The notes beneath the pieces were generated by a model, which did no database searches, was not told where the DNA came from, and worked only from the letters and a program-made list of their open reading frames with translations. Below are positions 1-64,000 of a DNA stretch of 64,000 nucleotides, in pieces. The translations under genes and the position numbers were made by a program. The DNA is from Candidatus Accumulibacter cognatus (lineage in GTDB: Bacteria > Pseudomonadota > Gammaproteobacteria > Burkholderiales > Rhodocyclaceae): NCBI GenBank assembly GCA_013414765.1, contig CP058708.1, positions 1,793,553 through 1,857,552 on the forward strand. Reading direction: 5' to 3'. Positions within the stretch are counted from its first letter, which is position 1. Each line of letters opens with the position of its first letter.

Positions 1-826
1 AAGCGCCCTTTTCGTGCCCGAAGAGTTCCGATTCCAGCAGATTCTCGGGCAGCGAGGCACAGTTTAGGCGCACGTAGGGTCCGCGCGCGCGTGGCGAGTT
101 GTAGTGGATGGCGTTGGCGATCAACTCCTTGCCGGTACCGGTTTCGCCGCGGATCAGCACCGTCGTCGACCACTTGGCGACCATGCGGATCTGATCGAAG
201 ACACGCAGCATGGCCGGCGAATGGCCAACGAGGTTGCCGAAGCCGGGGCGGTGGCGAACGACCCGGCGCTGCGGATCGCGCTCCTGGTCGAATGACCGAC
301 GCTCCTGCGCGGCTTCGAGCGACAGTTGGAGGCTATACCCGATCAGGTTGGCCAGCAGCTCGACAAAGCGGACCCGTTCATCGAGCAGGCCGTCGTCCGG
401 CTCGTCGGGCTGCACCGCCAGCACGCCCTGCAGCGTTCCGCCGAGATGGATCGGGACGGCGATGAAGGGCAGATCCCGCTCGTACAGGCCGAGCCGGTTG
501 AGGAAGCGCGGGTCCTCGCCCAGTCGCGCGACTGCACAGGGTCGCCCGCTTTCGAGGATGCGGCCGAGCAGACCCTCGCCGGTCCGGTAACGGATCGTCG
601 CGAAATCGTCGTGATCGAGGCCATGCACGGCGTACACACTGAGGTCGCCGCTGTCCGGATCGACAACGGCGATCATGCCGCGGCTCAGATGACCCTTGAT
701 CTCCAGCGTACGCAGCACTTCGCGCAGCCCTTGCGAAGCATCGAGCACGCTCGCCAGCAACTGCCCGACGCGCGAGAGGACTTCGAACTGGGAGGGCAGC
801 AAGGACGCCGAAATAGTCTCGTTCAT
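1..826 (-). CDS. nifA: NifA, nif-specific sigma54 activator (3' part cut by window edge)
   Basis: This is the transcriptional activator that binds TGT-N10-ACA sites and drives sigma54 RNA polymerase at nif promoters. About 275 N-terminal residues are visible. A GAF-type sensory domain lies at about residues 15-160, followed by the start of an AAA+ domain with Walker A GETGTGKE near residue 227 and the segment [11 protein letters not shown] just before the edge, where the sigma54-contact GAFTGA loop begins. The central and DNA-binding parts are outside the window. The ATG at 826 overlaps the nifL stop by 4 bp (ATGA), so the two are translationally coupled, as usual for nifLA. The family call is firm; only the missing C-terminus limits it. 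Confidence 0.95.
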
Positions 827-2382
827 GGTCGTCGGTGCAGTGGCAGCAGCACGCGCACACGGCAGCCGCGCGTCGCCGTCGGCTCGATTTCGAGGAAGCC
901 GCCATGCTCGGCAGCGATCTGCTGTGCCGCCGACAGGCCGGTGCCGAGATGGCCGCCGCCGCGCTTGGTGGTATGGAACGGCTCGAACACTTTCAGGAGC
1001 TGGGCACTGGCGATTCCTGGTCCGCTATCGGCAACATCCACTTCGATGCCGCCGAGACGCGCCTTGCTGGCCACCGTCAATTCGCGCTCACGGCAGCCAC
1101 GCGTGTTCATCGCTTCGATGGCATTGTCGATCAGTGCCTTGAACAGCAGGCGAAGTTTGTTCGGCGCCCCCTGCAGCGCCGGCAGCATCGCCTGCGGTTG
1201 CCAGATGACCGTGATGCCGGCGGCGAGCAGGCGGCCGGTGGACAGGTCGAGCACATCGCGCAGCAATTCGTTGAGGTTGACCGGACCGATCGCCTCGCGG
1301 GTTTCGCCGGGAATCATCGAGCGCAGATCGGCGAGCGCCTGCTGGCCGGCGCTGATGGCTTCGGCGAGGGCGACCGACATCGGGTCCGTCTCACCCTGGC
1401 GCCGCGCCAGCATGCCCACCACCGAGGCCATCATGTTGAGCGGTCCCTCGAGGCGGAAGGTGGCTGCCGCGAGGCTCTCGCGCAAGCCGGAGACGCGGTC
1501 CTCGTCGGCCATCAGCACCTGCAGCGCGGCTACGCGGACCTTTTCCTGCTGTGTGCGCAGGCTGGTGATCTCCTTGGCCACCAGCAGCAGGTAATCGTGC
1601 CCCTGGCCGGCGAGGAAGGCGTCGGTGGAGGTGTCGTCCTCGCGCACGCGGCTTCCCGAGCATGAAAACCAGCGTGGTGAGCGGCCACCGGGAGGGTCGA
1701 GCCGCACTTCGCGATCGAGAAACAGATAGCCCGAGGTGCGCCGACTCCGTCCGGAGTCGACCTCGAGGCTGGCACGCACCGCCGACATGAGCATCGGCGC
1801 CGGTTCGGCCATTCCCAGGTCGGCCTGCAGCTTTTTGTACTCATGGTTGTCGAGCACGACCCTGTCGTCGACGTCGAGCAGGGCGATGACCATCGGCGCG
1901 GCATCGACCACCGACTCGATCAGCGCTTTCTGATTCCGCACCTGCGATTCCAGGCGGTGGAGTTCGGTGATGTCGCGATGCATGCCGAGATAGTTGAGGA
2001 TCTCGCCGCCGGCATTGGCCACCGGCGAAATGCTCAACTCGGCAAGGTACTTGCTGCCGTCCTTGCGCCGATTGATCAGACGGCCACTCCAGGGCTCGCC
2101 ATGCGAAATCGTTTGCCAGAGGCCCTGATAGAACTCGCGCGGCATGCTGTGGTTGGAAACGATCGACTGGTTCTGGCCAACCACCTCATCACTCGCGTAA
2201 CCGGTAACGCGGCTGAAGGCAGGATTGACGTAGAGGATGTTGCCCTTCGCATCGGTGATCGAGATTGCCATGTCGGCCTGATTGACCGTGTGCTGGAAGA
2301 CCTGTGGGTGGATGCTCGGCGGCAGCGAATCCACTGCTCGCTGTTCGCCTGTGGCCGCTGCCCTGAGTTGTTTGCTGGTCAT
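823..2382 (-). CDS. nifL: NifL, redox/nitrogen-sensing anti-activator of NifA
   Basis: This flavoprotein inhibits NifA in response to oxygen and fixed nitrogen. It is 519 residues, the usual NifL length. The N-terminus carries two tandem PAS domains (about 30-140 and 150-260), the first with the LOV/PAS-like stretch [10 protein letters not shown]. The C-terminus is a GHKL ATPase-like module with N-box [10 protein letters not shown] and glycine-rich [10 protein letters not shown] and [11 protein letters not shown]. The ATG at 2382 is chosen because GGGAGG lies just upstream and the PAS homology starts soon after; the frame stays open further upstream but that part is not PAS-like. It is co-transcribed with nifA. 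A -24/-12 promoter (2419-2434) sits about 40 bp upstream. Confidence 0.95.
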
Positions 2383-2418
2383 TGCGCGCCTCCCTGTGGA
2401 CGTGTTTCCCTGCAGTGG

Positions 2419-2434
2419 AGCAGATTTCGTGCCG
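2419..2434 (-). promoter_or_regulatory. sigma54 (-24/-12) promoter for nifLA
   Basis: On the minus strand this reads CGGCACGAAATCTGCT, with GG and GC separated by exactly 10 bases as sigma54 requires. The predicted start of transcription is near 2409, giving a leader of about 27 nt to the nifL ATG. The first base deviates from TGGCACG. The NifA site at 2477-2492 is about 45 bp upstream, closer than the usual 80-150 bp, so activation by NifA from that site is only an inference. Confidence 0.65.
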
Positions 2435-2476
2435 CCCTTGATTCCACAGCCGTTTCTGTTTGTTCTTGTGGCGTTT

Positions 2477-2492
2477 TGTCGGTTTTGCGACA
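2477..2492. promoter_or_regulatory. NifA upstream activator site between nifL and rnfA
   Basis: The sequence TGTCGGTTTTGCGACA fits TGT-N10-ACA perfectly. It lies between the divergent nifL and rnfA genes, about 115 bp upstream of the rnfA -24 element (canonical distance) and about 45 bp from the nifL promoter. The same core (TGTCGNNNNNCGACA) recurs at the nifQ/nifE, nifV and iscA promoters, which supports a real NifA site. Confidence 0.8.
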
Positions 2493-2605
2493 GAAACGAC
2501 GGTTGTCGCGGGCAGCCCGGCCAGTCGCGCCGGCAAGAAAAAAACGCCATGCTGGTGCGGACTTGGCCACCCTGGCACGGCTTTGGTGTGCCGTTCGGCA
2601 GACGA

Positions 2606-2621
2606 TGGCATGCTTCGTGCA
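2606..2621 (+). promoter_or_regulatory. sigma54 promoter for the rnf operon
   Basis: The sequence TGGCATGCTTCGTGCA has GG and GC 10 bases apart and matches the TGGCACG-N4-TTGCA consensus closely. It begins 43 bp before the rnfA ATG and a Shine-Dalgarno AAGGAG follows at 2633-2638. With the activator site at 2477-2492 it makes rnf part of the NifA regulon. Confidence 0.8.
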
Positions 2622-2648
2622 GAACGATGGTCAAGGAGCTTGCCGACA

Positions 2649-3230
2649 ATGACCGCTTATTTCCTGCTGCTGCTTTCGACCGCGCTGGTGAACAACGTGG
2701 TGCTGGTGAAATTTCTCGGGCTTTGTCCATTCATGGGGGTCTCCCGCAACATGGACAGCGCGTTGGGGATGGGCCTTGCCACGACCTTCGTCATCACCCT
2801 GGCGTGCGCCGCCACCTGGATGCTCGAGCACTGGCTGCTGGCGCCTTTCGATCTCGGCTATCTGAGGATTCTCACCTTCATCCTGGTCATCGCGGCGACC
2901 GTGCAGTTCGTCGAGATGGTCGTCAAGAAATCGGCGCCGGCGCTGTATCAGGCGCTCGGCATCTACCTGCCGCTGATCACCACCAACTGCGCGGTGCTCG
3001 GCCTGGCGCTGCTCACCGTCCAGGAGAAGATGAGTTTTCTCAAGAGCCTGGTCTATGGTTTTGGCTCCGCCCTTGGCTTCACGCTGGTGCTGCTGATCTT
3101 TGCCGGCTTGCGCGAACGCCTGGCGCTGGCGCGGGTGCCGGCCGCCTTTGCCGGCGCGCCGGTGAGCTTCATTCTCGCCAGCCTGCTGTCGCTGGCGTTC
3201 ATGGGCTTTGCCGGCCTCAACTTTCAATAG
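2649..3230 (+). CDS. rnfA: RnfA, ion-translocating oxidoreductase membrane subunit
   Basis: RnfA is an inner-membrane subunit of the Rnf complex, which links NADH/ferredoxin redox chemistry to an ion gradient; in diazotrophs it supplies low-potential electrons to nitrogenase. The protein is 193 residues, normal for the family, with about six hydrophobic helices and the signature stretches [14 protein letters not shown] and [10 protein letters not shown]. The cysteines in those two stretches match the conserved membrane Fe-S ligands of RnfA. The ATG at 2649 follows AAGGAG at 2633-2638. It is the first gene of the rnf operon and sits 12 bp before rnfB. Confidence 0.96.
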
Positions 3231-3242
3231 GAGACTCCTCTC

Positions 3243-3788
3243 ATGTGGCTTGCCATTTTTTCCCTGACGCTGCTGGGGACCCTGCTGGGGCTCATCCTCG
3301 GCATGGCAGCGAAGCGTTTCCATGTCGATGGAAATTCGCTCACTGCAGAGATCGAGGCACTGATGCCGGGTTCGAACTGCGGCCAGTGCGGTTTCGCTGG
3401 TTGTCCGCGCGCTGCGGCAGCCATCGCCGAGGGCAGCGCACCGGTGACGCTCTGCCCGCCGGGCGGCAAGGCGCTGGCCCAGGCGCTGGCGGCCAGGCTG
3501 GGGATCAGCATCGATCTGGACGCCATCACCGATCAGGGGCCCCGGATTGCCAGCGTTGCCGAAGAGATTTGCATCGGCTGCTGCCGTTGCAGCAAGGTCT
3601 GCCCGACCGACGCGATCGTCGGTGCGGCCAAGCAGATACACAACGTGATCCGCGAAGCCTGCACCGGTTGCGGCAACTGCATCGACCGCTGCCCGACCGA
3701 GGCGCTGCTGCTGCAGCCCTTGCCGATCACCGTGCAGCACTGGGTGTGGCCGAAGCCGGCCGTGGCGCCGGCGGCGCTCGCCACCTAG
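3243..3788 (+). CDS. rnfB: RnfB, multi-cluster Fe-S subunit
   Basis: RnfB passes electrons between ferredoxin and the Rnf membrane core. The 181-residue product has one N-terminal membrane anchor (about 1-22), then an Fe-S (Fer4-type) domain with [10 protein letters not shown] and a distal cysteine, then two ferredoxin 4Fe-4S motifs, [12 protein letters not shown] and [12 protein letters not shown]. Length and domain order are typical. The ATG at 3243 follows AGGAGA. The gene lies between rnfA (12 bp) and rnfC (39 bp). Confidence 0.96.
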
Positions 3789-3827
3789 CCAGCCATTGAC
3801 ACGAACGAACCGGGAACGAGGCATAAC

Positions 3828-5354
3828 GTGGGCATTTTCGAGAAGATCTTTCGCCGCCACCCGCACTGGGGCGTGCATCCGGACGACCACAAGCTGCCGG
3901 CGGCCGACGTGCCGCTGCGCGCCCTGCCGCTGCCGGAACGGCTCTACGTGCCGATGCAGCAGCATGTCGGCGGTCCGGCGCGGCCGGTCGTCCTGGTCGG
4001 CCAGCGCGTCCGCAAGGGCGAGTTGATCGCCGAGGCACAGGGCAAGGTCTCCGCGCCGGTGCATGCGCCCACTTCGGGTGAGGTCAGCGCCATCGGCGAG
4101 ATCACGGCGCCGCATCCTTCCGGTCTCGCGCAACTGGCGATCACCATTGACGCCGACGGCGCCGACGCCTGGTGCGAGCGCCAGCCGGTGGCCGACCCGT
4201 TCGCGCTGGCGCCCGAGGAGATCGCCCAGCGAACCGCGGCGGCCGGTGTCGTCGGCCTTGGCGGCGCGACTTTTCCGGCGGCGGTGAAGTTCAATCTCGG
4301 CCGTCACCTGAAAGTCACCACGCTGATCGTCAATGGCGGCGAATGCGAGCCTTACCTGTCTTCCGACGACCGGATCATGCGTGATCGGGCCGAGGAAGTG
4401 GTCGACGGCCTGCGCATCGTCATGTACGCCATCGGCGCCCGCGAGGCCCTGGTCGGCATCGAGGACAACAAGCCGCAGGCGATCGCCGCCATGCGGGCCG
4501 CCGCCGCGGCTTTCGGCAACGTGCAGGTGCGGCCGGTGCCGGCACACTATCCGATGGGATCGGACAAGCAGTTGATCCAGACCCTGACCGGCAAGGAAGT
4601 GCCGGCCGATGCACGTGCCGCCGAAGTGGGCGTGCTGGTGCACAACGTCTCCACCTGCGCCGCCGTGCACCGCGCCCTGCGCCATGGCGAAGCCCTGGTC
4701 GAGCGCATCGTCACACTGAACGGCGGCGCCCTGACGCGGCCCGGCAACGTGCTGGCACCGATCGGCACGCCGGTGGTCGACCTGCTGCGCTTCGCCGGCG
4801 TCAGCGGCCGGCCGGCGCGGCTGGTGCTCGGCGGACCGATGATGGGCATCGTCCTGCCGCACGCCCGGGTACCCATCGTCAAGGGGGCATCGGGCATCCT
4901 CGCCTTCGATGCCGCCGAGGCGCGGACGCCGGCGGCCGGTCCGTGCATCCGTTGCGGCAGTTGCACGCGCGCCTGCCCGATGGGCCTGTTGCCGCTGGAG
5001 ATGGCCAGCCGCATCGGCGCCGACGATCTCGATGGCGCTACCGGCTTCGGGCTGTCGGACTGCATCGGCTGCGGCTGCTGTGCCTACGTCTGTCCCTCGC
5101 ACATCCCGCTGGTGCAGTATTTCAGCTACGCCAAGGGCGAACTGTCGGCCCGCGAGCGCGGCAAGCTGCGCAACGATGCGACGCGGCGCCTGGCCGAAGA
5201 GCGTCTCGCGCGACTGGAGCGCGAGGCGCGCGACAAGGCCGCGGCCGCCGCCAAACGCAAGGCCGGGCGTGACGCCGCCAAGGCCGCCGCCGGAGCCGGC
5301 GTGCGGCCGCCGCCGGAGCGGGTCGTCAAACCCGCCAGCGAGGCCGCGACATGA
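3828..5354 (+). CDS. rnfC: RnfC, NADH/FMN-binding Fe-S subunit
   Basis: RnfC is the peripheral subunit that carries the NADH and FMN site. The 508-residue product has an RnfC N-terminal barrel-sandwich domain, a Nqo1-like flavin/NADH fold with GLGGATFPAAVKF and GGECEPYL, an SLBB-like region, and two 4Fe-4S motifs, CIRCGSCTRACP and CIGCGCCAYVCP. The last 65 residues are Lys/Ala/Arg-rich, as in many proteobacterial RnfC tails. Translation starts at a GTG (3828) after GAACGAGG. The stop overlaps the rnfD ATG by 4 bp. Confidence 0.96.
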   Translation: MGIFEKIFRRHPHWGVHPDDHKLPAADVPLRALPLPERLYVPMQQHVGGPARPVVLVGQRVRKGELIAEAQGKVSAPVHAPTSGEVSAIGEITAPHPSGLAQLAITIDADGADAWCERQPVADPFALAPEEIAQRTAAAGVVGLGGATFPAAVKFNLGRHLKVTTLIVNGGECEPYLSSDDRIMRDRAEEVVDGLRIVMYAIGAREALVGIEDNKPQAIAAMRAAAAAFGNVQVRPVPAHYPMGSDKQLIQTLTGKEVPADARAAEVGVLVHNVSTCAAVHRALRHGEALVERIVTLNGGALTRPGNVLAPIGTPVVDLLRFAGVSGRPARLVLGGPMMGIVLPHARVPIVKGASGILAFDAAEARTPAAGPCIRCGSCTRACPMGLLPLEMASRIGADDLDGATGFGLSDCIGCGCCAYVCPSHIPLVQYFSYAKGELSARERGKLRNDATRRLAEERLARLEREARDKAAAAAKRKAGRDAAKAAAGAGVRPPPERVVKPASEAAT

Positions 5355-6433
5355 TCCCGCCGCGCCACGCCGCTCCCGTCGCGGCGCCGCATGCCGCCGG
5401 CGCGAACAGCGTCGCGCGGGTCATGCTGTGGGTGTCCGCCGCCCTGCTGCCAGCGACGCTTTTCGGCTTCTGGCTGTACGGCTGGCCGGCCATTCATCTG
5501 TGGTGGATCACCATCGGTTCGGCCATTCTCGGCGAGGCGTTCTGCCTGCGCCTGCGGCAGGAAGCGGTGGCGCGGGTGCTTCGCGATGGCTCGGCCCTGC
5601 TCACCGGCTGGTTGCTGGCGCTCTCGCTGCCGCCCTGGGCGCCGTGGTGGGTCGGCGTGGTCGGCGGGCTGTTCGCCACGGTCATCGGCAAACAGGTCTT
5701 TGGTGGCCTCGGGCAGAATCTCTTCAATCCGGCGATGGTGGCGCGGGTGATGCTGCTGATTTCCTTCCCGGTGCCGATGACCTTATGGACCGCGCCCGTG
5801 CCGCTGCTCTCGGCGAACGCGCCGGGATTTGTCGATGGCCTGCGGATCACCTTCGGCACGCTGCCGGCAACGCTCGACGCGATGAGTACCGCGACCCTCT
5901 TCGGCTATGCCCGCAGCGAGCTGTCGCGTGGCGTCGATCTGATGCATTCCCTCGTCGCGACGCAGGCGCCGACGACCAGTCTGCTCGGCGAACGCGCCGG
6001 CAGTCTGGGCGAAACGGGGTCGCTGCTGATTGCCGCCGGCGGCCTGCTGTTGCTCGCCTTGCGCCTCATCACCTGGCACATTCCGTTCGCCATGCTGGCG
6101 ACGCTTGCCCTGTTCGCGTCGCTGATGCACGGCATCGACCCGGCGCGCTACCTGTCCGTCGGCACCCACCTGCTGTCCGGTGCTGCCATGCTGGGGGCCT
6201 TCTTCATCGCCACCGACTACGTGACCTCGCCGAACACCGCGCCTGGCCAGCTGCTGTTCGGCGCCGGCGTCGGCTTCCTGACCTACGTCATTCGCACCTG
6301 GGGCGGCTACCCCGAAGGCGTCGCCTTCGCCGTGCTGCTGATGAATGCGCTGACGCCGGTGATCGACCGCTACCTCAAGCCGCGCATCTATGGTCGCGAC
6401 CGGCGCGGCACACCGCTGGAGATCGAATCGTGA
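5351..6433 (+). CDS. rnfD: RnfD, flavinylated membrane subunit
   Basis: RnfD is a polytopic inner-membrane subunit that carries covalently bound FMN. The 360-residue product has about eight to ten hydrophobic helices and belongs to the NqrB/RnfD family. The segment DAMSTATLFG is in the position of the conserved flavinylation threonine motif (S-x-A-T), though proline normally follows the threonine. FNPAMVARVMLL is another family hallmark. It is coupled by 4-bp overlaps to rnfC upstream and rnfG downstream. Confidence 0.95.
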   Translation: MIPPRHAAPVAAPHAAGANSVARVMLWVSAALLPATLFGFWLYGWPAIHLWWITIGSAILGEAFCLRLRQEAVARVLRDGSALLTGWLLALSLPPWAPWWVGVVGGLFATVIGKQVFGGLGQNLFNPAMVARVMLLISFPVPMTLWTAPVPLLSANAPGFVDGLRITFGTLPATLDAMSTATLFGYARSELSRGVDLMHSLVATQAPTTSLLGERAGSLGETGSLLIAAGGLLLLALRLITWHIPFAMLATLALFASLMHGIDPARYLSVGTHLLSGAAMLGAFFIATDYVTSPNTAPGQLLFGAGVGFLTYVIRTWGGYPEGVAFAVLLMNALTPVIDRYLKPRIYGRDRRGTPLEIES

Positions 6434-7059
6434 AGCTCGCCATCGCGGTATTGCGTGATCGCCTGGGCTATCAGGGGGTGTCCCTCGGGGTGGTCGCGCT
6501 GGTCGCCAGCGCTGCCCTGGCCGTCGCCGTCAGCGGCACGCGTGAGCGCATCGTCGCCGCCGAGGCGCGCGATCTCCAGGCCTCCCTCTCGCAGGTGTTG
6601 CCGGAGCGTTTTGCCGACAACGACCTGCTCGCCGATACGCTGGAGATCGGCAACGGTGACGGGAGCAACAAGCGGGTCTACCTCGCCCGCCGTCAGGGCG
6701 AGGTCGCGGCGGCCATCTTCCAGACCTCGGCGCGCGGCTACGCGGGTGACGTGCTGGTGCTGGTCGGCATCGACCGTGCCGGCGTGCTGCTCGGCGCGCG
6801 CGTCCTCAAACACGCCGAAACGCCCGGCCTGGGGGACAAGATCGATCTGGCGAAGTCACCGTGGATTCTGTCGTTCAACGGCCTGTCGCTGGCGACGCTG
6901 CCGGCCGAGAAGTGGGCGGTGAAGAAGGATGGCGGCGTCTTCGATCAGATGGCTGGCGCCACCATCACGCCGCGCGCCGTCGTCAAGGCGGTCAAGGAGG
7001 GACTCGACTTTTTCGCCGCGCATCGCGCGGAAATCCTGCAGGGAGGCAAGACCCCATGA
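6430..7059 (+). CDS. rnfG: RnfG, FMN-binding subunit
   Basis: RnfG is a membrane-anchored periplasmic subunit with covalent FMN. The 209-residue product has one N-terminal membrane segment (about 15-38) and an FMN-binding domain. The flavinylation motif AGATITPRAVVKAV near residue 175 matches S/A-G-A-T-x-T, with the second threonine the expected FMN attachment site. HAETPGLGDKI is a second family signature. The GTG start at 6430 overlaps the rnfD stop (GTGA), and the stop overlaps the rnfE ATG by 4 bp, so the operon is tightly coupled here. Confidence 0.95.
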   Translation: MKLAIAVLRDRLGYQGVSLGVVALVASAALAVAVSGTRERIVAAEARDLQASLSQVLPERFADNDLLADTLEIGNGDGSNKRVYLARRQGEVAAAIFQTSARGYAGDVLVLVGIDRAGVLLGARVLKHAETPGLGDKIDLAKSPWILSFNGLSLATLPAEKWAVKKDGGVFDQMAGATITPRAVVKAVKEGLDFFAAHRAEILQGGKTP

Positions 7060-7730
7060 AACGACTCGTTCAGACCCTGAAGGACGGCCTCTGGCTGCAG
7101 AACGTCGTCTTTGCCCAGATGCTCGCCCTCTGCCCGGCGATGGCCGTCACCACCAGCGGCACCAACGGCCTCGGCATGGGCCTGGCGACCACGGCGGTGC
7201 TGGTCACGTCGAATGTTCTGGTGGCCTCGATCCGCTCGCTGGTCAGTCCGCAGGTGCGTATCCCGATCTTCGTCGTCCTGATCGCGACGCTGGTGACGCT
7301 CGTCGATCTCGGGCTCAACGCCTGGCTGCACGATCTGTACAAGGTGCTCGGCCTATTCATCGCCCTGATCGTGGTGAACTGCGCCATTCTGGGTCGGGCC
7401 GAAGCCTTTGCCTCGAAGAACAGCGTCGCCGCTTCGGCCGTCGACGGCCTGGCCATGGGCCTGGGCTTCACCGGCGCCCTGACGCTGATCGGCCTGATCC
7501 GCGAGCTACTCGGTAGCGGCACCCTGTTCGCGCAGGCCAGCCTGCTGCTCGGGCCGGCGTTCCGCGCCATCGAGCTGACGGTGATCCCCGGCTACGGCGG
7601 CTTCCTGCTGATGATTCTGCCGCCGGGTGGGTTTCTCGTGCTCGGCCTGTTGCTGGCAGGTAAGCGCGCGCTCGAGCTGCGCGCGCGGGAAGCGAACGCT
7701 GCCGTCGCGCCGGCGCCAGTGCTCGCCTGA
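7056..7730 (+). CDS. rnfE: RnfE, membrane subunit
   Basis: RnfE is the pseudo-symmetric partner of RnfA in the membrane core of Rnf. The 224-residue product has about six helices and the family stretches NVVFAQMLALCPAMAVT and LIVVNCAILGRAEAFA, each with the conserved cysteine. The short hydrophilic tail ends with GKRALELRAREAN and alanine/proline residues. A diverged copy of this tail, its stop and the rnfH start recurs at 17475-17595. rnfH follows after 31 bp. Confidence 0.95.
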   Translation: MKRLVQTLKDGLWLQNVVFAQMLALCPAMAVTTSGTNGLGMGLATTAVLVTSNVLVASIRSLVSPQVRIPIFVVLIATLVTLVDLGLNAWLHDLYKVLGLFIALIVVNCAILGRAEAFASKNSVAASAVDGLAMGLGFTGALTLIGLIRELLGSGTLFAQASLLLGPAFRAIELTVIPGYGGFLLMILPPGGFLVLGLLLAGKRALELRAREANAAVAPAPVLA

Positions 7731-7761
7731 GTCTGTTGCCCGAAGCGAGAGGAGGCTTGTC

Positions 7762-8040
7762 ATGCAAGTGGGTGTCGCTTATTCCGAGGCCGGGCAGCAG
7801 ATCTGGCTGACCATCGAGGTGCCGGACGACTCGACCGTCCGCCAGGCAATCGACCGCTCCGGCATTCTCCGGTCCTTCCCGACCATCGACCTGCAAACGC
7901 AGAAGGTGGGCGTCTTCGGTCGTCTGGTCAAGCTGGACACGGGCCTTCGCCCCGGCGACCGGGTCGAGATCTACCGTCCGATCACCTGCGACCCGCAAAC
8001 CGTCCCGCGCCGCGATGGCGAGGGCGATGATGATGAGTAG
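7762..8040 (+). CDS. rnfH: RnfH, ubiquitin-fold protein of the rnf operon
   Basis: RnfH is a small ThiS/MoaD-like beta-grasp protein of the RnfH/YfjF family, often the last gene of nif-linked rnf operons; its biochemical role is unsettled. The 92-residue product starts MQVGVAYSEAGQQ and has the typical RPGDRVEIYRP segment. It lacks a C-terminal Gly-Gly. A strong Shine-Dalgarno GAGGAGG precedes the ATG. It closes the operon; accessory DNA starts directly after it. Confidence 0.93.
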   Translation: MQVGVAYSEAGQQIWLTIEVPDDSTVRQAIDRSGILRSFPTIDLQTQKVGVFGRLVKLDTGLRPGDRVEIYRPITCDPQTVPRRDGEGDDDE

Positions 8041-8376
8041 GCTGGCTCTCCTGGTTGTGTGAAGGCTTCCCGTGATCAGGAGCACCATCGTTCGTGCCGG
8101 CACGAGCCACGAGAGGCCGCCGGAGTCAGTGACGTTGATCTGGGGAGGACAGCCACGGCGACCACCGCAGGCGTTCGCTGGGTTGCCCATGGCGCCTTTA
8201 GCACGTGTTGAAGCCCGGAATCTCCCGATGGCCGCTTCCGAGCTTGCTGAGTAGCGGGTAACGACCCAGAGGAGATGTCAGCAACGGGCGTAAGGAGCCA
8301 TCAGATGCATTCCATTTGTCGACCTTCCGCGGCCGTATCTCCCGCGCCGACGATGGCAAGAAGACAGGGGAAAAAC
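8041..8376. other. Intergenic spacer, no gene recognised
   Basis: These 336 bp separate rnfH from the convergent type III res gene. Short open frames exist but none resembles a known protein, and I see no clear hairpin terminator, tRNA or inverted-repeat end. It marks the left border of the accessory block. Confidence 0.6.
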
Positions 8377-11061
8377 TCAACCAAACCGTGCCGCGAACCC
8401 CTCGAGCGTAATGTTCTCAGCGATCGCGTCATGCGGAATCAGCACGTAACGCCAAGGCTTGCCACCGTAACTTGCTGCATGCTCCGAGGCATTTGCGCAC
8501 CACCTGGCGGCGGCTTCCTTCTTGGCAATGACCATCGGGTCTTCAAGCTCCGTGCGCTTCTTCGGTTCCAGCATGTAGATCGTTGCAGCCGTTTCAGCAA
8601 CGAAGTCCGGCTGGTATTCCAGATGATCCGCGCCATGCTGATAATAAATCTGGAACTGGCCCTTGGCGGGCTTGAACCACTTGCTGGCCTCGCGCTCCAG
8701 AATCACCGCCAGCTTGCGCTCCGCGTCGGAATCAAACTTCTGCACAGGATAGAGACAACGGTGGAAGCCGCCGAACAGGTACTTCGCCATGTTGCTCTTG
8801 TCTGCCGGCTCCACGCGGTAGTTGGCGGGCGGTTCCTGCACGGAACAGGTGTAGGCGCTCTGCTTCAACTCGGTAAAGCCCTTGCTGATTTTCACCTCGT
8901 AAGCGGCCACGTCCTCCCAGTAATGCGCCTGCATCTGGAGATGAATGAAGCGCGCGATGTCGCGCTGGTAACAGCGCAGCACCTTGCGGGCGTCTTCAGC
9001 GGACAGGTAGCCCTTGAAATGCTGCACGGTCTGGGCAGCCAGGTCGTAGAGCAGATCGGCGTGTTCGTCGTAGGAAACGTCGTCGAAATCGACCAGGCCG
9101 CTGACTACGTAGTCTTCCAGCCGCGCTTCCTCGATGCCAGCGTGGCCTAGCGACACCACTTCCAGTTGATTGGTGCGCAGGTGCTGAATCCACAGCTCGT
9201 CGGATACCGCCGGGTACTGGAGCGTGGAGAGCTCGAGTGTGAAAGGTTTGAAGCCGGATTTCACTTCGCCCTTGGGCACCACCAGAATACGCGGAATGTC
9301 GATGGTCTGTTGCGTGACCAACTCGACGGTTTTCGCCACCACGGCGGCGAAGTCCGGCTTCTCTGTCACCCCGTCCAGTTCCAGTTGAGTTGGCTGATGC
9401 TGCTCCTCGACCGCCTTGACGATGGCGGACTGGATTTCCGGTTTCTTCAGGTACTCGATAGTGGGCAGTGTCTGGGGCTGATTTTCCAGCTTGCGGATGA
9501 CCTCGTAGGTGATCTGCGCGACTCTCTGCTCCTCCAGCTTGGTGAAGACAGGCGCCTGATCCTGTCCGGCTACCGTCGTGCTGCTCGTCGCGTGGGCAGG
9601 CGTCAAACCCAGCTTGGTGGCCAGGTGCGACTGCGACACCACCGTCGTCGTTTTCTGCCCGAGGGCATCCGCATCCAGCACGAGGGTCTGCAAGTGGATC
9701 GCCGACTCCGGCTTGTTGGCCTCGGCGATGATTTCCTGAAACTTGTCATGGGCGACGATGTTCAGCCGATCCACAGCCGTCACGCCGGTGCGCTTGCCAT
9801 AGGGCAGGCGCAGGCCGCGCCCGATGGATTGCTCGATCAGGATGCGGGCATTCGCGGCTCGCAGCGGCACGATGGTGTAGAGATTGGTGACGTCCCAGCC
9901 TTCCTTGAGCATGTTGACGTGAATCACGATCTCCGTCGGCTCGTCGGTATGTTCCACCTTGAGCAGGCGGCCGATCATCTCCTCTTCTTCCGCGCCGGTC
10001 CTGCTCGAATCCACCTGGATGACCTTGTCGCGGTAGCGCCCCTCGAAGAAGTTGTCGGACTTGATCAGCCCGGAAAGTTGCCCGGCATGGGTGGTATCGC
10101 GGGCAATCACCAGCAGGAAAGGTTTGACGATGGGCTTGTCGCTCGCGCGTGCGTAGGTCTCCAGTTCCACCTTCACGCTTTCGTGCAGGCGGACGCCGTC
10201 TTCCAGCTTCAGGCGCTCGATCTCCTCCGCCGACATGCCGGCCGGGTTGAAGTTCTTGCGCGTCACGACGGCCGGTTCCTTGACGAAGCCGTCCTTCATC
10301 GCCAGCCCAAGCGGGTAGTCGACGATCACGTTCTTGAAGGCCAGCGCGCCGCGCGGCGTCTCGACAAACGGCGTGGCGGTCAGCTCCAGCCCGAGGATCG
10401 GCTTCAGTTCGTTGATCGCGCGAATCCCGGCGCTGGCGCGGTAGCGATGCGATTCATCCATCAGTATCACCAGGTCCGGCAAGCCGGCCAGATAGTCGAA
10501 GTAGCTCTCGCCGATGTATTCCGAAAGCCGTTTGATGCGCGGCGACTTGCCGCCGCGCACTTCGGAATTGATCTTGGAAATGTTGAAGATGTTGATCCGC
10601 ACACCGCCGAAGAGCGTACCGCTGCGCGGGTCGTGCTGGTCGTAGTTGTCGCCTGTGATGATCGAAGGAGCATCGATGGCGAATTCCGCGATGCCGCGGA
10701 ACACGTACTTGGAATGGTTGCGGTCGCTGAAGTCGGCGATCAGCTTGTTGTAGATGGTCAGGTTCGGCGCCAGCACGAAGAAGTTGTCGATACCATGCGC
10801 CAGGTGCAGGTAGCTGATGAAAGCGCCCATCAGCCGCGTCTTGCCCACGCCGGTGGCGAGCGCGAAGCACAACGAAGGAAAGTCGCGCTCGAAATCCGTC
10901 ACCGAGGGGAACTCGCAGCGGATCGCTTCCAGTATTGCCGGGACATCCGCCCCCTTGCCGGGCGGGGCAATCTCGGTGATACGGTCGAGGATTTCCAGCG
11001 AACGACGCTGCGGATGACGCAGACTGAGGCGGCCGGCGATGGCGTTGACGTGGCGGTTCAT
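8377..11061 (-). CDS. Type III restriction enzyme, Res (helicase-nuclease) subunit
   Basis: Res cuts unmodified DNA after ATP-driven translocation, but only in complex with a Mod methyltransferase that supplies recognition. The 894-residue product looks intact: Walker A ATGVGKTRLMG near residue 70, DESH box (VILMDESHRYRA), motif III LTATPF, motif VI EQSIGRGLRLP, and a C-terminal PD-(D/E)xK nuclease (YQPDFVAET followed by MLEPKKR). The ATG at 11061 overlaps the stop of the DUF1016 remnant by 4 bp. Because the adjacent mod gene is truncated, the enzyme should be inactive unless another Mod works in trans. Confidence 0.9.
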   Translation of the reverse strand: MNRHVNAIAGRLSLRHPQRRSLEILDRITEIAPPGKGADVPAILEAIRCEFPSVTDFERDFPSLCFALATGVGKTRLMGAFISYLHLAHGIDNFFVLAPNLTIYNKLIADFSDRNHSKYVFRGIAEFAIDAPSIITGDNYDQHDPRSGTLFGGVRINIFNISKINSEVRGGKSPRIKRLSEYIGESYFDYLAGLPDLVILMDESHRYRASAGIRAINELKPILGLELTATPFVETPRGALAFKNVIVDYPLGLAMKDGFVKEPAVVTRKNFNPAGMSAEEIERLKLEDGVRLHESVKVELETYARASDKPIVKPFLLVIARDTTHAGQLSGLIKSDNFFEGRYRDKVIQVDSSRTGAEEEEMIGRLLKVEHTDEPTEIVIHVNMLKEGWDVTNLYTIVPLRAANARILIEQSIGRGLRLPYGKRTGVTAVDRLNIVAHDKFQEIIAEANKPESAIHLQTLVLDADALGQKTTTVVSQSHLATKLGLTPAHATSSTTVAGQDQAPVFTKLEEQRVAQITYEVIRKLENQPQTLPTIEYLKKPEIQSAIVKAVEEQHQPTQLELDGVTEKPDFAAVVAKTVELVTQQTIDIPRILVVPKGEVKSGFKPFTLELSTLQYPAVSDELWIQHLRTNQLEVVSLGHAGIEEARLEDYVVSGLVDFDDVSYDEHADLLYDLAAQTVQHFKGYLSAEDARKVLRCYQRDIARFIHLQMQAHYWEDVAAYEVKISKGFTELKQSAYTCSVQEPPANYRVEPADKSNMAKYLFGGFHRCLYPVQKFDSDAERKLAVILEREASKWFKPAKGQFQIYYQHGADHLEYQPDFVAETAATIYMLEPKKRTELEDPMVIAKKEAAARWCANASEHAASYGGKPWRYVLIPHDAIAENITLEGFAARFG

Positions 11062-11330
11062 GACTGCGCGCTCCCGGAATCGAGTTCTTCCATCTCGCGT
11101 TTGATTTCAGCACGCAATACGTCTTCGCTGGGCAATTGGAACTGGTAGCGGCTGGCAAAGATCTGCTTTGCCTTTTCGTCCAGCACGTAACGCACCAACG
11201 CCTCGTTCTTGTCCGCGCAGAGAATCGATCCGATGGCCGGCTGATCCCCTGGCTTGGCAATCTCGCGGTTGTAATAGTTGACATGCAGGCGGCCCGGCTG
11301 CCAGTCAGCCTCGGTGGCCGATACGGGAAG
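11058..11330 (-). pseudogene. DUF1016 (YhcG-type PD-D/ExK) protein, C-terminal remnant
   Basis: About 90 residues match the C-terminus of DUF1016/YhcG proteins: ADWQPGRL, VNYYNREIAKPGDQPAIG, ILCADKNEALVRY and KQIFASRYQFQLPSE are typical. The N-terminal winged-helix part is missing. Upstream the frame runs into the truncated mod gene, so a deletion appears to have removed the 3' part of mod and the 5' part of this gene. Intact type III loci often have the order mod - DUF1016 - res, which fits. The 5' boundary given here is approximate. Confidence 0.75.
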
Positions 11331-11908
11331 GTCACGCAGTTCGCGACTTCTCGCCTCAGGACTTCCTTCGGCCGATTCAACACGCACCGCGTGTTGTGTT
11401 TCCAAAAGTGGTCATGATCAGTTGAGAATTGTCGAGCCGAGTTTCGTGGGGAGTCTGCCTTTTCCCAAATGGCATTGCATACAAAATTTATTCGTCCAAA
11501 GATCTCATCGCACAGCACCTTGAGGTAGTGCGCCTCGTTGTCGTCGATGGTGATCCACAACGAACCGTCGTCGGACAGCAGCCTTCGGATGATCTCCAGC
11601 CGGTCGCGCATCAACGACAGCCAGATCGAATGCTCCACCCCGTCGTCGTAATGCGTGAAGGCGCTGCCGGTGTTGTAGGGCGGGTCGATGAAGACGCATT
11701 TCACCTTGCCGGAAAACTCCCCCTCCAGCGCCTTCAACGCCAGCAGGTTGTCGCCGAAGATCAGCCGGTTGTCGAACAAGTCGGCGCTGCCGACACGGTG
11801 TTTGGCGTGATAACTCCTCGCCGGGTCTTCCAGCAGAATGCGCGGCTCCAGCTTCGGTCGGTTTTCTTTACCGATCCAGGTGAGTTCGAGTTTTTGTTTG
11901 TTCGTCAT
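11331..11908 (-). pseudogene. Type III Mod methyltransferase, truncated
   Basis: The ATG at 11908 opens a frame with a good N6-adenine methyltransferase start: LTWIGKENRPKLEPRILLED, RLIFGDNLLALKALEGE, the catalytic motif DPPYNTG and DDGSLWITIDDNEAHY. After about 165 residues (QFSTDHDHFW) the homology stops and the SAM-binding FxGxG motif and target-recognition region never appear. The remaining frame runs out of register into the DUF1016 remnant and res. The gene lies 5 bp after the DUF262/DUF1524 gene. The 3' limit is approximate. Confidence 0.85.
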
Positions 11909-11912
11909 GCAA

Positions 11913-13628
11913 CTAACCGATTTGAGCAATACGCCAGATGGCCGTGGCCTGTGCTGCCATCCAGTTCTGGTGCGCGGCAATGCGTTCGGGCGTCCACTCA
12001 GCGTGCTCGGTCGCCAGCTTGCGGGTAATGGCGAAGCCGCTTTGCTGGAAGACGGCGCGCTTTTCCTCATAAGCCGCATTCCCAAGGTTCTTGTTCTGGC
12101 CTGCCTGCATCAAGGTCATGTTGCCCAGCCGATACGTCAAGGCATCGGCCTCTTCGTCGCTGAATGTTTCCCATCCTGCCTGCGGGTTTTGGGGGAGGAC
12201 ATGCTCGATGTTGAAGCTGTCGCTGGTGAAGCTGTAGTCGGCATCCGACAAGTGCTTCTCCAGCGCGCAGAGGATGAAGCGCACTACGCGGTTGTTGCGC
12301 GACTGGGTTGTACGGATGGCTTTTTCGGCAAAGGCGGCACGAAACGCCGCGTCATTGGGGTAAACGCCTTGCATCACGGCCAAAGCGGAGCCAAGGTTCT
12401 TGATTTCGCCCCTTGCTATCCGTTCTGCAACAGCGTTGTAGGTACGTTCCTGTTCAGCGGTGCCGTAGCTGCAAATCACATTGAAACGCATCGAGATCAC
12501 CACGCAAGCACGCATGAGGCCGGAAAAGTCGGGGGCGTCGAAAGTCCGCCGTGCAGCCAGCAGTAAAGGCAGGGGCTGGCGCACATTGAACGTCCGCAAG
12601 GTGCTGGCGAATCCCTTGATGTCCTGTGGCCAGTCGGAGGCTTCTGGCGAAGACAGGGCGAGATAAGTATCCAGGTCTTGCTCCAGCTCGCGCAGGAGCT
12701 GAAAAACCGCTTCCCGCGAATTGACCTGGCTGCGGATCGTCTTGAACAACTCGGCCTGGCGGGCAAATGGGCGGCGACTATTCCAGTGTGCGCGCAGAAA
12801 ATCAGGGAAGCTCTCTGCGCCCAGGCGGCCCACCATGGCTTCCCAGCGTTCTTCGAGATTGCGTAATTCGTGGTCGATATCGCGCCCTCGATCAAGAACC
12901 GAAAACAGATAGTTCTTCAGCAAATCGGTCGCTGACAGGCGTACCCCCCGTGCGTTGAGCGTCTCGAACACCTTGTAGGCGTTCAGCTCGTCGGTGACTG
13001 TAATCATGGTGAAGAACAAGCGGTCGCTCATGTCTTCGACAAACTGCGCCAGCCGCATGCCCTCGGTGCCCGTGCTTTTCTTAAGGTATTCGGCGACACG
13101 GCGATCGAACCACTCGAAGGCTTTGCGCAGAAGATGCTCCGAAGCACGAAAGCCGCGCTGCGGAAGGTGACCCAATGGAACCAGATAGTCATGAAAGTAG
13201 CTGTTGTTATTGCGGTTCAATGTAAGTCTGGCACGAGCAACCAGCGTGACGGGATCAAGGTAACCCACGTATGTCTGGCGAATCTGTTCCATCCGGCGCT
13301 TGTTGGCCTCGGAATCGTTGCCAGAATCGATGAGTCTTTGCAGGTTCTTGAGTACGGCCAACACAATGATGCTGACTGTGGTCAAGCGCTGCTGTCCATC
13401 GATGACCTCGAAGGTCTTGTCGTCACTGGACTGCAACACGAGGTAGCCCATGTAATGCGCGGACTCGCCTTCGGGCTGTAGCGTTCCCATCAAGTCCGCC
13501 CATAAATCTTCCCACTCATCATCCGTCCAGCTGTAGTCCCGCTGAAAACGGGGAATTCGATAGGTCAGCCCGTTGCCGATGAGTTTTCGGAACGTGTTGT
13601 TCTCGGTCTTGAAATTTGTTGCCGCCAT
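11913..13628 (-). CDS. DUF262-DUF1524 protein, GmrSD-like nuclease
   Basis: The 571-residue product combines an N-terminal DUF262 (ParB-like NTP-sensing) domain with a C-terminal DUF1524 HNH nuclease, the arrangement of single-chain GmrSD-type type IV restriction enzymes. Visible motifs are IPRFQRDYSW, FEVIDGQQRLTT (DGQQR box), VFETLNARGVRLSATDLLKNY, and the HNH region NIEHVLPQNP with RLGNMTLM and a distal N-x-x-F/K segment. Known relatives cut modified phage DNA; the target here is unknown. It looks intact and sits inside the type III cassette between the DUF2130 and mod remnants. GGAG precedes the ATG at 13628. Confidence 0.88.
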   Translation of the reverse strand: MAATNFKTENNTFRKLIGNGLTYRIPRFQRDYSWTDDEWEDLWADLMGTLQPEGESAHYMGYLVLQSSDDKTFEVIDGQQRLTTVSIIVLAVLKNLQRLIDSGNDSEANKRRMEQIRQTYVGYLDPVTLVARARLTLNRNNNSYFHDYLVPLGHLPQRGFRASEHLLRKAFEWFDRRVAEYLKKSTGTEGMRLAQFVEDMSDRLFFTMITVTDELNAYKVFETLNARGVRLSATDLLKNYLFSVLDRGRDIDHELRNLEERWEAMVGRLGAESFPDFLRAHWNSRRPFARQAELFKTIRSQVNSREAVFQLLRELEQDLDTYLALSSPEASDWPQDIKGFASTLRTFNVRQPLPLLLAARRTFDAPDFSGLMRACVVISMRFNVICSYGTAEQERTYNAVAERIARGEIKNLGSALAVMQGVYPNDAAFRAAFAEKAIRTTQSRNNRVVRFILCALEKHLSDADYSFTSDSFNIEHVLPQNPQAGWETFSDEEADALTYRLGNMTLMQAGQNKNLGNAAYEEKRAVFQQSGFAITRKLATEHAEWTPERIAAHQNWMAAQATAIWRIAQIG

Positions 13629-13927
13629 GTCAGTTCTCCATTACCCACTGCAAGTTGCTGCAATTCTGTCCCATCGATCGCAGGAAATTCCAATCCATCC
13701 ATCTCTTGCAATGATTTCCCCGCATTCCTCTGCAAGTCGCCATACATCCCCACCGTCGCGCCCATCACCCGCTCGATCTGCTCCTCGCGCATTGCGATGT
13801 CCTCGTTCTTCTGCGCAAGCTATCGTTCGACTGCCTGGCGCGTCGCCGAGATCAGCGGCGTGGAGAGGGACTCCGTCAGCCGGATCTCGGTCTTGCAGTT
13901 GGGGCAGGCGATGGTCGGTTCGGTCAC
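13565..13927 (-). pseudogene. DUF2130 protein remnant with internal deletion and nonsense codon
   Basis: Starting from a GTG at 13927, the frame gives the DUF2130 N-terminus (IACPNCKTEIRLTESL with a zinc-ribbon-like CPNC), reaches a TAG at 13820-13822, then continues in the same frame as LAQKNEDIAMREEQIERVM and GATVGMYGDLQ, which is the C-terminal end of the family. The several hundred central residues are deleted. The TAG probably replaced CAG (Gln). The tail runs into the start of the DUF262/DUF1524 gene. DUF2130 function is not established. Confidence 0.75.
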
Positions 13928-13979
13928 GGTTGGTCTTTCATCACCACCGGGTTTCTTGCCGGCGCCGGCAAAATGATCG

Positions 13980-15487
13980 TCAGGGCGATTTCCATATGGC
14001 ATCGCCAGTGTACTCGCGGCGAGGCTCACCAGGCGAGCCGTTCGGTCGCATCCAGGAAAGTCGGCGCTGGCGGGACGGCGTGGCACGCGGCATGATCAGC
14101 GAAGCACCCAGCGCAGCATGAACAAGGGCTGCATTGTGGTGATAGGCCCGCGAGGCTTCGTCGCGCACCTTGAGCTTTTCGCGTACCTCGTCGTCGAAGT
14201 TTTCCAGCAGTTGCTGGCGGGTGCGCGTCATGGATGCGTTGATCTCCAGGCTCAGTTCGAGCTGGAGCTGGTTGAAGGCCGTGGCGATCTCCTCGGGCTT
14301 GCGGGAGTTCTGGTAGATCGCGGCGACGCGCTTTTCAAAATCGATGCCTTCGGCGCCCGCCTCGGTGGCGATCATGATGCGGCCCTGCTCGCGGAAGTAA
14401 TCCACCAGCGCCGAGCGAATGTCGGCGCTACGCGAGCCGGTGACGCGGTCGCTGCCCTGGTGGCGCTCCAGCCATTGGCTAAATTGCGGAGCTTGGTTTT
14501 GAGCCGGTTGGAAATCGAAGTCAGCGCGCCGGCAATGGCGAAGGTCGATGAAGCCAGCAGCTTGCGCAGTACCAGCGTCATCAGGCTGCACTGACTGGCC
14601 GGCAGGGCCTGGAGATTGTCCCGTTGCAGGTATTCGGAGACGAGATGGTAGAGCCGGTCTTCGCTTTCCTCCGGCGTGAATTCCTCAACCAGCGGCAAAC
14701 GCTTGGTGTAGGGGAAATAGGCCGTCACCTGGCGGCGCAGGGTGCGATGGCAAACCGGCTTGAACCGCGCCTTGAGCGTCTGGAATACCTGTTCCTGATC
14801 CAGATTGGCGAACTGTTCGCGGAAGCTCTTCAAGTCGCCGAAGGCGTGTTCGTCGATGAAACTCACCAGGCCGAACAGCTCCAGCAAGGTATTCTGCAAG
14901 GGCGTTGCCGTTAGCAGCAGCTTGTGTTTCCCGGCCAGCGCCAGTTTGAGCGTGTTGGCGATGACATTCGACGGCTTATAGACATTGCGCAGGCGGTGCG
15001 CGTCATCGATTACCACCAGATCCCACGGCATGGCCTGAACGTCGCAGGCCTTGCTCTTGGCGAACGGATACGAGCAAATGACAATCTCGGGCACTTCCAA
15101 CGGACGGAACTGGCCTTGCCTGATCGCGGCGTTATAGGGCTTGGCTCCGAGAATCCGGCAGGGCAGGAAGAATTTTTCGGCAAGTTCCTGAAACCATTGC
15201 TTGCGCAAGTTGGACGGCGTGATGACCAGGATGCGCCGCTTCCGCTCCGCCCATTTCTGCGAAAGCACGAGGCCCGCTTCGATGGTCTTGCCCAAGCCGA
15301 CCTCATCTGCCAGCAGCGCTCCTTTGGATAACGGCGAGTTGAAGGCGAACAGGGCCGCATCGACTTGATGCGGATTCAGGTCCACCTGCGCATCCGCGAG
15401 CGTGCCGGCCAGCTTCTCGACGCTGTCTGGCGGACAGCGGCGGGTCAACTCGTAGGCGAAGTACTTCGTGGGGTAGGCAGAAATCAC
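13980..15487 (-). pseudogene. SNF2-type helicase (RapA/HepA-like), frameshifted and deleted
   Basis: From a GTG at about 15487 the frame encodes a typical defence-island SNF2 helicase: LLADEVGLGKTIEAGLVL (motif I), VVIDDAHRLRN (DEAH-like), LLLTATPLQN, LRRQVTAYFPYTKR. Near 14500 the reading shifts frame; the second frame then gives SADIRSALVDYFREQG, IMIATEAGAEGI followed directly by DFEKRVAAIYQN and LELSLEINASMTRTRQQLLE. The junction after EGI lacks helicase motif VI (the QRIGR region), a loss of roughly 80 residues. The gene is inactive. Genes of this type accompany DUF2130, DUF1016 and Mod in many restriction islands. Confidence 0.85.
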
Positions 15488-16377
15488 TGGCGGGTTAGCC
15501 TGATTTGTTCGGGTAGATTCACTGGCAGAAACCCAATTCTGCCTGTTGGCTCCGGTCGCCACCTTTCCGCGGGCAGCACTCAATTTGGCGGTAACGCGGC
15601 AATCGGCAGCTTGGCCCAAGTGGATCAAGCACACCGGTCAGGATCTCCTCAAGCGTTCCCCGAAGTGGAACATTCTGTGCGGTGGCTCTTGCCAAGTTAC
15701 CGACCGACGCCATCCTACACTCTCTGACCGCTTCCCGCAGGGTGGCGGTCGGTCCGCCGAGGACGCTGACATCCGCAGCCGTATGACCGATTGCGGTTGA
15801 TCGCCCCCAGGTCAACGTCGGCTTTGGGCAGAAATCGCTGCCGTCTGCTTCTGGCCGCTGCACTCCTTCGACATGATGCCGGAAAGCGGCCACACCTCTT
15901 TCAACCGTGCGGCCGTCGGCTACCGGCTGGCGCTCGGTCTGCGCCGAGATCTCCAGCGCATCGCCCGCATCAAGGCCGAGGGAGCGAACCGTACTTTGCA
16001 GCCTGGACTGGCGAAGTAGCCGCCGAACGGCCCGCAGGTTCTTCGTGCGCCCGTAGAGCCGGGTTGCCTCGGTTCTCCGCTTCGACTCCCGTCCCATAGG
16101 TCGATGTATCCAGCCCCGGCAGACTCGGCCCAATGACGCACAATCCTCAACAGACTTCTTGCTTGTTGATCGGAGTCTGATTCTCCGCCACACTTGGCGA
16201 CGGCAGCGATCGGGCAGCAAGCTCGCGGAATGGACGGCGACGGCGACGACCGGTATCTCGACCGTCATCGCTGCAATGCAGTCGCAGACCCGGCGGGGTA
16301 GACGACGTGCACAAGGGGTAGGCAAGGTCTCCATCGCGGCCGAAGGGGCTGGGGACGCCGGTCGATCACGCAGATTC
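15488..16377. other. Degenerate spacer with unrecognised coding remnants
   Basis: No intact gene is recognisable. On the plus strand about 15828-16019 reads as protein-like sequence ending at a TAG (HSFDMMPESGHTSFN, then VGYRLALGLRRDLQRIARIK); this looks like a genuine 3' gene remnant but I cannot name its family. Long minus-strand frames across 15519-16334 are low-complexity antisense and I do not call them genes. Confidence 0.5.
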
Positions 16378-16543
16378 GCAAGGGCTTGGGCGGTGTGCTG
16401 GGGATTTCGGACGACATTTCCTCTGCCCTCGAGGAGCAGGGATTCGCCAGCGAGCTGATCGCGAGACAGGGCCTCGAAGATCTGCCGTTGGCGAAGACTG
16501 AAACTACACTGCGGCCCGAGGGCCGCCCAATGAGCCAGACATG
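16378..16543 (+). pseudogene. 3' remnant of an unknown gene upstream of a membrane protein
   Basis: The plus-strand frame reads RKGLGGVLGISDDISSALEE and ELIARQGLEDLPLAKTETTL and stops at a TGA that overlaps the ATG of the next gene (ATGA). Codon-position GC bias is that of real coding DNA, but no start is in place and I do not recognise the family. It may be the truncated first gene of a two-gene operon with the membrane protein. Confidence 0.4.
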
Positions 16544-17251
16544 ACCCGACCGAGAAGCGACAACCCGGAAACCCTGCGCCGCAAGGAAGTCGAGCGCCAG
16601 CGCTCCCGCCTCGAAGCCCTTGGCCGGCCGCGCCTGCAAATGATGCTGATCGTCGCGCTCACTGGCCTGGGCGGTTTCCTCGCCTCGTTTGTCATGCTGC
16701 ACCTGGGCGTACATTCCATGGCGCTGCGCTACCCGCTCGCCGTGGGTGCCGCCTACCTCGTCTTCCTCTGGCTGCTCTGGCTGTGGCTGCGTAGCCAGCA
16801 CGACGACTACGACTGCAACATTGAAGACCCCGGCCTCGACCTCGGCCGAGGCCGCAGCAGTGAATCCGGCTCATCGTCCAGCGCGTCCGGCAGCGGCGAT
16901 TCATCGGGCCTCGGCGACGTGGCCGAAGCCCTGGGCGGCACCGACGAACTCGCGCTTCCACTCATCGCGCTGGTGCTGGCGGCCGCGCTTCTCTTCGCCG
17001 GTGGGTGGATCGTCTATTCGGCCCCGCTGCTGTTTGCCGAACTGCTGGTGGACGGCGTGCTGGCCGCCTCGCTCTACCGCCGCCTCAAGGGCGCCGAACC
17101 GCGCCACTGGCTGGAAACCGCCTTCCGCCGCACCGTCTGGCCCTTTGCAGCCACCGCGCTGCTGTTCTGCATCGTCGGCGTCATCCTGCACCACCTGGCA
17201 CCGGAGGCACGGTCGATCGGCGATGTCAAGCAGAATTGGAGAGCGAAATGA
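16541..17251 (+). CDS. Hypothetical membrane protein
   Basis: The 236-residue product is not recognised. It has four likely membrane segments: about 32-55 and 62-82, then after a hydrophilic Ser/Gly-rich loop (about 95-130), about 138-160 and 197-220. The N-terminal 30 residues are strongly basic (RRKEVERQRSRLEALGRPR), which fits a cytoplasmic tail. The start overlaps the stop of the upstream remnant by 4 bp. The 3' side is followed by a spacer with an rnf fossil. Its presence among decayed defence genes suggests an accessory role, but nothing shows what it does. Confidence 0.6.
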   Translation: MTRPRSDNPETLRRKEVERQRSRLEALGRPRLQMMLIVALTGLGGFLASFVMLHLGVHSMALRYPLAVGAAYLVFLWLLWLWLRSQHDDYDCNIEDPGLDLGRGRSSESGSSSSASGSGDSSGLGDVAEALGGTDELALPLIALVLAAALLFAGGWIVYSAPLLFAELLVDGVLAASLYRRLKGAEPRHWLETAFRRTVWPFAATALLFCIVGVILHHLAPEARSIGDVKQNWRAK

Positions 17252-17474
17252 TAACCTGTCTCACCTTGAGCGCCGCCGACCCAGCGGCGTCTCGCGGCGA
17301 TGGGAAGCCGCGGCAAGCTTCGCCGGCAAGGGCGCGTTGTTGAGAGGGTGGCCGGACAAGCTCAGGCTATCGAGGAACGTCACACGCCACATCGAGCGGG
17401 TGTTCCGGGATGCAGGCTGGAGCGATGCGGGCTCAGGCTGGTAAGGCTGGGACTGCGCCCTGTGTCTGTCCGGT
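17252..17474. other. Spacer, no gene recognised
   Basis: The stretch between the membrane-protein gene and the rnf fossil carries no recognisable protein, RNA gene or clear hairpin. Confidence 0.5.
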
Positions 17475-17595
17475 TGGGGCAAGCGGGCGTTCGAGTTGCG
17501 CGCGCGGGGAGCCAACGATGTCGTCACGACGGCGCCGGCGCCCGCCTGAATCTGTTGTCTGCAGCGGGAGGGGTCTTGTCATGCAGGCAGGTGTC
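17475..17595 (+). repeat. Diverged copy of the rnfE 3' end / rnfH 5' start
   Basis: This 120-bp stretch aligns with 7656-7776. The translated tail GKRAFELRARGAN matches GKRALELRAREAN of RnfE, the TGA is at the same place, the following 31-bp spacer is the same length, contains a GGGAGG-like Shine-Dalgarno, and an ATG at 17581 starts MQAGV where RnfH starts MQVGV. Similarity ends at the stop of the hipA gene. It is a fossil of a second rnf operon or of a duplicated segment, not a functional gene. Confidence 0.85.
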
Positions 17596-18802
17596 AGGTA
17601 CCCGCTGAGAACAGCGGCACGCGTGCCAGGTGAGATGAGATGCGGTCGAGCGCCTGCGCGGTGTAACCGAAGTCGCCGCGTGCACAGTGCCATGCCGTCA
17701 TGATGGCTTCTCCGGCGTGTTCGATCCGGCTGGCCATTCGCGTCTCGTCGTCGCCAATCTTGCGCGCGAGGCGCAGGAACGATTCGCGAGTAACGTCCTG
17801 CCAGCGTTTCGAGCGCGCGAGGTTGAGTGCCAATTGGTCGTCGGCCTTGTACTGAATGGTCGAAACGAGATCGTAAGCGGGCGCAAGCCTGGCGTTTACG
17901 CCGTCAGGGTAGATCAGGCTCCAGTTCTTGAGGTGCGCATCGCCGTTACCGGAGGCAATGATGAAAACCAGTCGCCGGATAAATTCGTCCAGTTCGGATT
18001 TTCCGGCGAGTTTGGAGACCAGGTTGGCCAGCGTTTCGTAGTTGTAGCTGGCGTATTTCTGCTCCGGGTAGAGACCCAGAATCTGCGCGAAGTCCTCGAT
18101 GTGAACCCGCTTGCCCGGCGCCGGGCGGTCGAAGCGGCGGACAGCCAGAGCCGTCTGACCTCCGAATGGACTGGCTTCCGATGGCAGGCCAGAAATCTCC
18201 GCAACCGGAATCAACTGAATTTCCGGGATATCGATGCCGCTGGCCTTTGCCCAGCGCATCGTTGCCTGCTCGTTTTCGGGCACACCCGGAAAGCGGGCGT
18301 CCGGCAACTTGACGATCCAGTCGCCGCCGGTGCCGCTGACCGGGATGGTCAGTCCGCGCCCTTCGCGTCGGGCGGAAAACTTGAGCTGCACTCCGGCCAG
18401 CGAAAAATGCCAGTCGCTTTCGCCAGCGTGCTCTTCGGTCGCCTGAAGGGTTGCGCCGGCGGTTTCCGGCAACGCATCGTCGGCCATGATGCGAACAGCA
18501 CCGGGCAGATCCTCTCCCAGGTGATGGAGAAGGAAGAACTCGCGATAGACCGAAACCCCGGCCTGTCGGGCAATCAATTCGCGCAAGGGACCTTCCGGTA
18601 GAAGATTGGAAAACCACGGCGGTGTGCGTGATCGGGAGGCATGCACCTGGTCAGGATCGTCGAGAAACTGTTGCCCAAGTATCGGCCGGGGATAGGCTCG
18701 CTTGTACGATTCGACGAGCCTGAACTCGCAACCGTCGTTGCGCGTCAGGTTCAGTTGACCGACGGGGGCATCGTTGAGCCATACGCCAAGATGGTGCTCC
18801 AT
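17594..18802 (-). CDS. HipA-family serine/threonine kinase toxin
   Basis: HipA kinases phosphorylate cellular targets (glutamyl-tRNA synthetase in E. coli) and induce growth arrest. The 402-residue product has the N-terminal HipA subdomain (about 5-105), the ATP/Ser-loop region FSLAGVQLKFSA, catalytic loop SGNGDAHLKNWSL and the APAYDLV metal-binding motif, so the active site looks complete. No HipB-like HTH gene adjoins it; instead its ATG follows directly after the stop of a DUF262 gene with zero spacing, as the last member of a four-gene operon with Xre-RES. Its 3' end abuts the rnf fossil. Confidence 0.9.
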   Translation of the reverse strand: MEHHLGVWLNDAPVGQLNLTRNDGCEFRLVESYKRAYPRPILGQQFLDDPDQVHASRSRTPPWFSNLLPEGPLRELIARQAGVSVYREFFLLHHLGEDLPGAVRIMADDALPETAGATLQATEEHAGESDWHFSLAGVQLKFSARREGRGLTIPVSGTGGDWIVKLPDARFPGVPENEQATMRWAKASGIDIPEIQLIPVAEISGLPSEASPFGGQTALAVRRFDRPAPGKRVHIEDFAQILGLYPEQKYASYNYETLANLVSKLAGKSELDEFIRRLVFIIASGNGDAHLKNWSLIYPDGVNARLAPAYDLVSTIQYKADDQLALNLARSKRWQDVTRESFLRLARKIGDDETRMASRIEHAGEAIMTAWHCARGDFGYTAQALDRISSHLARVPLFSAGT

Positions 18803-20467
18803 TCAGACCGCCTCGTCGTCGACGATCAGCGACGCGATTCTCGGCCGATCGCTCTCGTCCCAGCGGGCATGGCGAGCAAGGAAGAGCTCTACGCGCGGCC
18901 GCATCCACGCGGCGCGCAACTTCAGGAAAGCGGCGCTATCGCCTTCGTCGAGAGCCTGTCGCGCGGCTGCGCTGATGCCATGCGACAGCAGGAGGCGGGA
19001 ATCATCGATCCCGGCCAGCAGGCGGCGTATGCCCCCCTGGTGTGGCGGCTGGATGAGCCGGTTGGCTGCCGATTGCAGCGCTTCCACAGCTTCGCCGGCA
19101 CGCATTGGAAAGATCTGCAACAGTGGTGATGAGTCATGGCCCGACTGGACCTGGCTCATGAGTTGCCCGGCGGCCAGCCTTTCACCGGTGATCAGGTCTC
19201 GTGGTTCGAGGCTGAACAGGGCAAGGGCCAGCAGCTTGCTCGCCGCGAAACGGAAATTGAAGCGATCGGCGACGTTGGGTATGGCCGACGGTTTTCCGCT
19301 GACCATCTCCAGCATCCCATCGACGGATCGTTCCTCACTTTCCGGGAGAATGCGCGCCAGGAGCTTGCGCGTCGAAACCGTGTCTCCCTGGTGAGCGCCA
19401 TTCAGCGCGCCGCGCCAGATCCAGCGTGCCAACAGTTCGCGCGATCGCGGCGACGGTTGGGGATGGAGCTGGAAGAACCTGCCCAGCGTCACGAACGCCT
19501 GCTTGTAAGGCAGCAGGCCGTAATGGGGGATGCCTGCATCGCTCTTGAGGAACTGGATGATCTGGCTTGCGGTGGCCGCCGTCAGCCGGTAAGCCTGTTC
19601 GGCTGCCGTGTCAGTCAGGCGTGGCGGTTCGCTGCGGGCGCTTTCCACGACGGGTAGCCCGAGCAGAACGCGCAGCAGCCGGTGCAGAATTCTTTCTTCG
19701 ATTCGCCCGAAATCCAGTTTTTCCAACTCGGAAGCAATCTGTGGGATGGTCGCTGGCCGGCTCTGAAAGCGTGAGCCGTTGAGCGCGTCGAAAACTTCGG
19801 AATCGTCGAGCGACCTGCCGGCCGAATTGATCCGATTGAAGATGTCACGCAGGATGGCCTGGTCGTCGCTGCGGACAATGTAGGCGGGGATCTCGTATTC
19901 GCGCAGGCGCCGGCCCAACTGGATTGCCATGTCGCGCCTTTGCCGACTGCCGGGCGCGGCGGCGTGTTCGAGCAACCATTGCATCAGCTTTTCCGCGTCA
20001 AGCACGACGGTCATTGGCAGCCAGCGCGACGGATCGGCGCGGCGTTTGCCGATGGCAGGAGGAACCACAAAGGCCGCCGTGTCGAGGTCGACGTACAGGG
20101 CGAAGTCGTCCGAGTCCTGGTCGGCAGCGAGCAATATCCGGGCGAGAGAGACCATTCGCTGCTGACCATCGACCACCCACAAGGCATTCTGCATCTGCGG
20201 AGCAGGCAGGGTGAGCGATCCGAAACGCACTTCGCCCGCTGGCGCCGCGGCTTCCCAGAGCAGCAGTGTTCCCACCGGATAACCCCGAAACAGGCTTTCC
20301 AGCAGGAGCCGGGCATCCATGCGGTCCCATTTGAGGCCACGCTGGAAACTGGGAATGCGAACCCGGCCGCTTGCCACCCCCTCCAGCAGATCCTGGACGC
20401 TGAAGGTCCGCGCTTCCGGACGTCTGTCGAGCAGCGCGGCCGTCGTGTGCCTGGCCGCGGTCGTCAT
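18803..20467 (-). CDS. DUF262 protein without HNH domain, in RES-HipA operon
   Basis: The 554-residue product has a complete N-terminal DUF262 domain: VRIPSFQRGLKWD, the ALWVVDGQQRMVSL box (canonical DGQQR with M for L) and DIFNRINSAGRSLDDSEVFDA. The C-terminal half is helical and ends ESDRPRIASLIVDDEAV; I see no DUF1524-type H-N-H motif, so nuclease activity is not evident. DUF262 domains are ParB-like and use NTPs or contact DNA. It is 22 bp downstream of the RES toxin and directly adjacent to hipA, so the four genes are probably one transcript. Its role in this context is unknown. Confidence 0.82.
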   Translation of the reverse strand: MTTAARHTTAALLDRRPEARTFSVQDLLEGVASGRVRIPSFQRGLKWDRMDARLLLESLFRGYPVGTLLLWEAAAPAGEVRFGSLTLPAPQMQNALWVVDGQQRMVSLARILLAADQDSDDFALYVDLDTAAFVVPPAIGKRRADPSRWLPMTVVLDAEKLMQWLLEHAAAPGSRQRRDMAIQLGRRLREYEIPAYIVRSDDQAILRDIFNRINSAGRSLDDSEVFDALNGSRFQSRPATIPQIASELEKLDFGRIEERILHRLLRVLLGLPVVESARSEPPRLTDTAAEQAYRLTAATASQIIQFLKSDAGIPHYGLLPYKQAFVTLGRFFQLHPQPSPRSRELLARWIWRGALNGAHQGDTVSTRKLLARILPESEERSVDGMLEMVSGKPSAIPNVADRFNFRFAASKLLALALFSLEPRDLITGERLAAGQLMSQVQSGHDSSPLLQIFPMRAGEAVEALQSAANRLIQPPHQGGIRRLLAGIDDSRLLLSHGISAAARQALDEGDSAAFLKLRAAWMRPRVELFLARHARWDESDRPRIASLIVDDEAV

Positions 20468-20489
20468 GGCTGTGGTCGGGTCGATGGTT

Positions 20490-21200
20490 TCACAAGCCTC
20501 CCGTTTCCTGGCGCTCCAGTCTCTCCACCAGCGGTTGCCGGCTGCCGGCCCAGGTCAGGCGGAACGACGCGGCGCGGCGCGGATTGCCGACCAGCGCCGG
20601 CCGGAAGCAGACGAGGTTGGTGCCGCCGGCGTGGCGCACGCTGGGGTAGATGATTCCCAGCGAGCCGGCGTCGAGCAGCCGTGCCGCGAGACCCTGCGAA
20701 GCGACATAGCTGCCGGGGTCGAGGCAGGCGGCAAAGGCCGGCGCGTCGCGCAGATCGTGGAACTCGCTGCTGAAATCCGCGAGCAGCTCCTGATAGTTGA
20801 CGCTGTCGTCGAAGCGGCCGATTTCCTGGTACTCGACCGTCTTGTGGAAAATGATCTCGGCCAGTGCCGTTTCCAGTTCGAAAGCGCAGTACCAGGCGCC
20901 ACGCTCGCCGTCGTTGAAGCGGCTGCCTTCGGGGCGAGGGTAGGTGAAGGCGGCATTGACGATGCGGAAGTTCGGCACGCCGAAAACCAGTTCGTCGACG
21001 CCGATTCCCGGCAGCCCGCCGCGCTCGCCGATCAGCCTCTCGTTGGTGGCGTTGTCGAGTTCGAACAGGTCGCGCAGGTGGTCGAGGTTCTCGGCAATGG
21101 CGGTCAGCACCGAATCCTCGCGCTCGGCAAAGCGCGAAGGAATCAGCCGTACCGTATCGGTCCGGCGCAAACGCGACAGGCGCGGCAGTGACGGGTTCAT
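20490..21200 (-). CDS. RES-domain toxin (NAD+-degrading type)
   Basis: RES toxins of Xre/RES type II toxin-antitoxin systems deplete NAD+ or ADP-ribosylate targets. The 236-residue product has the fold's hallmarks: an Arg early (RLIPSRF), GSRFNDGERGAWYCAFELETALAE (Arg, Tyr and Glu in the expected order), and GLAARLLDAGSLGIIYPSVRHAGG with a late Ser near the catalytic pocket. The ATG at 21200 overlaps the antitoxin stop by 4 bp (ATGA), the usual coupling for such pairs. Family call is confident; the length is at the upper end for RES toxins. Confidence 0.9.
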   Translation of the reverse strand: MNPSLPRLSRLRRTDTVRLIPSRFAEREDSVLTAIAENLDHLRDLFELDNATNERLIGERGGLPGIGVDELVFGVPNFRIVNAAFTYPRPEGSRFNDGERGAWYCAFELETALAEIIFHKTVEYQEIGRFDDSVNYQELLADFSSEFHDLRDAPAFAACLDPGSYVASQGLAARLLDAGSLGIIYPSVRHAGGTNLVCFRPALVGNPRRAASFRLTWAGSRQPLVERLERQETGGL

Positions 21201-21634
21201 ATGCCGCCGCGCCGCGCTTCGAGCAGTTTGCGAACGGTCTGCATCGCCAGCAGACCGCCGCCCAGCATGAAAGCGAGTGGCGAGCGGCCGGCAAAAATCC
21301 GGTTGCTGTTCGGCAGGCTGATCCACTCGTCGGCCAGCTTGTCGCCGTAGAGAATGTGCAAGGCCTTGTAGATGCCGATCAGGTACGAGATGCGCGTGAT
21401 CCGGTCGACTTCGAGCAGCCGGTCGGGGTTTTTCTTCCACTCGTAGAAGGCGCTGCTCGACAAGCCGCCGAGCAGCTCGCGTGCGTCTTCGTCGCGCAGC
21501 CGCCAGGCAGTGGCCAGATTGAAGAAGCCCTGTAGCGCCGACTTCGACAGACGTGCGCGCTCGGCGCGCGCATTGAGATCGACAAGAGCCGCCGGTTCGA
21601 AGCGGCTGGCAGGGTAGGCATAGGCAAGGTTCAT
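21197..21634 (-). CDS. Xre/MbcA/ParS-family antitoxin of the RES pair
   Basis: The 145-residue product has an Xre-like helical N-terminus and a C-terminal DUF2384 toxin-binding domain (YKALHILYGDKLADEWIS, SNRIFAGRSPLAFML), which in known structures inserts into the RES active site. AAAGGAG lies 9 bp before the ATG. It is the first gene of the Xre-RES-DUF262-HipA operon and is expected to repress its own promoter, which must lie just upstream at 21640-21690. Confidence 0.9.
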   Translation of the reverse strand: MNLAYAYPASRFEPAALVDLNARAERARLSKSALQGFFNLATAWRLRDEDARELLGGLSSSAFYEWKKNPDRLLEVDRITRISYLIGIYKALHILYGDKLADEWISLPNSNRIFAGRSPLAFMLGGGLLAMQTVRKLLEARRGGI

Positions 21635-21639
21635 CCTGT

Positions 21640-21685
21640 AACTCCTTTGCCGGATAGTTTATACTCCTTTTTAGGAAATTCAAGG
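21640..21685 (-). promoter_or_regulatory. Putative promoter/operator of the Xre-RES-DUF262-HipA operon
   Basis: The minus strand has TTGAAT followed about 14-16 bp later by TATAAACT, an AT-rich patch in otherwise GC-rich DNA, and a short inverted element AGT-N4-ACT within it that could serve as an operator for the Xre antitoxin. Spacing is slightly short of 17 bp, so the call is tentative. Confidence 0.4.
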
Positions 21686-21954
21686 GATTCAGCCGAGTGG
21701 CCGGGTGCCCGCGAGCCAGAATTGACGCGAGATTGATGCGCCTCCCATACTCGTCGGGGTGCGCCTGGCTTCCTCCCTTCCTCCTCTACACAGCCCAATG
21801 AACGCCGATGCCGTAGTCTCTCGGAACTTGCATTGCCTGCCGCGGTCAGCGGCCCGCATCGGCGGCGGCCTCGGGATGCTCAATGGGAAGCTCGACGTGG
21901 CGCTGATAGAGAACTTCGTCCGCCACGGCGCCGTCGATGACCGCGTCGGGCAGT
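21686..21954. other. Spacer between the toxin operon and hsdM remnant
   Basis: No intact gene. Short open frames on both strands do not resemble known proteins. It probably contains the eroded start of hsdM. Confidence 0.4.
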
Positions 21955-22508
21955 AATCTGCTGCCCAGCGCCTGGTACGAGCACCTGCTCGCCCAGCCGG
22001 AAGGCCTGGAACTGGCCGAAGCGATGGTCAGCGCCATGGAACAGATCGAGGCTCACAACGCTACGCCTGCCGGCATCCTGCCCAAGGCCTACCGGGGCTT
22101 CGAGCCGCGCCTGCTGATGGACCCAAGACCTTCAACCGCGACACCCTGAGCAATGCCACCGGCGACGTCTTCGGCAAGATCTACGAATACTTCCTCAACA
22201 AGTTCGCCCAGACCTGCTCCCAGGAAGGCGGAGATTTCTTCACGCCGCCCTCGCTTGTCCGCTTCATCGTGGGCATCTTAGAGCCGGACCGCGGCACCGT
22301 CTTCGACCCCGCCTGCGGCTCCGGCGGCATGTTCATCCAGACCGGCCACCTCATCGAACTGCAGCGCCACGCCAAACCGCACCAGCGCGGCGTCTTCCAC
22401 GGTCAGGAATAAGCCGAAACCAACGCCCACCTGGCACGCATGAACCTCGCCGTGCACGTCCTCGAAGGTGACCTCCGCATCGGCAACAGCTTCTACGACG
22501 AATAACCA
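21955..22508 (+). pseudogene. hsdM: Type I restriction HsdM, 5' fragment
   Basis: The frame reads the N-terminal helical region of an N6-adenine methyltransferase (LPSAWYEHLLAQPEGLELAE), shifts frame near 22120, then gives GDVFGKIYEYFLNKFAQ, GGDFFTPPSLVRFIVG and SAM motif I FDPACGSGGMF. A TAA follows HGQE near 22410 and another near 22503, then the insertion sequence begins. The gene is therefore broken by a frameshift and nonsense codons in addition to the insertion. The second part resumes at 24936. Confidence 0.85.
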
Positions 22509-24935
22509 CAGACAACCTGATCTCGGCGCCATGACGTTTGCACGAGTGGCATCACGAATCCGCAGTAGTTCATACGGTTAGCGCGCTGACAAAGCACTGG
22601 CGCGGGTTTATGGCGAGGGGCGTGGCAGATATTGCGAAGATACCGAAAATTGGCGATAGTCCGGTTTTTTGGCCGGCGCCACGCCGATCTTGCGGGAGAA
22701 TCGGATGCCCCAACTGCTGTTGCCGATCTTTCCGGATGCCGTGACGCCGATCAAGGACCTGCTGTCTGTCGGGAAGCAGGACGGGCGAGTCGTGTATTTC
22801 CACGGCGTCCTGCCGGTGTTTAGTCATGGGGAAGAGGATTTGGCGACCTTCCGGATGATTACGGCGCAGTTTATCGCGCAGGGTCATCTTCGGGTGGTGG
22901 ACGTGTCGCGCGCCTTCGGGGTGCCGGCGTTGAGTGTCAAGCGAGCGTTGAAGCGCTATCGGCAAGAGGGGCCGAAAGGGTTCTACGTTCCGCCGCGGCG
23001 CCGGGGTCCGGCGGTGCTGACGGCAGAGGTGTTGCAGCAGGCGCAGGCCCTGTTCGACGGCGGACAGACGGTCCCGAGCGTTGCGACAGAACTGGGGATC
23101 AAGAGCGACACCCTGTCGAAGGCGGTGCGTGCCGGACGGCTGCATGTTCCGGTGGGGAAAGGGGTCTGCGCGGTCGTCTCGAGCACCAAGAGCGAGCGGA
23201 GCGCACTCGACAGCGCGGCCCCGATGGGGGTTGGGGCGAGCAACGTGGTTGCCCGGGTGGCGGCCAGCGTGGGCGGGCTGAATGCCGTTGCTCCGCAGTT
23301 CCAGGCGGCCGTTGATGTACCGCGTGGCGGGGTGCTGTTCGCGCTGCCTGCCTTATTGGCGGTCGGATTGCTCGACGGGTCGGAGGGTCTTCCGCTGCCA
23401 GCGGGTTACTACGGGATCGACAGTCTGTTGATGTTGATTGCCTTCATGGCCCTGGCGCGACTGGAATCGGTCGAGTCTCTGCGCTCGTGTGCGCCAGGCG
23501 AGTGGGGCAAGTTACTGGGTCTCGATCGGATTCCCGAAGTGCGCACCCTGCGCGAGAAGATAGGGCTCCTGAGCCAGGGCGATCATGCCGAGAAATGGAG
23601 TGCCGACCTGTGTCGGCGCTGGATGGCGGCGGCGCCGGAACAAGCGGGCATCCTCTACGTCGACGCGCATGTGCGGGTGTATTACGGCGAGCAGACCCAA
23701 TTGCCGCGCCACTACATCGCGCGGCAGCGGCTGTGCCAGCGTGCGACCGCCGATTACTGGGTCAACGCGATCGACGGGCAGCCCTTCTTCCGGGTCACGC
23801 AATCCGTCGACCCGGGCCTGATCAAGGTTCTTGAAGGCGAGATCCTGCCTCGGCTGGAACGGGACATCCCGGGCCAGCCGAGCGCCGAAGCGCTCGCGGC
23901 CGACCCGCTGCGCCATCGCTTCACCCTGGTCTTCGATCGCGAAGGCTATAGCCCAGAGTTGTTCAAGCGTCTGAAGGCGCGTCGCGTTGCCTGCCTCTCC
24001 TATCGCAAGTACGCCGGCGACGATTGGTCGCCCGAGGAATTCGTCGACGCCACGATCGAACTTCGCCGTGGCCAGCAGGTACGCATGCGACTCGCCGAAC
24101 GGGGAACGCTGCTCGGCGGCGTGGTGTGGGTACGCGAGATACGCAAGGTCTGTGACACCGGTCGCCAGGTCGCCCTGATCAGCACGGATTACCAATCTGG
24201 CATAGGGCGCCTGGCGGCCACCCTGTTCGCCAGGTGGTCTCAGGAAAACTTCTTCAAGTATGCGCGTGAACACTTTGCCCTGGACCGCCTGGTGGATTAT
24301 CAGATGGAAGAAATTCCTGATACCGCACGCGTTGTCAACCCAGCTCGCCGAACCCTCGACGGCCAGGTTCGCGCGCTGACCAGCAAGCTCAGCCGCAGGC
24401 TCGCCCAATTCGGCGCGCTTAACCTCAACGAGACGATTGAACCAGCGAAAGTCGAGGCCTTTGTCGCGAAAAAAGCCGCTGCCCACGACGAGATCGAACA
24501 TCTGCAGGACGAACTCAAGGCCCTGAAGGAACAACGTAAAGAAACCCCCTCCCATCTCGCCCTCAAGGATTTGCCGGAAGAACAGCAGTTCCGCCGGCTG
24601 AGCACCCACAGCAAGCAGCTACTCGACACGCTCAAGATGATTGCCTATCGCGCGGAAACGGCCATGGCCAACGTCCTGGCACCGCTTCTCTCGCGCCCGG
24701 ACGAGGCACGCAGCTTGCTGCGCGCGATCTACACGACCGAAGCGGACTTGCTGCCCGATCCTAACGCCGGCACCCTGACCGTACGCCTCCACCACATGGC
24801 CAATGGCGTGTCGGACCGCGCCGTCCGCAAACTCTGTGACGAGTTGAACTCTACCAAGACGCTCTTCCCACGCTCCAACCTCCGCCTGATTCTGCAACTC
24901 GGTACGTCGCAAAATCCGTGAGATCAGGTTGTCTG
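22509..24935 (+). mobile_element. Insertion sequence, copy 1 (in hsdM remnant)
   Basis: A 2427-bp element bounded by perfect 16-bp inverted repeats, CAGACAACCTGATCTC at 22509-22524 and its complement at 24920-24935. It is flanked by the 5-bp direct target duplication AACCA (22504-22508 and 24936-24940). It carries one transposase gene. It appears identical to the copy at 39557-41983, so the transposition was recent. I cannot assign it to a named IS family from the sequence alone. Confidence 0.97.
22705..24921 (+). CDS. DDE transposase of the 2.4-kb IS (copy 1)
   Basis: This large transposase (738 residues from the ATG at 22705, which follows GGGAGA) has an N-terminal helix-turn-helix region (VDVSRAFGVPALSVKRAL near residue 68) and a second HTH-like part (SVATELGIKSDTLSKAVR). 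The catalytic core shows an RNase H-like order: first Asp in ILYVDAHVRVYYGE, second in LVFDREGYSPELF, Glu in RWSQENFFKYAREH. A coiled-coil (EIEHLQDELKALKEQRKE) lies near the C-terminus. The stop is inside the element, 14 bp before its end. An upstream TTG at 22669 is possible but lacks a ribosome site. Confidence 0.9.
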   Translation: MPQLLLPIFPDAVTPIKDLLSVGKQDGRVVYFHGVLPVFSHGEEDLATFRMITAQFIAQGHLRVVDVSRAFGVPALSVKRALKRYRQEGPKGFYVPPRRRGPAVLTAEVLQQAQALFDGGQTVPSVATELGIKSDTLSKAVRAGRLHVPVGKGVCAVVSSTKSERSALDSAAPMGVGASNVVARVAASVGGLNAVAPQFQAAVDVPRGGVLFALPALLAVGLLDGSEGLPLPAGYYGIDSLLMLIAFMALARLESVESLRSCAPGEWGKLLGLDRIPEVRTLREKIGLLSQGDHAEKWSADLCRRWMAAAPEQAGILYVDAHVRVYYGEQTQLPRHYIARQRLCQRATADYWVNAIDGQPFFRVTQSVDPGLIKVLEGEILPRLERDIPGQPSAEALAADPLRHRFTLVFDREGYSPELFKRLKARRVACLSYRKYAGDDWSPEEFVDATIELRRGQQVRMRLAERGTLLGGVVWVREIRKVCDTGRQVALISTDYQSGIGRLAATLFARWSQENFFKYAREHFALDRLVDYQMEEIPDTARVVNPARRTLDGQVRALTSKLSRRLAQFGALNLNETIEPAKVEAFVAKKAAAHDEIEHLQDELKALKEQRKETPSHLALKDLPEEQQFRRLSTHSKQLLDTLKMIAYRAETAMANVLAPLLSRPDEARSLLRAIYTTEADLLPDPNAGTLTVRLHHMANGVSDRAVRKLCDELNSTKTLFPRSNLRLILQLGTSQNP

Positions 24936-25740
24936 AACCAGAACTGATCAAGCGCTGCGACTTCGTCATGGCCAACCCGCCGTTCAACGTCAACGGTGTC
25001 AACACCGACCAGATCAGGAAGCTGCCCTGCACCCTGTGGTTTTTCTACAAGGGCAAGCCCCGGCAAGCGATGGCCAACGCCTACAACAGCCAGGACCGCG
25101 TGCTGATGATCGACGCCCGCAACGTCCATCACGTCGAATCCGCTCGCAACCACCGCTTTACCGAAGAACAACTCGCCAACCTCACCGCCATCGTCTGGCT
25201 GCACCGGGGCGAAGACCACAAGTTCTGCGAACTGGTGGCGAATGACCAGTGGACCGCCAGAAAGCACCTCGGCGAACTCGAGAGAACGTTCGCCGAACGC
25301 CGTGGCGTGCTGGGCGCCGCGCTGGCACAAGTCGAAAGTCTCGCCCGGAAAGCGACGCCGGAAGAACTCAACCGCAAGCGCAAGGACGATGACGATGCCG
25401 GCGCGCCGATCACCGCTGGGCTACTGGACGCGCAGTTGGCTGATTTCGCCGCCAGCGTTTACGCCCTGAAACCGACATCGCCACTGGCGACGCCAATTCG
25501 CGGCCCTGCTCCAGGCCACCGACCTGGAGCGCGCCACCGCCGCCCGCCCGCACGACGCCCTCGCCCTGGCCGAACAAGGCACCGGCCAGGCCCGCCTCGA
25601 AGCGCTCACCGACCCATTGCTCGCCGCCTCAAGTACATCGAAGCCGACCACCAAGCCTGTGGGCGTCTACTTGATCGGGAACTGGAACAACAATCTGCAC
25701 AATTGAGCTCGGCAGTGTTGGCGATGCGGGAAGCGGCACG
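24936..25740 (+). pseudogene. hsdM: Type I restriction HsdM, 3' fragment with internal deletion
   Basis: After the insertion sequence the methyltransferase resumes with the catalytic motif in CDFVMANPPFNVNGVN, but within a few residues jumps to LPCTLWFFYKGKP and VLMIDARNVHHV, skipping about 100 residues normally present between these blocks. The in-frame C-terminal part runs to FTEEQLANLTAIVWLHRG and a long helical tail (ERTFAERRGVLGAALAQVES). The far 3' end near 25500-25740 is frame-disturbed. The gene cannot be functional. Confidence 0.85.
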
Positions 25741-26001
25741 ATGAGCTGCTGGGTTGAAAAACTCTTGCAGGGCCTCAACCTCGCCTCGCTGAACGTCGGC
25801 GCATCGGTGCCATCACTGGAGCGCAACACGGTTCACCCGCTGCCGAGCATTGTTCCCGGCAACGACACTCTTGCGAAGTTCGACAAGGCAGTCACTCCTA
25901 TCCTTCAGCAAATCGACACGCTCGAACGGCAGATCAAACCCTTCAAATCCGCCCGCGACCTCCTCCTTCCCCGCCTGATCTCCAGCCAGCTCCGTTTATG
26001 A
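25741..26001 (+). pseudogene. hsdS: Type I specificity subunit HsdS, C-terminal remnant
   Basis: The 86-residue frame matches the end of an HsdS subunit: VEKLLQGLNLASLNVGASVP, LPSIVPGNDTLAKFDKAV and the conserved helix LERQIKPFKSARDLLLPRLIS. The two target recognition domains are almost entirely missing. It follows the hsdM remnant in the normal hsdM-hsdS order, so about 1 kb has been deleted between them. Confidence 0.75.
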
Positions 26002-26094
26002 TTCTCATCCCCTGCAAGGCATAAGTAAAAAATAAACCCTCAAGGGCGTATTTGGTTAATATCCCCTGTACGACATTTTTTTTCGGAACCTGCC

Positions 26095-26343
26095 GTGCCT
26101 TTCGTCATCACCAACCCGCAACAGCTCGGTCACACCCTGAAAGGCTTGCGCAAGCAGAAAGACCTGACGCAGGTTCAGATGGCGAAGCTGAGCGGTCTGG
26201 GCCAGAAGACCATCTCCCTGCTGGAAACCGAGCCCTGGCGCTGCAGTGTCGATAGCCTGTTGCGCTACCTGTCGGCGGTCGATGCCGCCATGAGCCTCGA
26301 TTTCATTGCCGCATTGCGCGGCAGCGGAGACGAGGCGTGGTGA
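26095..26343 (+). CDS. HipB-like HTH antitoxin
   Basis: The 82-residue product is an Xre-family helix-turn-helix protein with QLGHTLKGLRKQKDLTQVQ, MAKLSGLGQKTISLLE and a final SVDSLLRYLSAVDAAMSL, the pattern of HipB antitoxins. It starts at GTG 26095 and its end overlaps the start of a broken hipA gene. It may still repress its own promoter. An intact HipA lies elsewhere in the window (17594-18802), with no adjacent HipB. Confidence 0.8.
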   Translation: MPFVITNPQQLGHTLKGLRKQKDLTQVQMAKLSGLGQKTISLLETEPWRCSVDSLLRYLSAVDAAMSLDFIAALRGSGDEAW

Positions 26344-27516
26344 TGCGGCGCAACCGAAAATCCGGCGCGCTCGGGCTGTGGATGAACGGCCAGCGGGTCG
26401 GTTCCTGGGTGGTCTCCGCGCAGGGCGAGCATCAACTGCATTACGACGAAACCTGGCTCGCCTCGCCGCTCGGGCGGCCCATCTCACTGTCGATGCCGCT
26501 GCGGCCGGGATTGCGTCGGCGCCCTGCAGATCCTGCCCGATGGCGAAACACCGCCAGCCACCGAGGCCATTCAGTCCGAGCCGCTTTCCGACGCACAGGT
26601 GGCAGAACATCTGGCCGGCACGCTGACTCCCCCTGCCTTTACGCAGGACGACGACAGCCTCCGGATTTCGATTGCCGGCGCGCAGGAAAAGACGGCCCTC
26701 CTTTGGCACTCGGGGAATTGGTGCCGCCCGCTCGGTGCCAGGCCGACGACCCATATTTTCAAACTGCCGATGGGGCAGATGCCGGGTGGCATCGATTTGT
26801 CGACTTCCGTCGAGAACGAGTGGCTTTGCCTTCGTCTGCTGCAGGCTTTCGATATTCCCGTCGCCAGCGCCGAAATCGTGCGGTTCGGCGAAATGAAGGC
26901 GCTCTGCGTCGAACGCTTCGACCGCCGCTGGCTGGCCGACGGTCGGCTACTGCGTTTGCCGCAGGAGGATTTTGCGCAGGTCTTCGGTGTGCCGCCGGAC
27001 AGCAAATACGAAAGCCAGGGCGGCCCCGGCATGCGGCCTATCCTCGACCGACTCAACGGTTCGCGCCAGGCGACCATCAACCGCCGGGATTTCTTCCGCA
27101 CGCAGGTCTTGTTCTGGATGCTGGCCGCCATCGATGGCCACGCCAAGAATTTCAGTGTCTTCATCGAGCCCAGGGGCTTTTACCGGCTGACGCCACGCTA
27201 CGACGTGCTTTCCGCACATCCGGTGATGGGCCATGGGGCGGGGCATCTCGCCGCGCAAAAGGTCAGGATGGCCATGGCGGTCGATGGCAGGAACCGGCAT
27301 TACAGGTGGGCTGAAATTCGTCGTGAGCACTTTGAACAAACGGCACGGGGCTGTCGCCTGCCGGATGCGTCGGCGCTGATTGACGAACTGATTGCCAGAA
27401 CCCCGCACGCCATCGCCGGGGTGGCCGACGATCTACCCGCAAATTTCCCTGTAGACCTGGCCAGCACGATATGCGACGGCCTGAAGCAGGCCGCCGACAC
27501 CTTGGGTCATCGATGA
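26337..27516 (+). pseudogene. hipA, broken by deletion and frameshift
   Basis: The N-terminal part (GALGLWMNGQRVGSWVVS, LHYDETWL, GRPISLSMPLRPG) ends near 26515. A second frame begins at once with DCVGALQILPDGETPP, and continues through ISIAGAQEKTALLWH, ETEWLCL-like NEWLCLRLLQAF, DGHAKNFSVFIEP and YDVLSAHP to 27516. About 40-50 residues between the halves (the LLPD/IGRDC region) are missing and the frame is shifted. Kinase motifs in the second part are intact, but the full protein cannot be made from the hipB-coupled start. Confidence 0.85.
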
Positions 27517-28245
27517 ACGCCAACGCCTATTCCGAAGACCAGATGATCCAGGCCGGCACGGCCGATTTTTTTCGCGGAACATCTGGGTTGGCGTTCGGAC
27601 TACGCCATCGGCCGCGAGGATTTCGGCCCCGACAGCCTGCTCGGTCACAGTCATCGCGGCGAGGTGGTACTGCTGCGGCGACTGCGGCGGGCGCTGGCGA
27701 CCTTTGCCGCCGGGGCCGATGAAACGCTGGAGAATGCCGCGGTCGATCCGCTGGAGGACGACCAGGTGGCGGTGGCCGATTACGCCGGCAGCGTCAAGGC
27801 GGCGCGCGGCCATGTCGAGGGACTCGGCTTCGAGTTGGAATTGCTGATGACCCGCCAGCGCCTGGAGAAGCTGGAGCCCATAGCCTTTGCCGTCGGCTGC
27901 GTCAAGCGCAGTGACGAAACGCGGGCAACCTTCAATGTGCTGGTGGAAACCATGCAGGCCAGGTTCCGCGCCCTCTTCCCGCACCCGGATCTGACCACCT
28001 ATTACGCGCAGCACGACGCGCCGTGCGCCATCTACAACAAGCTCAACGAGAAGCGGCCGGTGGAGACATTGGCCGACTACTGGCGAGAGCGTGCTGCTTC
28101 ACGCGCGCAGGTCGAGACGGCCATTCTCGATCACCTGTACGAGGAATTGCCCGAAAAGGCATTCGACGAGAACGAGGTACGACTATTGAGCGCGCGCGTG
28201 CTGGGTTTGTTGATGCGTCCCGGTCATGAGCGGCACCCGCATTGA
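27513..28245 (+). pseudogene. Type I restriction HsdR-like remnant
   Basis: From the ATG at 27513 the frame reads AYSEDQMIQAGTADFF, an HsdR N-terminal signature, then loses register at a run of seven T near 27567-27573. The other frame continues HLGWRSDYAIGREDFGPDSL and GEVVLLRRLRRALATF, also HsdR-like. From about 27770 the sequence changes to a C-terminal part (LEKLEPIAFAVGCVKRSDET, YNKLNEKRPVETLADYW, DENEVRLLSARVLGLLMRPG) that I cannot place with certainty; the helicase motor is absent. It overlaps the hipA stop by 4 bp. Confidence 0.65.
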
Positions 28246-28434
28246 GATCGACCGGATGACGAGATACCAAGCACATCTAGCGCGACGCCGGTGTCCGAGC
28301 ATGGCCTTCGCGGATTGGCTCGACCATCACAGACCCCTCATTGGTTGGCTGCAGCAGCTATGGAGCGCCGAATGGTCGACTGGCAGATTTGCTAGGGTGG
28401 CCTGAAAAGGCGTCTCTGGTGGTTGCGTCAGTGC

Positions 28435-29535
28435 TCACCTACGATTCGCCGTAGTCAGGCGAAACTCCTTGCGTGTGCCGTTCGTTTCACGCATTTCGAA
28501 AATCCCAGCCACACCCAACGCCTCATGCAGTGTCGCGCAGCCACTCTCCTCGAGTTTTCGTCCCATGGCATGCAGGTGATACCCAATGGCTGCGGGCGAC
28601 GACCAGCCGTCAGGTCCCTGACTCTGTGTTACGGCATCTTTGAGCGCTTCAACGTATTCGGTGGGCACGGTGCGGTTGACCTGATCTGGTTTGATCGGCT
28701 GCGCCAGGGTTTTCCTGGGCCGGCAGAAATGAGCATGGCCGTTGCCTTGCTTGCGCTGAACGACTTCGAAGATGGCCACGGCTTGGAGCAGCCTGGAGAA
28801 GGTGCCGGCACCGTAGTGGCGAGGATCGAAATCACTTTGATTGGCCCGCAGGTATTGGGCAACTCGCGAAATAAGCGCCCAGCCATCTTCGTCGGCGACA
28901 TTGGTGTAGGAGCGCAACAACTGACTCTTGAGGCGTTCGAGGGCGAGCGGGGAGGCCACGAACGCGGCAGCAGGTATGCCGGGCATCTCAATGTGGATGG
29001 CGGGCTTGGCTACCTGGCCAGCCACCGCCGTTGGGACGGCTTCGACTGCGTTCGGCGCTGCTTCGACATCAAGTGGGAGCGTTGTGCGGCCGGACGAATC
29101 GAGCAAACGCTCGATGTACGTGAAGCGTTCACAGGCATTGACGAAAGCCTTGGCGGTGTCATTTCGACCGTAGCCGTAGATGCTTAAACCGTTTTCGCGA
29201 ATGCGCGTGGCAAGCCGAGTGAAATCACCGTCGCTGCTGACCACGCAGAAGCCGTCGAAGCGGCCGGAATGGAGAAGATCCATCGCGTCGATGATTAGCG
29301 CGCTGTCGCTTGAATTCTTTCCAACCGAATTGCGGTACTGTTGAATCGGGTGAAATCCGTGATTGGCGATCGCATCTCGCCAGGAGGCGAGGTGTTGGGT
29401 GGTGAAGTCGCCATAAACGCGGCGCACGGCGATTCGGGTGTCGCGCGTCAGGTCTTCGATGATCGGTGCGAGCGCTTCCCGCGTGACGTTGTCGGCGTCG
29501 ACCAGCAAGGCGAATACGGGAAGGTTGTTGTTCAT
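28435..29535 (-). CDS. NYN-domain RNase with LOTUS/OST-HTH domains
   Basis: The 366-residue product has an N-terminal NYN (PIN-like) domain (about 5-155) with the acidic residues expected for metal binding (ALLVDADNVT, DSALIIDAMDLL, VVSSDGDFTRLATRI), and two C-terminal OST-HTH/LOTUS-type winged helices (about 205-280 and 295-365; e.g. DEDGWALISRVAQYLR and GPDGWSSPAAIGYHLH). LabA/DUF88-type proteins of this design are predicted RNA-processing enzymes. It stands alone next to the type I remnants and looks intact. Substrate unknown. Confidence 0.85.
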   Translation of the reverse strand: MNNNLPVFALLVDADNVTREALAPIIEDLTRDTRIAVRRVYGDFTTQHLASWRDAIANHGFHPIQQYRNSVGKNSSDSALIIDAMDLLHSGRFDGFCVVSSDGDFTRLATRIRENGLSIYGYGRNDTAKAFVNACERFTYIERLLDSSGRTTLPLDVEAAPNAVEAVPTAVAGQVAKPAIHIEMPGIPAAAFVASPLALERLKSQLLRSYTNVADEDGWALISRVAQYLRANQSDFDPRHYGAGTFSRLLQAVAIFEVVQRKQGNGHAHFCRPRKTLAQPIKPDQVNRTVPTEYVEALKDAVTQSQGPDGWSSPAAIGYHLHAMGRKLEESGCATLHEALGVAGIFEMRETNGTRKEFRLTTANRR

Positions 29536-29989
29536 CTTATCGGGGAATAGTCATCGGCAGCGCGAGAACCGCAGCCGGCCGGCAAGGCAATGACCGGATG
29601 GGGTTCCCTTGGTTGGTTGTGGCTGTGATTGTAGCGGCTTGTTGCGGCCCGTTCCCACAGGTGCGAACAAACTCAGGCTACGATTGGCGCTTCGGCGGTA
29701 CCGGAGATCACAGATGAGGGGGCTGGAGGTTGCTGGTTGCCGTTGCGGCATGCTTGGCCGCGCAGCCGTGAACCGCGCACAGCAGCGTTCTCGTTCGGCG
29801 TCTTCCAATTTCTTCGCCTTACCAAAATCACCGAGCCGCAGGGTCAGAAGGTTCGCCAAATCGATCAGGTTGGCGTGATTCCCGGTGTCTCTGGGGGCAG
29901 TTTCACTGTGTTGCCCTACGGCCTCTACGGTGATCGGCCGTTCGGCGAGTATGAGCAGCGCCTTCTCAAGCGTGACCTACAGGGGAAGC
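29536..29989. other. Spacer with a patatin-like remnant
   Basis: No intact gene. The only recognisable content is a plus-strand fragment at about 29872-29995 (see separate entry). The rest shows no RNA gene or repeat that I can support. Confidence 0.5.
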
Positions 29990-29995
29990 TCACTG
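29872..29995 (+). pseudogene. Patatin-like phospholipase fragment
   Basis: About 40 residues read VIPGVSGGSFTVLPYGLYGD and FGEYEQRLLKRDLQGKL. The GVSGGS block resembles the G-x-S-x-G nucleophile elbow of bacterial patatin-like proteins and the second block their following helix. There is no start, no oxyanion DGG motif and no catalytic Asp. Its 3' end runs into the antisense of nifM. Confidence 0.5.
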
Positions 29996-30850
29996 ATCCG
30001 GCGACCGTTCGGCCCCCTGCCGGCGCAGGGCCTTGATCCACGCCTTCTGGCAGAGGGCCTGTTGTTGGCCTTCGAGATGTTCGCGGATCGTCTTGCGGGC
30101 TTCCGCGAAACTCAGCAGTCGTTCGCGCTGGATGGCTTCGCAGCGGATCAGGTGGTAGCCCAGTTCGCTCTCGATCACCTCCGAGAGACTTCCCTCGGCG
30201 AGGGTAAAGGCCACCGCATCGAGTTGCGGATAAAGCTGGCCGCGCGGCACGCGGCCGAGCAGGCCGCCATGGACCGCGGTCGGGCATTCGGAGTGCTTCA
30301 GCGCTTGCTCGGCGAAGCGCTGCGGTTCCTTGAGCAGCCGGGCATGGATGGCGTCGATCCGGGCGCGCGCGGCCAGCCGCTCGTTACCTGCCAGACCCTC
30401 GTTGATGGTCACCAGGAGGTGTCGCAGCAGACGCGTTTCGCCATGACGAAAGCGGTGGCGGTTGATGTGCCAGAAGATCTCGACATCGGTATCGCTGACT
30501 GGCGCCAATCTTGCCGCGACCTTCTCCAGAACGGCCTCGACCACCAGGTCGCGCGCCACGGCCTGGCGCAATGACGGCACATCGAGGCCGACGCGTGCGA
30601 GCTCGGCGTGATACTCGTCATCGTCGGCGTAGCGACGGCGGATTTCCCTCAGACTGGCGTCGATCGAGGCTGCCGGGAGCACTACGCTCGCCGCTTCCGG
30701 GGTTTCCAGGATCAGTGCCTCGATCTCCTGCTGCCGGGCGGCGACACGGGTCAGCCGGCGCAGTTCTTCCGGGGTGAGAGACTCCAGGGGCTTGCCGAAC
30801 AACTGCGCGGCGAGCTTGATCGACCGGTAGATGCTGCCCGTCTCAGCCAT
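29990..30850 (-). CDS. nifM: NifM, peptidyl-prolyl isomerase for nitrogenase Fe protein
   Basis: NifM is a parvulin-type PPIase needed for maturation of NifH. The 286-residue product has an N-terminal helical part (about 1-130) and a C-terminal rotamase domain with HLLVTINEGLAGNERLAARA, RFAEQALKHSECPTAVHGG, LLGRVPRGQLYPQLDAVAF and ESELGYHLIRCE. Length and order are typical. It is the last gene of the nifV - TPR - nifW - nifZ - nifM run; its start overlaps nifZ by 8 bp. Confidence 0.93.
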   Translation of the reverse strand: MAETGSIYRSIKLAAQLFGKPLESLTPEELRRLTRVAARQQEIEALILETPEAASVVLPAASIDASLREIRRRYADDDEYHAELARVGLDVPSLRQAVARDLVVEAVLEKVAARLAPVSDTDVEIFWHINRHRFRHGETRLLRHLLVTINEGLAGNERLAARARIDAIHARLLKEPQRFAEQALKHSECPTAVHGGLLGRVPRGQLYPQLDAVAFTLAEGSLSEVIESELGYHLIRCEAIQRERLLSFAEARKTIREHLEGQQQALCQKAWIKALRRQGAERSPDQ

Positions 30851-31304
30851 CGTCTGGCCGGCGCCATTCGTCGAGCGCCGCCTCGGGTACCCACAGGGGG
30901 ACGCCAGCGAGGCAGTCGAAGTGCGTCTGATAGACGATACCCTGGGTCTCTGACTCGTCGAGATTCAGGATTTCGCCGCGACTGCCGGCCGGCACGCGCA
31001 CCTCCCCGCCAACGGCCAGCGGGCGCCGCGCGCGCACCCGCTGGCGAACCTCGAAACGATTTTCGATCCACGCTTCGTCGGCGTCGATCAGTTCGTCTTC
31101 ACGGCAGCCAACCAGGCGTCCCTCGTCGAGGAAATGCACGGAGTAGATGATCTGATCCTGGAGAAATGTGCCGACCCCGCGTACATGGCCGATGCGCCCG
31201 CGTCGCACCAGCAGGCCGCCGGTCGGCACGCCGGGGAAGGTTCCGTCGTTGCGCACGTTGCGCGTCACGCGCACCGCATCGCCGTAGTCCCAGCGCGGCA
31301 ACAC
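30843..31304 (-). CDS. nifZ: NifZ, P-cluster maturation protein
   Basis: NifZ takes part in formation of the second P-cluster of the MoFe protein. The 153-residue product starts MLPRWDYGDAVRVTRNVRND and contains GVPTGGLLVRRGRIGHVRGV and the SVHFLDEGRLVGCREDELI block that defines the family. It begins 4 bp after nifW and overlaps nifM. Confidence 0.93.
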   Translation of the reverse strand: MLPRWDYGDAVRVTRNVRNDGTFPGVPTGGLLVRRGRIGHVRGVGTFLQDQIIYSVHFLDEGRLVGCREDELIDADEAWIENRFEVRQRVRARRPLAVGGEVRVPAGSRGEILNLDESETQGIVYQTHFDCLAGVPLWVPEAALDEWRRPDDG

Positions 31305-31308
31305 GGGC

Positions 31309-31623
31309 TCAGTCCGTCAGCGAGGAGAGGGGGACGAAGGACGATCCTTCGGCCTTCCTGAACACGGCAAAGACCTTTTCGGCCTGCGCGCTGGAGCCGA
31401 CGAAGTCGGTGTAGGCGCACGCCAGCCAGTGGCGATAGGCGAGGTAGTCCGGCGCCTTGCCGGCTTCCTGTTTGGCCAGATAATCGTGAAAGCGTTGCAG
31501 GATGTGCAGGCGATTGACCTGTACCACCGGCGCCGCATAGTCGATGCCGAAGTAGTCAAGGAACTCCTCCGCCGAACTCAACTCGGCGAACTCGTCCTCG
31601 AAGGTGTCGTTGGCGCAAGCCAT
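31309..31623 (-). CDS. nifW: NifW, nitrogenase stabilising/protective protein
   Basis: NifW helps MoFe protein maturation and protects it from oxygen. The 104-residue product shows the family pattern ELSSAEEFLDYFGIDYA, VNRLHILQRFHDYL, and YLAYRHWLACAYTDFVGS, and ends AEKVFAVFRKAEG. The ATG at 31623 follows GAGAGGAGAA. It lies between the TPR-like gene (14 bp) and nifZ. Confidence 0.93.
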   Translation of the reverse strand: MACANDTFEDEFAELSSAEEFLDYFGIDYAAPVVQVNRLHILQRFHDYLAKQEAGKAPDYLAYRHWLACAYTDFVGSSAQAEKVFAVFRKAEGSSFVPLSSLTD

Positions 31624-31637
31624 GGTTTTCTCCTCTC

Positions 31638-32171
31638 TCAGTTGAGGGGTTCGGGGGAAGACGCGTACTGGCGATCGATGACCTCGAGCAGCGGCAGGGC
31701 GCCGAGGGCATCGCGCCGGTCGACGTCGGCAATCGTCCGCAGGCGGGTGCAAGCCTCGCCGATTCGCCCGAGGCGCAGCAGGATCACCGCCGACCCCTTG
31801 AGTGCCAGCAGATGAAAGCGCAGCATGCCCATCGAACGCATGGCCGCCTCGCCGAGGGTGCGCGGCCCCAGGTTGCGCCAGCCGCCGGCCAGTTGCAGGC
31901 GGCGCGCACTGACTTCGAGGGCGCGTTCGGCGACGACCAGGGCGTCTTCGAGGCGATGCTGGTAGAAGTAGTAACGGTAGAGTGCGACCAGGACCGAGAG
32001 CTGCTCGGGCGCCAGGAAATAGGCGTAGAGCAGCCGTTGCTCGGCGACCGGCTGGCCGTAGTCATGCGCCGCGGCGTCGATCTGGGCCGCGACCCGTGGT
32101 GGACAAGGTTCGTCGAAATAGAGCACGTCATCGCTGAGTTCCAGCAGTTCAAGTCGGTCAGCCATCGCCAT
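31638..32171 (-). CDS. TPR-like helical protein of the nif operon
   Basis: The 177-residue product is not one of the named Nif proteins. It is almost all helical, with tetratricopeptide-like stretches LLYAYFLAPEQLSVLVALYRYYFYQ, LEDALVVAERALEVSARR and LLRLGRIGEACTRLRTIADV, so it probably binds a protein partner. The position between nifV (17 bp) and nifW (14 bp) in the same direction implies co-expression and a role linked to nitrogenase maturation. It looks intact. A start at the second Met (32165) is equally possible. Confidence 0.75.
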   Translation of the reverse strand: MAMADRLELLELSDDVLYFDEPCPPRVAAQIDAAAHDYGQPVAEQRLLYAYFLAPEQLSVLVALYRYYFYQHRLEDALVVAERALEVSARRLQLAGGWRNLGPRTLGEAAMRSMGMLRFHLLALKGSAVILLRLGRIGEACTRLRTIADVDRRDALGALPLLEVIDRQYASSPEPLN

Positions 32172-32188
32172 CCTTCGGGTTCATCGGT

Positions 32189-33313
32189 TCAGGAGCTGAG
32201 CAGCTTCAACAGATCGGCCGCCGACGGTGAATGCTTCTTCTCCGCGACGAAGTTGCGCAGCCGTTGCAGGAAAGTGCGTGCAGAGGTGTCCGACAGATCA
32301 TGACCGAGGCCTGCCATCACCTGTTGCACGGCGCGCGCTCCGGAATGCTTGCCGAGAACCACGCGATGCTGGCGACCGACCAGTCCCGGATCGAAGCCCT
32401 GATAGTTGGCCGGATCCTTGAGCAGGCCGTCGACGTGAATCCCCGCCTCATGGGTGAAAGCGCCTTCGCCGACAACGCTCTTCTGCCAGCACAGGGGGCG
32501 CCCGGACGCGATGGCCACGCGCTGCGAGATGGCGGGGAAGCCGGCGAGATCGATCCCCGTTGCCATCCCCTGGCACAGATGCAAGCCAAGGACGACTTCT
32601 TCCAGGGGCGCGTTGCCGCAACGTTCGCCCAGCCCGTTGACGGTCGTGTTGAGGTGCGTCGCGCCGGCGCGGGCGGCTGCCAGCGTGTTGGCGGTGGCCA
32701 TTCCGAGGTCGTCGTGGGCGTGCATCTCGATTTCGAGATCGCACCGCGAACGCAGGTGGCGAATGCGCTCGAACGTCGAGAAGGGGTCGAGGATGCCTAG
32801 GGTATCGGCAAAGCGGATGCGCTGGGCGCCGGCCGCCTGCGCGGCCTCGGCAATCGCCGCCAACAGGTCCGGGTCACCACGCGAGGCGTCTTCGGCACCG
32901 ACGCCGACGCCGAAGCCCAGGTCACGCGCCAGTTGTACGTGCACGCCGATTTCTGCCAGCAGCCACTCCCGATCGCGCCGCAGCTTCGCCTGCAGGTGTT
33001 GATCCGAGGCAGGCACGGAAATGTCGATCAACTGCACACCGAGATTCGCCGCCAGTGCAATGTCGGCACGGTTCATCCGCGTCCACACCATCAGGCGCGC
33101 CCGCAGTCCCAACCCGGCAACCGCCCGGATGCTCTCGCGTTCAGCTTCGCCCATCGCGGGAATGCCGATTTCCAGTTCGGGCACGCCCACCGCGTCAAGG
33201 CGACGCGCGATGTCGGTCTTTTCGTCGGGACTGAAAGCGACACCCGCCGACTGCTCGCCGTCGCGCAGGGTGGTGTCGTTGATGATGATATCGGCGGGAG
33301 GGTTGTGGTTCAT
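32189..33313 (-). CDS. nifV: NifV, homocitrate synthase
   Basis: NifV condenses acetyl-CoA with 2-oxoglutarate to homocitrate, the organic ligand of FeMo-co. The 374-residue TIM-barrel protein has the HMG-CoA lyase/IPMS signatures INDTTLRDGEQSAGVAF (catalytic Arg-Asp), IEMHAHDDLGMATAN (metal His pair) and TVNGLGERCGNAPLEEV, plus FTHEAGIHVDGLL near the C-terminus. The ATG at 33313 is only about 4 nt from the predicted sigma54 start of transcription and has no Shine-Dalgarno, which is unusual. It leads the nifV - TPR - nifW - nifZ - nifM run. Confidence 0.95.
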   Translation of the reverse strand: MNHNPPADIIINDTTLRDGEQSAGVAFSPDEKTDIARRLDAVGVPELEIGIPAMGEAERESIRAVAGLGLRARLMVWTRMNRADIALAANLGVQLIDISVPASDQHLQAKLRRDREWLLAEIGVHVQLARDLGFGVGVGAEDASRGDPDLLAAIAEAAQAAGAQRIRFADTLGILDPFSTFERIRHLRSRCDLEIEMHAHDDLGMATANTLAAARAGATHLNTTVNGLGERCGNAPLEEVVLGLHLCQGMATGIDLAGFPAISQRVAIASGRPLCWQKSVVGEGAFTHEAGIHVDGLLKDPANYQGFDPGLVGRQHRVVLGKHSGARAVQQVMAGLGHDLSDTSARTFLQRLRNFVAEKKHSPSAADLLKLLSS

Positions 33314-33327
33314 GGCACTGCGTAACC

Positions 33328-33343
33328 TGCAATTCCAGTGCCA
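33328..33343 (-). promoter_or_regulatory. sigma54 promoter for nifV operon
   Basis: The minus strand reads TGGCACTGGAATTGCA, a near-perfect -24/-12 element with GG and GC 10 bases apart. Transcription should start near 33317, only a few bases before the nifV ATG at 33313. A near-consensus NifA site lies 50 bp upstream at 33393-33408. Confidence 0.8.
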
Positions 33344-33392
33344 GGAATGAAGCCATTGAAAATCAGTGTGTTGCAGTGGGGGCTCAGTGAAT

Positions 33393-33408
33393 TGTCGGGT
33401 TTGCGACG
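33393..33408. promoter_or_regulatory. NifA-type activator site upstream of nifV
   Basis: TGTCGGGTTTGCGACG matches TGT-N10-ACA except for the final base, and shares the TGTCG...CGAC core with the other sites in the window. Its closeness to the promoter matches the nifL and nifQ/nifE arrangements here. Confidence 0.6.
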
Positions 33409-33605
33409 AAATTGTGTGCTTGTGTCAGGGAGGTGCTCGCGCCGGGCCTGCTTGTGCGTGTTCATTGCGGTTGCCGCTGCCGGGGTTCCGCCAGGCTGGC
33501 AAATCCGGCAATGGACCGAAGTTCTGGCTGCCCGCCAGGCAACGTCTGGCCTGGCGTTGCGCCAACCCGGAGCAGCGCGGCATCCGCTTGACCGCTGTTG
33601 CGAGT

Positions 33606-34676
33606 TCAGCCGACCAGCGCCACTGCCTTGATCTGAGCCCAGACCTGCTGGCCCGGTGCGAGTTTGAGGCGGCATGCCGAGTGCCGGGTCAGGCGTGCCA
33701 GCATGGGCGTGTCGCCGACGCGCAACTGCACCAGCGCGAGTGCCGGATGGTCTTCGGCCACATGGCTGAGCACCGTCGCTGGCAACAGATTCATCATGCT
33801 CACGTCGTCATGACGGCTGCGTGCAATGCTCACGTCGCGGGCCAGGATGCGCATGCGCACGCGGCGCCCGACGGCGGCACCGCCGTCGCGTACCCAGACT
33901 TCGCCGCCAGCGAAGACAATCCGGGCGAGATGCCACTCGGCCGTTCGTTCGACCACCGTGCCGGAGAAAACCACACCGGCGTCGTCGCCGAGGCGCAGCG
34001 GCGGGTCGACGCGCGCCAGGACTTCGGCCAATGGGCCCTGCGTGACGGCTCGGCCGTCGTCGACGACCACGATATGGTCGGCGAGTCGCGCCACCTCGTC
34101 GGGGGCGTGACTGACGTAGAGGATGGGGATCTCCATTTCGTCGCGCAGTTGCTCCAGGTACGGCAGAATCTCCTGCTTGCGCGCGTGGTCGAGCGCCGCC
34201 AGGGGTTCGTCCATCAGCAGCAGGCGTGGGCTGGTGGCGAGTGCGCGTGCAATCGCCACGCGCTGACGTTCGCCACCCGACAGGTGCTCGCTCCTCCTTG
34301 CGAGCAGATGGCCGATGCCCAGCAGCTCGACGGCCCGGGCGAGTGAAACGCGGCGCTGATGCGCGGCGATGCGGCGGCGCCCGAAATCGAGATTGGCAGC
34401 GACGTCGAGATGCGGGAAAAGTCGCGCCTCTTGGAAGACGTAGCCGAGCGGGCGGCGATGCACGGGTAGCCGGCGTGCGCCGTCCTGCCAGGTTTCGCCA
34501 TTGACGGCAAGGAAACCGTCGGCGGTTTTTTCGAGTCCGGCGATGCAGCGCAGCAGCGTTGTCTTGCCCGATCCGGAGCGTCCGAAGAGGGCGGTGATGC
34601 CTTGTCCCGGCAGATCGAGATCGACATCCAGCGTGAAAGCCGGGTAGGGCAGGCGGAAGCGGGCCCGGATGCTCAC
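33606..34676 (-). CDS. modC: ModC, molybdate ABC transporter ATPase
   Basis: ModC powers molybdate import. The 356-residue product has Walker A GRSGSGKTTLL, Q-loop YVFQEARLFPH, signature LSGGERQRVAIARAL, Walker B LLLMDEPLAALD and the H-loop (SHAPDEVARLADH). The C-terminal 100 residues form the TOBE/MOP regulatory domain typical of ModC (VLSHVAEDHPALALVQLRVG). It overlaps modB by 4 bp. Its stop is about 290 bp from the nifV start, with the nifV promoter between. Confidence 0.95.
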   Translation of the reverse strand: MSIRARFRLPYPAFTLDVDLDLPGQGITALFGRSGSGKTTLLRCIAGLEKTADGFLAVNGETWQDGARRLPVHRRPLGYVFQEARLFPHLDVAANLDFGRRRIAAHQRRVSLARAVELLGIGHLLARRSEHLSGGERQRVAIARALATSPRLLLMDEPLAALDHARKQEILPYLEQLRDEMEIPILYVSHAPDEVARLADHIVVVDDGRAVTQGPLAEVLARVDPPLRLGDDAGVVFSGTVVERTAEWHLARIVFAGGEVWVRDGGAAVGRRVRMRILARDVSIARSRHDDVSMMNLLPATVLSHVAEDHPALALVQLRVGDTPMLARLTRHSACRLKLAPGQQVWAQIKAVALVG

Positions 34677-35344
34677 CGGCCCCGCTCCGGTTTGAGCGCG
34701 TTGAGCAGCAGCAGGACGGCGAAGGAGAAAGCCAGCATGCCGGCGGCGAGCCGATGCGCAGCCTCGTACTCGAGGGTTTCGACATGGTTGTAGATGGCCA
34801 TCGACAGCACCTGGGTCTTGCCCGGGATGTTGCCGCCGATCATCAGGACCACTCCGAACTCGCCCACCGTGTGCGCGAAGCCGAGGATGCCCGCGCTCAT
34901 GAAACCCGGTCGGGCGAGCGGCACCACCACGGTGAAGAAGGTATCCCAGGGATCGGCACGCAGCGTCGCTGCCGCTTCTAGAGGCTGCTCACCGATGGCT
35001 TCGAAAGCCTGTTGCAGGGGTTGAACGACGAAAGGCATCGAGTAAATCACCGAGGCGACGACAAGACCACTGAAGGTGAAGGGCAGCGCTTGCAGTCCGC
35101 TCGCCGCCAGCAAGCGGCCGAGCATTCCGTCCGGTCCCATCAGCACCAGCAGGTAGAAGCCGAGAACCGTTGGCGGCAGCACCAGCGGCAGAGTTACCAG
35201 GGCGCCGATCACTCCTTTCGTCCAGTGCCGGGTGCGTGCCAGCCACCAGGCCATCGGCGTGCCGAGCAAGAGCAGCACGGCGGTGGCCGTCCCGGCCAGC
35301 TTGAGCGTGAGCCAGACCGCAGAGAGGTCGGCCGGGTTCAGCAT
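34673..35344 (-). CDS. modB: ModB, molybdate ABC transporter permease
   Basis: ModB is the membrane channel for molybdate. The 223-residue product has about five helices and the permease EAA-loop, here EAIGEQPLEAAATLRADPWDTF, that docks on ModC. LPLVLPPTVLGFYLLV is a family hallmark. The start lies 94 bp after modA, which is a somewhat large gap for this operon. Confidence 0.95.
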   Translation of the reverse strand: MLNPADLSAVWLTLKLAGTATAVLLLLGTPMAWWLARTRHWTKGVIGALVTLPLVLPPTVLGFYLLVLMGPDGMLGRLLAASGLQALPFTFSGLVVASVIYSMPFVVQPLQQAFEAIGEQPLEAAATLRADPWDTFFTVVVPLARPGFMSAGILGFAHTVGEFGVVLMIGGNIPGKTQVLSMAIYNHVETLEYEAAHRLAAGMLAFSFAVLLLLNALKPERGR

Positions 35345-35438
35345 GGCGGCCGAACCACCGCGACGCCGCGGCGCGCTGGGGAAAGCGGGGTGGTGGTCGC
35401 CGGGCGCTTGATTCCGGCCATTGCACCGGCGATCCTCA

Positions 35439-36310
<872 letters not shown>

Positions 36311-36475
36311 AACGTGCTGCCGATGCCATGTCGGCCACCGACCTGCCGCTTCACCCAGGGTTGTTCCGATAGTTGGTCCATTTCGTCTCCTCAAACGGGA
36401 ACTTTGACTGCTTTGCGACACCCGCCAAGCGTCATGGCATCCTACGACATGGCGGAAGCAAGAAGAAAGCCAGCA

Positions 36476-37024
36476 TCACCCGGAGCCTTCCTCCGGCCCG
36501 AAGCAAAGCGCCCGGTCGCAGCACTCGGCGCAGTGTGGCGCCTTGCAGATCGGCACGCCGGCACGCTCGCAAAGCTGGCGGTAGAAGAACTTCTTCCATT
36601 TCATGTCGCCGACGTTCTTCGCCGCCAGCGCGGGGAAGTGCTCGCGCAGCAAGTCCGATAGCGCCGTACGGCTGGGCAGCCCCATGTCCTGCCAGAGGTG
36701 GTCTGAGCCCATTGCCGCCGTCTCAATGGCATGACACAGGCAGATGCCCGACTCGTCGGGCAGCGCCAGGTGTTCGAGCAACAGATCGAGGAGATCGGCA
36801 AACTCGTCGCCGTCATCGTCGGGAGTCCACGCTCCAGGGTTCGCCGCGAACCTTGTGCCGGGGCAAAGGGTCGCAAGGACTGCTTGCAGCCGTTCTTCCG
36901 GGAAGCCCCGGATCAACGGCTGGCGGCCCGTCTTCAGCGCCTGGCCAATGACGCCACGCAAGGCGAGGGCACGCAGGTCTTCGCCGAGTCGCACGCTCGG
37001 CAGCTTGTCGGTCGGGTTGAGCAT
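36476..37024 (-). CDS. nifQ: NifQ, Mo-Fe-S protein for FeMo-co molybdenum insertion
   Basis: NifQ supplies molybdenum to NifEN during FeMo-co synthesis. The 182-residue product carries the C-terminal cysteine motif [16 protein letters not shown] (C-x5-C-x2-C-x5-C spacing) that holds its Mo-Fe-S cluster, and the [20 protein letters not shown] and [16 protein letters not shown] blocks. The ATG at 37024 follows GGGAG. It is divergent from nifE and has its own -24/-12 promoter, sharing one activator site. It is first in the run nifQ - mop remnant - modABC, a coherent molybdenum unit. Confidence 0.94.
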
Positions 37025-37057
37025 ACAGGGCTCCCAGGTGGCGGACGAGGGACCTCA

Positions 37058-37073
37058 AGCAGAATCCACGCCA
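37058..37073 (-). promoter_or_regulatory. sigma54 promoter for nifQ
   Basis: On the minus strand TGGCGTGGATTCTGCT has GG and GC exactly 10 bases apart. The start of transcription should be near 37047, about 23 nt before the nifQ ATG. The shared NifA site at 37124-37139 is about 50 bp upstream. Confidence 0.65.
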
Positions 37074-37123
37074 GGCTGTCTTGACCGGCTGGTGGTGCTC
37101 CTCCGCTTCGTTCGACGCGACAA

Positions 37124-37139
37124 TGTCGCGAACCCGACA
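37124..37139. promoter_or_regulatory. NifA activator site shared by nifQ and nifE
   Basis: TGTCGCGAACCCGACA is a perfect TGT-N10-ACA. It lies about 45 bp upstream of the nifE -24 element and about 50 bp upstream of the nifQ one, roughly midway, so a single dimer site could serve both divergent promoters. Confidence 0.8.
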
Positions 37140-37183
37140 AAACCCAGCCCAGGCACAAGGATGCGGAATCAGGCGCTTAGCGT

Positions 37184-37198
37184 TGGCACGGCAATTGC
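37184..37198 (+). promoter_or_regulatory. sigma54 promoter for nifEN operon
   Basis: TGGCACGGCAATTGC is a perfect match to the TGGCACG-N4-TTGC consensus. Transcription should start near 37210, leaving an 18-nt leader before the nifE ATG that contains only a weak purine-rich ribosome site (AGAGGA). Confidence 0.88.
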
Positions 37199-37227
37199 GG
37201 CATGCCAGGGAACAGAGGACTGACGCC

Positions 37228-38652
37228 ATGAAGACAGCCGAAATTGCCCAACTGCTGAACGAGCCCGCCTGTGCTCACAACAGGAACGAGAAATCCGGTT
37301 GCGCGCGCACCAAACCGGGCGCGACGGCGGGCGGCTGCTCGTTCGACGGTGCGCAGATCGCGCTGCTGCCGATTGCCGACGTCGCTCACATCGTGCACGG
37401 GCCGATCGCCTGCGCCGGCGCCTCCTGGGACAACCGTGGCGCGCGTTCGTCGGGACCGACGCTCTATCGCATCGGCATGACCACCGACCTCACCGAGCAG
37501 GACGTGATCATGGGGCGTGGCGAGAAGCGGCTGTTCCTGGCCATCAAGCAGGCGATCGACGACTACGCGCCGAAGGCCGTCTTCCTCTACTCGACCTGTG
37601 TTCCGGCGCTGATCGGCGACGATCTCGAGGCGGTGGCCAGAGCGGCCAGCGCGCGCTGGGGGGTGCCGGTGGTGCCGGTCGACTGCGCCGGCTTCTACGG
37701 CACCAAGAACCTGGGCAACCGCATTGCCGGGGAGGCCATGTTCAAGTATGTGATCGGCACCCGCGAACCGGCACCGATCGCCGCATCCACGCAACGGCCG
37801 GGCATCCGGGTCCACGACGTGAACCTCATCGGCGAATACAACATCGCTGGCGAGTTCTGGTACCTCGCACCGTTGTTCGACGAACTGGGCCTGCGCATTC
37901 TGTGCACGCTCTCGGGCGACGCACGCTTCCACGAGGTGCAGACCATGCACCGCGCGCGGGCGTCGATGGTGGTTTGCGCCAAGGCGCTGCTCAATGTCGC
38001 GCGCAAACTTGAAAGCAACTTTGGCGTGCCCTTTTTCGAAGGCAGTTTCTACGGCATCACCGACACCTCGCAGGCCTTCCGTGACTTCGCCCGCCTGCTT
38101 GGCGACGACGATCTCGCGGCGCGCACCGAGGCAATGATCGCGCGCGAGGAGGGCGCCGTTCGCGCCGCCCTCGAACCCTGGCGAGCGCGGCTGGCCGGCA
38201 AGCGGGTGCTGCTCTACACCGGTGGCGTCAAGAGCTGGTCGGTGGTGTCGGCGCTCCAGGATCTGGGCATGACGGTGGTGGCCACCGGCACCAACAAGTC
38301 GACCGAGGAGGACAAGGCGCGCATCCGCGAGATCATGGGCGAGGCGACGAAGATGATCACTGACGGCAGCCCGAAGGCGCTGCTGCAGGCCTACCAGGAC
38401 TACCAGGCGGACATTCTGATCGCTGGCGGGCGCAACCTGTACACTGCTCTGAAGGCCCGCATTCCGTTTCTCGACATCAACCAGGAAAGGGAATTCGGCT
38501 ACGCCGGTTACGGCGGCATGCTTGAGCTGGTGCGCCAGCTTGCGCTGACGCTGGAATCGCCGGTGTGGAAGAAAGTGCGGGCGCCAGCGCCATGGCATGT
38601 CGCGCCGGCCGCAGGCAAGGCGCCAGCGCCTGCGGGAGAAACCCATGCCTGA
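37228..38652 (+). CDS. nifE: NifE, FeMo-cofactor scaffold subunit
   Basis: NifE forms with NifN the heterotetramer on which NifB-co matures to FeMo-co. The 474-residue product resembles NifD: cysteine ligand regions [24 protein letters not shown] and [13 protein letters not shown], the block [20 protein letters not shown], and the late [20 protein letters not shown] and [16 protein letters not shown]. Length is normal. The start is set by the promoter and AGAGGA. The stop overlaps nifN by 8 bp. Confidence 0.96.
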
Positions 38653-39556
38653 AATTCTCAAGCGCGCCAAGCCGCTGGCCGTGAATCCGCTCAAGGCCAG
38701 TCAGCCGATCGGCGCCGCCCTGGCTTTCCTCGGCCTGCGGCGGGCGATTCCGATGCTGCACGGATCGCAGGGTTGTACGGCTTTTGGCAAGGTGTTCCTG
38801 GTACGCCATTTCCGCGAGCCGATCCCGCTGCAGACGACGGCCATGGATCAGGTGTCGAGCATCATGAGCGCCGACGAGAACGTCATCGAGGGCTTGCGCG
38901 TGCTCTGCGAGAAGAGTCGGCCGGAGATCATCGGCCTGCCGACCACCGGGCTCTCCGAGACCCAGGGCTGCGACATGCCGCGCCTGGTGCGCGAGTTCCG
39001 CAGCCGATATCCGGAGTTCGCGAGCACCGCTGTGGTGCCGGTAAGCACGCCGGACTACAGCGGTTGCCTTGAGTCCGGCTTTGCCCTCGCCGTCGAAGCG
39101 ATCATCGACACGCTGCTCCCCGCCGGCCTCGGGCCGGCACCGGCTGCGGTCCGCAGCCGGCAGGTCAATGTCCTCGCGTCGTCGATGCTGACGCCGGGAG
39201 ACATTGAAGCGATCAAGGAATGGATCGAGGCCTTCGGTCTACAGCCGGTGGTGCTGCCCGACCTCGGCGATTCACTCGACGGGCATCTGATCGACCAGGA
39301 GAGCACGCCGCTGACCCTGGGGGGGACGCCGAAAGCCGCCATCGCCGCGCTCGGAGAGGCGACCGCCACGATCGTCATTGGCCGTTCGTTGTACAAGGCG
39401 GCCGATCTGCTGCGGGCGCGTATTGGCGTGCCGGATTTCCGTTTCGATCATCTGCTCGGCCTCGACGCCTGTGATGCCTTCATCCTCACGCTGGCCGAAA
39501 TCTCGGGGCAGCCGGTACCTGCCGCCATCGAGCGCCAACGGGCGCAACTGCAGGAT
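38645..39556 (+). pseudogene. nifN: nifN 5' part, interrupted by insertion sequence
   Basis: NifN is the partner of NifE. These 304 codons are a normal NifN N-terminus: [78 protein letters not shown] and [15 protein letters not shown]. After codon 304 (ending AQLQD) the 2427-bp insertion sequence begins and adds only Gln-Thr-Thr before a stop. About a third of the protein, including the end of the last Rossmann-like domain, is cut off. The rest is at 41989-42483. Removing the element and one AGGAT repeat restores an open 468-residue frame. Confidence 0.95.
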
Positions 39557-41983
39557 CAGACAACCTGATCTCGGCGCCATGACGTTTGCACGAGTGGCAT
39601 CACGAATCCGCAGTAGTTCATACGGTTAGCGCGCTGACAAAGCACTGGCGCGGGTTTATGGCGAGGGGCGTGGCAGATATTGCGAAGATACCGAAAATTG
39701 GCGATAGTCCGGTTTTTTGGCCGGCGCCACGCCGATCTTGCGGGAGAATCGGATGCCCCAACTGCTGTTGCCGATCTTTCCGGATGCCGTGACGCCGATC
39801 AAGGACCTGCTGTCTGTCGGGAAGCAGGACGGGCGAGTCGTGTATTTCCACGGCGTCCTGCCGGTGTTTAGTCATGGGGAAGAGGATTTGGCGACCTTCC
39901 GGATGATTACGGCGCAGTTTATCGCGCAGGGTCATCTTCGGGTGGTGGACGTGTCGCGCGCCTTCGGGGTGCCGGCGTTGAGTGTCAAGCGAGCGTTGAA
40001 GCGCTATCGGCAAGAGGGGCCGAAAGGGTTCTACGTTCCGCCGCGGCGCCGGGGTCCGGCGGTGCTGACGGCAGAGGTGTTGCAGCAGGCGCAGGCCCTG
40101 TTCGACGGCGGACAGACGGTCCCGAGCGTTGCGACAGAACTGGGGATCAAGAGCGACACCCTGTCGAAGGCGGTGCGTGCCGGACGGCTGCATGTTCCGG
40201 TGGGGAAAGGGGTCTGCGCGGTCGTCTCGAGCACCAAGAGCGAGCGGAGCGCACTCGACAGCGCGGCCCCGATGGGGGTTGGGGCGAGCAACGTGGTTGC
40301 CCGGGTGGCGGCCAGCGTGGGCGGGCTGAATGCCGTTGCTCCGCAGTTCCAGGCGGCCGTTGATGTACCGCGTGGCGGGGTGCTGTTCGCGCTGCCTGCC
40401 TTATTGGCGGTCGGATTGCTCGACGGGTCGGAGGGTCTTCCGCTGCCAGCGGGTTACTACGGGATCGACAGTCTGTTGATGTTGATTGCCTTCATGGCCC
40501 TGGCGCGACTGGAATCGGTCGAGTCTCTGCGCTCGTGTGCGCCAGGCGAGTGGGGCAAGTTACTGGGTCTCGATCGGATTCCCGAAGTGCGCACCCTGCG
40601 CGAGAAGATAGGGCTCCTGAGCCAGGGCGATCATGCCGAGAAATGGAGTGCCGACCTGTGTCGGCGCTGGATGGCGGCGGCGCCGGAACAAGCGGGCATC
40701 CTCTACGTCGACGCGCATGTGCGGGTGTATTACGGCGAGCAGACCCAATTGCCGCGCCACTACATCGCGCGGCAGCGGCTGTGCCAGCGTGCGACCGCCG
40801 ATTACTGGGTCAACGCGATCGACGGGCAGCCCTTCTTCCGGGTCACGCAATCCGTCGACCCGGGCCTGATCAAGGTTCTTGAAGGCGAGATCCTGCCTCG
40901 GCTGGAACGGGACATCCCGGGCCAGCCGAGCGCCGAAGCGCTCGCGGCCGACCCGCTGCGCCATCGCTTCACCCTGGTCTTCGATCGCGAAGGCTATAGC
41001 CCAGAGTTGTTCAAGCGTCTGAAGGCGCGTCGCGTTGCCTGCCTCTCCTATCGCAAGTACGCCGGCGACGATTGGTCGCCCGAGGAATTCGTCGACGCCA
41101 CGATCGAACTTCGCCGTGGCCAGCAGGTACGCATGCGACTCGCCGAACGGGGAACGCTGCTCGGCGGCGTGGTGTGGGTACGCGAGATACGCAAGGTCTG
41201 TGACACCGGTCGCCAGGTCGCCCTGATCAGCACGGATTACCAATCTGGCATAGGGCGCCTGGCGGCCACCCTGTTCGCCAGGTGGTCTCAGGAAAACTTC
41301 TTCAAGTATGCGCGTGAACACTTTGCCCTGGACCGCCTGGTGGATTATCAGATGGAAGAAATTCCTGATACCGCACGCGTTGTCAACCCAGCTCGCCGAA
41401 CCCTCGACGGCCAGGTTCGCGCGCTGACCAGCAAGCTCAGCCGCAGGCTCGCCCAATTCGGCGCGCTTAACCTCAACGAGACGATTGAACCAGCGAAAGT
41501 CGAGGCCTTTGTCGCGAAAAAAGCCGCTGCCCACGACGAGATCGAACATCTGCAGGACGAACTCAAGGCCCTGAAGGAACAACGTAAAGAAACCCCCTCC
41601 CATCTCGCCCTCAAGGATTTGCCGGAAGAACAGCAGTTCCGCCGGCTGAGCACCCACAGCAAGCAGCTACTCGACACGCTCAAGATGATTGCCTATCGCG
41701 CGGAAACGGCCATGGCCAACGTCCTGGCACCGCTTCTCTCGCGCCCGGACGAGGCACGCAGCTTGCTGCGCGCGATCTACACGACCGAAGCGGACTTGCT
41801 GCCCGATCCTAACGCCGGCACCCTGACCGTACGCCTCCACCACATGGCCAATGGCGTGTCGGACCGCGCCGTCCGCAAACTCTGTGACGAGTTGAACTCT
41901 ACCAAGACGCTCTTCCCACGCTCCAACCTCCGCCTGATTCTGCAACTCGGTACGTCGCAAAATCCGTGAGATCAGGTTGTCTG
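39557..41983 (+). mobile_element. Insertion sequence, copy 2 (in nifN)
   Basis: This copy has the same 2427-bp length and 16-bp inverted repeats as copy 1 (39557-39572 and 41968-41983). The 5-bp target duplication is AGGAT (39552-39556 and 41984-41988), different from AACCA at copy 1, as expected for independent insertions. It lies in the same orientation as nifN. Confidence 0.97.
39753..41969 (+). CDS. DDE transposase of the 2.4-kb IS (copy 2)
   Basis: The translated protein is identical to the transposase at 22705-24921 (738 residues; Asp in ILYVDAHVRVYYGE, Asp in LVFDREGYSPELF, Glu in RWSQENFFKYAREH). Identity over the full length and of the flanking non-coding ends points to very recent movement. 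Both copies appear able to encode a full transposase. Confidence 0.9.
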   Translation: MPQLLLPIFPDAVTPIKDLLSVGKQDGRVVYFHGVLPVFSHGEEDLATFRMITAQFIAQGHLRVVDVSRAFGVPALSVKRALKRYRQEGPKGFYVPPRRRGPAVLTAEVLQQAQALFDGGQTVPSVATELGIKSDTLSKAVRAGRLHVPVGKGVCAVVSSTKSERSALDSAAPMGVGASNVVARVAASVGGLNAVAPQFQAAVDVPRGGVLFALPALLAVGLLDGSEGLPLPAGYYGIDSLLMLIAFMALARLESVESLRSCAPGEWGKLLGLDRIPEVRTLREKIGLLSQGDHAEKWSADLCRRWMAAAPEQAGILYVDAHVRVYYGEQTQLPRHYIARQRLCQRATADYWVNAIDGQPFFRVTQSVDPGLIKVLEGEILPRLERDIPGQPSAEALAADPLRHRFTLVFDREGYSPELFKRLKARRVACLSYRKYAGDDWSPEEFVDATIELRRGQQVRMRLAERGTLLGGVVWVREIRKVCDTGRQVALISTDYQSGIGRLAATLFARWSQENFFKYAREHFALDRLVDYQMEEIPDTARVVNPARRTLDGQVRALTSKLSRRLAQFGALNLNETIEPAKVEAFVAKKAAAHDEIEHLQDELKALKEQRKETPSHLALKDLPEEQQFRRLSTHSKQLLDTLKMIAYRAETAMANVLAPLLSRPDEARSLLRAIYTTEADLLPDPNAGTLTVRLHHMANGVSDRAVRKLCDELNSTKTLFPRSNLRLILQLGTSQNP

Positions 41984-41988
41984 AGGAT

Positions 41989-42483
41989 GCTATGGTAGAC
42001 ACCCATTTCATGACCGGCTTCCTGCGCATCGGCATTGCTGCCGACCCCGACCTGTTGGTGGCGCTCGGCCAGTTCCTCACCGCTGTCGGCGGCGAAATCG
42101 TCGCCGCGGTGGCGTCTACGCGTGCAGAGGTGCTCGCCGATCTACCGTCCGCCTGTGTGCGCATCGGCGATCTCGAGGACCTGGAACGTGCGGCACTGGC
42201 GCAACGCGCCCAGCTCATCGTCGCCAACTCGCACGCCGTGCCCAGCGCGCAACGCCTGCAAGTGCCGTTGCTGCGCGCCGGTTTTCCCCAGTACGACTGG
42301 GTCGGCGGCTATGCGCGGACCTGGGTCGGCTATCGCGGCGCGCGTCAGGCTTTGTTCGATATCGCCAATCTTTTCCTCGGGAGCCATCATGACATCCCTG
42401 TCCATAGATCGATCTACCGGGTCGGCGACGACGTCGACGCACCGGCGCGGGCGCCGTCTGGCGCTGGCCTGGCCCACCACTAA
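41989..42483 (+). pseudogene. nifN: nifN 3' part
   Basis: The frame continues nifN directly after the target duplication: MVDTHFMTGFLRIGIAADPD, LLVALGQFLTAVGGEIVAAV, LPSACVRIGDLEDLERAAL, LIVANSHAVPSAQRL and LLRAGFPQYDWVGGYARTWV, the normal C-terminal part of NifN. The last 30 residues overlap the start of nifX. No ribosome site or start gives this part as an independent product, so NifN should be absent. Confidence 0.92.
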
Positions 42484-42916
42484 CGAGGCGCCGGGCATGC
42501 TCAGGGTGGCTTTCGCCAGCAACGACCGCAGCACGGTCAATCAGCACTTCGGCGCCGCCGAAGGTTTTGCGGTCTATGCCCTGGACGGTGAGCGCGCGCA
42601 ACTGGTCGAAATCGTCGAGTTTCCGCCGGCCGCCATGGAGGCCAACGAAGGCCGACTGCCGGCGCGGGTTGCGGCGCTGGCGGGTTGTGCCGCCGTCTAT
42701 TGCCTGGCGGCCGGCGCCTCGGCGGTGAAGCAGTTGCTGGCCGTCGGCGTGCAGCCGATCCGGCTCGACGATGAGGCAGCGATCGACGTGCTCTTGCAGC
42801 AGCTCAGCCGCGCGATCTGCGCTGGCGGCACCGCCTGGGTTGACAAGGCAATTCGCCGGCAGGAGGGCGACAGCGCCCGCTTCGATCGCATGCTTGACGA
42901 AGGCTGGGACGAATGA
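42389..42916 (+). CDS. nifX: NifX, FeMo-co precursor carrier
   Basis: NifX binds NifB-co and the VK-cluster during transfer to NifEN. The product is 175 residues from the ATG at 42389 (GGGAG upstream) with the core LRVAFASNDRSTVNQHFGAA, FAVYALDGERAQLVEIVEF and YCLAAGASAVKQLLAVGVQP. The first 36 residues overlap nifN in another frame. An alternative ATG at 42497, 14 bp after the nifN stop with GAGG upstream, would give 139 residues and may be the real start. It is downstream of the insertion in nifN, so its expression may be reduced. The stop overlaps the next gene by 4 bp. Confidence 0.92.
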   Translation: MTSLSIDRSTGSATTSTHRRGRRLALAWPTTNEAPGMLRVAFASNDRSTVNQHFGAAEGFAVYALDGERAQLVEIVEFPPAAMEANEGRLPARVAALAGCAAVYCLAAGASAVKQLLAVGVQPIRLDDEAAIDVLLQQLSRAICAGGTAWVDKAIRRQEGDSARFDRMLDEGWDE

Positions 42917-43350
42917 CGGCGGGTCCTCTGCAAGCTCGTGGCCGGGTGGTCGGCGTGCATGGCGACGTGGCCGAGGTACGCATCGACGCCGCATCGGGCT
43001 GCCATGCTTGCCGGGCACGCGCCGTCTGCGGCCACGGAAGTGAACAGTCGCTCCGCGTCACGGCGTTGGCGGACATGGCGGTCGGGGACCCCGTGCTGCT
43101 CGAACTGGATCAGGCGAATTTTGCCCTCGCAATGGCCATTGGCTATCTGCTGCCGGTCGTGACGCTGCTGCTCGGCGCGGCACTGTTTTCCTTCGCTGGC
43201 GACGCTGCCGCCGCCCTCGGTGCCGCCCTTGGTCTGACCACCGGACTGTTCCTGGTCCGTCTGCTACATCGCCGGCTGCTCGCCGGCAATCTGCAGCCGA
43301 CCGTCTCTGTCACTTGTTCATCCCAGTCATTTCCTGGAGAAAGCCCATGA
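42913..43350 (+). CDS. RseC/MucC-like protein in nif operon
   Basis: The 145-residue product belongs to the RseC/MucC (SoxR-reducing system) family: an N-terminal soluble part with the cysteine cluster GCHACRARAVCGHG, a small beta domain, and two membrane helices (about 75-98 and 102-122). In E. coli RseC works with the Rsx (Rnf-like) complex to keep SoxR reduced. Here it is translationally coupled to nifX (ATGA) and to the DUF269 gene (ATGA). I infer that it assists the Rnf complex or its electron flow during nitrogen fixation. Confidence 0.85.
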   Translation: MTAGPLQARGRVVGVHGDVAEVRIDAASGCHACRARAVCGHGSEQSLRVTALADMAVGDPVLLELDQANFALAMAIGYLLPVVTLLLGAALFSFAGDAAAALGAALGLTTGLFLVRLLHRRLLAGNLQPTVSVTCSSQSFPGESP

Positions 43351-43832
43351 CTGCAGGTCTTGCCCCGGCATCCGCGATCGAGCCCGACGACTCGCCAATC
43401 TATGCCACCGATTTCATCAGGGAAATGCTGCGTCAGACGCGGGCGCTCGACAGCTATGGCCAGTGGGACGGCAAGCCGGTGCCGACGATCCTCGCTGGCT
43501 ACGTGCTGAGCAAGGAGCAGAAGCGGGCGCTGCCGACCATCGGCGATCCCGACGAGTTGACACTGGCCCGTGTCAAGGCTTTCCACAACGCGATTGCGGT
43601 GCTGATCGAGAAGGAATGCGGGCAGATGGCGGTGCCCTTCGTGCAGATCACCCACGAAGGCTTCGGGCGTGCGCTGATTACTGTCGGCAAGCTGGTGGTG
43701 ATGGATCGGACGCTGCGCGATGTGCATCGCTTCGGCTTCGAGTCGCTGTCGAAGATGAAGAGCGAAGCCGACAAACACCTTGCCGTAGCGCTCGGCGTCA
43801 TCGGCCGATTCCCGGAAGTGGCGGGCATGTGA
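43347..43832 (+). CDS. NifX-associated protein (DUF269 family)
   Basis: A 161-residue DUF269 protein, nearly always found beside nifX in proteobacterial nif clusters; its exact function is not settled. Family stretches are SPIYATDFIREMLRQTRALD, YGQWDGKPVPTIL, and KECGQMAVPFVQITHEGFGR followed by VVMDRTLRDVHRFGFES. It looks intact. It overlaps the rseC-like gene by 4 bp and is 10 bp from the next gene. Confidence 0.93.
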   Translation: MTAGLAPASAIEPDDSPIYATDFIREMLRQTRALDSYGQWDGKPVPTILAGYVLSKEQKRALPTIGDPDELTLARVKAFHNAIAVLIEKECGQMAVPFVQITHEGFGRALITVGKLVVMDRTLRDVHRFGFESLSKMKSEADKHLAVALGVIGRFPEVAGM

Positions 43833-43842
43833 GGGCAGAAAG

Positions 43843-44052
43843 ATGAGCGAAGACGAAATCAGGGAGCTCGATCGGCAGGTGAAAAAGCTGAAGCGCCTGG
43901 CCAGCGAGCAGGCTGCGAGGCTCCACGATCTGGTCGAGGACAGATTGCCTGCCGGCTGGCAGGAGCTTCCGGAAATTTCACAGGCAACCCTCACGGCGTG
44001 CAAAGCGTGGGCAGAAGCCAACTCCCGCCTGCAGGCGGCACAGAAAGGATAA
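43843..44052 (+). CDS. CCE_0567-family small protein of nif cluster
   Basis: A 69-residue helical hairpin protein that matches the CCE_0567 family: EIRELDRQVKKLKRLASEQA with RLHDLVEDRLPAGWQELPEI and LTACKAWAEANSRL. These proteins accompany DUF269 and fdxB in nif operons and probably bind a metal or a partner; function unknown. GAAAGATG provides a reasonable start at 43843. Confidence 0.9.
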   Translation: MSEDEIRELDRQVKKLKRLASEQAARLHDLVEDRLPAGWQELPEISQATLTACKAWAEANSRLQAAQKG

Positions 44053-44056
44053 GCGC

Positions 44057-44353
44057 ATGGGTACCATCACTGGACGCACCCGCGGCGGGGACGAATGGGT
44101 CCCGCAATTTGTCAGTTTTCTCGATCCGAAGAAGTGCATTGGCTGCGGCCGCTGCTACAAGGTGTGTCCACGCAATGTTCTCGACCTGGTCGAACGGAGC
44201 GAGCAGTTGCTGGCCGACGCCGACGAGGATGGCGACGACGATGACGAAATGATGGTGATGACCATTGCCAACGGCGCCGACTGCATCGGCTGCGGCGCCT
44301 GCGGTCGTGTTTGCCCGAAGGACTGCTACACCTACGAGGTGGCTGCGGGGTGA
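44057..44353 (+). CDS. fdxB: FdxB, nif-specific ferredoxin III
   Basis: A 98-residue ferredoxin with two 4Fe-4S motifs, CIGCGRCYKVCPRNVL and CIGCGACGRVCPKDCY, separated by a long acidic insert (ADADEDGDDDDEMM) that is typical of nif ferredoxin III. It probably carries electrons in nitrogenase or cofactor assembly. It is 4 bp after the CCE_0567-family gene and ends the nifEN transcript; a new promoter follows. Confidence 0.93.
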   Translation: MGTITGRTRGGDEWVPQFVSFLDPKKCIGCGRCYKVCPRNVLDLVERSEQLLADADEDGDDDDEMMVMTIANGADCIGCGACGRVCPKDCYTYEVAAG

Positions 44354-44408
44354 ATGGCGTGAGTTCTGCGCGTCTGCCGTTGTCTTTCGACCGTGTTTCC
44401 ATTCCGAG

Positions 44409-44424
44409 TGTCGCGTTTGCGACA
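44409..44424. promoter_or_regulatory. NifA activator site upstream of iscA-nifUS
   Basis: TGTCGCGTTTGCGACA is a perfect palindromic TGT-N10-ACA, 69 bp upstream of the -24/-12 promoter at 44493-44507. Confidence 0.82.
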
Positions 44425-44492
44425 TCCATTCGAGCACGGGGGAAATGGCGAAAATATATGAAAATCATGGTGTTGAACCTCATCGGCAAGCC

Positions 44493-44507
44493 TGGTACGA
44501 AGCTTGC
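44493..44507 (+). promoter_or_regulatory. sigma54 promoter for iscA-nifU-nifS
   Basis: TGGTACGAAGCTTGC has GG and GC 10 bases apart, with the usual TTGC at -12. Transcription should start near 44519, 34 nt before the iscA-like ATG, and an AAGGAGAG ribosome site lies between. The element makes this an independent NifA-controlled unit. Confidence 0.82.
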
Positions 44508-44552
44508 GGTGATGAACTCAGGGAACCCACCTCATCTCAAGGAGAGCAACGC

Positions 44553-44879
44553 ATGATCCATCTGACCCCCGCCGCCGTGAAGGCAATCAGCCGTTTCGTC
44601 AAGGCCACCGAGACTCCGGTTGCCGGTCTGCGCATCTTTGTCTCCGGTGGCGGTTGCGCCGGCCTGCAATACGGATTGCGTCTCGAACAGGACAAGGGCG
44701 CGGACGATCTGGAATTCGACGTCGGCGCCGCTGCACGCTTGTTGGTCGACCCGTTGAGCAGTTCAATGCTCGATGGCCTGACGGTCGACTTTGTCGACAG
44801 CCTCACGCAGACCGGCTTCAAGTTCAACAATCCGAACGTCTCCGGCGCCTGCGCCTGCGGCCAGTCGTTCGCGGGCTGA
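44553..44879 (+). CDS. IscA/HesB-type Fe-S carrier of nif cluster
   Basis: The 108-residue A-type carrier protein has the three conserved cysteines, in [13 protein letters not shown] and in the C-terminal [10 protein letters not shown]. It likely receives clusters from NifU and hands them to nif apoproteins (often named nifIscA). Strong AAGGAGAG precedes the ATG at 44553. It is first in an operon with nifU (10 bp gap) and nifS. Confidence 0.93.
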
Positions 44880-44889
44880 GGAGATCGCC

Positions 44890-45774
44890 ATGTGGGACTA
44901 TTCCGAAAAGGTGCGCGAACACTTCTTCAATCCGAGGAATTCCGGGCCGCTCGAGAACGCCAACGGCGTCGGCGACTTCGGTTCGATCAAGTGTGGCGAC
45001 GCGCTGCGCCTGATGCTCAGGGTCAACCCGGAAACCGAGGTCATCGACGATGCGCGCTTTCAGACCTTTGGTTGCGGCTCGGCGATCGCCTCGTCGTCGG
45101 CGCTGACCGAGATCATCAAGGGCAAGACGCTGGACGAAGCGCTACAGGTCAGCAACCAGGACATCGCCGACTATCTCGACGGACTGCCGCCGGAAAAGAT
45201 GCACTGTTCGGTCATGGGGCGCGAGGCACTGCAGGCGGCGGTCGCCAACTATCGCGGCGAGACCTGGAAGGATGATCACGAGGAAGGAGAACTGGTCTGC
45301 AAGTGTTTCGCCATCGACGCCGTGATGATCGAGGACACGGTGCGCGCCAATAGCCTGCGGACCATCGAGGAGGTCGCCAACTACACCAAGGCCGGTGGTG
45401 GCTGTTCGGCGTGTCACGAGAAGATCGAGGACATCCTGATCGCCGTCAACGGCCGGCTCTACGCCAACGAAGCAAAGCCGACCAAAGCGCGTCCGGCAAG
45501 CAGCGACGGGGTGAACAAGCCAAAGCTGACCAACTACCAGCGCATCCGCAAGATCGAGGAGATCTTGGAGGCGATCCGTCCTTCGCTGCAGCGTGACCAC
45601 GGTGACGTCACCCTGGTCGAGGTCGACGGCAAGAAAGTCTACGTCGAACTCACCGGCGCCTGCCGCGGATGCTCGATGGAGTCCGCCACCCTAGGAGGCG
45701 TGCAGCAGAAACTCATCGAAGCCCTGGGCGAACTGGTGCAGGTGCTGCCGGTCGCAGCGCTGGTCCGCGCGTAA
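44890..45774 (+). CDS. nifU: NifU, Fe-S cluster scaffold
   Basis: NifU assembles Fe-S clusters for nitrogenase. The 294-residue product has the full three-domain design: IscU-like N-terminus with [14 protein letters not shown] and [12 protein letters not shown], a central 2Fe-2S BFD-like domain ([12 protein letters not shown] with [13 protein letters not shown]), and a C-terminal Nfu domain with [10 protein letters not shown]. Length is normal. It is 22 bp upstream of nifS. Confidence 0.96.
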
Positions 45775-45796
45775 CCGTCAACCGACTGGAGAAGCC

Positions 45797-47005
45797 ATGC
45801 AACCGATCTATATGGATAACAACGCCACGACGGCCTGCGATCCCGCCGTCGTGGCGGCGATGTTGCCCTACTTTACCGAACAGTTCGGCAATGCGTCTTC
45901 GATTCACAGCTTTGGTTCGCAGGTCGGTCAAGCGATCAAGCAGGCGCGCATGCAGGTCCAGTCTCTCCTCGGAGCGGCCCACGACAGCGAAATCGTGTTC
46001 AATTCCTGCGGCACCGAGTCCGATGCGACCGCCATCCTCTCGGCGCTGAAAGCCCATCCGGAACGGCGGACGGTGATCACCACGGTCGTCGAACATCCTG
46101 CGATCCTCAACCTGTGCGCCTACCTCGAGAAGGAGGATTACGTCGTGCATCGCCTGCGCGTTGACCGCAGGGGGCGGCTCGACCTCGACGAATACCGGTC
46201 GCTGCTCAACGAGCGCGTGGCGATCGTTTCTGCGATGTGGGCGAACAATGAAACGGGAACGCTCTTCCCGGTCGAGGAAATGGCCGAGATGGCGCACGCG
46301 AAAGGCATCCTTTTCCACACCGATGCCGTGCAGGCCGTCGGCAAGGTCGCCATTGACCTGAAAAGCACGCAGATCGACATGCTCTCGTTGTCCGGTCACA
46401 AGCTGCATGCGCCGAAAGGCATCGGTGTGTTGTATGTGCGTCGCAATACCCGCTTCCGGCCACTCCTGCGCGGCGGCCACCAGGAGCGTGGGCGCCGCGC
46501 GGGCACCGAGAACTCGGCGTCGATCGTTGGCCTCGGTGTCGCCTGCGAGCTCGCCGAGCAGCACCTGCTGACCGAGAACACGACGGTCAAGCGCCTGCGC
46601 GACCGCCTCGAACGGGGGATTCTCGGCAGCGTCAGAAATGCCTTCGTCAATGGCGACACGCTCTACCGTCTGCCGAATACGGCGAGCATCGCTTTCGAGT
46701 ACGTGGAAGGAGAGGGCATTCTGTTGCTCCTCAACCAGCTCGGCATTGCCGCGTCTTCCGGCTCGGCCTGCACCTCGGGTTCGCTGGAGCCGTCGCATGT
46801 CATGCGCGCGATGGCCATCCCTTACACTGCGGCACACGGGACGATTCGCTTCTCGCTGTCGCGCTACAACACCGAAGAGGAAGTGGACCGCGTCATCGCC
46901 GCCGTGCCCCCAGTGATCGCGAAATTGAGGAAACTCTCTCCCTACTGGAGCGGTGAAGGTCCACTCGCGAATCCCGAGCAAGCTTTCCAGCCGGAGTACG
47001 CCTGA
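45797..47005 (+). CDS. nifS: NifS, cysteine desulfurase
   Basis: NifS is the PLP enzyme that supplies sulfur to NifU. The 402-residue product has MDNNATTACDPAVVAAMLPY, the PLP lysine in LSLSGHKLHAPKGIGVLYV and the catalytic cysteine in SSGSACTSGSLEPSHVM. Length and motifs are normal. It ends the iscA-nifUS operon; nifV is not downstream here but in the minus-strand operon. Confidence 0.96.
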   Translation: MQPIYMDNNATTACDPAVVAAMLPYFTEQFGNASSIHSFGSQVGQAIKQARMQVQSLLGAAHDSEIVFNSCGTESDATAILSALKAHPERRTVITTVVEHPAILNLCAYLEKEDYVVHRLRVDRRGRLDLDEYRSLLNERVAIVSAMWANNETGTLFPVEEMAEMAHAKGILFHTDAVQAVGKVAIDLKSTQIDMLSLSGHKLHAPKGIGVLYVRRNTRFRPLLRGGHQERGRRAGTENSASIVGLGVACELAEQHLLTENTTVKRLRDRLERGILGSVRNAFVNGDTLYRLPNTASIAFEYVEGEGILLLLNQLGIAASSGSACTSGSLEPSHVMRAMAIPYTAAHGTIRFSLSRYNTEEEVDRVIAAVPPVIAKLRKLSPYWSGEGPLANPEQAFQPEYA

Positions 47006-47467
47006 CCGGATCGAGGAATGCGTCATCGATGTGGCGGTAAACTACCTCCACCTGCTGCGGACCCTGCATCGTGCGTAATTCGATACCGGGGCGGAGGAGC
47101 GCTACACCCGCATCGCCGAATCCGGCAGGACGATCCCGTGTTGCTCGAGCTGGACCAGACGTAAAACCGGAATCTATCCCGGCTTACGTGGGTAGCCAGC
47201 AGGAACACCTCGCCGCCTCGTTGATTGAATTCGCCTTGCAGGCCGCCTGAGAACAGGTTCAAAATGGTGGTCGACCGCTGCCGGGTTGAAAGCGGTCGGG
47301 CACGAGGCGGAGACATTCCTTTGCCGGGAATGAAGATTTGTTCTTCACATGAGCGCAGGCCAGGGCCCAACTTGTTGAGCTTCCTGGATTCCGGCTGACG
47401 CCGGAATGTAGGCTTCGAAATGAATCCGCGCTTCCCTGGAATATGGACAGTGGACAGGATAAGAATC
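47006..47467. other. Spacer after nifS; one hairpin repeat, no gene
   Basis: About 460 bp between nifS and a Mth938-like gene. Short fragments such as VAVNYLHLLRTL on the plus strand look like eroded coding sequence but are not identifiable. A perfect hairpin repeat lies at 47388-47407. Confidence 0.5.
47388..47407. repeat. REP-like inverted repeat
   Basis: ATTCCGGC-TGAC-GCCGGAAT forms an 8-bp perfect stem with a 4-base loop. Hairpins of this sort (GGATTCCGGCnnnnGCCGGAAT) are dispersed intergenic repeats in many betaproteobacteria. It has no following T-run, so a terminator role is doubtful. Confidence 0.55.
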
Positions 47468-47830
47468 ATGCACCCCAACATCGACAGCACCCAGTTCGGA
47501 TCAATCACCATCGCCGGGCGGCGGATCGAAAACGACGTGATGATCGGTCTCGACGGTGCGGTGAGCAAGCGCCAGAAGAAACTGTCCAAGGCCGTCTACG
47601 GCACTTCGCACGTCATCTCGCTGGCGGAAGCCGAGGTCATCTTCGAGAAGCACGCGGAGCGTCTGATCATCGGAGCCGGCCACAACGGGATGGTCAGGCT
47701 CTCGAACGAGGCGGCGGATTATTTGGCGCAAAGGAATGTCAAGGTCGATCTGGCCCGCACCCCGGAGGCGATCGAGCGCTGGAACAAGGCGAGCGGTAAG
47801 GTGATCGCGCTCTTTCATGTGACCTGCTAG
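47468..47830 (+). CDS. Mth938-like domain protein (DUF498)
   Basis: The 120-residue product resembles Mth938/DUF498 (NDUFAF3-like fold) proteins: STQFGSITIAGRRIENDVMI, VISLAEAEVIFEKHAERLI and IIGAGHNGMVRLSNEAADYL, ending SGKVIALFHVTC. Homologues occur beside nif and metal-enzyme genes but the biochemical role is not known. Its place just after nifS is suggestive only; no sigma54 promoter is seen. The ATG at 47468 is preferred over a frame extension upstream that is not family-like. Confidence 0.82.
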   Translation: MHPNIDSTQFGSITIAGRRIENDVMIGLDGAVSKRQKKLSKAVYGTSHVISLAEAEVIFEKHAERLIIGAGHNGMVRLSNEAADYLAQRNVKVDLARTPEAIERWNKASGKVIALFHVTC

Positions 47831-48194
47831 AGCGCGAGCCAATCCGCCATGGCGGGGGGCCGCGCGAGCAGTTCATTCCCGAATCCGGCCACCACCTAGC
47901 CTTCGTCAACGGCCCGTACCGAGCTTGCGGACCTCGCGTACCTTCGCCATACCACCGGGCAGCGTTCCGCCTTCGGCAAGTCGCAGGCACACCTGTTCAC
48001 CGCTGTGCACCTCGATCGTTGCGTCGAAGAATTCTTTGGGCGATCCCTCGCCGCCGTGTCCACTTGTCCAGAGCCATCTCCGAAGCGTCCCAAGCCGCTG
48101 TAGCCGAGCCGGCTGCAACATGATCGCGGAATTTGGCTCGTCACTTCCACTTTACAATAGCCGCTTGGGATCCTATAATCCGGTTCTCTTTCGA
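47831..48194. other. Spacer with transposase fossil before tRNA genes
   Basis: Contains the minus-strand transposase remnant at 47909-48052 and, near 48170, the AT-rich lead into the tRNA-Ala gene, probably its promoter. Nothing else is recognised. Confidence 0.5.
47909..48052 (-). pseudogene. Remnant of a relative of the 2.4-kb IS transposase
   Basis: About 48 residues on the minus strand (GSPKEFFDATIEVHSGEQV, RLAEGGTLPGGMAKVREVRK) align clearly with the SPEEFVDATIELRRGQQV and RLAERGTLLGGVVWVREIRK segment of the full transposases in this window, at about 60 percent by eye. Ends of the element are not present. It shows that this IS group has been in this genome before. Confidence 0.8.
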
Positions 48195-48270
<76 letters not shown>

Positions 48271-48293
48271 GCATTTCGAAAGAGATTTTCCGG

Positions 48294-48369
48294 GTCCCCA
48301 TCGTCTAGAGGCCCAGGACACTACCCTTTCACGGTAGGTACCGGGGTTCGAATCCCCGTGGGGACGCCA
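48294..48369 (+). tRNA. tRNA-Glu (anticodon TTC)
   Basis: A 76-nt cloverleaf with acceptor GTCCCCA/TGGGGAC, anticodon stem CTACC/GGTAG with loop CTTTCAC (anticodon TTC), T-arm CGGGGTTCGAATCCCCG and encoded GCCA end. Probably co-transcribed with tRNA-Ala. Confidence 0.97.
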
Positions 48370-48552
48370 AGTCAAGCAGGTTCGCTGCGACTGCCGGAAA
48401 GCCAGCGTTCTGTGGTCATTGGCCCCAGGCAGCGACCATTAGCTCCTTCCACCTGTTTCCCGCCCCCATGTAACTCCTCTTCCACACGTCGTTCCGACGC
48501 TTCCGTGGGATGTCGATATTCTTGCTAAAGCCTGGCATTTCCAGTAAGTTGC
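48370..48552. other. Spacer between tRNA-Glu and the TPP riboswitch
   Basis: No gene recognised. It should contain the end of the tRNA transcript and the thiC promoter; a candidate -10 (GATATTCTT near 48513) is weak. Confidence 0.4.
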
Positions 48553-48632
48553 GCGGACATATCGGGGTGCCAAGTCAATCAAGGCGAGAGTTCTCGAACC
48601 TGTACGGGTCGTGTGGCGCAGGGAGGCGGATG
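48553..48632 (+). ncRNA. TPP riboswitch (THI element) upstream of thiC
   Basis: The sequence has the conserved pieces in order: CGGGGTGCC at 48563-48571, GGCGAGAG at 48583-48590 in the position of the CTGAGA bulge, TCGAACCTG at 48594-48602 and ACGGGTCGTGTGGCGCAGGGAG at 48604-48625, where pairing to GGGGTGCC and the CAGGGA end are typical. The CTGAGA box is changed to GCGAGA, so the aptamer is slightly atypical. It would reduce thiC expression when thiamine pyrophosphate is high. Confidence 0.78.
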
Positions 48633-48682
48633 GATGCATCCGGTTGGTTGCGCTATTTGGTTTGCCTCAGTCGTTTCGCTAA

Positions 48683-50659
<1,977 letters not shown>

Positions 50660-50757
50660 ACCGTCAGCAACCGATGCCGGCAATACATTCAGGCAACTAA
50701 CATCAAGGCTGGCAGTGATGCCGATGACAGGCGGGTCGGTCTTCCCCGCCCTGCGCT

Positions 50758-51093
50758 TCAGAAGTCCTTGGCAGCCTCCCAAAGGACGAAGCCATCCTCT
50801 TTTCGGGTCCACTCGAGCAGTTCGATCATTGGGTAGGCGCGTTGGCCAAATCCGATTGGTGAGGGGTCTTGCTCGTCGCTGCCATCTTCGTTGTCAGCCT
50901 CGCTATGGTTGGTGGAATGACTCGTGTGTTCCACGCTGGCGACACGCAGACGCTCGATCGCTTCGGGCAGTTGCTCGGTGGTGATGACGCCGCGGGCGCT
51001 GCAGTCCTTACCGACCAGCTCGAGCAATTGACGGGCAACCTGGGCAAACATCATGATCTGACCGGAGGTGCTTGATGTAAACTTGACCAGCAT
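50758..51093 (-). CDS. DUF1840 protein
   Basis: The 111-residue product has the DUF1840 start MLVKFTSSTSGQIMMFAQVA and middle RGVITTEQLPEAIERLRVA, then an acidic stretch and a final hydrophobic block FGQRAYPMIELLEWTRKEDG. It is a small betaproteobacterial family of unknown function. The ATG at 51093 is chosen by family alignment; an upstream ATG at 51126 lacks support. It is convergent with thiC and divergent from the pseudouridine synthase. Confidence 0.85.
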   Translation of the reverse strand: MLVKFTSSTSGQIMMFAQVARQLLELVGKDCSARGVITTEQLPEAIERLRVASVEHTSHSTNHSEADNEDGSDEQDPSPIGFGQRAYPMIELLEWTRKEDGFVLWEAAKDF

Positions 51094-51190
51094 GAGGGGA
51101 ATCTCCGTGGAATTGATGGATGGCAACGATATCTATTGTTGCAGTTGACGGATCAGACAACAATAGCCATGGGCGTATTATTGGTCTTGA

Positions 51191-51898
51191 ATGGAACTTG
51201 AACGCTTGCTCAGATCGCAGGGCTTTGGCAGCCGGGCAGAGTGCCGTGTTCGAGTCCTCGCAGGCCGCGTCAAGGTCGCCGGAGATGTCTGCGTAGATCC
51301 CTACGCGCACTTCGAACCGGCGGGGCTGAGCTTTACCGTCGATGGCGAGCCGTGGAACTATCGCGAGTTTGTCTACCTTGCGATGAACAAGCCAGCGGGT
51401 TATGAATGCTCGCGTCGACCACAACATTACCCTAGCGTCTATTCGCTGCTTCCGCAGCCGCTGGTGACACGAGGCGTCCAGACAGTTGGTCGCCTTGACC
51501 AGGACAGCACGGGCCTGCTGCTGCTGTCTGACGATGGTCAATTCATCCATACTTTTACCTCGCCACGCAAGCGGGTTCCTAAAGTGTATGAGGTCACGAC
51601 TAGGCATATGGTCGATGATGCACAGGTGATGGCCCTACTCAACGGCGTGGAATTACATGACGATGCCAAACCGGTCGGAGCGGTGGCGTGCATTAGGATG
51701 GACGAAAAGAGATTGCGTTTGACTGTTACCGAGGGGAAATACCATCTGGTGAAGCGGATGATTGCCGCTGCCGGCAATCGTGTGGAGGCCCTGCATCGCA
51801 TAACGGTGGGTGGATTTTCGTTACCACTGGCATTGCCAGTAGGCCAGTGGATGTGGCTGGGGTCGCCAGAGCTGGAGCTTCTGGCGCAACGGGGATGA
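51191..51898 (+). CDS. rsuA: RsuA-family 16S rRNA pseudouridine synthase
   Basis: The enzyme probably makes pseudouridine 516 in 16S rRNA. The 235-residue product has an N-terminal S4 RNA-binding domain (LERLLRSQGFGSRAECRVRV), the linker motif YLAMNKPAGYECSRR and the catalytic Asp in VGRLDQDSTGLLLLSDDG, plus TVTEGKYHLVKRMIAAAGN. RsuA is the closest member by length; an RluE/RluF paralogue cannot be excluded. Confidence 0.88.
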   Translation: MELERLLRSQGFGSRAECRVRVLAGRVKVAGDVCVDPYAHFEPAGLSFTVDGEPWNYREFVYLAMNKPAGYECSRRPQHYPSVYSLLPQPLVTRGVQTVGRLDQDSTGLLLLSDDGQFIHTFTSPRKRVPKVYEVTTRHMVDDAQVMALLNGVELHDDAKPVGAVACIRMDEKRLRLTVTEGKYHLVKRMIAAAGNRVEALHRITVGGFSLPLALPVGQWMWLGSPELELLAQRG

Positions 51899-51968
51899 GG
51901 CAATGGCCGGTAAGCTTGCCGCCGGAATTGATCCAGCTCATGAGTAATCCGAACCAGGGTTCATTGCG

Positions 51969-52880
51969 ATGACACTGACCGAACTGCGTTATATCGTTAC
52001 GCTTGCCCGAGAGAGGCACTTCGGGCGCGCAGCCGAGAAGTGCCACGTCAGCCAGCCAACGCTTTCGGTAGCACTGAAAAAGGTCGAGCAGCGGCATGGT
52101 GTCATCCTGTTCGAGCGTTCATCCGCTGATGTACGGCTGACAATGATTGGCGAACAGATTGCGATACAGGCTGAGCGGGTGCTTGAGGAAGCAGGCAGGA
52201 TCAGGGAGATCGTTGCACAGGGAAAGGATCCCTTGTCTGGGCCATTGCGCCTTGGCGTCATCTATACTATTGCGCCTTACCTTCTGCCGCGTCTGATTCC
52301 GTCCTTGCATTCCCGCGCACCGCGGATGCCACTCTATCTACACGAGAACTTTACCGTCAACCTGACGGCGCAGTTGCGTCGGGGTGATCTCGATGTGATT
52401 GTCGTGGCCTTGCCATTTGATGAGCCGGGGATTGTCTCTAGAGTGGTGTATGAGGAGCCATTTTATGTTGTGATGCCGACAGGACATCCTTTAGCCATGG
52501 AGTCCTTGATCGCTCCCGAGCATGTGGCTGCGGAAAATCTTTTGCTTCTCGGGATTGGCAATTGTTTTCGGGATCAGGTCGTACAGGCTTGCCCACAGCT
52601 TTCGGCGCCTGGCGGAACAGTGGGTGCGCTTGAAGGAAGTTCTCTCGAAACGGTTCGTTACATGGTGGCTAGCGGCGCGGGTATATCGATCGTGCCGGCA
52701 TCGGCCGCAGCATCGTGGCCCCAGCAAGATCCCTTGCTGTTGTTTCGCCATTTCACTGAGCCTGTCCCTGTGCGGAGGGTAGTCATCGCCTGGCGAGCGA
52801 CTTTCCCCAGGCCGCAGGCAATCGACGTGTTGCGGGCAGCCATCCTGGACGCTCCTCCGCCAGGGGTGCTTCGAGCATGA
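51969..52880 (+). CDS. oxyR: OxyR-like LysR-type peroxide regulator
   Basis: The 303-residue product has an N-terminal LysR helix-turn-helix (RHFGRAAEKCHVSQPTLSVA) and a substrate domain. The region LGIGNCFRDQVVQACPQ has the two cysteines 9 residues apart, C-x8-C, as Cys199 and Cys208 of E. coli OxyR, so it is probably a hydrogen-peroxide sensor. The cognate promoter target is not visible nearby. It stands alone with a gap before the parS site. Confidence 0.88.
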   Translation: MTLTELRYIVTLARERHFGRAAEKCHVSQPTLSVALKKVEQRHGVILFERSSADVRLTMIGEQIAIQAERVLEEAGRIREIVAQGKDPLSGPLRLGVIYTIAPYLLPRLIPSLHSRAPRMPLYLHENFTVNLTAQLRRGDLDVIVVALPFDEPGIVSRVVYEEPFYVVMPTGHPLAMESLIAPEHVAAENLLLLGIGNCFRDQVVQACPQLSAPGGTVGALEGSSLETVRYMVASGAGISIVPASAAASWPQQDPLLLFRHFTEPVPVRRVVIAWRATFPRPQAIDVLRAAILDAPPPGVLRA

Positions 52881-52923
52881 CAGCGCAGGCGCTTGGCAAC
52901 TCGGCAAGCAGCCTGCGCTGCCA

Positions 52924-52939
52924 TGTTTCACGTGAAACA
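52924..52939. other. parS: parS centromere site
   Basis: TGTTTCACGTGAAACA is a perfect 16-bp palindrome and the exact chromosomal ParB-binding consensus. Eleven bases downstream TGTTTCACGTG recurs as a half-site (52950-52960). It lies between the convergent oxyR-like and topB genes. parS sites cluster near the origin, so this part of the chromosome is probably origin-proximal. Confidence 0.92.
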
Positions 52940-52953
52940 GGTGTCGGCCTGTT

Positions 52954-55554
52954 TCACGTGGCCTGACCAGAGGTCTTCCTGCGATTCGCTGTTGCCGCAG
53001 AAGCGTTGGACGGTATCGTGGAGCTTGTCGGGGCAGGTGCTCCCTTGGTCGATTTTGCTGCTGATTTTGGCGTACGCTTCTCGAACTCAAAGCCGACCTT
53101 TCCATCGGCTCCGCGTACCAGGTAAGCCGAGAATTTTCGACGAGTACGTGCAGAGATGAAATCTCTGAGTAAATCAGTACGCCCAGTGTCAAGAAGTTTC
53201 CGCATTTGTTCGGGTTCAATCGGTTGTTGAAGAATGATCGTTCCTGAACGGAAGTCACAGCTTTTCACTGGCCCAACAGATTTCTCGCAGACATAGGCCA
53301 TGCCCTGAGCAAACACGCGTGCCGCGCATTTAGGGCAGGCACCCAGGGATTCACTGTCTGAGAAATCGACTGCTTCGACGGAACCTTCATCGCTGGCGGC
53401 ACCTTGCCCGAAGTCAAACTCCGGAGCGTTTTCAGCGTTAAGGAGGACGATGGTGTTGAAAGGTCGACCCATTTTGTTCCTAAAGCCGCTCAAGGGGCCG
53501 ATTTTGCGCTTGGTGAGTAATTCTTCGATCTCGGTTGCTTCGAATTGTCGGCCGGCGACAATTTTCCATAGAGCGAAATCGCAAGCCTGGCACTGAAATT
53601 TCTTGTAGGTCTCCTTGATCAATCCACCGCATTTTGGGCAAGGGGTCGCAAGTGCTCCGAAATCCCCGGGAATGCTGTCGCTGTCGTAACTTTTTGCGCG
53701 GTCCACAATATGTTGAGTCATTGCCGCGATCTCTTTCATGAATTCTCTGCGCGACATCTCTCCTCGTTCCATGCGCGCAAGCTTCCATTCCCATTCGCCG
53801 GTGAGTTCGGGAGCGGTCAACTCGCGGATACCCAGACCGTTCAGGAGTGTCATCAGTGAAAATGCCTTGGCAGTTGGCTGAAGTTCACGGCCTTCTCTAA
53901 GAAGGTACTGTTCGGAAAGCAGGTTTTCGATGATCTGGGCGCGTGTGGCTGGGGTACCCAGGCCGCGACCTGCCATTGCCGCCCGCAACTCTTCGTCGTC
54001 CATGGCCTTGCCGGCGCTCTCCATGGCCGTCAACAAGCTGGCTTCTGAGTAGCGGGCCGGTGGTTTGGTTTGATGGGCGCTCAACAGCATTTCTGTAGCC
54101 ATGACTTTCTCCCCTGGTGCAACGGCAACCAGATTGCCTTCGCCATCAGACTGCGCATCACGACCATAGACTGCCAGCCAACCCGGGTTGACCAAAACCC
54201 TGCCTTCGGTTTTGAATGGCTCGGACTGGACACGCGAAATGCGGGTGGTGATCAGAAACTCCGCAGCCGGATAGAATACGGCCAGAAAGCGCTTGACTAC
54301 CATGTCGTACAGTTTCGACTCGGGTTCGGACAGATGTTTTGGAGCCTGGAGCGTAGGAATGATCGCGAAATGATCTGAAACCTTGGCGTTGTTGAATATC
54401 CGTTTGTTCGGAATGACCCAGTGACTGTCCAGGATCTTTTTTGCAAAAGGCGCATAGCGAGCCAGCACCGCTTCGTCGTGACCTTTGCCGACTCCCTCTC
54501 CGGTAAGCATCAAGAGCGTGCTGCTGACCGTCGAAATATAGTCCTCGGGTAGCGCGCGCGAATCGGTACGTGGATAGGTGAGGACCTTGTGCTTTTCATA
54601 AAGCGCCTGCGCCAGGCCAAGGGTGAGCTTGGCGGAGAAACCGTAGCGCCCGTTGGCCTCGCGTTGAAGGCTGGTCAGATCAAACAGCAACGGTGATAGT
54701 TGTGTCGAAGCCTTCGATTCCTCGGTGACCTCCCCCATCTTGCTTGCGCATTTCTCTTGCAGCAAGAGGCCTCTGGTCTCATCCCAGAGGCGATCAGCGC
54801 GTGCATGTTCGTCTTCCTCCTTGCCCTTGAATTTTTCGTCGAACCATTTGCCTCGGTACTCTCCGGCGTCACAGACAAAGACTCCCTCAAGCTCCCAGTA
54901 GGGGCGAGGTTTGAACTTGCGTATGCGATCCTCGCGTTCGACGATCAGTGCGAGTGATGGTGTTTGAACGCGACCGACAGTAGTCAGGTGGAAACCGCCA
55001 GTCTTGGAGTTGAAGGCGGTCATCGCGCGCGTACCGTTGATTCCGACCAGCCAGTCGGATTCCGATCGACATACCGCAGCGTCCCCCAGTCCTCGCATAT
55101 CTTCGCCTTTTCGCAAGTGCATGAAGCCTTCCTTGATGGCTTGCGGAGTCATTGACTGTAACCACAAGCGCTCTACAGGTTTGCCATTGCCAGCATGCTG
55201 GGTGATGTAGTTGAAGATCAATTCCCCTTCACGTCCAGCGTCACAGGCGTTTACCAGACTGATCACGTCCTTGCGCTTGATGAGACGGATCAATAGCTTG
55301 AGGCGCGACTCGGTCTTGGCAATTGGCTGCAAGGTAAAGTGGGGTGGTATCACTGGCAGATGGGCGAATGACCATTTGCCGCGCTTGACCTCATATTCTT
55401 CGGGACAAGCCAGTTCCAGCAGGTGACCAATGGCCGACGAAAGGACGTAATCGTCATTCTCGAAGTAGTCTTCGTGCCGAACGAATCCACCCAGGGCGCG
55501 CGCAAGGTCGGCGGCGACGGAAGGCTTCTCGGTGATGATCAGTTTCTTGCTCAT
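52954..55554 (-). CDS. topB: DNA topoisomerase III
   Basis: A type IA topoisomerase that decatenates DNA. The 866-residue product has the Toprim domain start KKLIITEKPSVAADLARALG and ACDAGREGELIF, the catalytic tyrosine in VLTYPRTDSRALP, and VGRVQTPSLALIVERE. After the core come zinc-ribbon-like repeats (TPCPKCGGLIKETY, LGACPKCAARVFAQGM) and a Ser/Thr/Ala/Lys-rich tail. It is longer than E. coli TopB because of these repeats, as in betaproteobacteria. The smg (DUF494) gene often found between dprA and topB is absent. Confidence 0.95.
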   Translation of the reverse strand: MSKKLIITEKPSVAADLARALGGFVRHEDYFENDDYVLSSAIGHLLELACPEEYEVKRGKWSFAHLPVIPPHFTLQPIAKTESRLKLLIRLIKRKDVISLVNACDAGREGELIFNYITQHAGNGKPVERLWLQSMTPQAIKEGFMHLRKGEDMRGLGDAAVCRSESDWLVGINGTRAMTAFNSKTGGFHLTTVGRVQTPSLALIVEREDRIRKFKPRPYWELEGVFVCDAGEYRGKWFDEKFKGKEEDEHARADRLWDETRGLLLQEKCASKMGEVTEESKASTQLSPLLFDLTSLQREANGRYGFSAKLTLGLAQALYEKHKVLTYPRTDSRALPEDYISTVSSTLLMLTGEGVGKGHDEAVLARYAPFAKKILDSHWVIPNKRIFNNAKVSDHFAIIPTLQAPKHLSEPESKLYDMVVKRFLAVFYPAAEFLITTRISRVQSEPFKTEGRVLVNPGWLAVYGRDAQSDGEGNLVAVAPGEKVMATEMLLSAHQTKPPARYSEASLLTAMESAGKAMDDEELRAAMAGRGLGTPATRAQIIENLLSEQYLLREGRELQPTAKAFSLMTLLNGLGIRELTAPELTGEWEWKLARMERGEMSRREFMKEIAAMTQHIVDRAKSYDSDSIPGDFGALATPCPKCGGLIKETYKKFQCQACDFALWKIVAGRQFEATEIEELLTKRKIGPLSGFRNKMGRPFNTIVLLNAENAPEFDFGQGAASDEGSVEAVDFSDSESLGACPKCAARVFAQGMAYVCEKSVGPVKSCDFRSGTIILQQPIEPEQMRKLLDTGRTDLLRDFISARTRRKFSAYLVRGADGKVGFEFEKRTPKSAAKSTKGAPAPTSSTIPSNASAATANRRKTSGQAT

Positions 55555-55643
55555 GGGGGGGTCTTCATCAGCCGGGGAGGGTGGCGAAATCAGTCATCGG
55601 AGGATTGGCTGAGTGGGTCATCATGATTCTGGCGGAGAGGCTC

Positions 55644-56732
55644 TCAGTTGTGGGAAATGCGTTGATAGCGGCCTCCAGGCAAACTGCCAACCTGGCCATT
55701 CATTTCCAAGTGCAGCAGCATCACCGAAACCACGTCAGCCGTCAAGCCACTGCGTTCTACGAGTTCGTCCAGGGCGCAAGGATCAAAACCCATGCTCAGC
55801 AATAGATCGTTAGTCTGGTCACCACTTGCCGGGGAAACTTTTTGCCGGGGAGAAATGCTGAACCAATGTAGCTCGTCGAGTACATCCTGTACGGTTTCGA
55901 CAAGCTTCGCGCCCTGTTTGATCAATTGATGGCAGCCGCGTGCCTGCGGGGAGTGAATCGATCCGGGAATGGCAAAGACTTCGCGACCCTGCTCGGCGGC
56001 CAGGCGTGCGGTGATCAAGGAGCCACTTTCGGTCGTTGCTTCGACTACCAGCACACCGCGCGAGAAACCCGATATCAGGCGGTTTCGGCGAGGGAAGTTG
56101 GCGGCAATGGCGGGAGTGCTCAAGCGAAACTCCGAGATGATCGTGCCATAGTCCTCGATTTCGTGCGCCAGGCCTCGGTTTGCGGACGGGTAGAGGCGAT
56201 CAATACCGGTGCCGATGAATGCAACGGTGTTGCCCGAAACCCTCAGTGCGCCGCGATGAGCGGCTGCATCTATCCCCAGGGCAAGGCCGCTGGTAATCGT
56301 CAGCTGGGCATCGGCAAGGGCGGCAGCAAAGCGTTCGGCATTACTAATCCCTTGTGGTGTAGGGTTGCGGCTACCGACTATTGCCAAGGCAGGCGTATTG
56401 AGCAGATCGAGACGGCCACGAACATAGAGCAGCGTCGGTGGGTCGGGTATTTGCAGCAGCGACTGGGGATATTCGGCGTCGGCCAGGCACAGCAGGTGCT
56501 GACCAGGCTTCTCCGACCAGCGCAAAGCTTCCTCAATCATGAGCTGATTGTCGGTATCAAGCACCAGGCTTGCGGTCTTGTCGCCCACAACATTGCGCAA
56601 CGCGCTGCGACTCGCAAGGAAGACGGCTTCCGGAAGTCCGAAAGCGCTTAACAGCTTGCGCTGGGTCTCGCCGCCAATGCCCGGAATCAGCGTCAGTCGT
56701 AGCCAGTTCGCCAACGACTCGGCCGCATTCAT
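55644..56732 (-). CDS. dprA: DprA, DNA processing protein
   Basis: DprA loads RecA on incoming single strands during transformation. The 362-residue product has a helical N-terminal domain with LIPGIGGETQRKLLSAFG, the Rossmann-fold core (LAIVGSRNPTPQGISNAERF, SGLALGIDAAAHRGAL, GTGIDRLYPSANRGLAHEI, NFPRRNRLISGFSRGVLVVE, IPGSIHSPQARGCHQLIKQG) and a winged-helix C-terminal domain. It is co-directional with the upstream LysM gene (2-bp gap). Confidence 0.96.
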   Translation of the reverse strand: MNAAESLANWLRLTLIPGIGGETQRKLLSAFGLPEAVFLASRSALRNVVGDKTASLVLDTDNQLMIEEALRWSEKPGQHLLCLADAEYPQSLLQIPDPPTLLYVRGRLDLLNTPALAIVGSRNPTPQGISNAERFAAALADAQLTITSGLALGIDAAAHRGALRVSGNTVAFIGTGIDRLYPSANRGLAHEIEDYGTIISEFRLSTPAIAANFPRRNRLISGFSRGVLVVEATTESGSLITARLAAEQGREVFAIPGSIHSPQARGCHQLIKQGAKLVETVQDVLDELHWFSISPRQKVSPASGDQTNDLLLSMGFDPCALDELVERSGLTADVVSVMLLHLEMNGQVGSLPGGRYQRISHN

Positions 56733-56734
56733 TC

Positions 56735-57751
56735 CTAGGGTGTACGAGCGAAGTCGTTGACGTCCACGGTACTCTCAGACTGAACTACCAAACCGTACGA
56801 TAGACGCTCAAATATCCGAAAGACGAACAGCAAGCCAATCCGTTCCGGAGGGATCGGTACCCTCACCTTTGTATCGTTCTCATCACGTTCAACTACCGTA
56901 CGATTACGTTCGAGCGCCAGGACATGCCCAATCTCGATCCCGTCCCTGGCTCCACGGTTGAGCGTGACAATTGACCCTCGGCCTGCGGTGTCGACGCCGC
57001 CATAGACTGAAATCACTCGACCATTGACCTGAAATCTAGGTTTGTGTGGCACGTAGGCAACCAGCGGGGGACGTATCGCCGGCAGCAGGCGATCGCCACG
57101 GCCGATCTCCTGTTTCATCGTGACTACTTCAAAGGTTGCGGGGTTGCCAGGTTCGAGCTGCCTTGCGGTGCCAAGATAGAAAGCTTCGTAACCGAGGATC
57201 TGGTTATTGTCAGGGTCGTGTAATGGCCTGCCGTTGCGATAGATTTGCCAGTCTGGCCTGGACGGGTCGGCGCCGGCGACGTAGGCGAGGTCTCCATTGC
57301 CAAGGTAGACTCTGTCCTGCTGCGTTGCAACGATGCGTGCTGCTCGGTCGAGGCTGGAGACTTCGACGATCAGCGGGTCTGAGAGAAATGGCCTGATGAG
57401 GTTGGGTGGAATCGCAGGGATTTCATCCTTGACACCCGTCGAGTATATCTGAGGTACTAGCCGGATGCTTTGCAGACGCAACCGGGGTGTGCCCTGCACA
57501 TCGCGTTCGAGAACAATCACATCGCCGGGGTAGATACGGTGCGGGTTGCTGATCTCTTCCTCATTCATTCGCCAGATTTCTGGCCATCTCCAGGGTTCTT
57601 TCAGGAATTTTCCGGCAAGGCCCCATAAGGTATCACCCGGCACTACGATATGGCGGTTCGGGGCACCCTCGGCCAACTGGATTTCCTGCCCGACGGCGCC
57701 ACAGAGCGCACTGATCATGGCCAGAATGAACGCGGACATAATGCGGATCAT
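56735..57751 (-). CDS. LysM peptidoglycan-binding protein
   Basis: The 338-residue product has a signal peptide (about 1-21) and an N-terminal LysM domain ([20 protein letters not shown] and [23 protein letters not shown]), followed by a beta-rich body of unknown function ([40 protein letters not shown]). This gene always precedes dprA in betaproteobacteria and opposite def. The ATG at 57751 is chosen for the signal peptide and the GAGGA ribosome site; upstream sequence is not family-like. Confidence 0.9.
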
Positions 57752-57922
57752 CGTGTTATCCTCGTAGGAGCGGTTGGGGAACTCCCGGTCGAGATTTCTG
57801 TCCCATACGGTCATTTACCCAGTCTGCGCCAAAGTCATCGCTGGCGCCGTGCCAACGACGTCGGCATTGCCAAGACACCGTGCTGGATTTTGCACGTAGT
57901 TACTTCTTCGATCAAGCTTTTT

Positions 57923-58426
57923 ATGTCTCTACTACCGATACTCCGCTTTCCCGATCCTCGCCTGAAGAAACTTGCGGTGTGCGTTCAAGAGGTGGACGAC
58001 AGCATTCGTCGCTTGGCCCGTGACATGGCCGAAACCATGTATGAAGCGCCCGGGATTGGTCTTGCTGCCACGCAGGTGGATGTACACCAACGCGTGATCG
58101 TCATTGATGCCTCCGAAACCAGAGATCAGTTGCTGACCCTGGTCAACCCGGAAATCATTCTGCAGGATGGCCTACAGGTCTGTGAAGAAGGGTGCCTGTC
58201 GGTACCCGGGATTTACGACAAGGTCGAAAGGGCGGAACGTGTCGTTGTTCGCTACCTTGATCTGACCGGACACGAACAGATTGTCGAGGCAGTGGGTTTG
58301 TTGTCGGTATGCCTGCAGCACGAAATCGATCATTTGCAAGGGCGCGTCTTTGTCGACCACCTGTCGCAATTGAAACAGTCGCGCATCAGGAACAAGCTCG
58401 CCAAGCAGGCCCGCATCACCGCATGA
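57923..58426 (+). CDS. def: Peptide deformylase
   Basis: Removes the formyl group from nascent proteins. The 167-residue product has the three deformylase motifs: [20 protein letters not shown] and [16 protein letters not shown] (metal Cys and two His). The usual EEGCLSV is intact. It overlaps fmt by 4 bp, the classic def-fmt pair. Confidence 0.97.
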
Positions 58427-59349
58427 AACTCGTCTTTGCCGGCACGCCGGAATTCGCTGCGCTTTCCCTGCAGGCTATCATTGCCGCGGGACATCAGGTG
58501 GTATTGGTTCTGACCCAGCCGGATCGCGCTGCCGGGCGCGGGCTTGCACTACATGCGTCGCCAGTCAAACAACTGGCGGAGGCATCGGGAATCGAGGTCT
58601 TTCAGCCGCCGACCTTACGGGATGCCTTGGTACAGGAGCGGATACGCACGGCTGAAGCCGAAGCGATCGTCGTTGCCGCCTATGGGCTGATATTCCCACA
58701 AGCAGTGCTCGACATGCCACGCTTTGGCTGTATCAACATTCATGCTTCGTTGCTGCCACGTTGGCGAGGTGCCGCACCGGTGCAGCGTGCGCTTCTCGCT
58801 GGTGACCAGGAGACCGGCGTGTGCATCATGCAGATGGACGCCGGGCTCGATAGCGGCCCGGTCCTTCTGTCAGCACGGCAGCCGATCAACGAGGACGATA
58901 CGGCTTCTTCTCTACAGCATCGTTTGGCCGAGCAGGGCGCCTTGCTGATTGTCGAGGCTTTGGCCTGCTTGCCACTGCAGGCCCAGTCGCAACCACAGGC
59001 AGGGATTACCTACGCGGCCAAGATCAACAAGGCGGAATCGGCGCTTGACTGGCGTCTTCCAGCGATTCAGCTGGAACGGCAGGTGCGAGCCTTCAACCCC
59101 GTTCCGGGTGCGTCGTGTTGTTTCGACGGCAATCTGCTCAAGGTCTGGCGTGCCGAATTGGTGGATGGCGTTGGCCTTCCCGGAGAGATTCTTGCCGTAC
59201 AGCGAAGAGGCATCGTCGTCGCCTGTGGAGAGGGGGCGCTGCGTCTTGTCGAGTTGCAGAAAGCGGGCGGCAAGCGGCTCACCGCGGCGCAGTTCCTTGC
59301 CGGTACGCCGGTCGTGCCGGGTTCCCGGTGTGCGTTGAGCATGCCTTGA
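58423..59349 (+). CDS. fmt: Methionyl-tRNA formyltransferase
   Basis: Formylates initiator Met-tRNA. The 308-residue product starts [20 protein letters not shown], has the folate-site block [20 protein letters not shown], the [20 protein letters not shown] motif, and the C-terminal beta-barrel ([20 protein letters not shown]). Length is normal. Coupled to def. Confidence 0.97.
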
Positions 59350-59417
59350 AATGTGACATCGACACCCCATCTGGATGTGCAGATGAGAAACAAGCGGTAT
59401 GGATGGAGGATTTTGAG

Positions 59418-60266
59418 ATGCTCGGCAACTGGCTGAAAACGACTGTCCTGATGGCCGCGATTGTCGCGTTGTTCGGCGCCGTGGGGGCGCTCATGGGCGG
59501 CAAGTCGGGAATGCTGTTGGCGCTGCTCTTTGGCGGCGCGATGAATTTCTTTGCCTACTGGTTCTCGGATCAGATGGTGCTCAGAATGTACAATGCTCGC
59601 GAGGTTGATGAAAGCTCGGCGCCGCAGTTCTACGGCATGGTCAGGGAGCTTTCTCGGCGTGCCGCACTACCGATGCCGAAAGTCTACCTGATCGACGAAG
59701 CGCAACCAAATGCATTTGCTACCGGTCGTAACCCGGAAAACGCTGCGGTCGCTGCGACGACGGGAATTCTCCAGTTATTGTCGGCACGCGAGATCCGTGG
59801 AGTCATGGCACATGAGTTGGCGCACGTGCAGCATCGCGACATCCTGATCTCTACGATTTCAGCGACCATGGCTGGTGCCATTTCCGCATTGGCAAATTTT
59901 GCGGTATTTTTTGGGGGTCGTGATACTGAAGGGCGTCCAAGCAACCCCGTGGCCGGCATCCTTGTCGCCCTGCTGGCGCCGCTAGCTGCGTCGCTGATTC
60001 AGATGGCCATCTCTCGGGCGCGCGAGTTTGAGGCCGACCGTGGGGGTGCCGAAATTTGTGGTGATCCGAGGGCGCTCGCCGATGCCTTGATAAGAATTGA
60101 AGCCTACGCTCGCGGCATTCCCTTGGCGCCGGCTGAGGCGCATCCTGAAACTGCACAAATGATGATTATGAACCCCTTGTCGGGAGGTGCGATTGCTGGT
60201 CTATTCAGCACCCATCCGCCAACCGAAGAAAGGGTGGCTCGGCTACGCGCCATGGTTAGCGGCTAA
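59418..60266 (+). CDS. htpX: HtpX, membrane zinc metalloprotease
   Basis: HtpX degrades damaged inner-membrane proteins. The 282-residue product has two N-terminal helices (about 7-27 and 32-50), the zinc motif [12 protein letters not shown] (HExxH) and downstream [15 protein letters not shown] (third ligand Glu), with two further helices between. GGAGG at 59405-59409 sets the ATG at 59418 rather than the in-frame ATG 15 bp upstream. It is convergent with the S1/P1 nuclease gene. Confidence 0.95.
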
Positions 60267-60283
60267 GGTCAACAGGCCGTTCT

Positions 60284-60299
60284 TGTTTCACGTGAAACG
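60284..60299. other. parS-like site (one mismatch)
   Basis: TGTTTCACGTGAAACG differs from the parS consensus only in the last base. It lies 7.4 kb from the perfect parS at 52924-52939, between convergent htpX and the nuclease gene. Confidence 0.8.
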
Positions 60300-60333
60300 T
60301 TGATTGCTGGCTAGAGCCGTCTTGCCGATCGCA

Positions 60334-61251
60334 CTATCGCAACAACTGTCGCAATAGCGCGGCAAGACGGTAGCCTGCTTCGGTGACACGACGATTGGCG
60401 ATGGTCAGCGCTTGATTGTGAAAGTCGGCGGTGATCGTTGGCACGGCATCGACTTCCGGTGGATAGGCGTGCTCGCTGGCAATCTGCCAGCTTTCATCGA
60501 TCCATTGCTCGGGTGTCCCCGTGGCCGCAGGGGCCGGGTGGCGGCTGATCAGGGCAATGACTGTGCTGTGCAATCTGCTGCCGTTCAGCCAGGGAGGGGC
60601 CGGCAGATCATCCCAATACCGGTGCAGACTTATCGATGAAGCGTGTGCATGCAAGGGGTTGCTGATCGTCCTCTTGTTTCCGCCTTGATCGCTTTGTCCG
60701 TCCGGGCCATAGCGGCTTGCCGCGTGCAGTGGTTGATGTGCATCGCCAACAAGGTGGATCAGCCAGGGTAGCGCGTAGGCGCGCGCGCTGAGCTTTTCCT
60801 TGCGGTCGCCGACGGTTCGGGCGAGCGCCACCAGTTGTTGATCGATGACGCCTGGCGACGGCAGCAGACGTTCGTGTCGGCCCACTGGGCGATCGACGAA
60901 ATGCCAGTTCAGTCGCCTTTCCATATCGGGGAAACCTGGCTGGGTCGGAGTGGGTTCCTCGCTGCCTGAAGTGTAGAAGCGCTTGTCGCGGCGAATGTCG
61001 TCGGGCCAGGTCGAAGCTTCGAGAAATGCTGTCAGGTCAGGGTCGGCGCCATTGGCCCGCAACAGCCATTGCTCGAAATCTGGGTGTTGCCGTAGGATTG
61101 TAGCAACTGCATCACGAGTTGGCACGTCCATGGATTCCCATGCGATCATGGCACTGATCCGATGCCCGGCAGCATTCCAGGCAGCAGCCGGCAAAGCCAA
61201 CGCCCACAGCAGGCTCAGCGGCAACAGCCGCCCAAAGACTCTCGCGGCCAT
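60334..61251 (-). CDS. S1/P1-type nuclease, secreted
   Basis: The 305-residue product has a signal peptide (about 1-24, ending AAAWN, where the mature Trp is a zinc ligand) and the zinc-cluster motifs GHRISAMIAWESM, LNWHFVDRP, LPWLIHLVGDAHQPLHAA and DQGGNKRTISNPLHAHA. It probably degrades single-stranded nucleic acid outside the cytoplasm. The ATG at 61251 sits just before the signal peptide. It follows the CDF gene after 7 bp, so the two are probably co-transcribed. Confidence 0.9.
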   Translation of the reverse strand: MAARVFGRLLPLSLLWALALPAAAWNAAGHRISAMIAWESMDVPTRDAVATILRQHPDFEQWLLRANGADPDLTAFLEASTWPDDIRRDKRFYTSGSEEPTPTQPGFPDMERRLNWHFVDRPVGRHERLLPSPGVIDQQLVALARTVGDRKEKLSARAYALPWLIHLVGDAHQPLHAASRYGPDGQSDQGGNKRTISNPLHAHASSISLHRYWDDLPAPPWLNGSRLHSTVIALISRHPAPAATGTPEQWIDESWQIASEHAYPPEVDAVPTITADFHNQALTIANRRVTEAGYRLAALLRQLLR

Positions 61252-61258
61252 AGTTTGC

Positions 61259-62158
61259 CTAGCGGTCAAGGTTGATATCGTCCTGTGAGGCTGGATCGTC
61301 CAGCGGTTCGAGATGGGTGAATACCGACGTATGCGGGAGTGTTTGACGAATATCGCGTTCAATATTCTCGGCAAGTTGATGAGCACGGTCGATGCTCCAC
61401 TCTCCCGGTACGAGAACATGCAGGGAAATGAAGCGGCGCGCGCCGGACTCGCGGGTACGCAAGGCATGATAGTCGATGCCCTGCGCACGGTACCGATCCA
61501 GGATGGTGAGTACCAGTGCGTACTGCTCCTGCGGCAGGCTGCCATCCATCAGCCCGGAGGTCGTACGTTGCAGCAGGCGCCAGGCAGTCCACACGATATT
61601 GCTGGCGACCAGCAGGGCCAGTAGCGGGTCGAGCCACAGCCATCCCGTGGCGGCCACTCCGGCAACGCCAAGAATCACGCCTGCCGATGTCCAGACATCG
61701 GTCAGCAGGTGGTGTGCGTCGGCCTCGAGGGTGATCGATCGCCGACGCCGACCAGCAAGAAGCAGGATGCGGCCGACGACAAGATTGATCAGCGAGGCCG
61801 ACACCGATACCATCAGTCCAAGCCCTATTTGCTCGAGTTGCTGCGGATGAAGAAGGCGTTCAACCGCGGCAATGGCGATGGTCGCAGCGGCAAGCAGGAT
61901 CAGCAGTCCTTCAAATCCACTCGAGAAGTACTCGGCCTTGCCGTGGCCAAAGGCGTGTCCCTCATCTGCGGGCCGTTCGGCGACCGTCAGCATCGCCAGC
62001 GCCATCACCGCGCCAGCCAGATTGACCACCGATTCGAGGGCATCCGAGAGTAGGCCGACTGAACCTGTCAGTAGCCAGGCCAATCCCTTCAGCGTGAGCG
62101 TAGCGAGCGCTGCGGCGATCGACAGCCATGCGTAGAATTTGAGTGGAGGCGAAGCCAT
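61259..62158 (-). CDS. Cation diffusion facilitator (Zn/Fe/Mn efflux)
   Basis: The 299-residue product has about six membrane helices and the CDF metal-site residues [17 protein letters not shown] and [17 protein letters not shown] (H/D-x3-D pairs), plus [16 protein letters not shown] and a C-terminal cytoplasmic ferredoxin-like domain ([28 protein letters not shown]). The metal cannot be decided from sequence. It starts divergent from rsmB with overlapping start regions. Confidence 0.92.
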
Positions 62159-63611
62159 GCACGTATTATCGTCTGTCAGCGACGATCTCGCCATCGCCAG
62201 GCATCGTGCTAAACTCGTAGGATCCCAAATCGCAACCAAATTCCCGGCCTTGCCTTCCACTTCTTCCCCTTCGCCGCGCGCGCTGCGCGTGCGCAAACCA
62301 ACGCTTCCTGAGAACGGTTCTTCACCGTGCCTGGACGGGCCGGCACCATCCACGCTTGCTCCGGATTCACTAGCTTTGAGCCTGTCGCTGGCGGCGCGGG
62401 TGATGGCACGCGTGCACGCCGGACAGAGCCTGACGCAGGCGCTGGCCATCCTCGGCAAAACGGAGCCAGCAGCCCGTGCTGCAGCCCAGGACGTGGTTTA
62501 CGGCAGCTTGCGCCGGTACGGTTGTGGTGAGTTCATCCTGCGGCGCCTGCTGCAAAGATCGCTGCCGCATCCAGAAGTGCAGGCACTCCTGCTGGGAGCG
62601 CTGTACCGTTTGCAAACGCGTCCTGAATCCGGCTACATGGTGGTCGATCAGGCCGTGGCGGCGGCTAGCGAACTAGCGGGCGGCGGCTTCAAGGGTCTGG
62701 TGAATGGCGTGCTGCGAAATTATCTGCGCCAGCGAGAGGTCCTGCATGCAGCCATGCTCGATGATGATGAAGCCGCGCAACAGCATCCTGGCTGGTGGCT
62801 GGCACGTCTGCGGCGTTGTTATCCGGAGAGTTGGCAGAACATCGTTGCGGTCGGCAATCTCCCGCCACCGATGACCCTGCGTGTCAATCGGCGACGTGCC
62901 ACGCTGACTGATTATGCAACACGTCTGCAGAACGCCGGTTTGTCGGCCCGGACGGCGGGAGGCGACGCACTGATCCTTGCCAAACCGGTCTCGGTCGATG
63001 CCTTGCCAGGATTCGTCGACGGACTGGTATCGATCCAGGATTTCGGCGCCCAACGTGCTGTACACCTCCTTGCACCCCTCGATGGCCAACGTGTACTCGA
63101 CGCGTGTGCGGCACCAGGCGGAAAAACCGGGCATCTGCTTGAAATGGCGGACATCCAGCTGCTGGCGCTCGACATCGACGGCAATCGCACACGTCGAATC
63201 GAGGATAATTTGCAGCGCCTTGGCCTGCAGGCGAAGGTACGGGTAGCCGATTGTCGAGCGACCGATCAGTGGTGGGATGGCCGGCCGTTCGAGTCCATTC
63301 TTGTCGATGTGCCCTGCTCGGCGTCGGGCGTTGCGCGTCGGCACCCGGATATCAAATATCTGCGACGGGAGAGCGATATCAGACGCTTCGCTCGCATCCA
63401 GACTGAAATTCTTGACAAGCTTTGGCCACTGCTGAAACCGGGCGGCAAACTGCTCTACGCGACCTGTTCGGTTTTCCCAGAAGAGAACGGTGCGCAGATC
63501 GACGCCTTCCTCTTTCGCCAGCCAACCGCCAGGCGCCTGGACGAAGAAAGACTCCTGCCTCAGGAAGAACATGACGGATTCTATTATGCCTTGCTACGGA
63601 AAGCGGTTTAG
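62157..63611 (+). CDS. rsmB: RsmB, 16S rRNA m5C967 methyltransferase
   Basis: Methylates C967 of 16S rRNA. The product has an N-terminal NusB-like domain ([39 protein letters not shown]) and a Rossmann domain with [18 protein letters not shown], the PCS motif [20 protein letters not shown] and the catalytic TC pair in [14 protein letters not shown]. From 62157 it is 484 residues, about 60 longer than usual. A TTG at 62376 before [15 protein letters not shown] would give 411 residues and may be the true start. The first 60-70 residues look unlike the family. Confidence 0.93.
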
Positions 63612-64000
63612 CGCCCTGCTCCTGGGATGGCTGCTGTCTGTTTCGGCTGGCTGTTGGGCTGCCGACATAAGCGTCCGCAACCCGAACATTTCCGCAGGCG
63701 ACGACGGCTATACACTGGCCGCAGATTTCAACATCAATCTCAACGCCCGACTCGACGAGGCCATAGCCAGGGGCATTACCCTGTATTTTGTCGTCGATTT
63801 CGAGTTGAGTCGTTCGCGCTGGTACTGGCTGGACGAACAGGTGATCAGCCGCAGCCAAACTTATCAGCTTTCCTACCATGCGCTGACGCGCCAGTATCGT
63901 TTGTCGAGCGGTGCCTTGCACCAGAGCTTCACCTCGCTCGACGATGCGCAACGCATTCTATCGCGATTGCGTAACTGGCAGGTTCTCGACAAAGGATCGC
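63571..64000 (+). CDS. DUF4390 protein, secreted/anchored (3' part beyond edge)
   Basis: At least 143 residues. A signal peptide ([20 protein letters not shown]) is followed by the DUF4390 pattern ISAGDDGYTLAADFNINLNA, GITLYFVVDFELSRSRWYWL, TYQLSYHALTRQYRLS and LSRLRNWQV. Function unknown; in betaproteobacteria it normally lies between rsmB and an ntrY-type sensor kinase gene. AGGAAG precedes the ATG at 63571; it overlaps the rsmB end by 41 bp. Confidence 0.88.
   Translation, partial: MTDSIMPCYGKRFSALLLGWLLSVSAGCWAADISVRNPNISAGDDGYTLAADFNINLNARLDEAIARGITLYFVVDFELSRSRWYWLDEQVISRSQTYQLSYHALTRQYRLSSGALHQSFTSLDDAQRILSRLRNWQVLDKGS

Follow-up and report, generated by a model that had tools for sequence, protein, structure and literature searches.

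The nif locus and the break in nifN

The window, that is, the whole stretch of 64,000 nucleotides of Candidatus Accumulibacter cognatus DNA that was analysed, carries a nif cluster in which nifN is found in two pieces. The features around the break are given below in window coordinates.

37184..37199, + strand: sigma-54-like -24/-12 site upstream of nifE (TGGCACGGCAATTGCG, one mismatch)
37228..38652, + strand: nifE, intact, 474 aa (TIGR01283, 677 bits, cut-off 505)
38645..39556, + strand: nifN 5' part, codons 1-304 (TIGR01285, 413.8 bits, cut-off 326.8)
39552..39556, no strand: target duplication AGGAT, left copy, read from the sequence
39557..41983, + strand: insertion sequence, 2427 bp, 16-bp perfect inverted repeats
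39753..41969, + strand: transposase, 738 aa from this ATG (Pfam PF21804 Transposase_29, E 1.1e-180)
41982..41994, + strand: right junction with TGAGG, five bases and an in-frame ATG (41992), a possible start of a C-terminal NifN fragment
41984..41988, no strand: target duplication AGGAT, right copy, read from the sequence
41989..42483, + strand: nifN 3' part, codons 305-468 and stop (TIGR01285, 154.8 bits)
42497..42916, + strand: nifX-like gene (TIGR02663, 88.4 bits, below the cut-off of 112)
42913..43350, + strand: RseC-like protein (NF008115, 42.4 bits, well below the cut-off of 184)
43314..43832, + strand: NifX-associated protein, termed DUF269 in the original prediction, start codon uncertain (TIGR02935, 184.8 bits, cut-off 132)
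44057..44353, + strand: nif-specific ferredoxin III (TIGR02936, 122.4 bits, cut-off 80.6)
44553..44879, + strand: iscA-like gene, ATG at 44553 (TIGR00049, 107.2 bits, cut-off 58.8)
44890..45774, + strand: nifU (TIGR02000, 473.9 bits, cut-off 273.3)
45797..47005, + strand: nifS (TIGR03402, 624.5 bits, cut-off 530.8)

A base-for-base check of the sequence confirmed that the insertion sequence at 39557-41983 splits nifN after codon 304 and is flanked by an AGGAT duplication, as had been predicted. The upstream frame continues for three codons into the element (QTT) before a TGA stop, the C-terminal 164 residues of NifN are severed from it, and one continuous full-length NifN reading frame is absent. 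Removal of the element in silico, with the flanks joined through a single AGGAT, gave 1407 bp encoding the anticipated 468 residues with one terminal stop, and this rejoined NifN aligned over its full length with the nifN of relatives.

Both pieces have NifN (TIGR01285) as their best NCBIfam match, the 5' piece spanning positions 2-302 of this equivalog model and the 3' piece positions 300-430; the 5' piece passes the equivalog cut-off and the 3' piece alone falls below it. Likewise, against the solved NifN 3pdi_B the 5' piece aligned with residues 1-302 and the 3' piece, from M306, with residues 304-447. The sigma-54-like site upstream of nifE ends 28 bases ahead of the nifE ATG and is a pattern match only, scored against the sigma-54 consensus.

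The insertion sequence and its copies

The ends of the element (CAGACAACCTGATCTC) form perfect 16-bp terminal inverted repeats; an inverted-repeat search gives 17 nt, since the symmetry extends by one base pair into the flanks. The longest transposase frame begins at TTG 39717 and would encode 750 aa; PF21804 covers residues 175-732 of the 738-residue form, and a helix-turn-helix match (HTH_28) was seen near its N terminus in the Pfam scan. None of the five other frames of the element gave a Pfam match at E 0.01, so that no passenger gene was detected in them, and no recombinase besides the transposase was present among the six frames scanned.

The genome assembly is a single contig of 5,169,514 bases, listed as 100% complete, and contains seven full copies of the element, all 2427 bp long and with zero differences between them, along with two short fragments that are 85% identical. 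Perfect 5-bp duplications, each copy having its own, flank 7/7 copies, so chance is not an issue for the insertion. Matches to the element were found in 17 of the 28 genomes in our genus set (the host, G000, included). Among the 27 other genomes, the best full-length copy is 91% identical and lies in G001, and some short fragments are more similar (one in G023, 51 bases long, is 96% identical). A plasmid search with the transposase returned one record, with 26% identity over 35% of the query. Since the seven copies are identical and full-length copies in the other genus genomes reach at most 91%, the burst is recent; judged by these comparisons, the copies have spread within the host lineage very recently.

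Inverted repeats, one transposase, a target duplication of fixed length and several identical copies are shared by this element with bacterial insertion sequences in general, and the sole difference from ordinary gene inactivation by such elements is that the target is the single nifN. What lies at this locus is a real, recent and inactivating insertion of a known kind in nifN. The nif genes of cyanobacteria harbour elements that undergo programmed excision. These likewise are mobile elements that interrupt a nif gene, but the element in nifN differs from them in having a transposase only, a 5-bp duplication and seven copies. A programmed nif excision element was considered and rejected, given that no site-specific recombinase is found among the six scanned frames.

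The site in relatives and the age of the break

When the 5' part of nifN was used as query, 329 relatives were identified; the best 80 were retained. The first nine of these are 82-93% identical, and comprise eight Accumulibacter records and one labelled only Pseudomonadota, which points to an Accumulibacter species as the host. The alignment across residues 290-320 is unbroken in 80/80 of these best 80 of 329 relatives, and 79/80 are without a stop anywhere in the nifN alignment. The exception, L084, is a Rhodocyclaceae MAG with one stop inside the alignment, which is either real or a sequencing error. In the genus set, the 12 other genomes that pass the NifN cut-off, which overlap in part with the 80 relatives, also all align straight across the site without a stop. 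Where a DNA alignment with relatives covers the site, a single AGGAC or AGGAT is present in them, apart from a few exceptions (L069, L074 and L093).

We made crude three-point estimates of dN/dS on the host branch from counted substitutions, using G011 and G018 as sisters. The values obtained (G011 and G018, respectively) were 0.12 and 0.15 for nifN, 0.06 and 0.12 for nifE, 0.02 and 0.05 for nifD, and 0.06 and 0.05 for nifK; when nifN was divided at the break, G011 gave 0.17 for codons 1-304 and 0.06 for codons 305-468. By this measure nifN on the host branch still looks constrained. The break is taken to be young because nifN dN/dS is still low and neither of the two pieces contains a frameshift or a further stop. 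The insertion had been called recent in the original prediction, and the identity of the seven copies, the 91% reached at most by full-length copies in other genus genomes and the low nifN dN/dS all agree with this.

Nitrogenase genes in the genome and the genus

Nitrogen fixation had been predicted to fail unless another nifN existed in the genome. Profile searches of the genome with TIGR01285 and PF00148 found no second nifN or vnfN, and nifHDK is present, about 90 kb away, as open frames of 302, 497 and 522 residues. The PF00148 search returned five stretches, namely nifD, nifK, nifE and the two nifN pieces, and no vnf or anf genes. A third stretch matching the NifN model (256 bits, below cut-off) was considered as a second nifN and proved to be nifK. 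Scores over the cut-offs of their own models were obtained for nifD (870.6 bits), nifK (871.6 bits), nifH (466.3 bits) and nifB (an open frame, 631 bits). The available part of PMC3464626 gives nifHDK together with nifENB as a six-gene rule for diazotrophs; in this genome nifH, nifD, nifK, nifB and nifE are open and over their cut-offs, and nifN is broken.

Across the genus, 15/28 genomes gave a match to the NifN model, owing either to nifN itself or to its relative nifK, and the NifE model returned this same set of 15. With nifD and nifK outside the host judged by weaker matches to the NifN and NifE models, all six core genes are unbroken by these searches in 6 of the 15 nif-bearing genomes, and one more may have them. 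G010, G011, G013, G020, G025 and G026 have nifH, nifB, nifE and nifN over cut-off together with nifD and nifK matches. G018 is without nifH only, its nifD match starting at base 113 of a contig, and G008 has all six, but its nifE alignment ends at residue 435 of 474 and its nifN alignment begins at 14. Compared with the host, NifD and NifK show 92-98% identity in G006, G008, G010, G011, G013, G018, G020 and G025, and 78-86% in G001, G002 and G026.

Several other genomes hold the set in part, and draft quality limits what can be read from several of them. In G001, nifH, nifD, nifK and nifB are unbroken, but nifE and nifN are each in two pieces, nifE with a gap of ~120 codons and nifN with a stop. 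The decayed cluster (L125, 4130-8219) has nifE, nifN and nifS that lack stretches and a nifU that changes frame, and the unbroken nifHDK lies ~28 kb from it on the same contig. In G006, nifE is split over two contigs (L128 and L129) and nifN changes frame near codon 420, both of which could be assembly or sequencing faults; each nifE piece continues into other sequence, a possible insertion, rearrangement or assembly fault. G002 (88% completeness, about 820 contigs) has nifD, nifK and part of nifB; neither nifE nor nifN was detected, and no nifH passes the cut-off. G005, G015 and G021 (completeness 100%, 72% and 90%) have nifE and nifN, but neither nifD nor nifK is matched and no nifH passes the cut-off; among the three, nifB is over cut-off in G015 only. 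The nifE and nifN on L131 (G005) and L132 (G021) look intact, the reverse of the situation in G001.

On these sequence comparisons, the nifN break fits a wider pattern of piecemeal nif loss in the genus. That nitrogen fixation has been lost repeatedly in Ca. Accumulibacter has already been inferred, according to the available part of PMC12766714, from which MAGs hold the operon; the loss described here is likewise one of nif function in this genus, and differs in that one inactivating event is seen directly. The part of PMC8407102 at hand reports NifU as differentially expressed in two Accumulibacter strains, and neither this text nor the corresponding part of PMC11131965 has anything on nifN.

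Consequence for nitrogen fixation

We propose, with a probability of about 0.9, that an insertion sequence transposed recently into nifN, that NifEN and FeMo-co were lost as a result, and that this is one event in the repeated loss of nif genes in the genus. The element, recently multiplied in this Accumulibacter lineage, would have left the 5-bp duplication on entering nifN. NifEN is the scaffold on which NifB-co becomes FeMo-co. From this established biochemistry, a cell without NifN would have no NifEN scaffold, NifB-co would not be matured to FeMo-co, and NifDK would remain without its cofactor. FeMo-cofactor synthesis should fail because nifD, nifK, nifE and the split nifN are the only nitrogenase-component genes found, and the strain has very probably lost nitrogen fixation not long ago. 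The break was probably tolerated since combined nitrogen is plentiful in wastewater, and the comparative evidence suggests that it is one of several piecemeal losses.

This is an ordinary kind of gene loss in a freshly caught case, and it shows a single step of nif loss at base resolution in a genus that is key to wastewater treatment. It also indicates that finding nifH, or most of the nif genes, in a genome does not mean nitrogen-fixing ability. Our searches of the open-licence literature turned up no report of an insertion sequence in nifN, and the available part of PMC3306737 reports no interrupted nifN.

As a possible counterpoint, the genome may be a metagenome consensus, and some cells could carry the empty site. 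The element might occupy nifN in part of the cells only, or be precisely lost at a useful rate. The identity of the copies, implying very recent movement, speaks for such a mixed population, but a single allele was assembled, and precise loss is opposed both by the lack of a recombinase for programmed excision, the transposase being the only Pfam-matched frame of six, and by the six further copies scattered in the genome. We consider a mixed population unlikely; it is compatible with, and does not exclude, transposition into nifN as the best explanation for the filled allele.

It is also conceivable, though very improbable, that in some Accumulibacter species the molybdenum nitrogenase remains functional although NifEN is not intact, through scaffold-free cofactor maturation on canonical NifDK or through a two-piece NifN restarted at the right end of the element. 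The nifN broken here by an insertion sequence and the decayed nifEN of G001 beside intact nifHDK and nifB offer two natural tests of a NifEN-free nitrogenase, and nitrogenase activity in this strain, if true, would challenge the need for NifEN with canonical NifDK.

Scaffold-free maturation would mean that the break is real and yet nitrogenase works, apo-NifDK serving as its own scaffold as in Roseiflexus, for which in vitro formation of FeMo-co by NifH, NifB and NifDK in the absence of NifEN is described (PMC11573651, available part). The same text ties this case to a distinct NifDK lineage and says that Roseiflexus has yet to be shown to grow diazotrophically. Thermophiles without NifN, of which at least one, Methanocaldococcus FS406-22, fixes nitrogen, belong to distinct NifDK lineages, according to the part of PMC3464626 available, which also states that NifDK with NifB-co instead of FeMo-co does not reduce N2, though such NifDK may retain some acetylene reduction. 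In eight relatives that have nifE and nifN as well, NifD shares 94-98% identity with the NifD of our strain, and the latter therefore does not represent a distinct NifDK lineage. The retention of intact nifHDK and nifB in the sister species G001, with branch dN/dS of 0.06-0.19 (four genes, three outgroups), could be read in favour of scaffold-free maturation. However, the G001 relics give 0.15-0.17 for nifE and 0.33-0.45 for nifN, as against 0.16-0.18 (nifE intact) and 0.33-0.51 on the G026 branch. Relic values this low, like those of the G026 genes, make the loss in G001 too recent for the nifHDK constraint to be informative, and we rejected nifHDK retention in G001 as proof of NifEN-free fixation. 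Overall, scaffold-free nitrogenase in this strain appears extremely improbable.

A split NifN, in which residues 1-304 with QTT and a fragment from ATG 41992 are both made and assemble, would find a possible start at the right junction, where TGAGG lies five bases before this ATG and the ATG itself follows 22 bases after the transposase stop. A putative C-terminal fragment of 163 residues could be translated because TGAGG precedes the in-frame ATG. By comparison with NifK, the break presumably falls ahead of the last NifN domain, which would also favour assembly of the pieces. An AlphaFold model of the C-terminal fragment alone, made from a shallow alignment of 18 rows, was poor, with a mean pLDDT of 53.7 and a pTM of 0.39. 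We give a functional two-piece NifN scarcely any chance. An assembly error joining two element copies inside nifN, which seven identical 2.4-kb repeats might invite, is practically negligible because both flanks share the 5-bp duplication AGGAT, just as each of the six other copies has a 5-bp duplication of its own, and the flanking sequences together make up a single nifN, preceded by nifE and followed by the nifX-like gene.

Downstream genes and other insertion sites

The original prediction also held that polarity should reduce expression of the genes downstream of nifN and that iscA-nifUS keeps its own promoter. Transposase and nifN read in the same direction, towards nifX, and the transposase gene ends 14 bp before the end of the element. 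Terminator-like sites between 37000 and 47100 number 6, against a shuffled mean of 6.6, that is, chance level, and one only lies on the + strand inside the element (39851-39863). Given the co-directional transposase and these terminator counts, transcription may run on through the element into nifX and beyond, and polarity is not established. A scan for sigma-70-type promoters found none in 37000-47100 (shuffled mean 1.3). The strict sigma-54 pattern had no site in the window, and a looser one had five between 32000 and 48000, including one within the transposase gene, all being pattern matches only. A separate promoter for iscA-nifUS, resting on one weak sigma-54-like site (44493-44508, two mismatches), is likewise not established.

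A second identical copy of the element lies in the window at 22509-24935, with the duplication AACCA. The frame directly after it encodes the C-terminal part of an N-6 DNA methylase (PF02384), and the methylase gene looks cut. Elsewhere in the genome, a copy at L010 1507-3933 is positioned between a response-regulator/DUF3369/GGDEF part and an EAL part, and a gene for a cyclic-di-GMP enzyme appears broken by it. A copy at L013 1501-3927 adjoins, on its right flank, a phage-integrase-like frame (PF22022).
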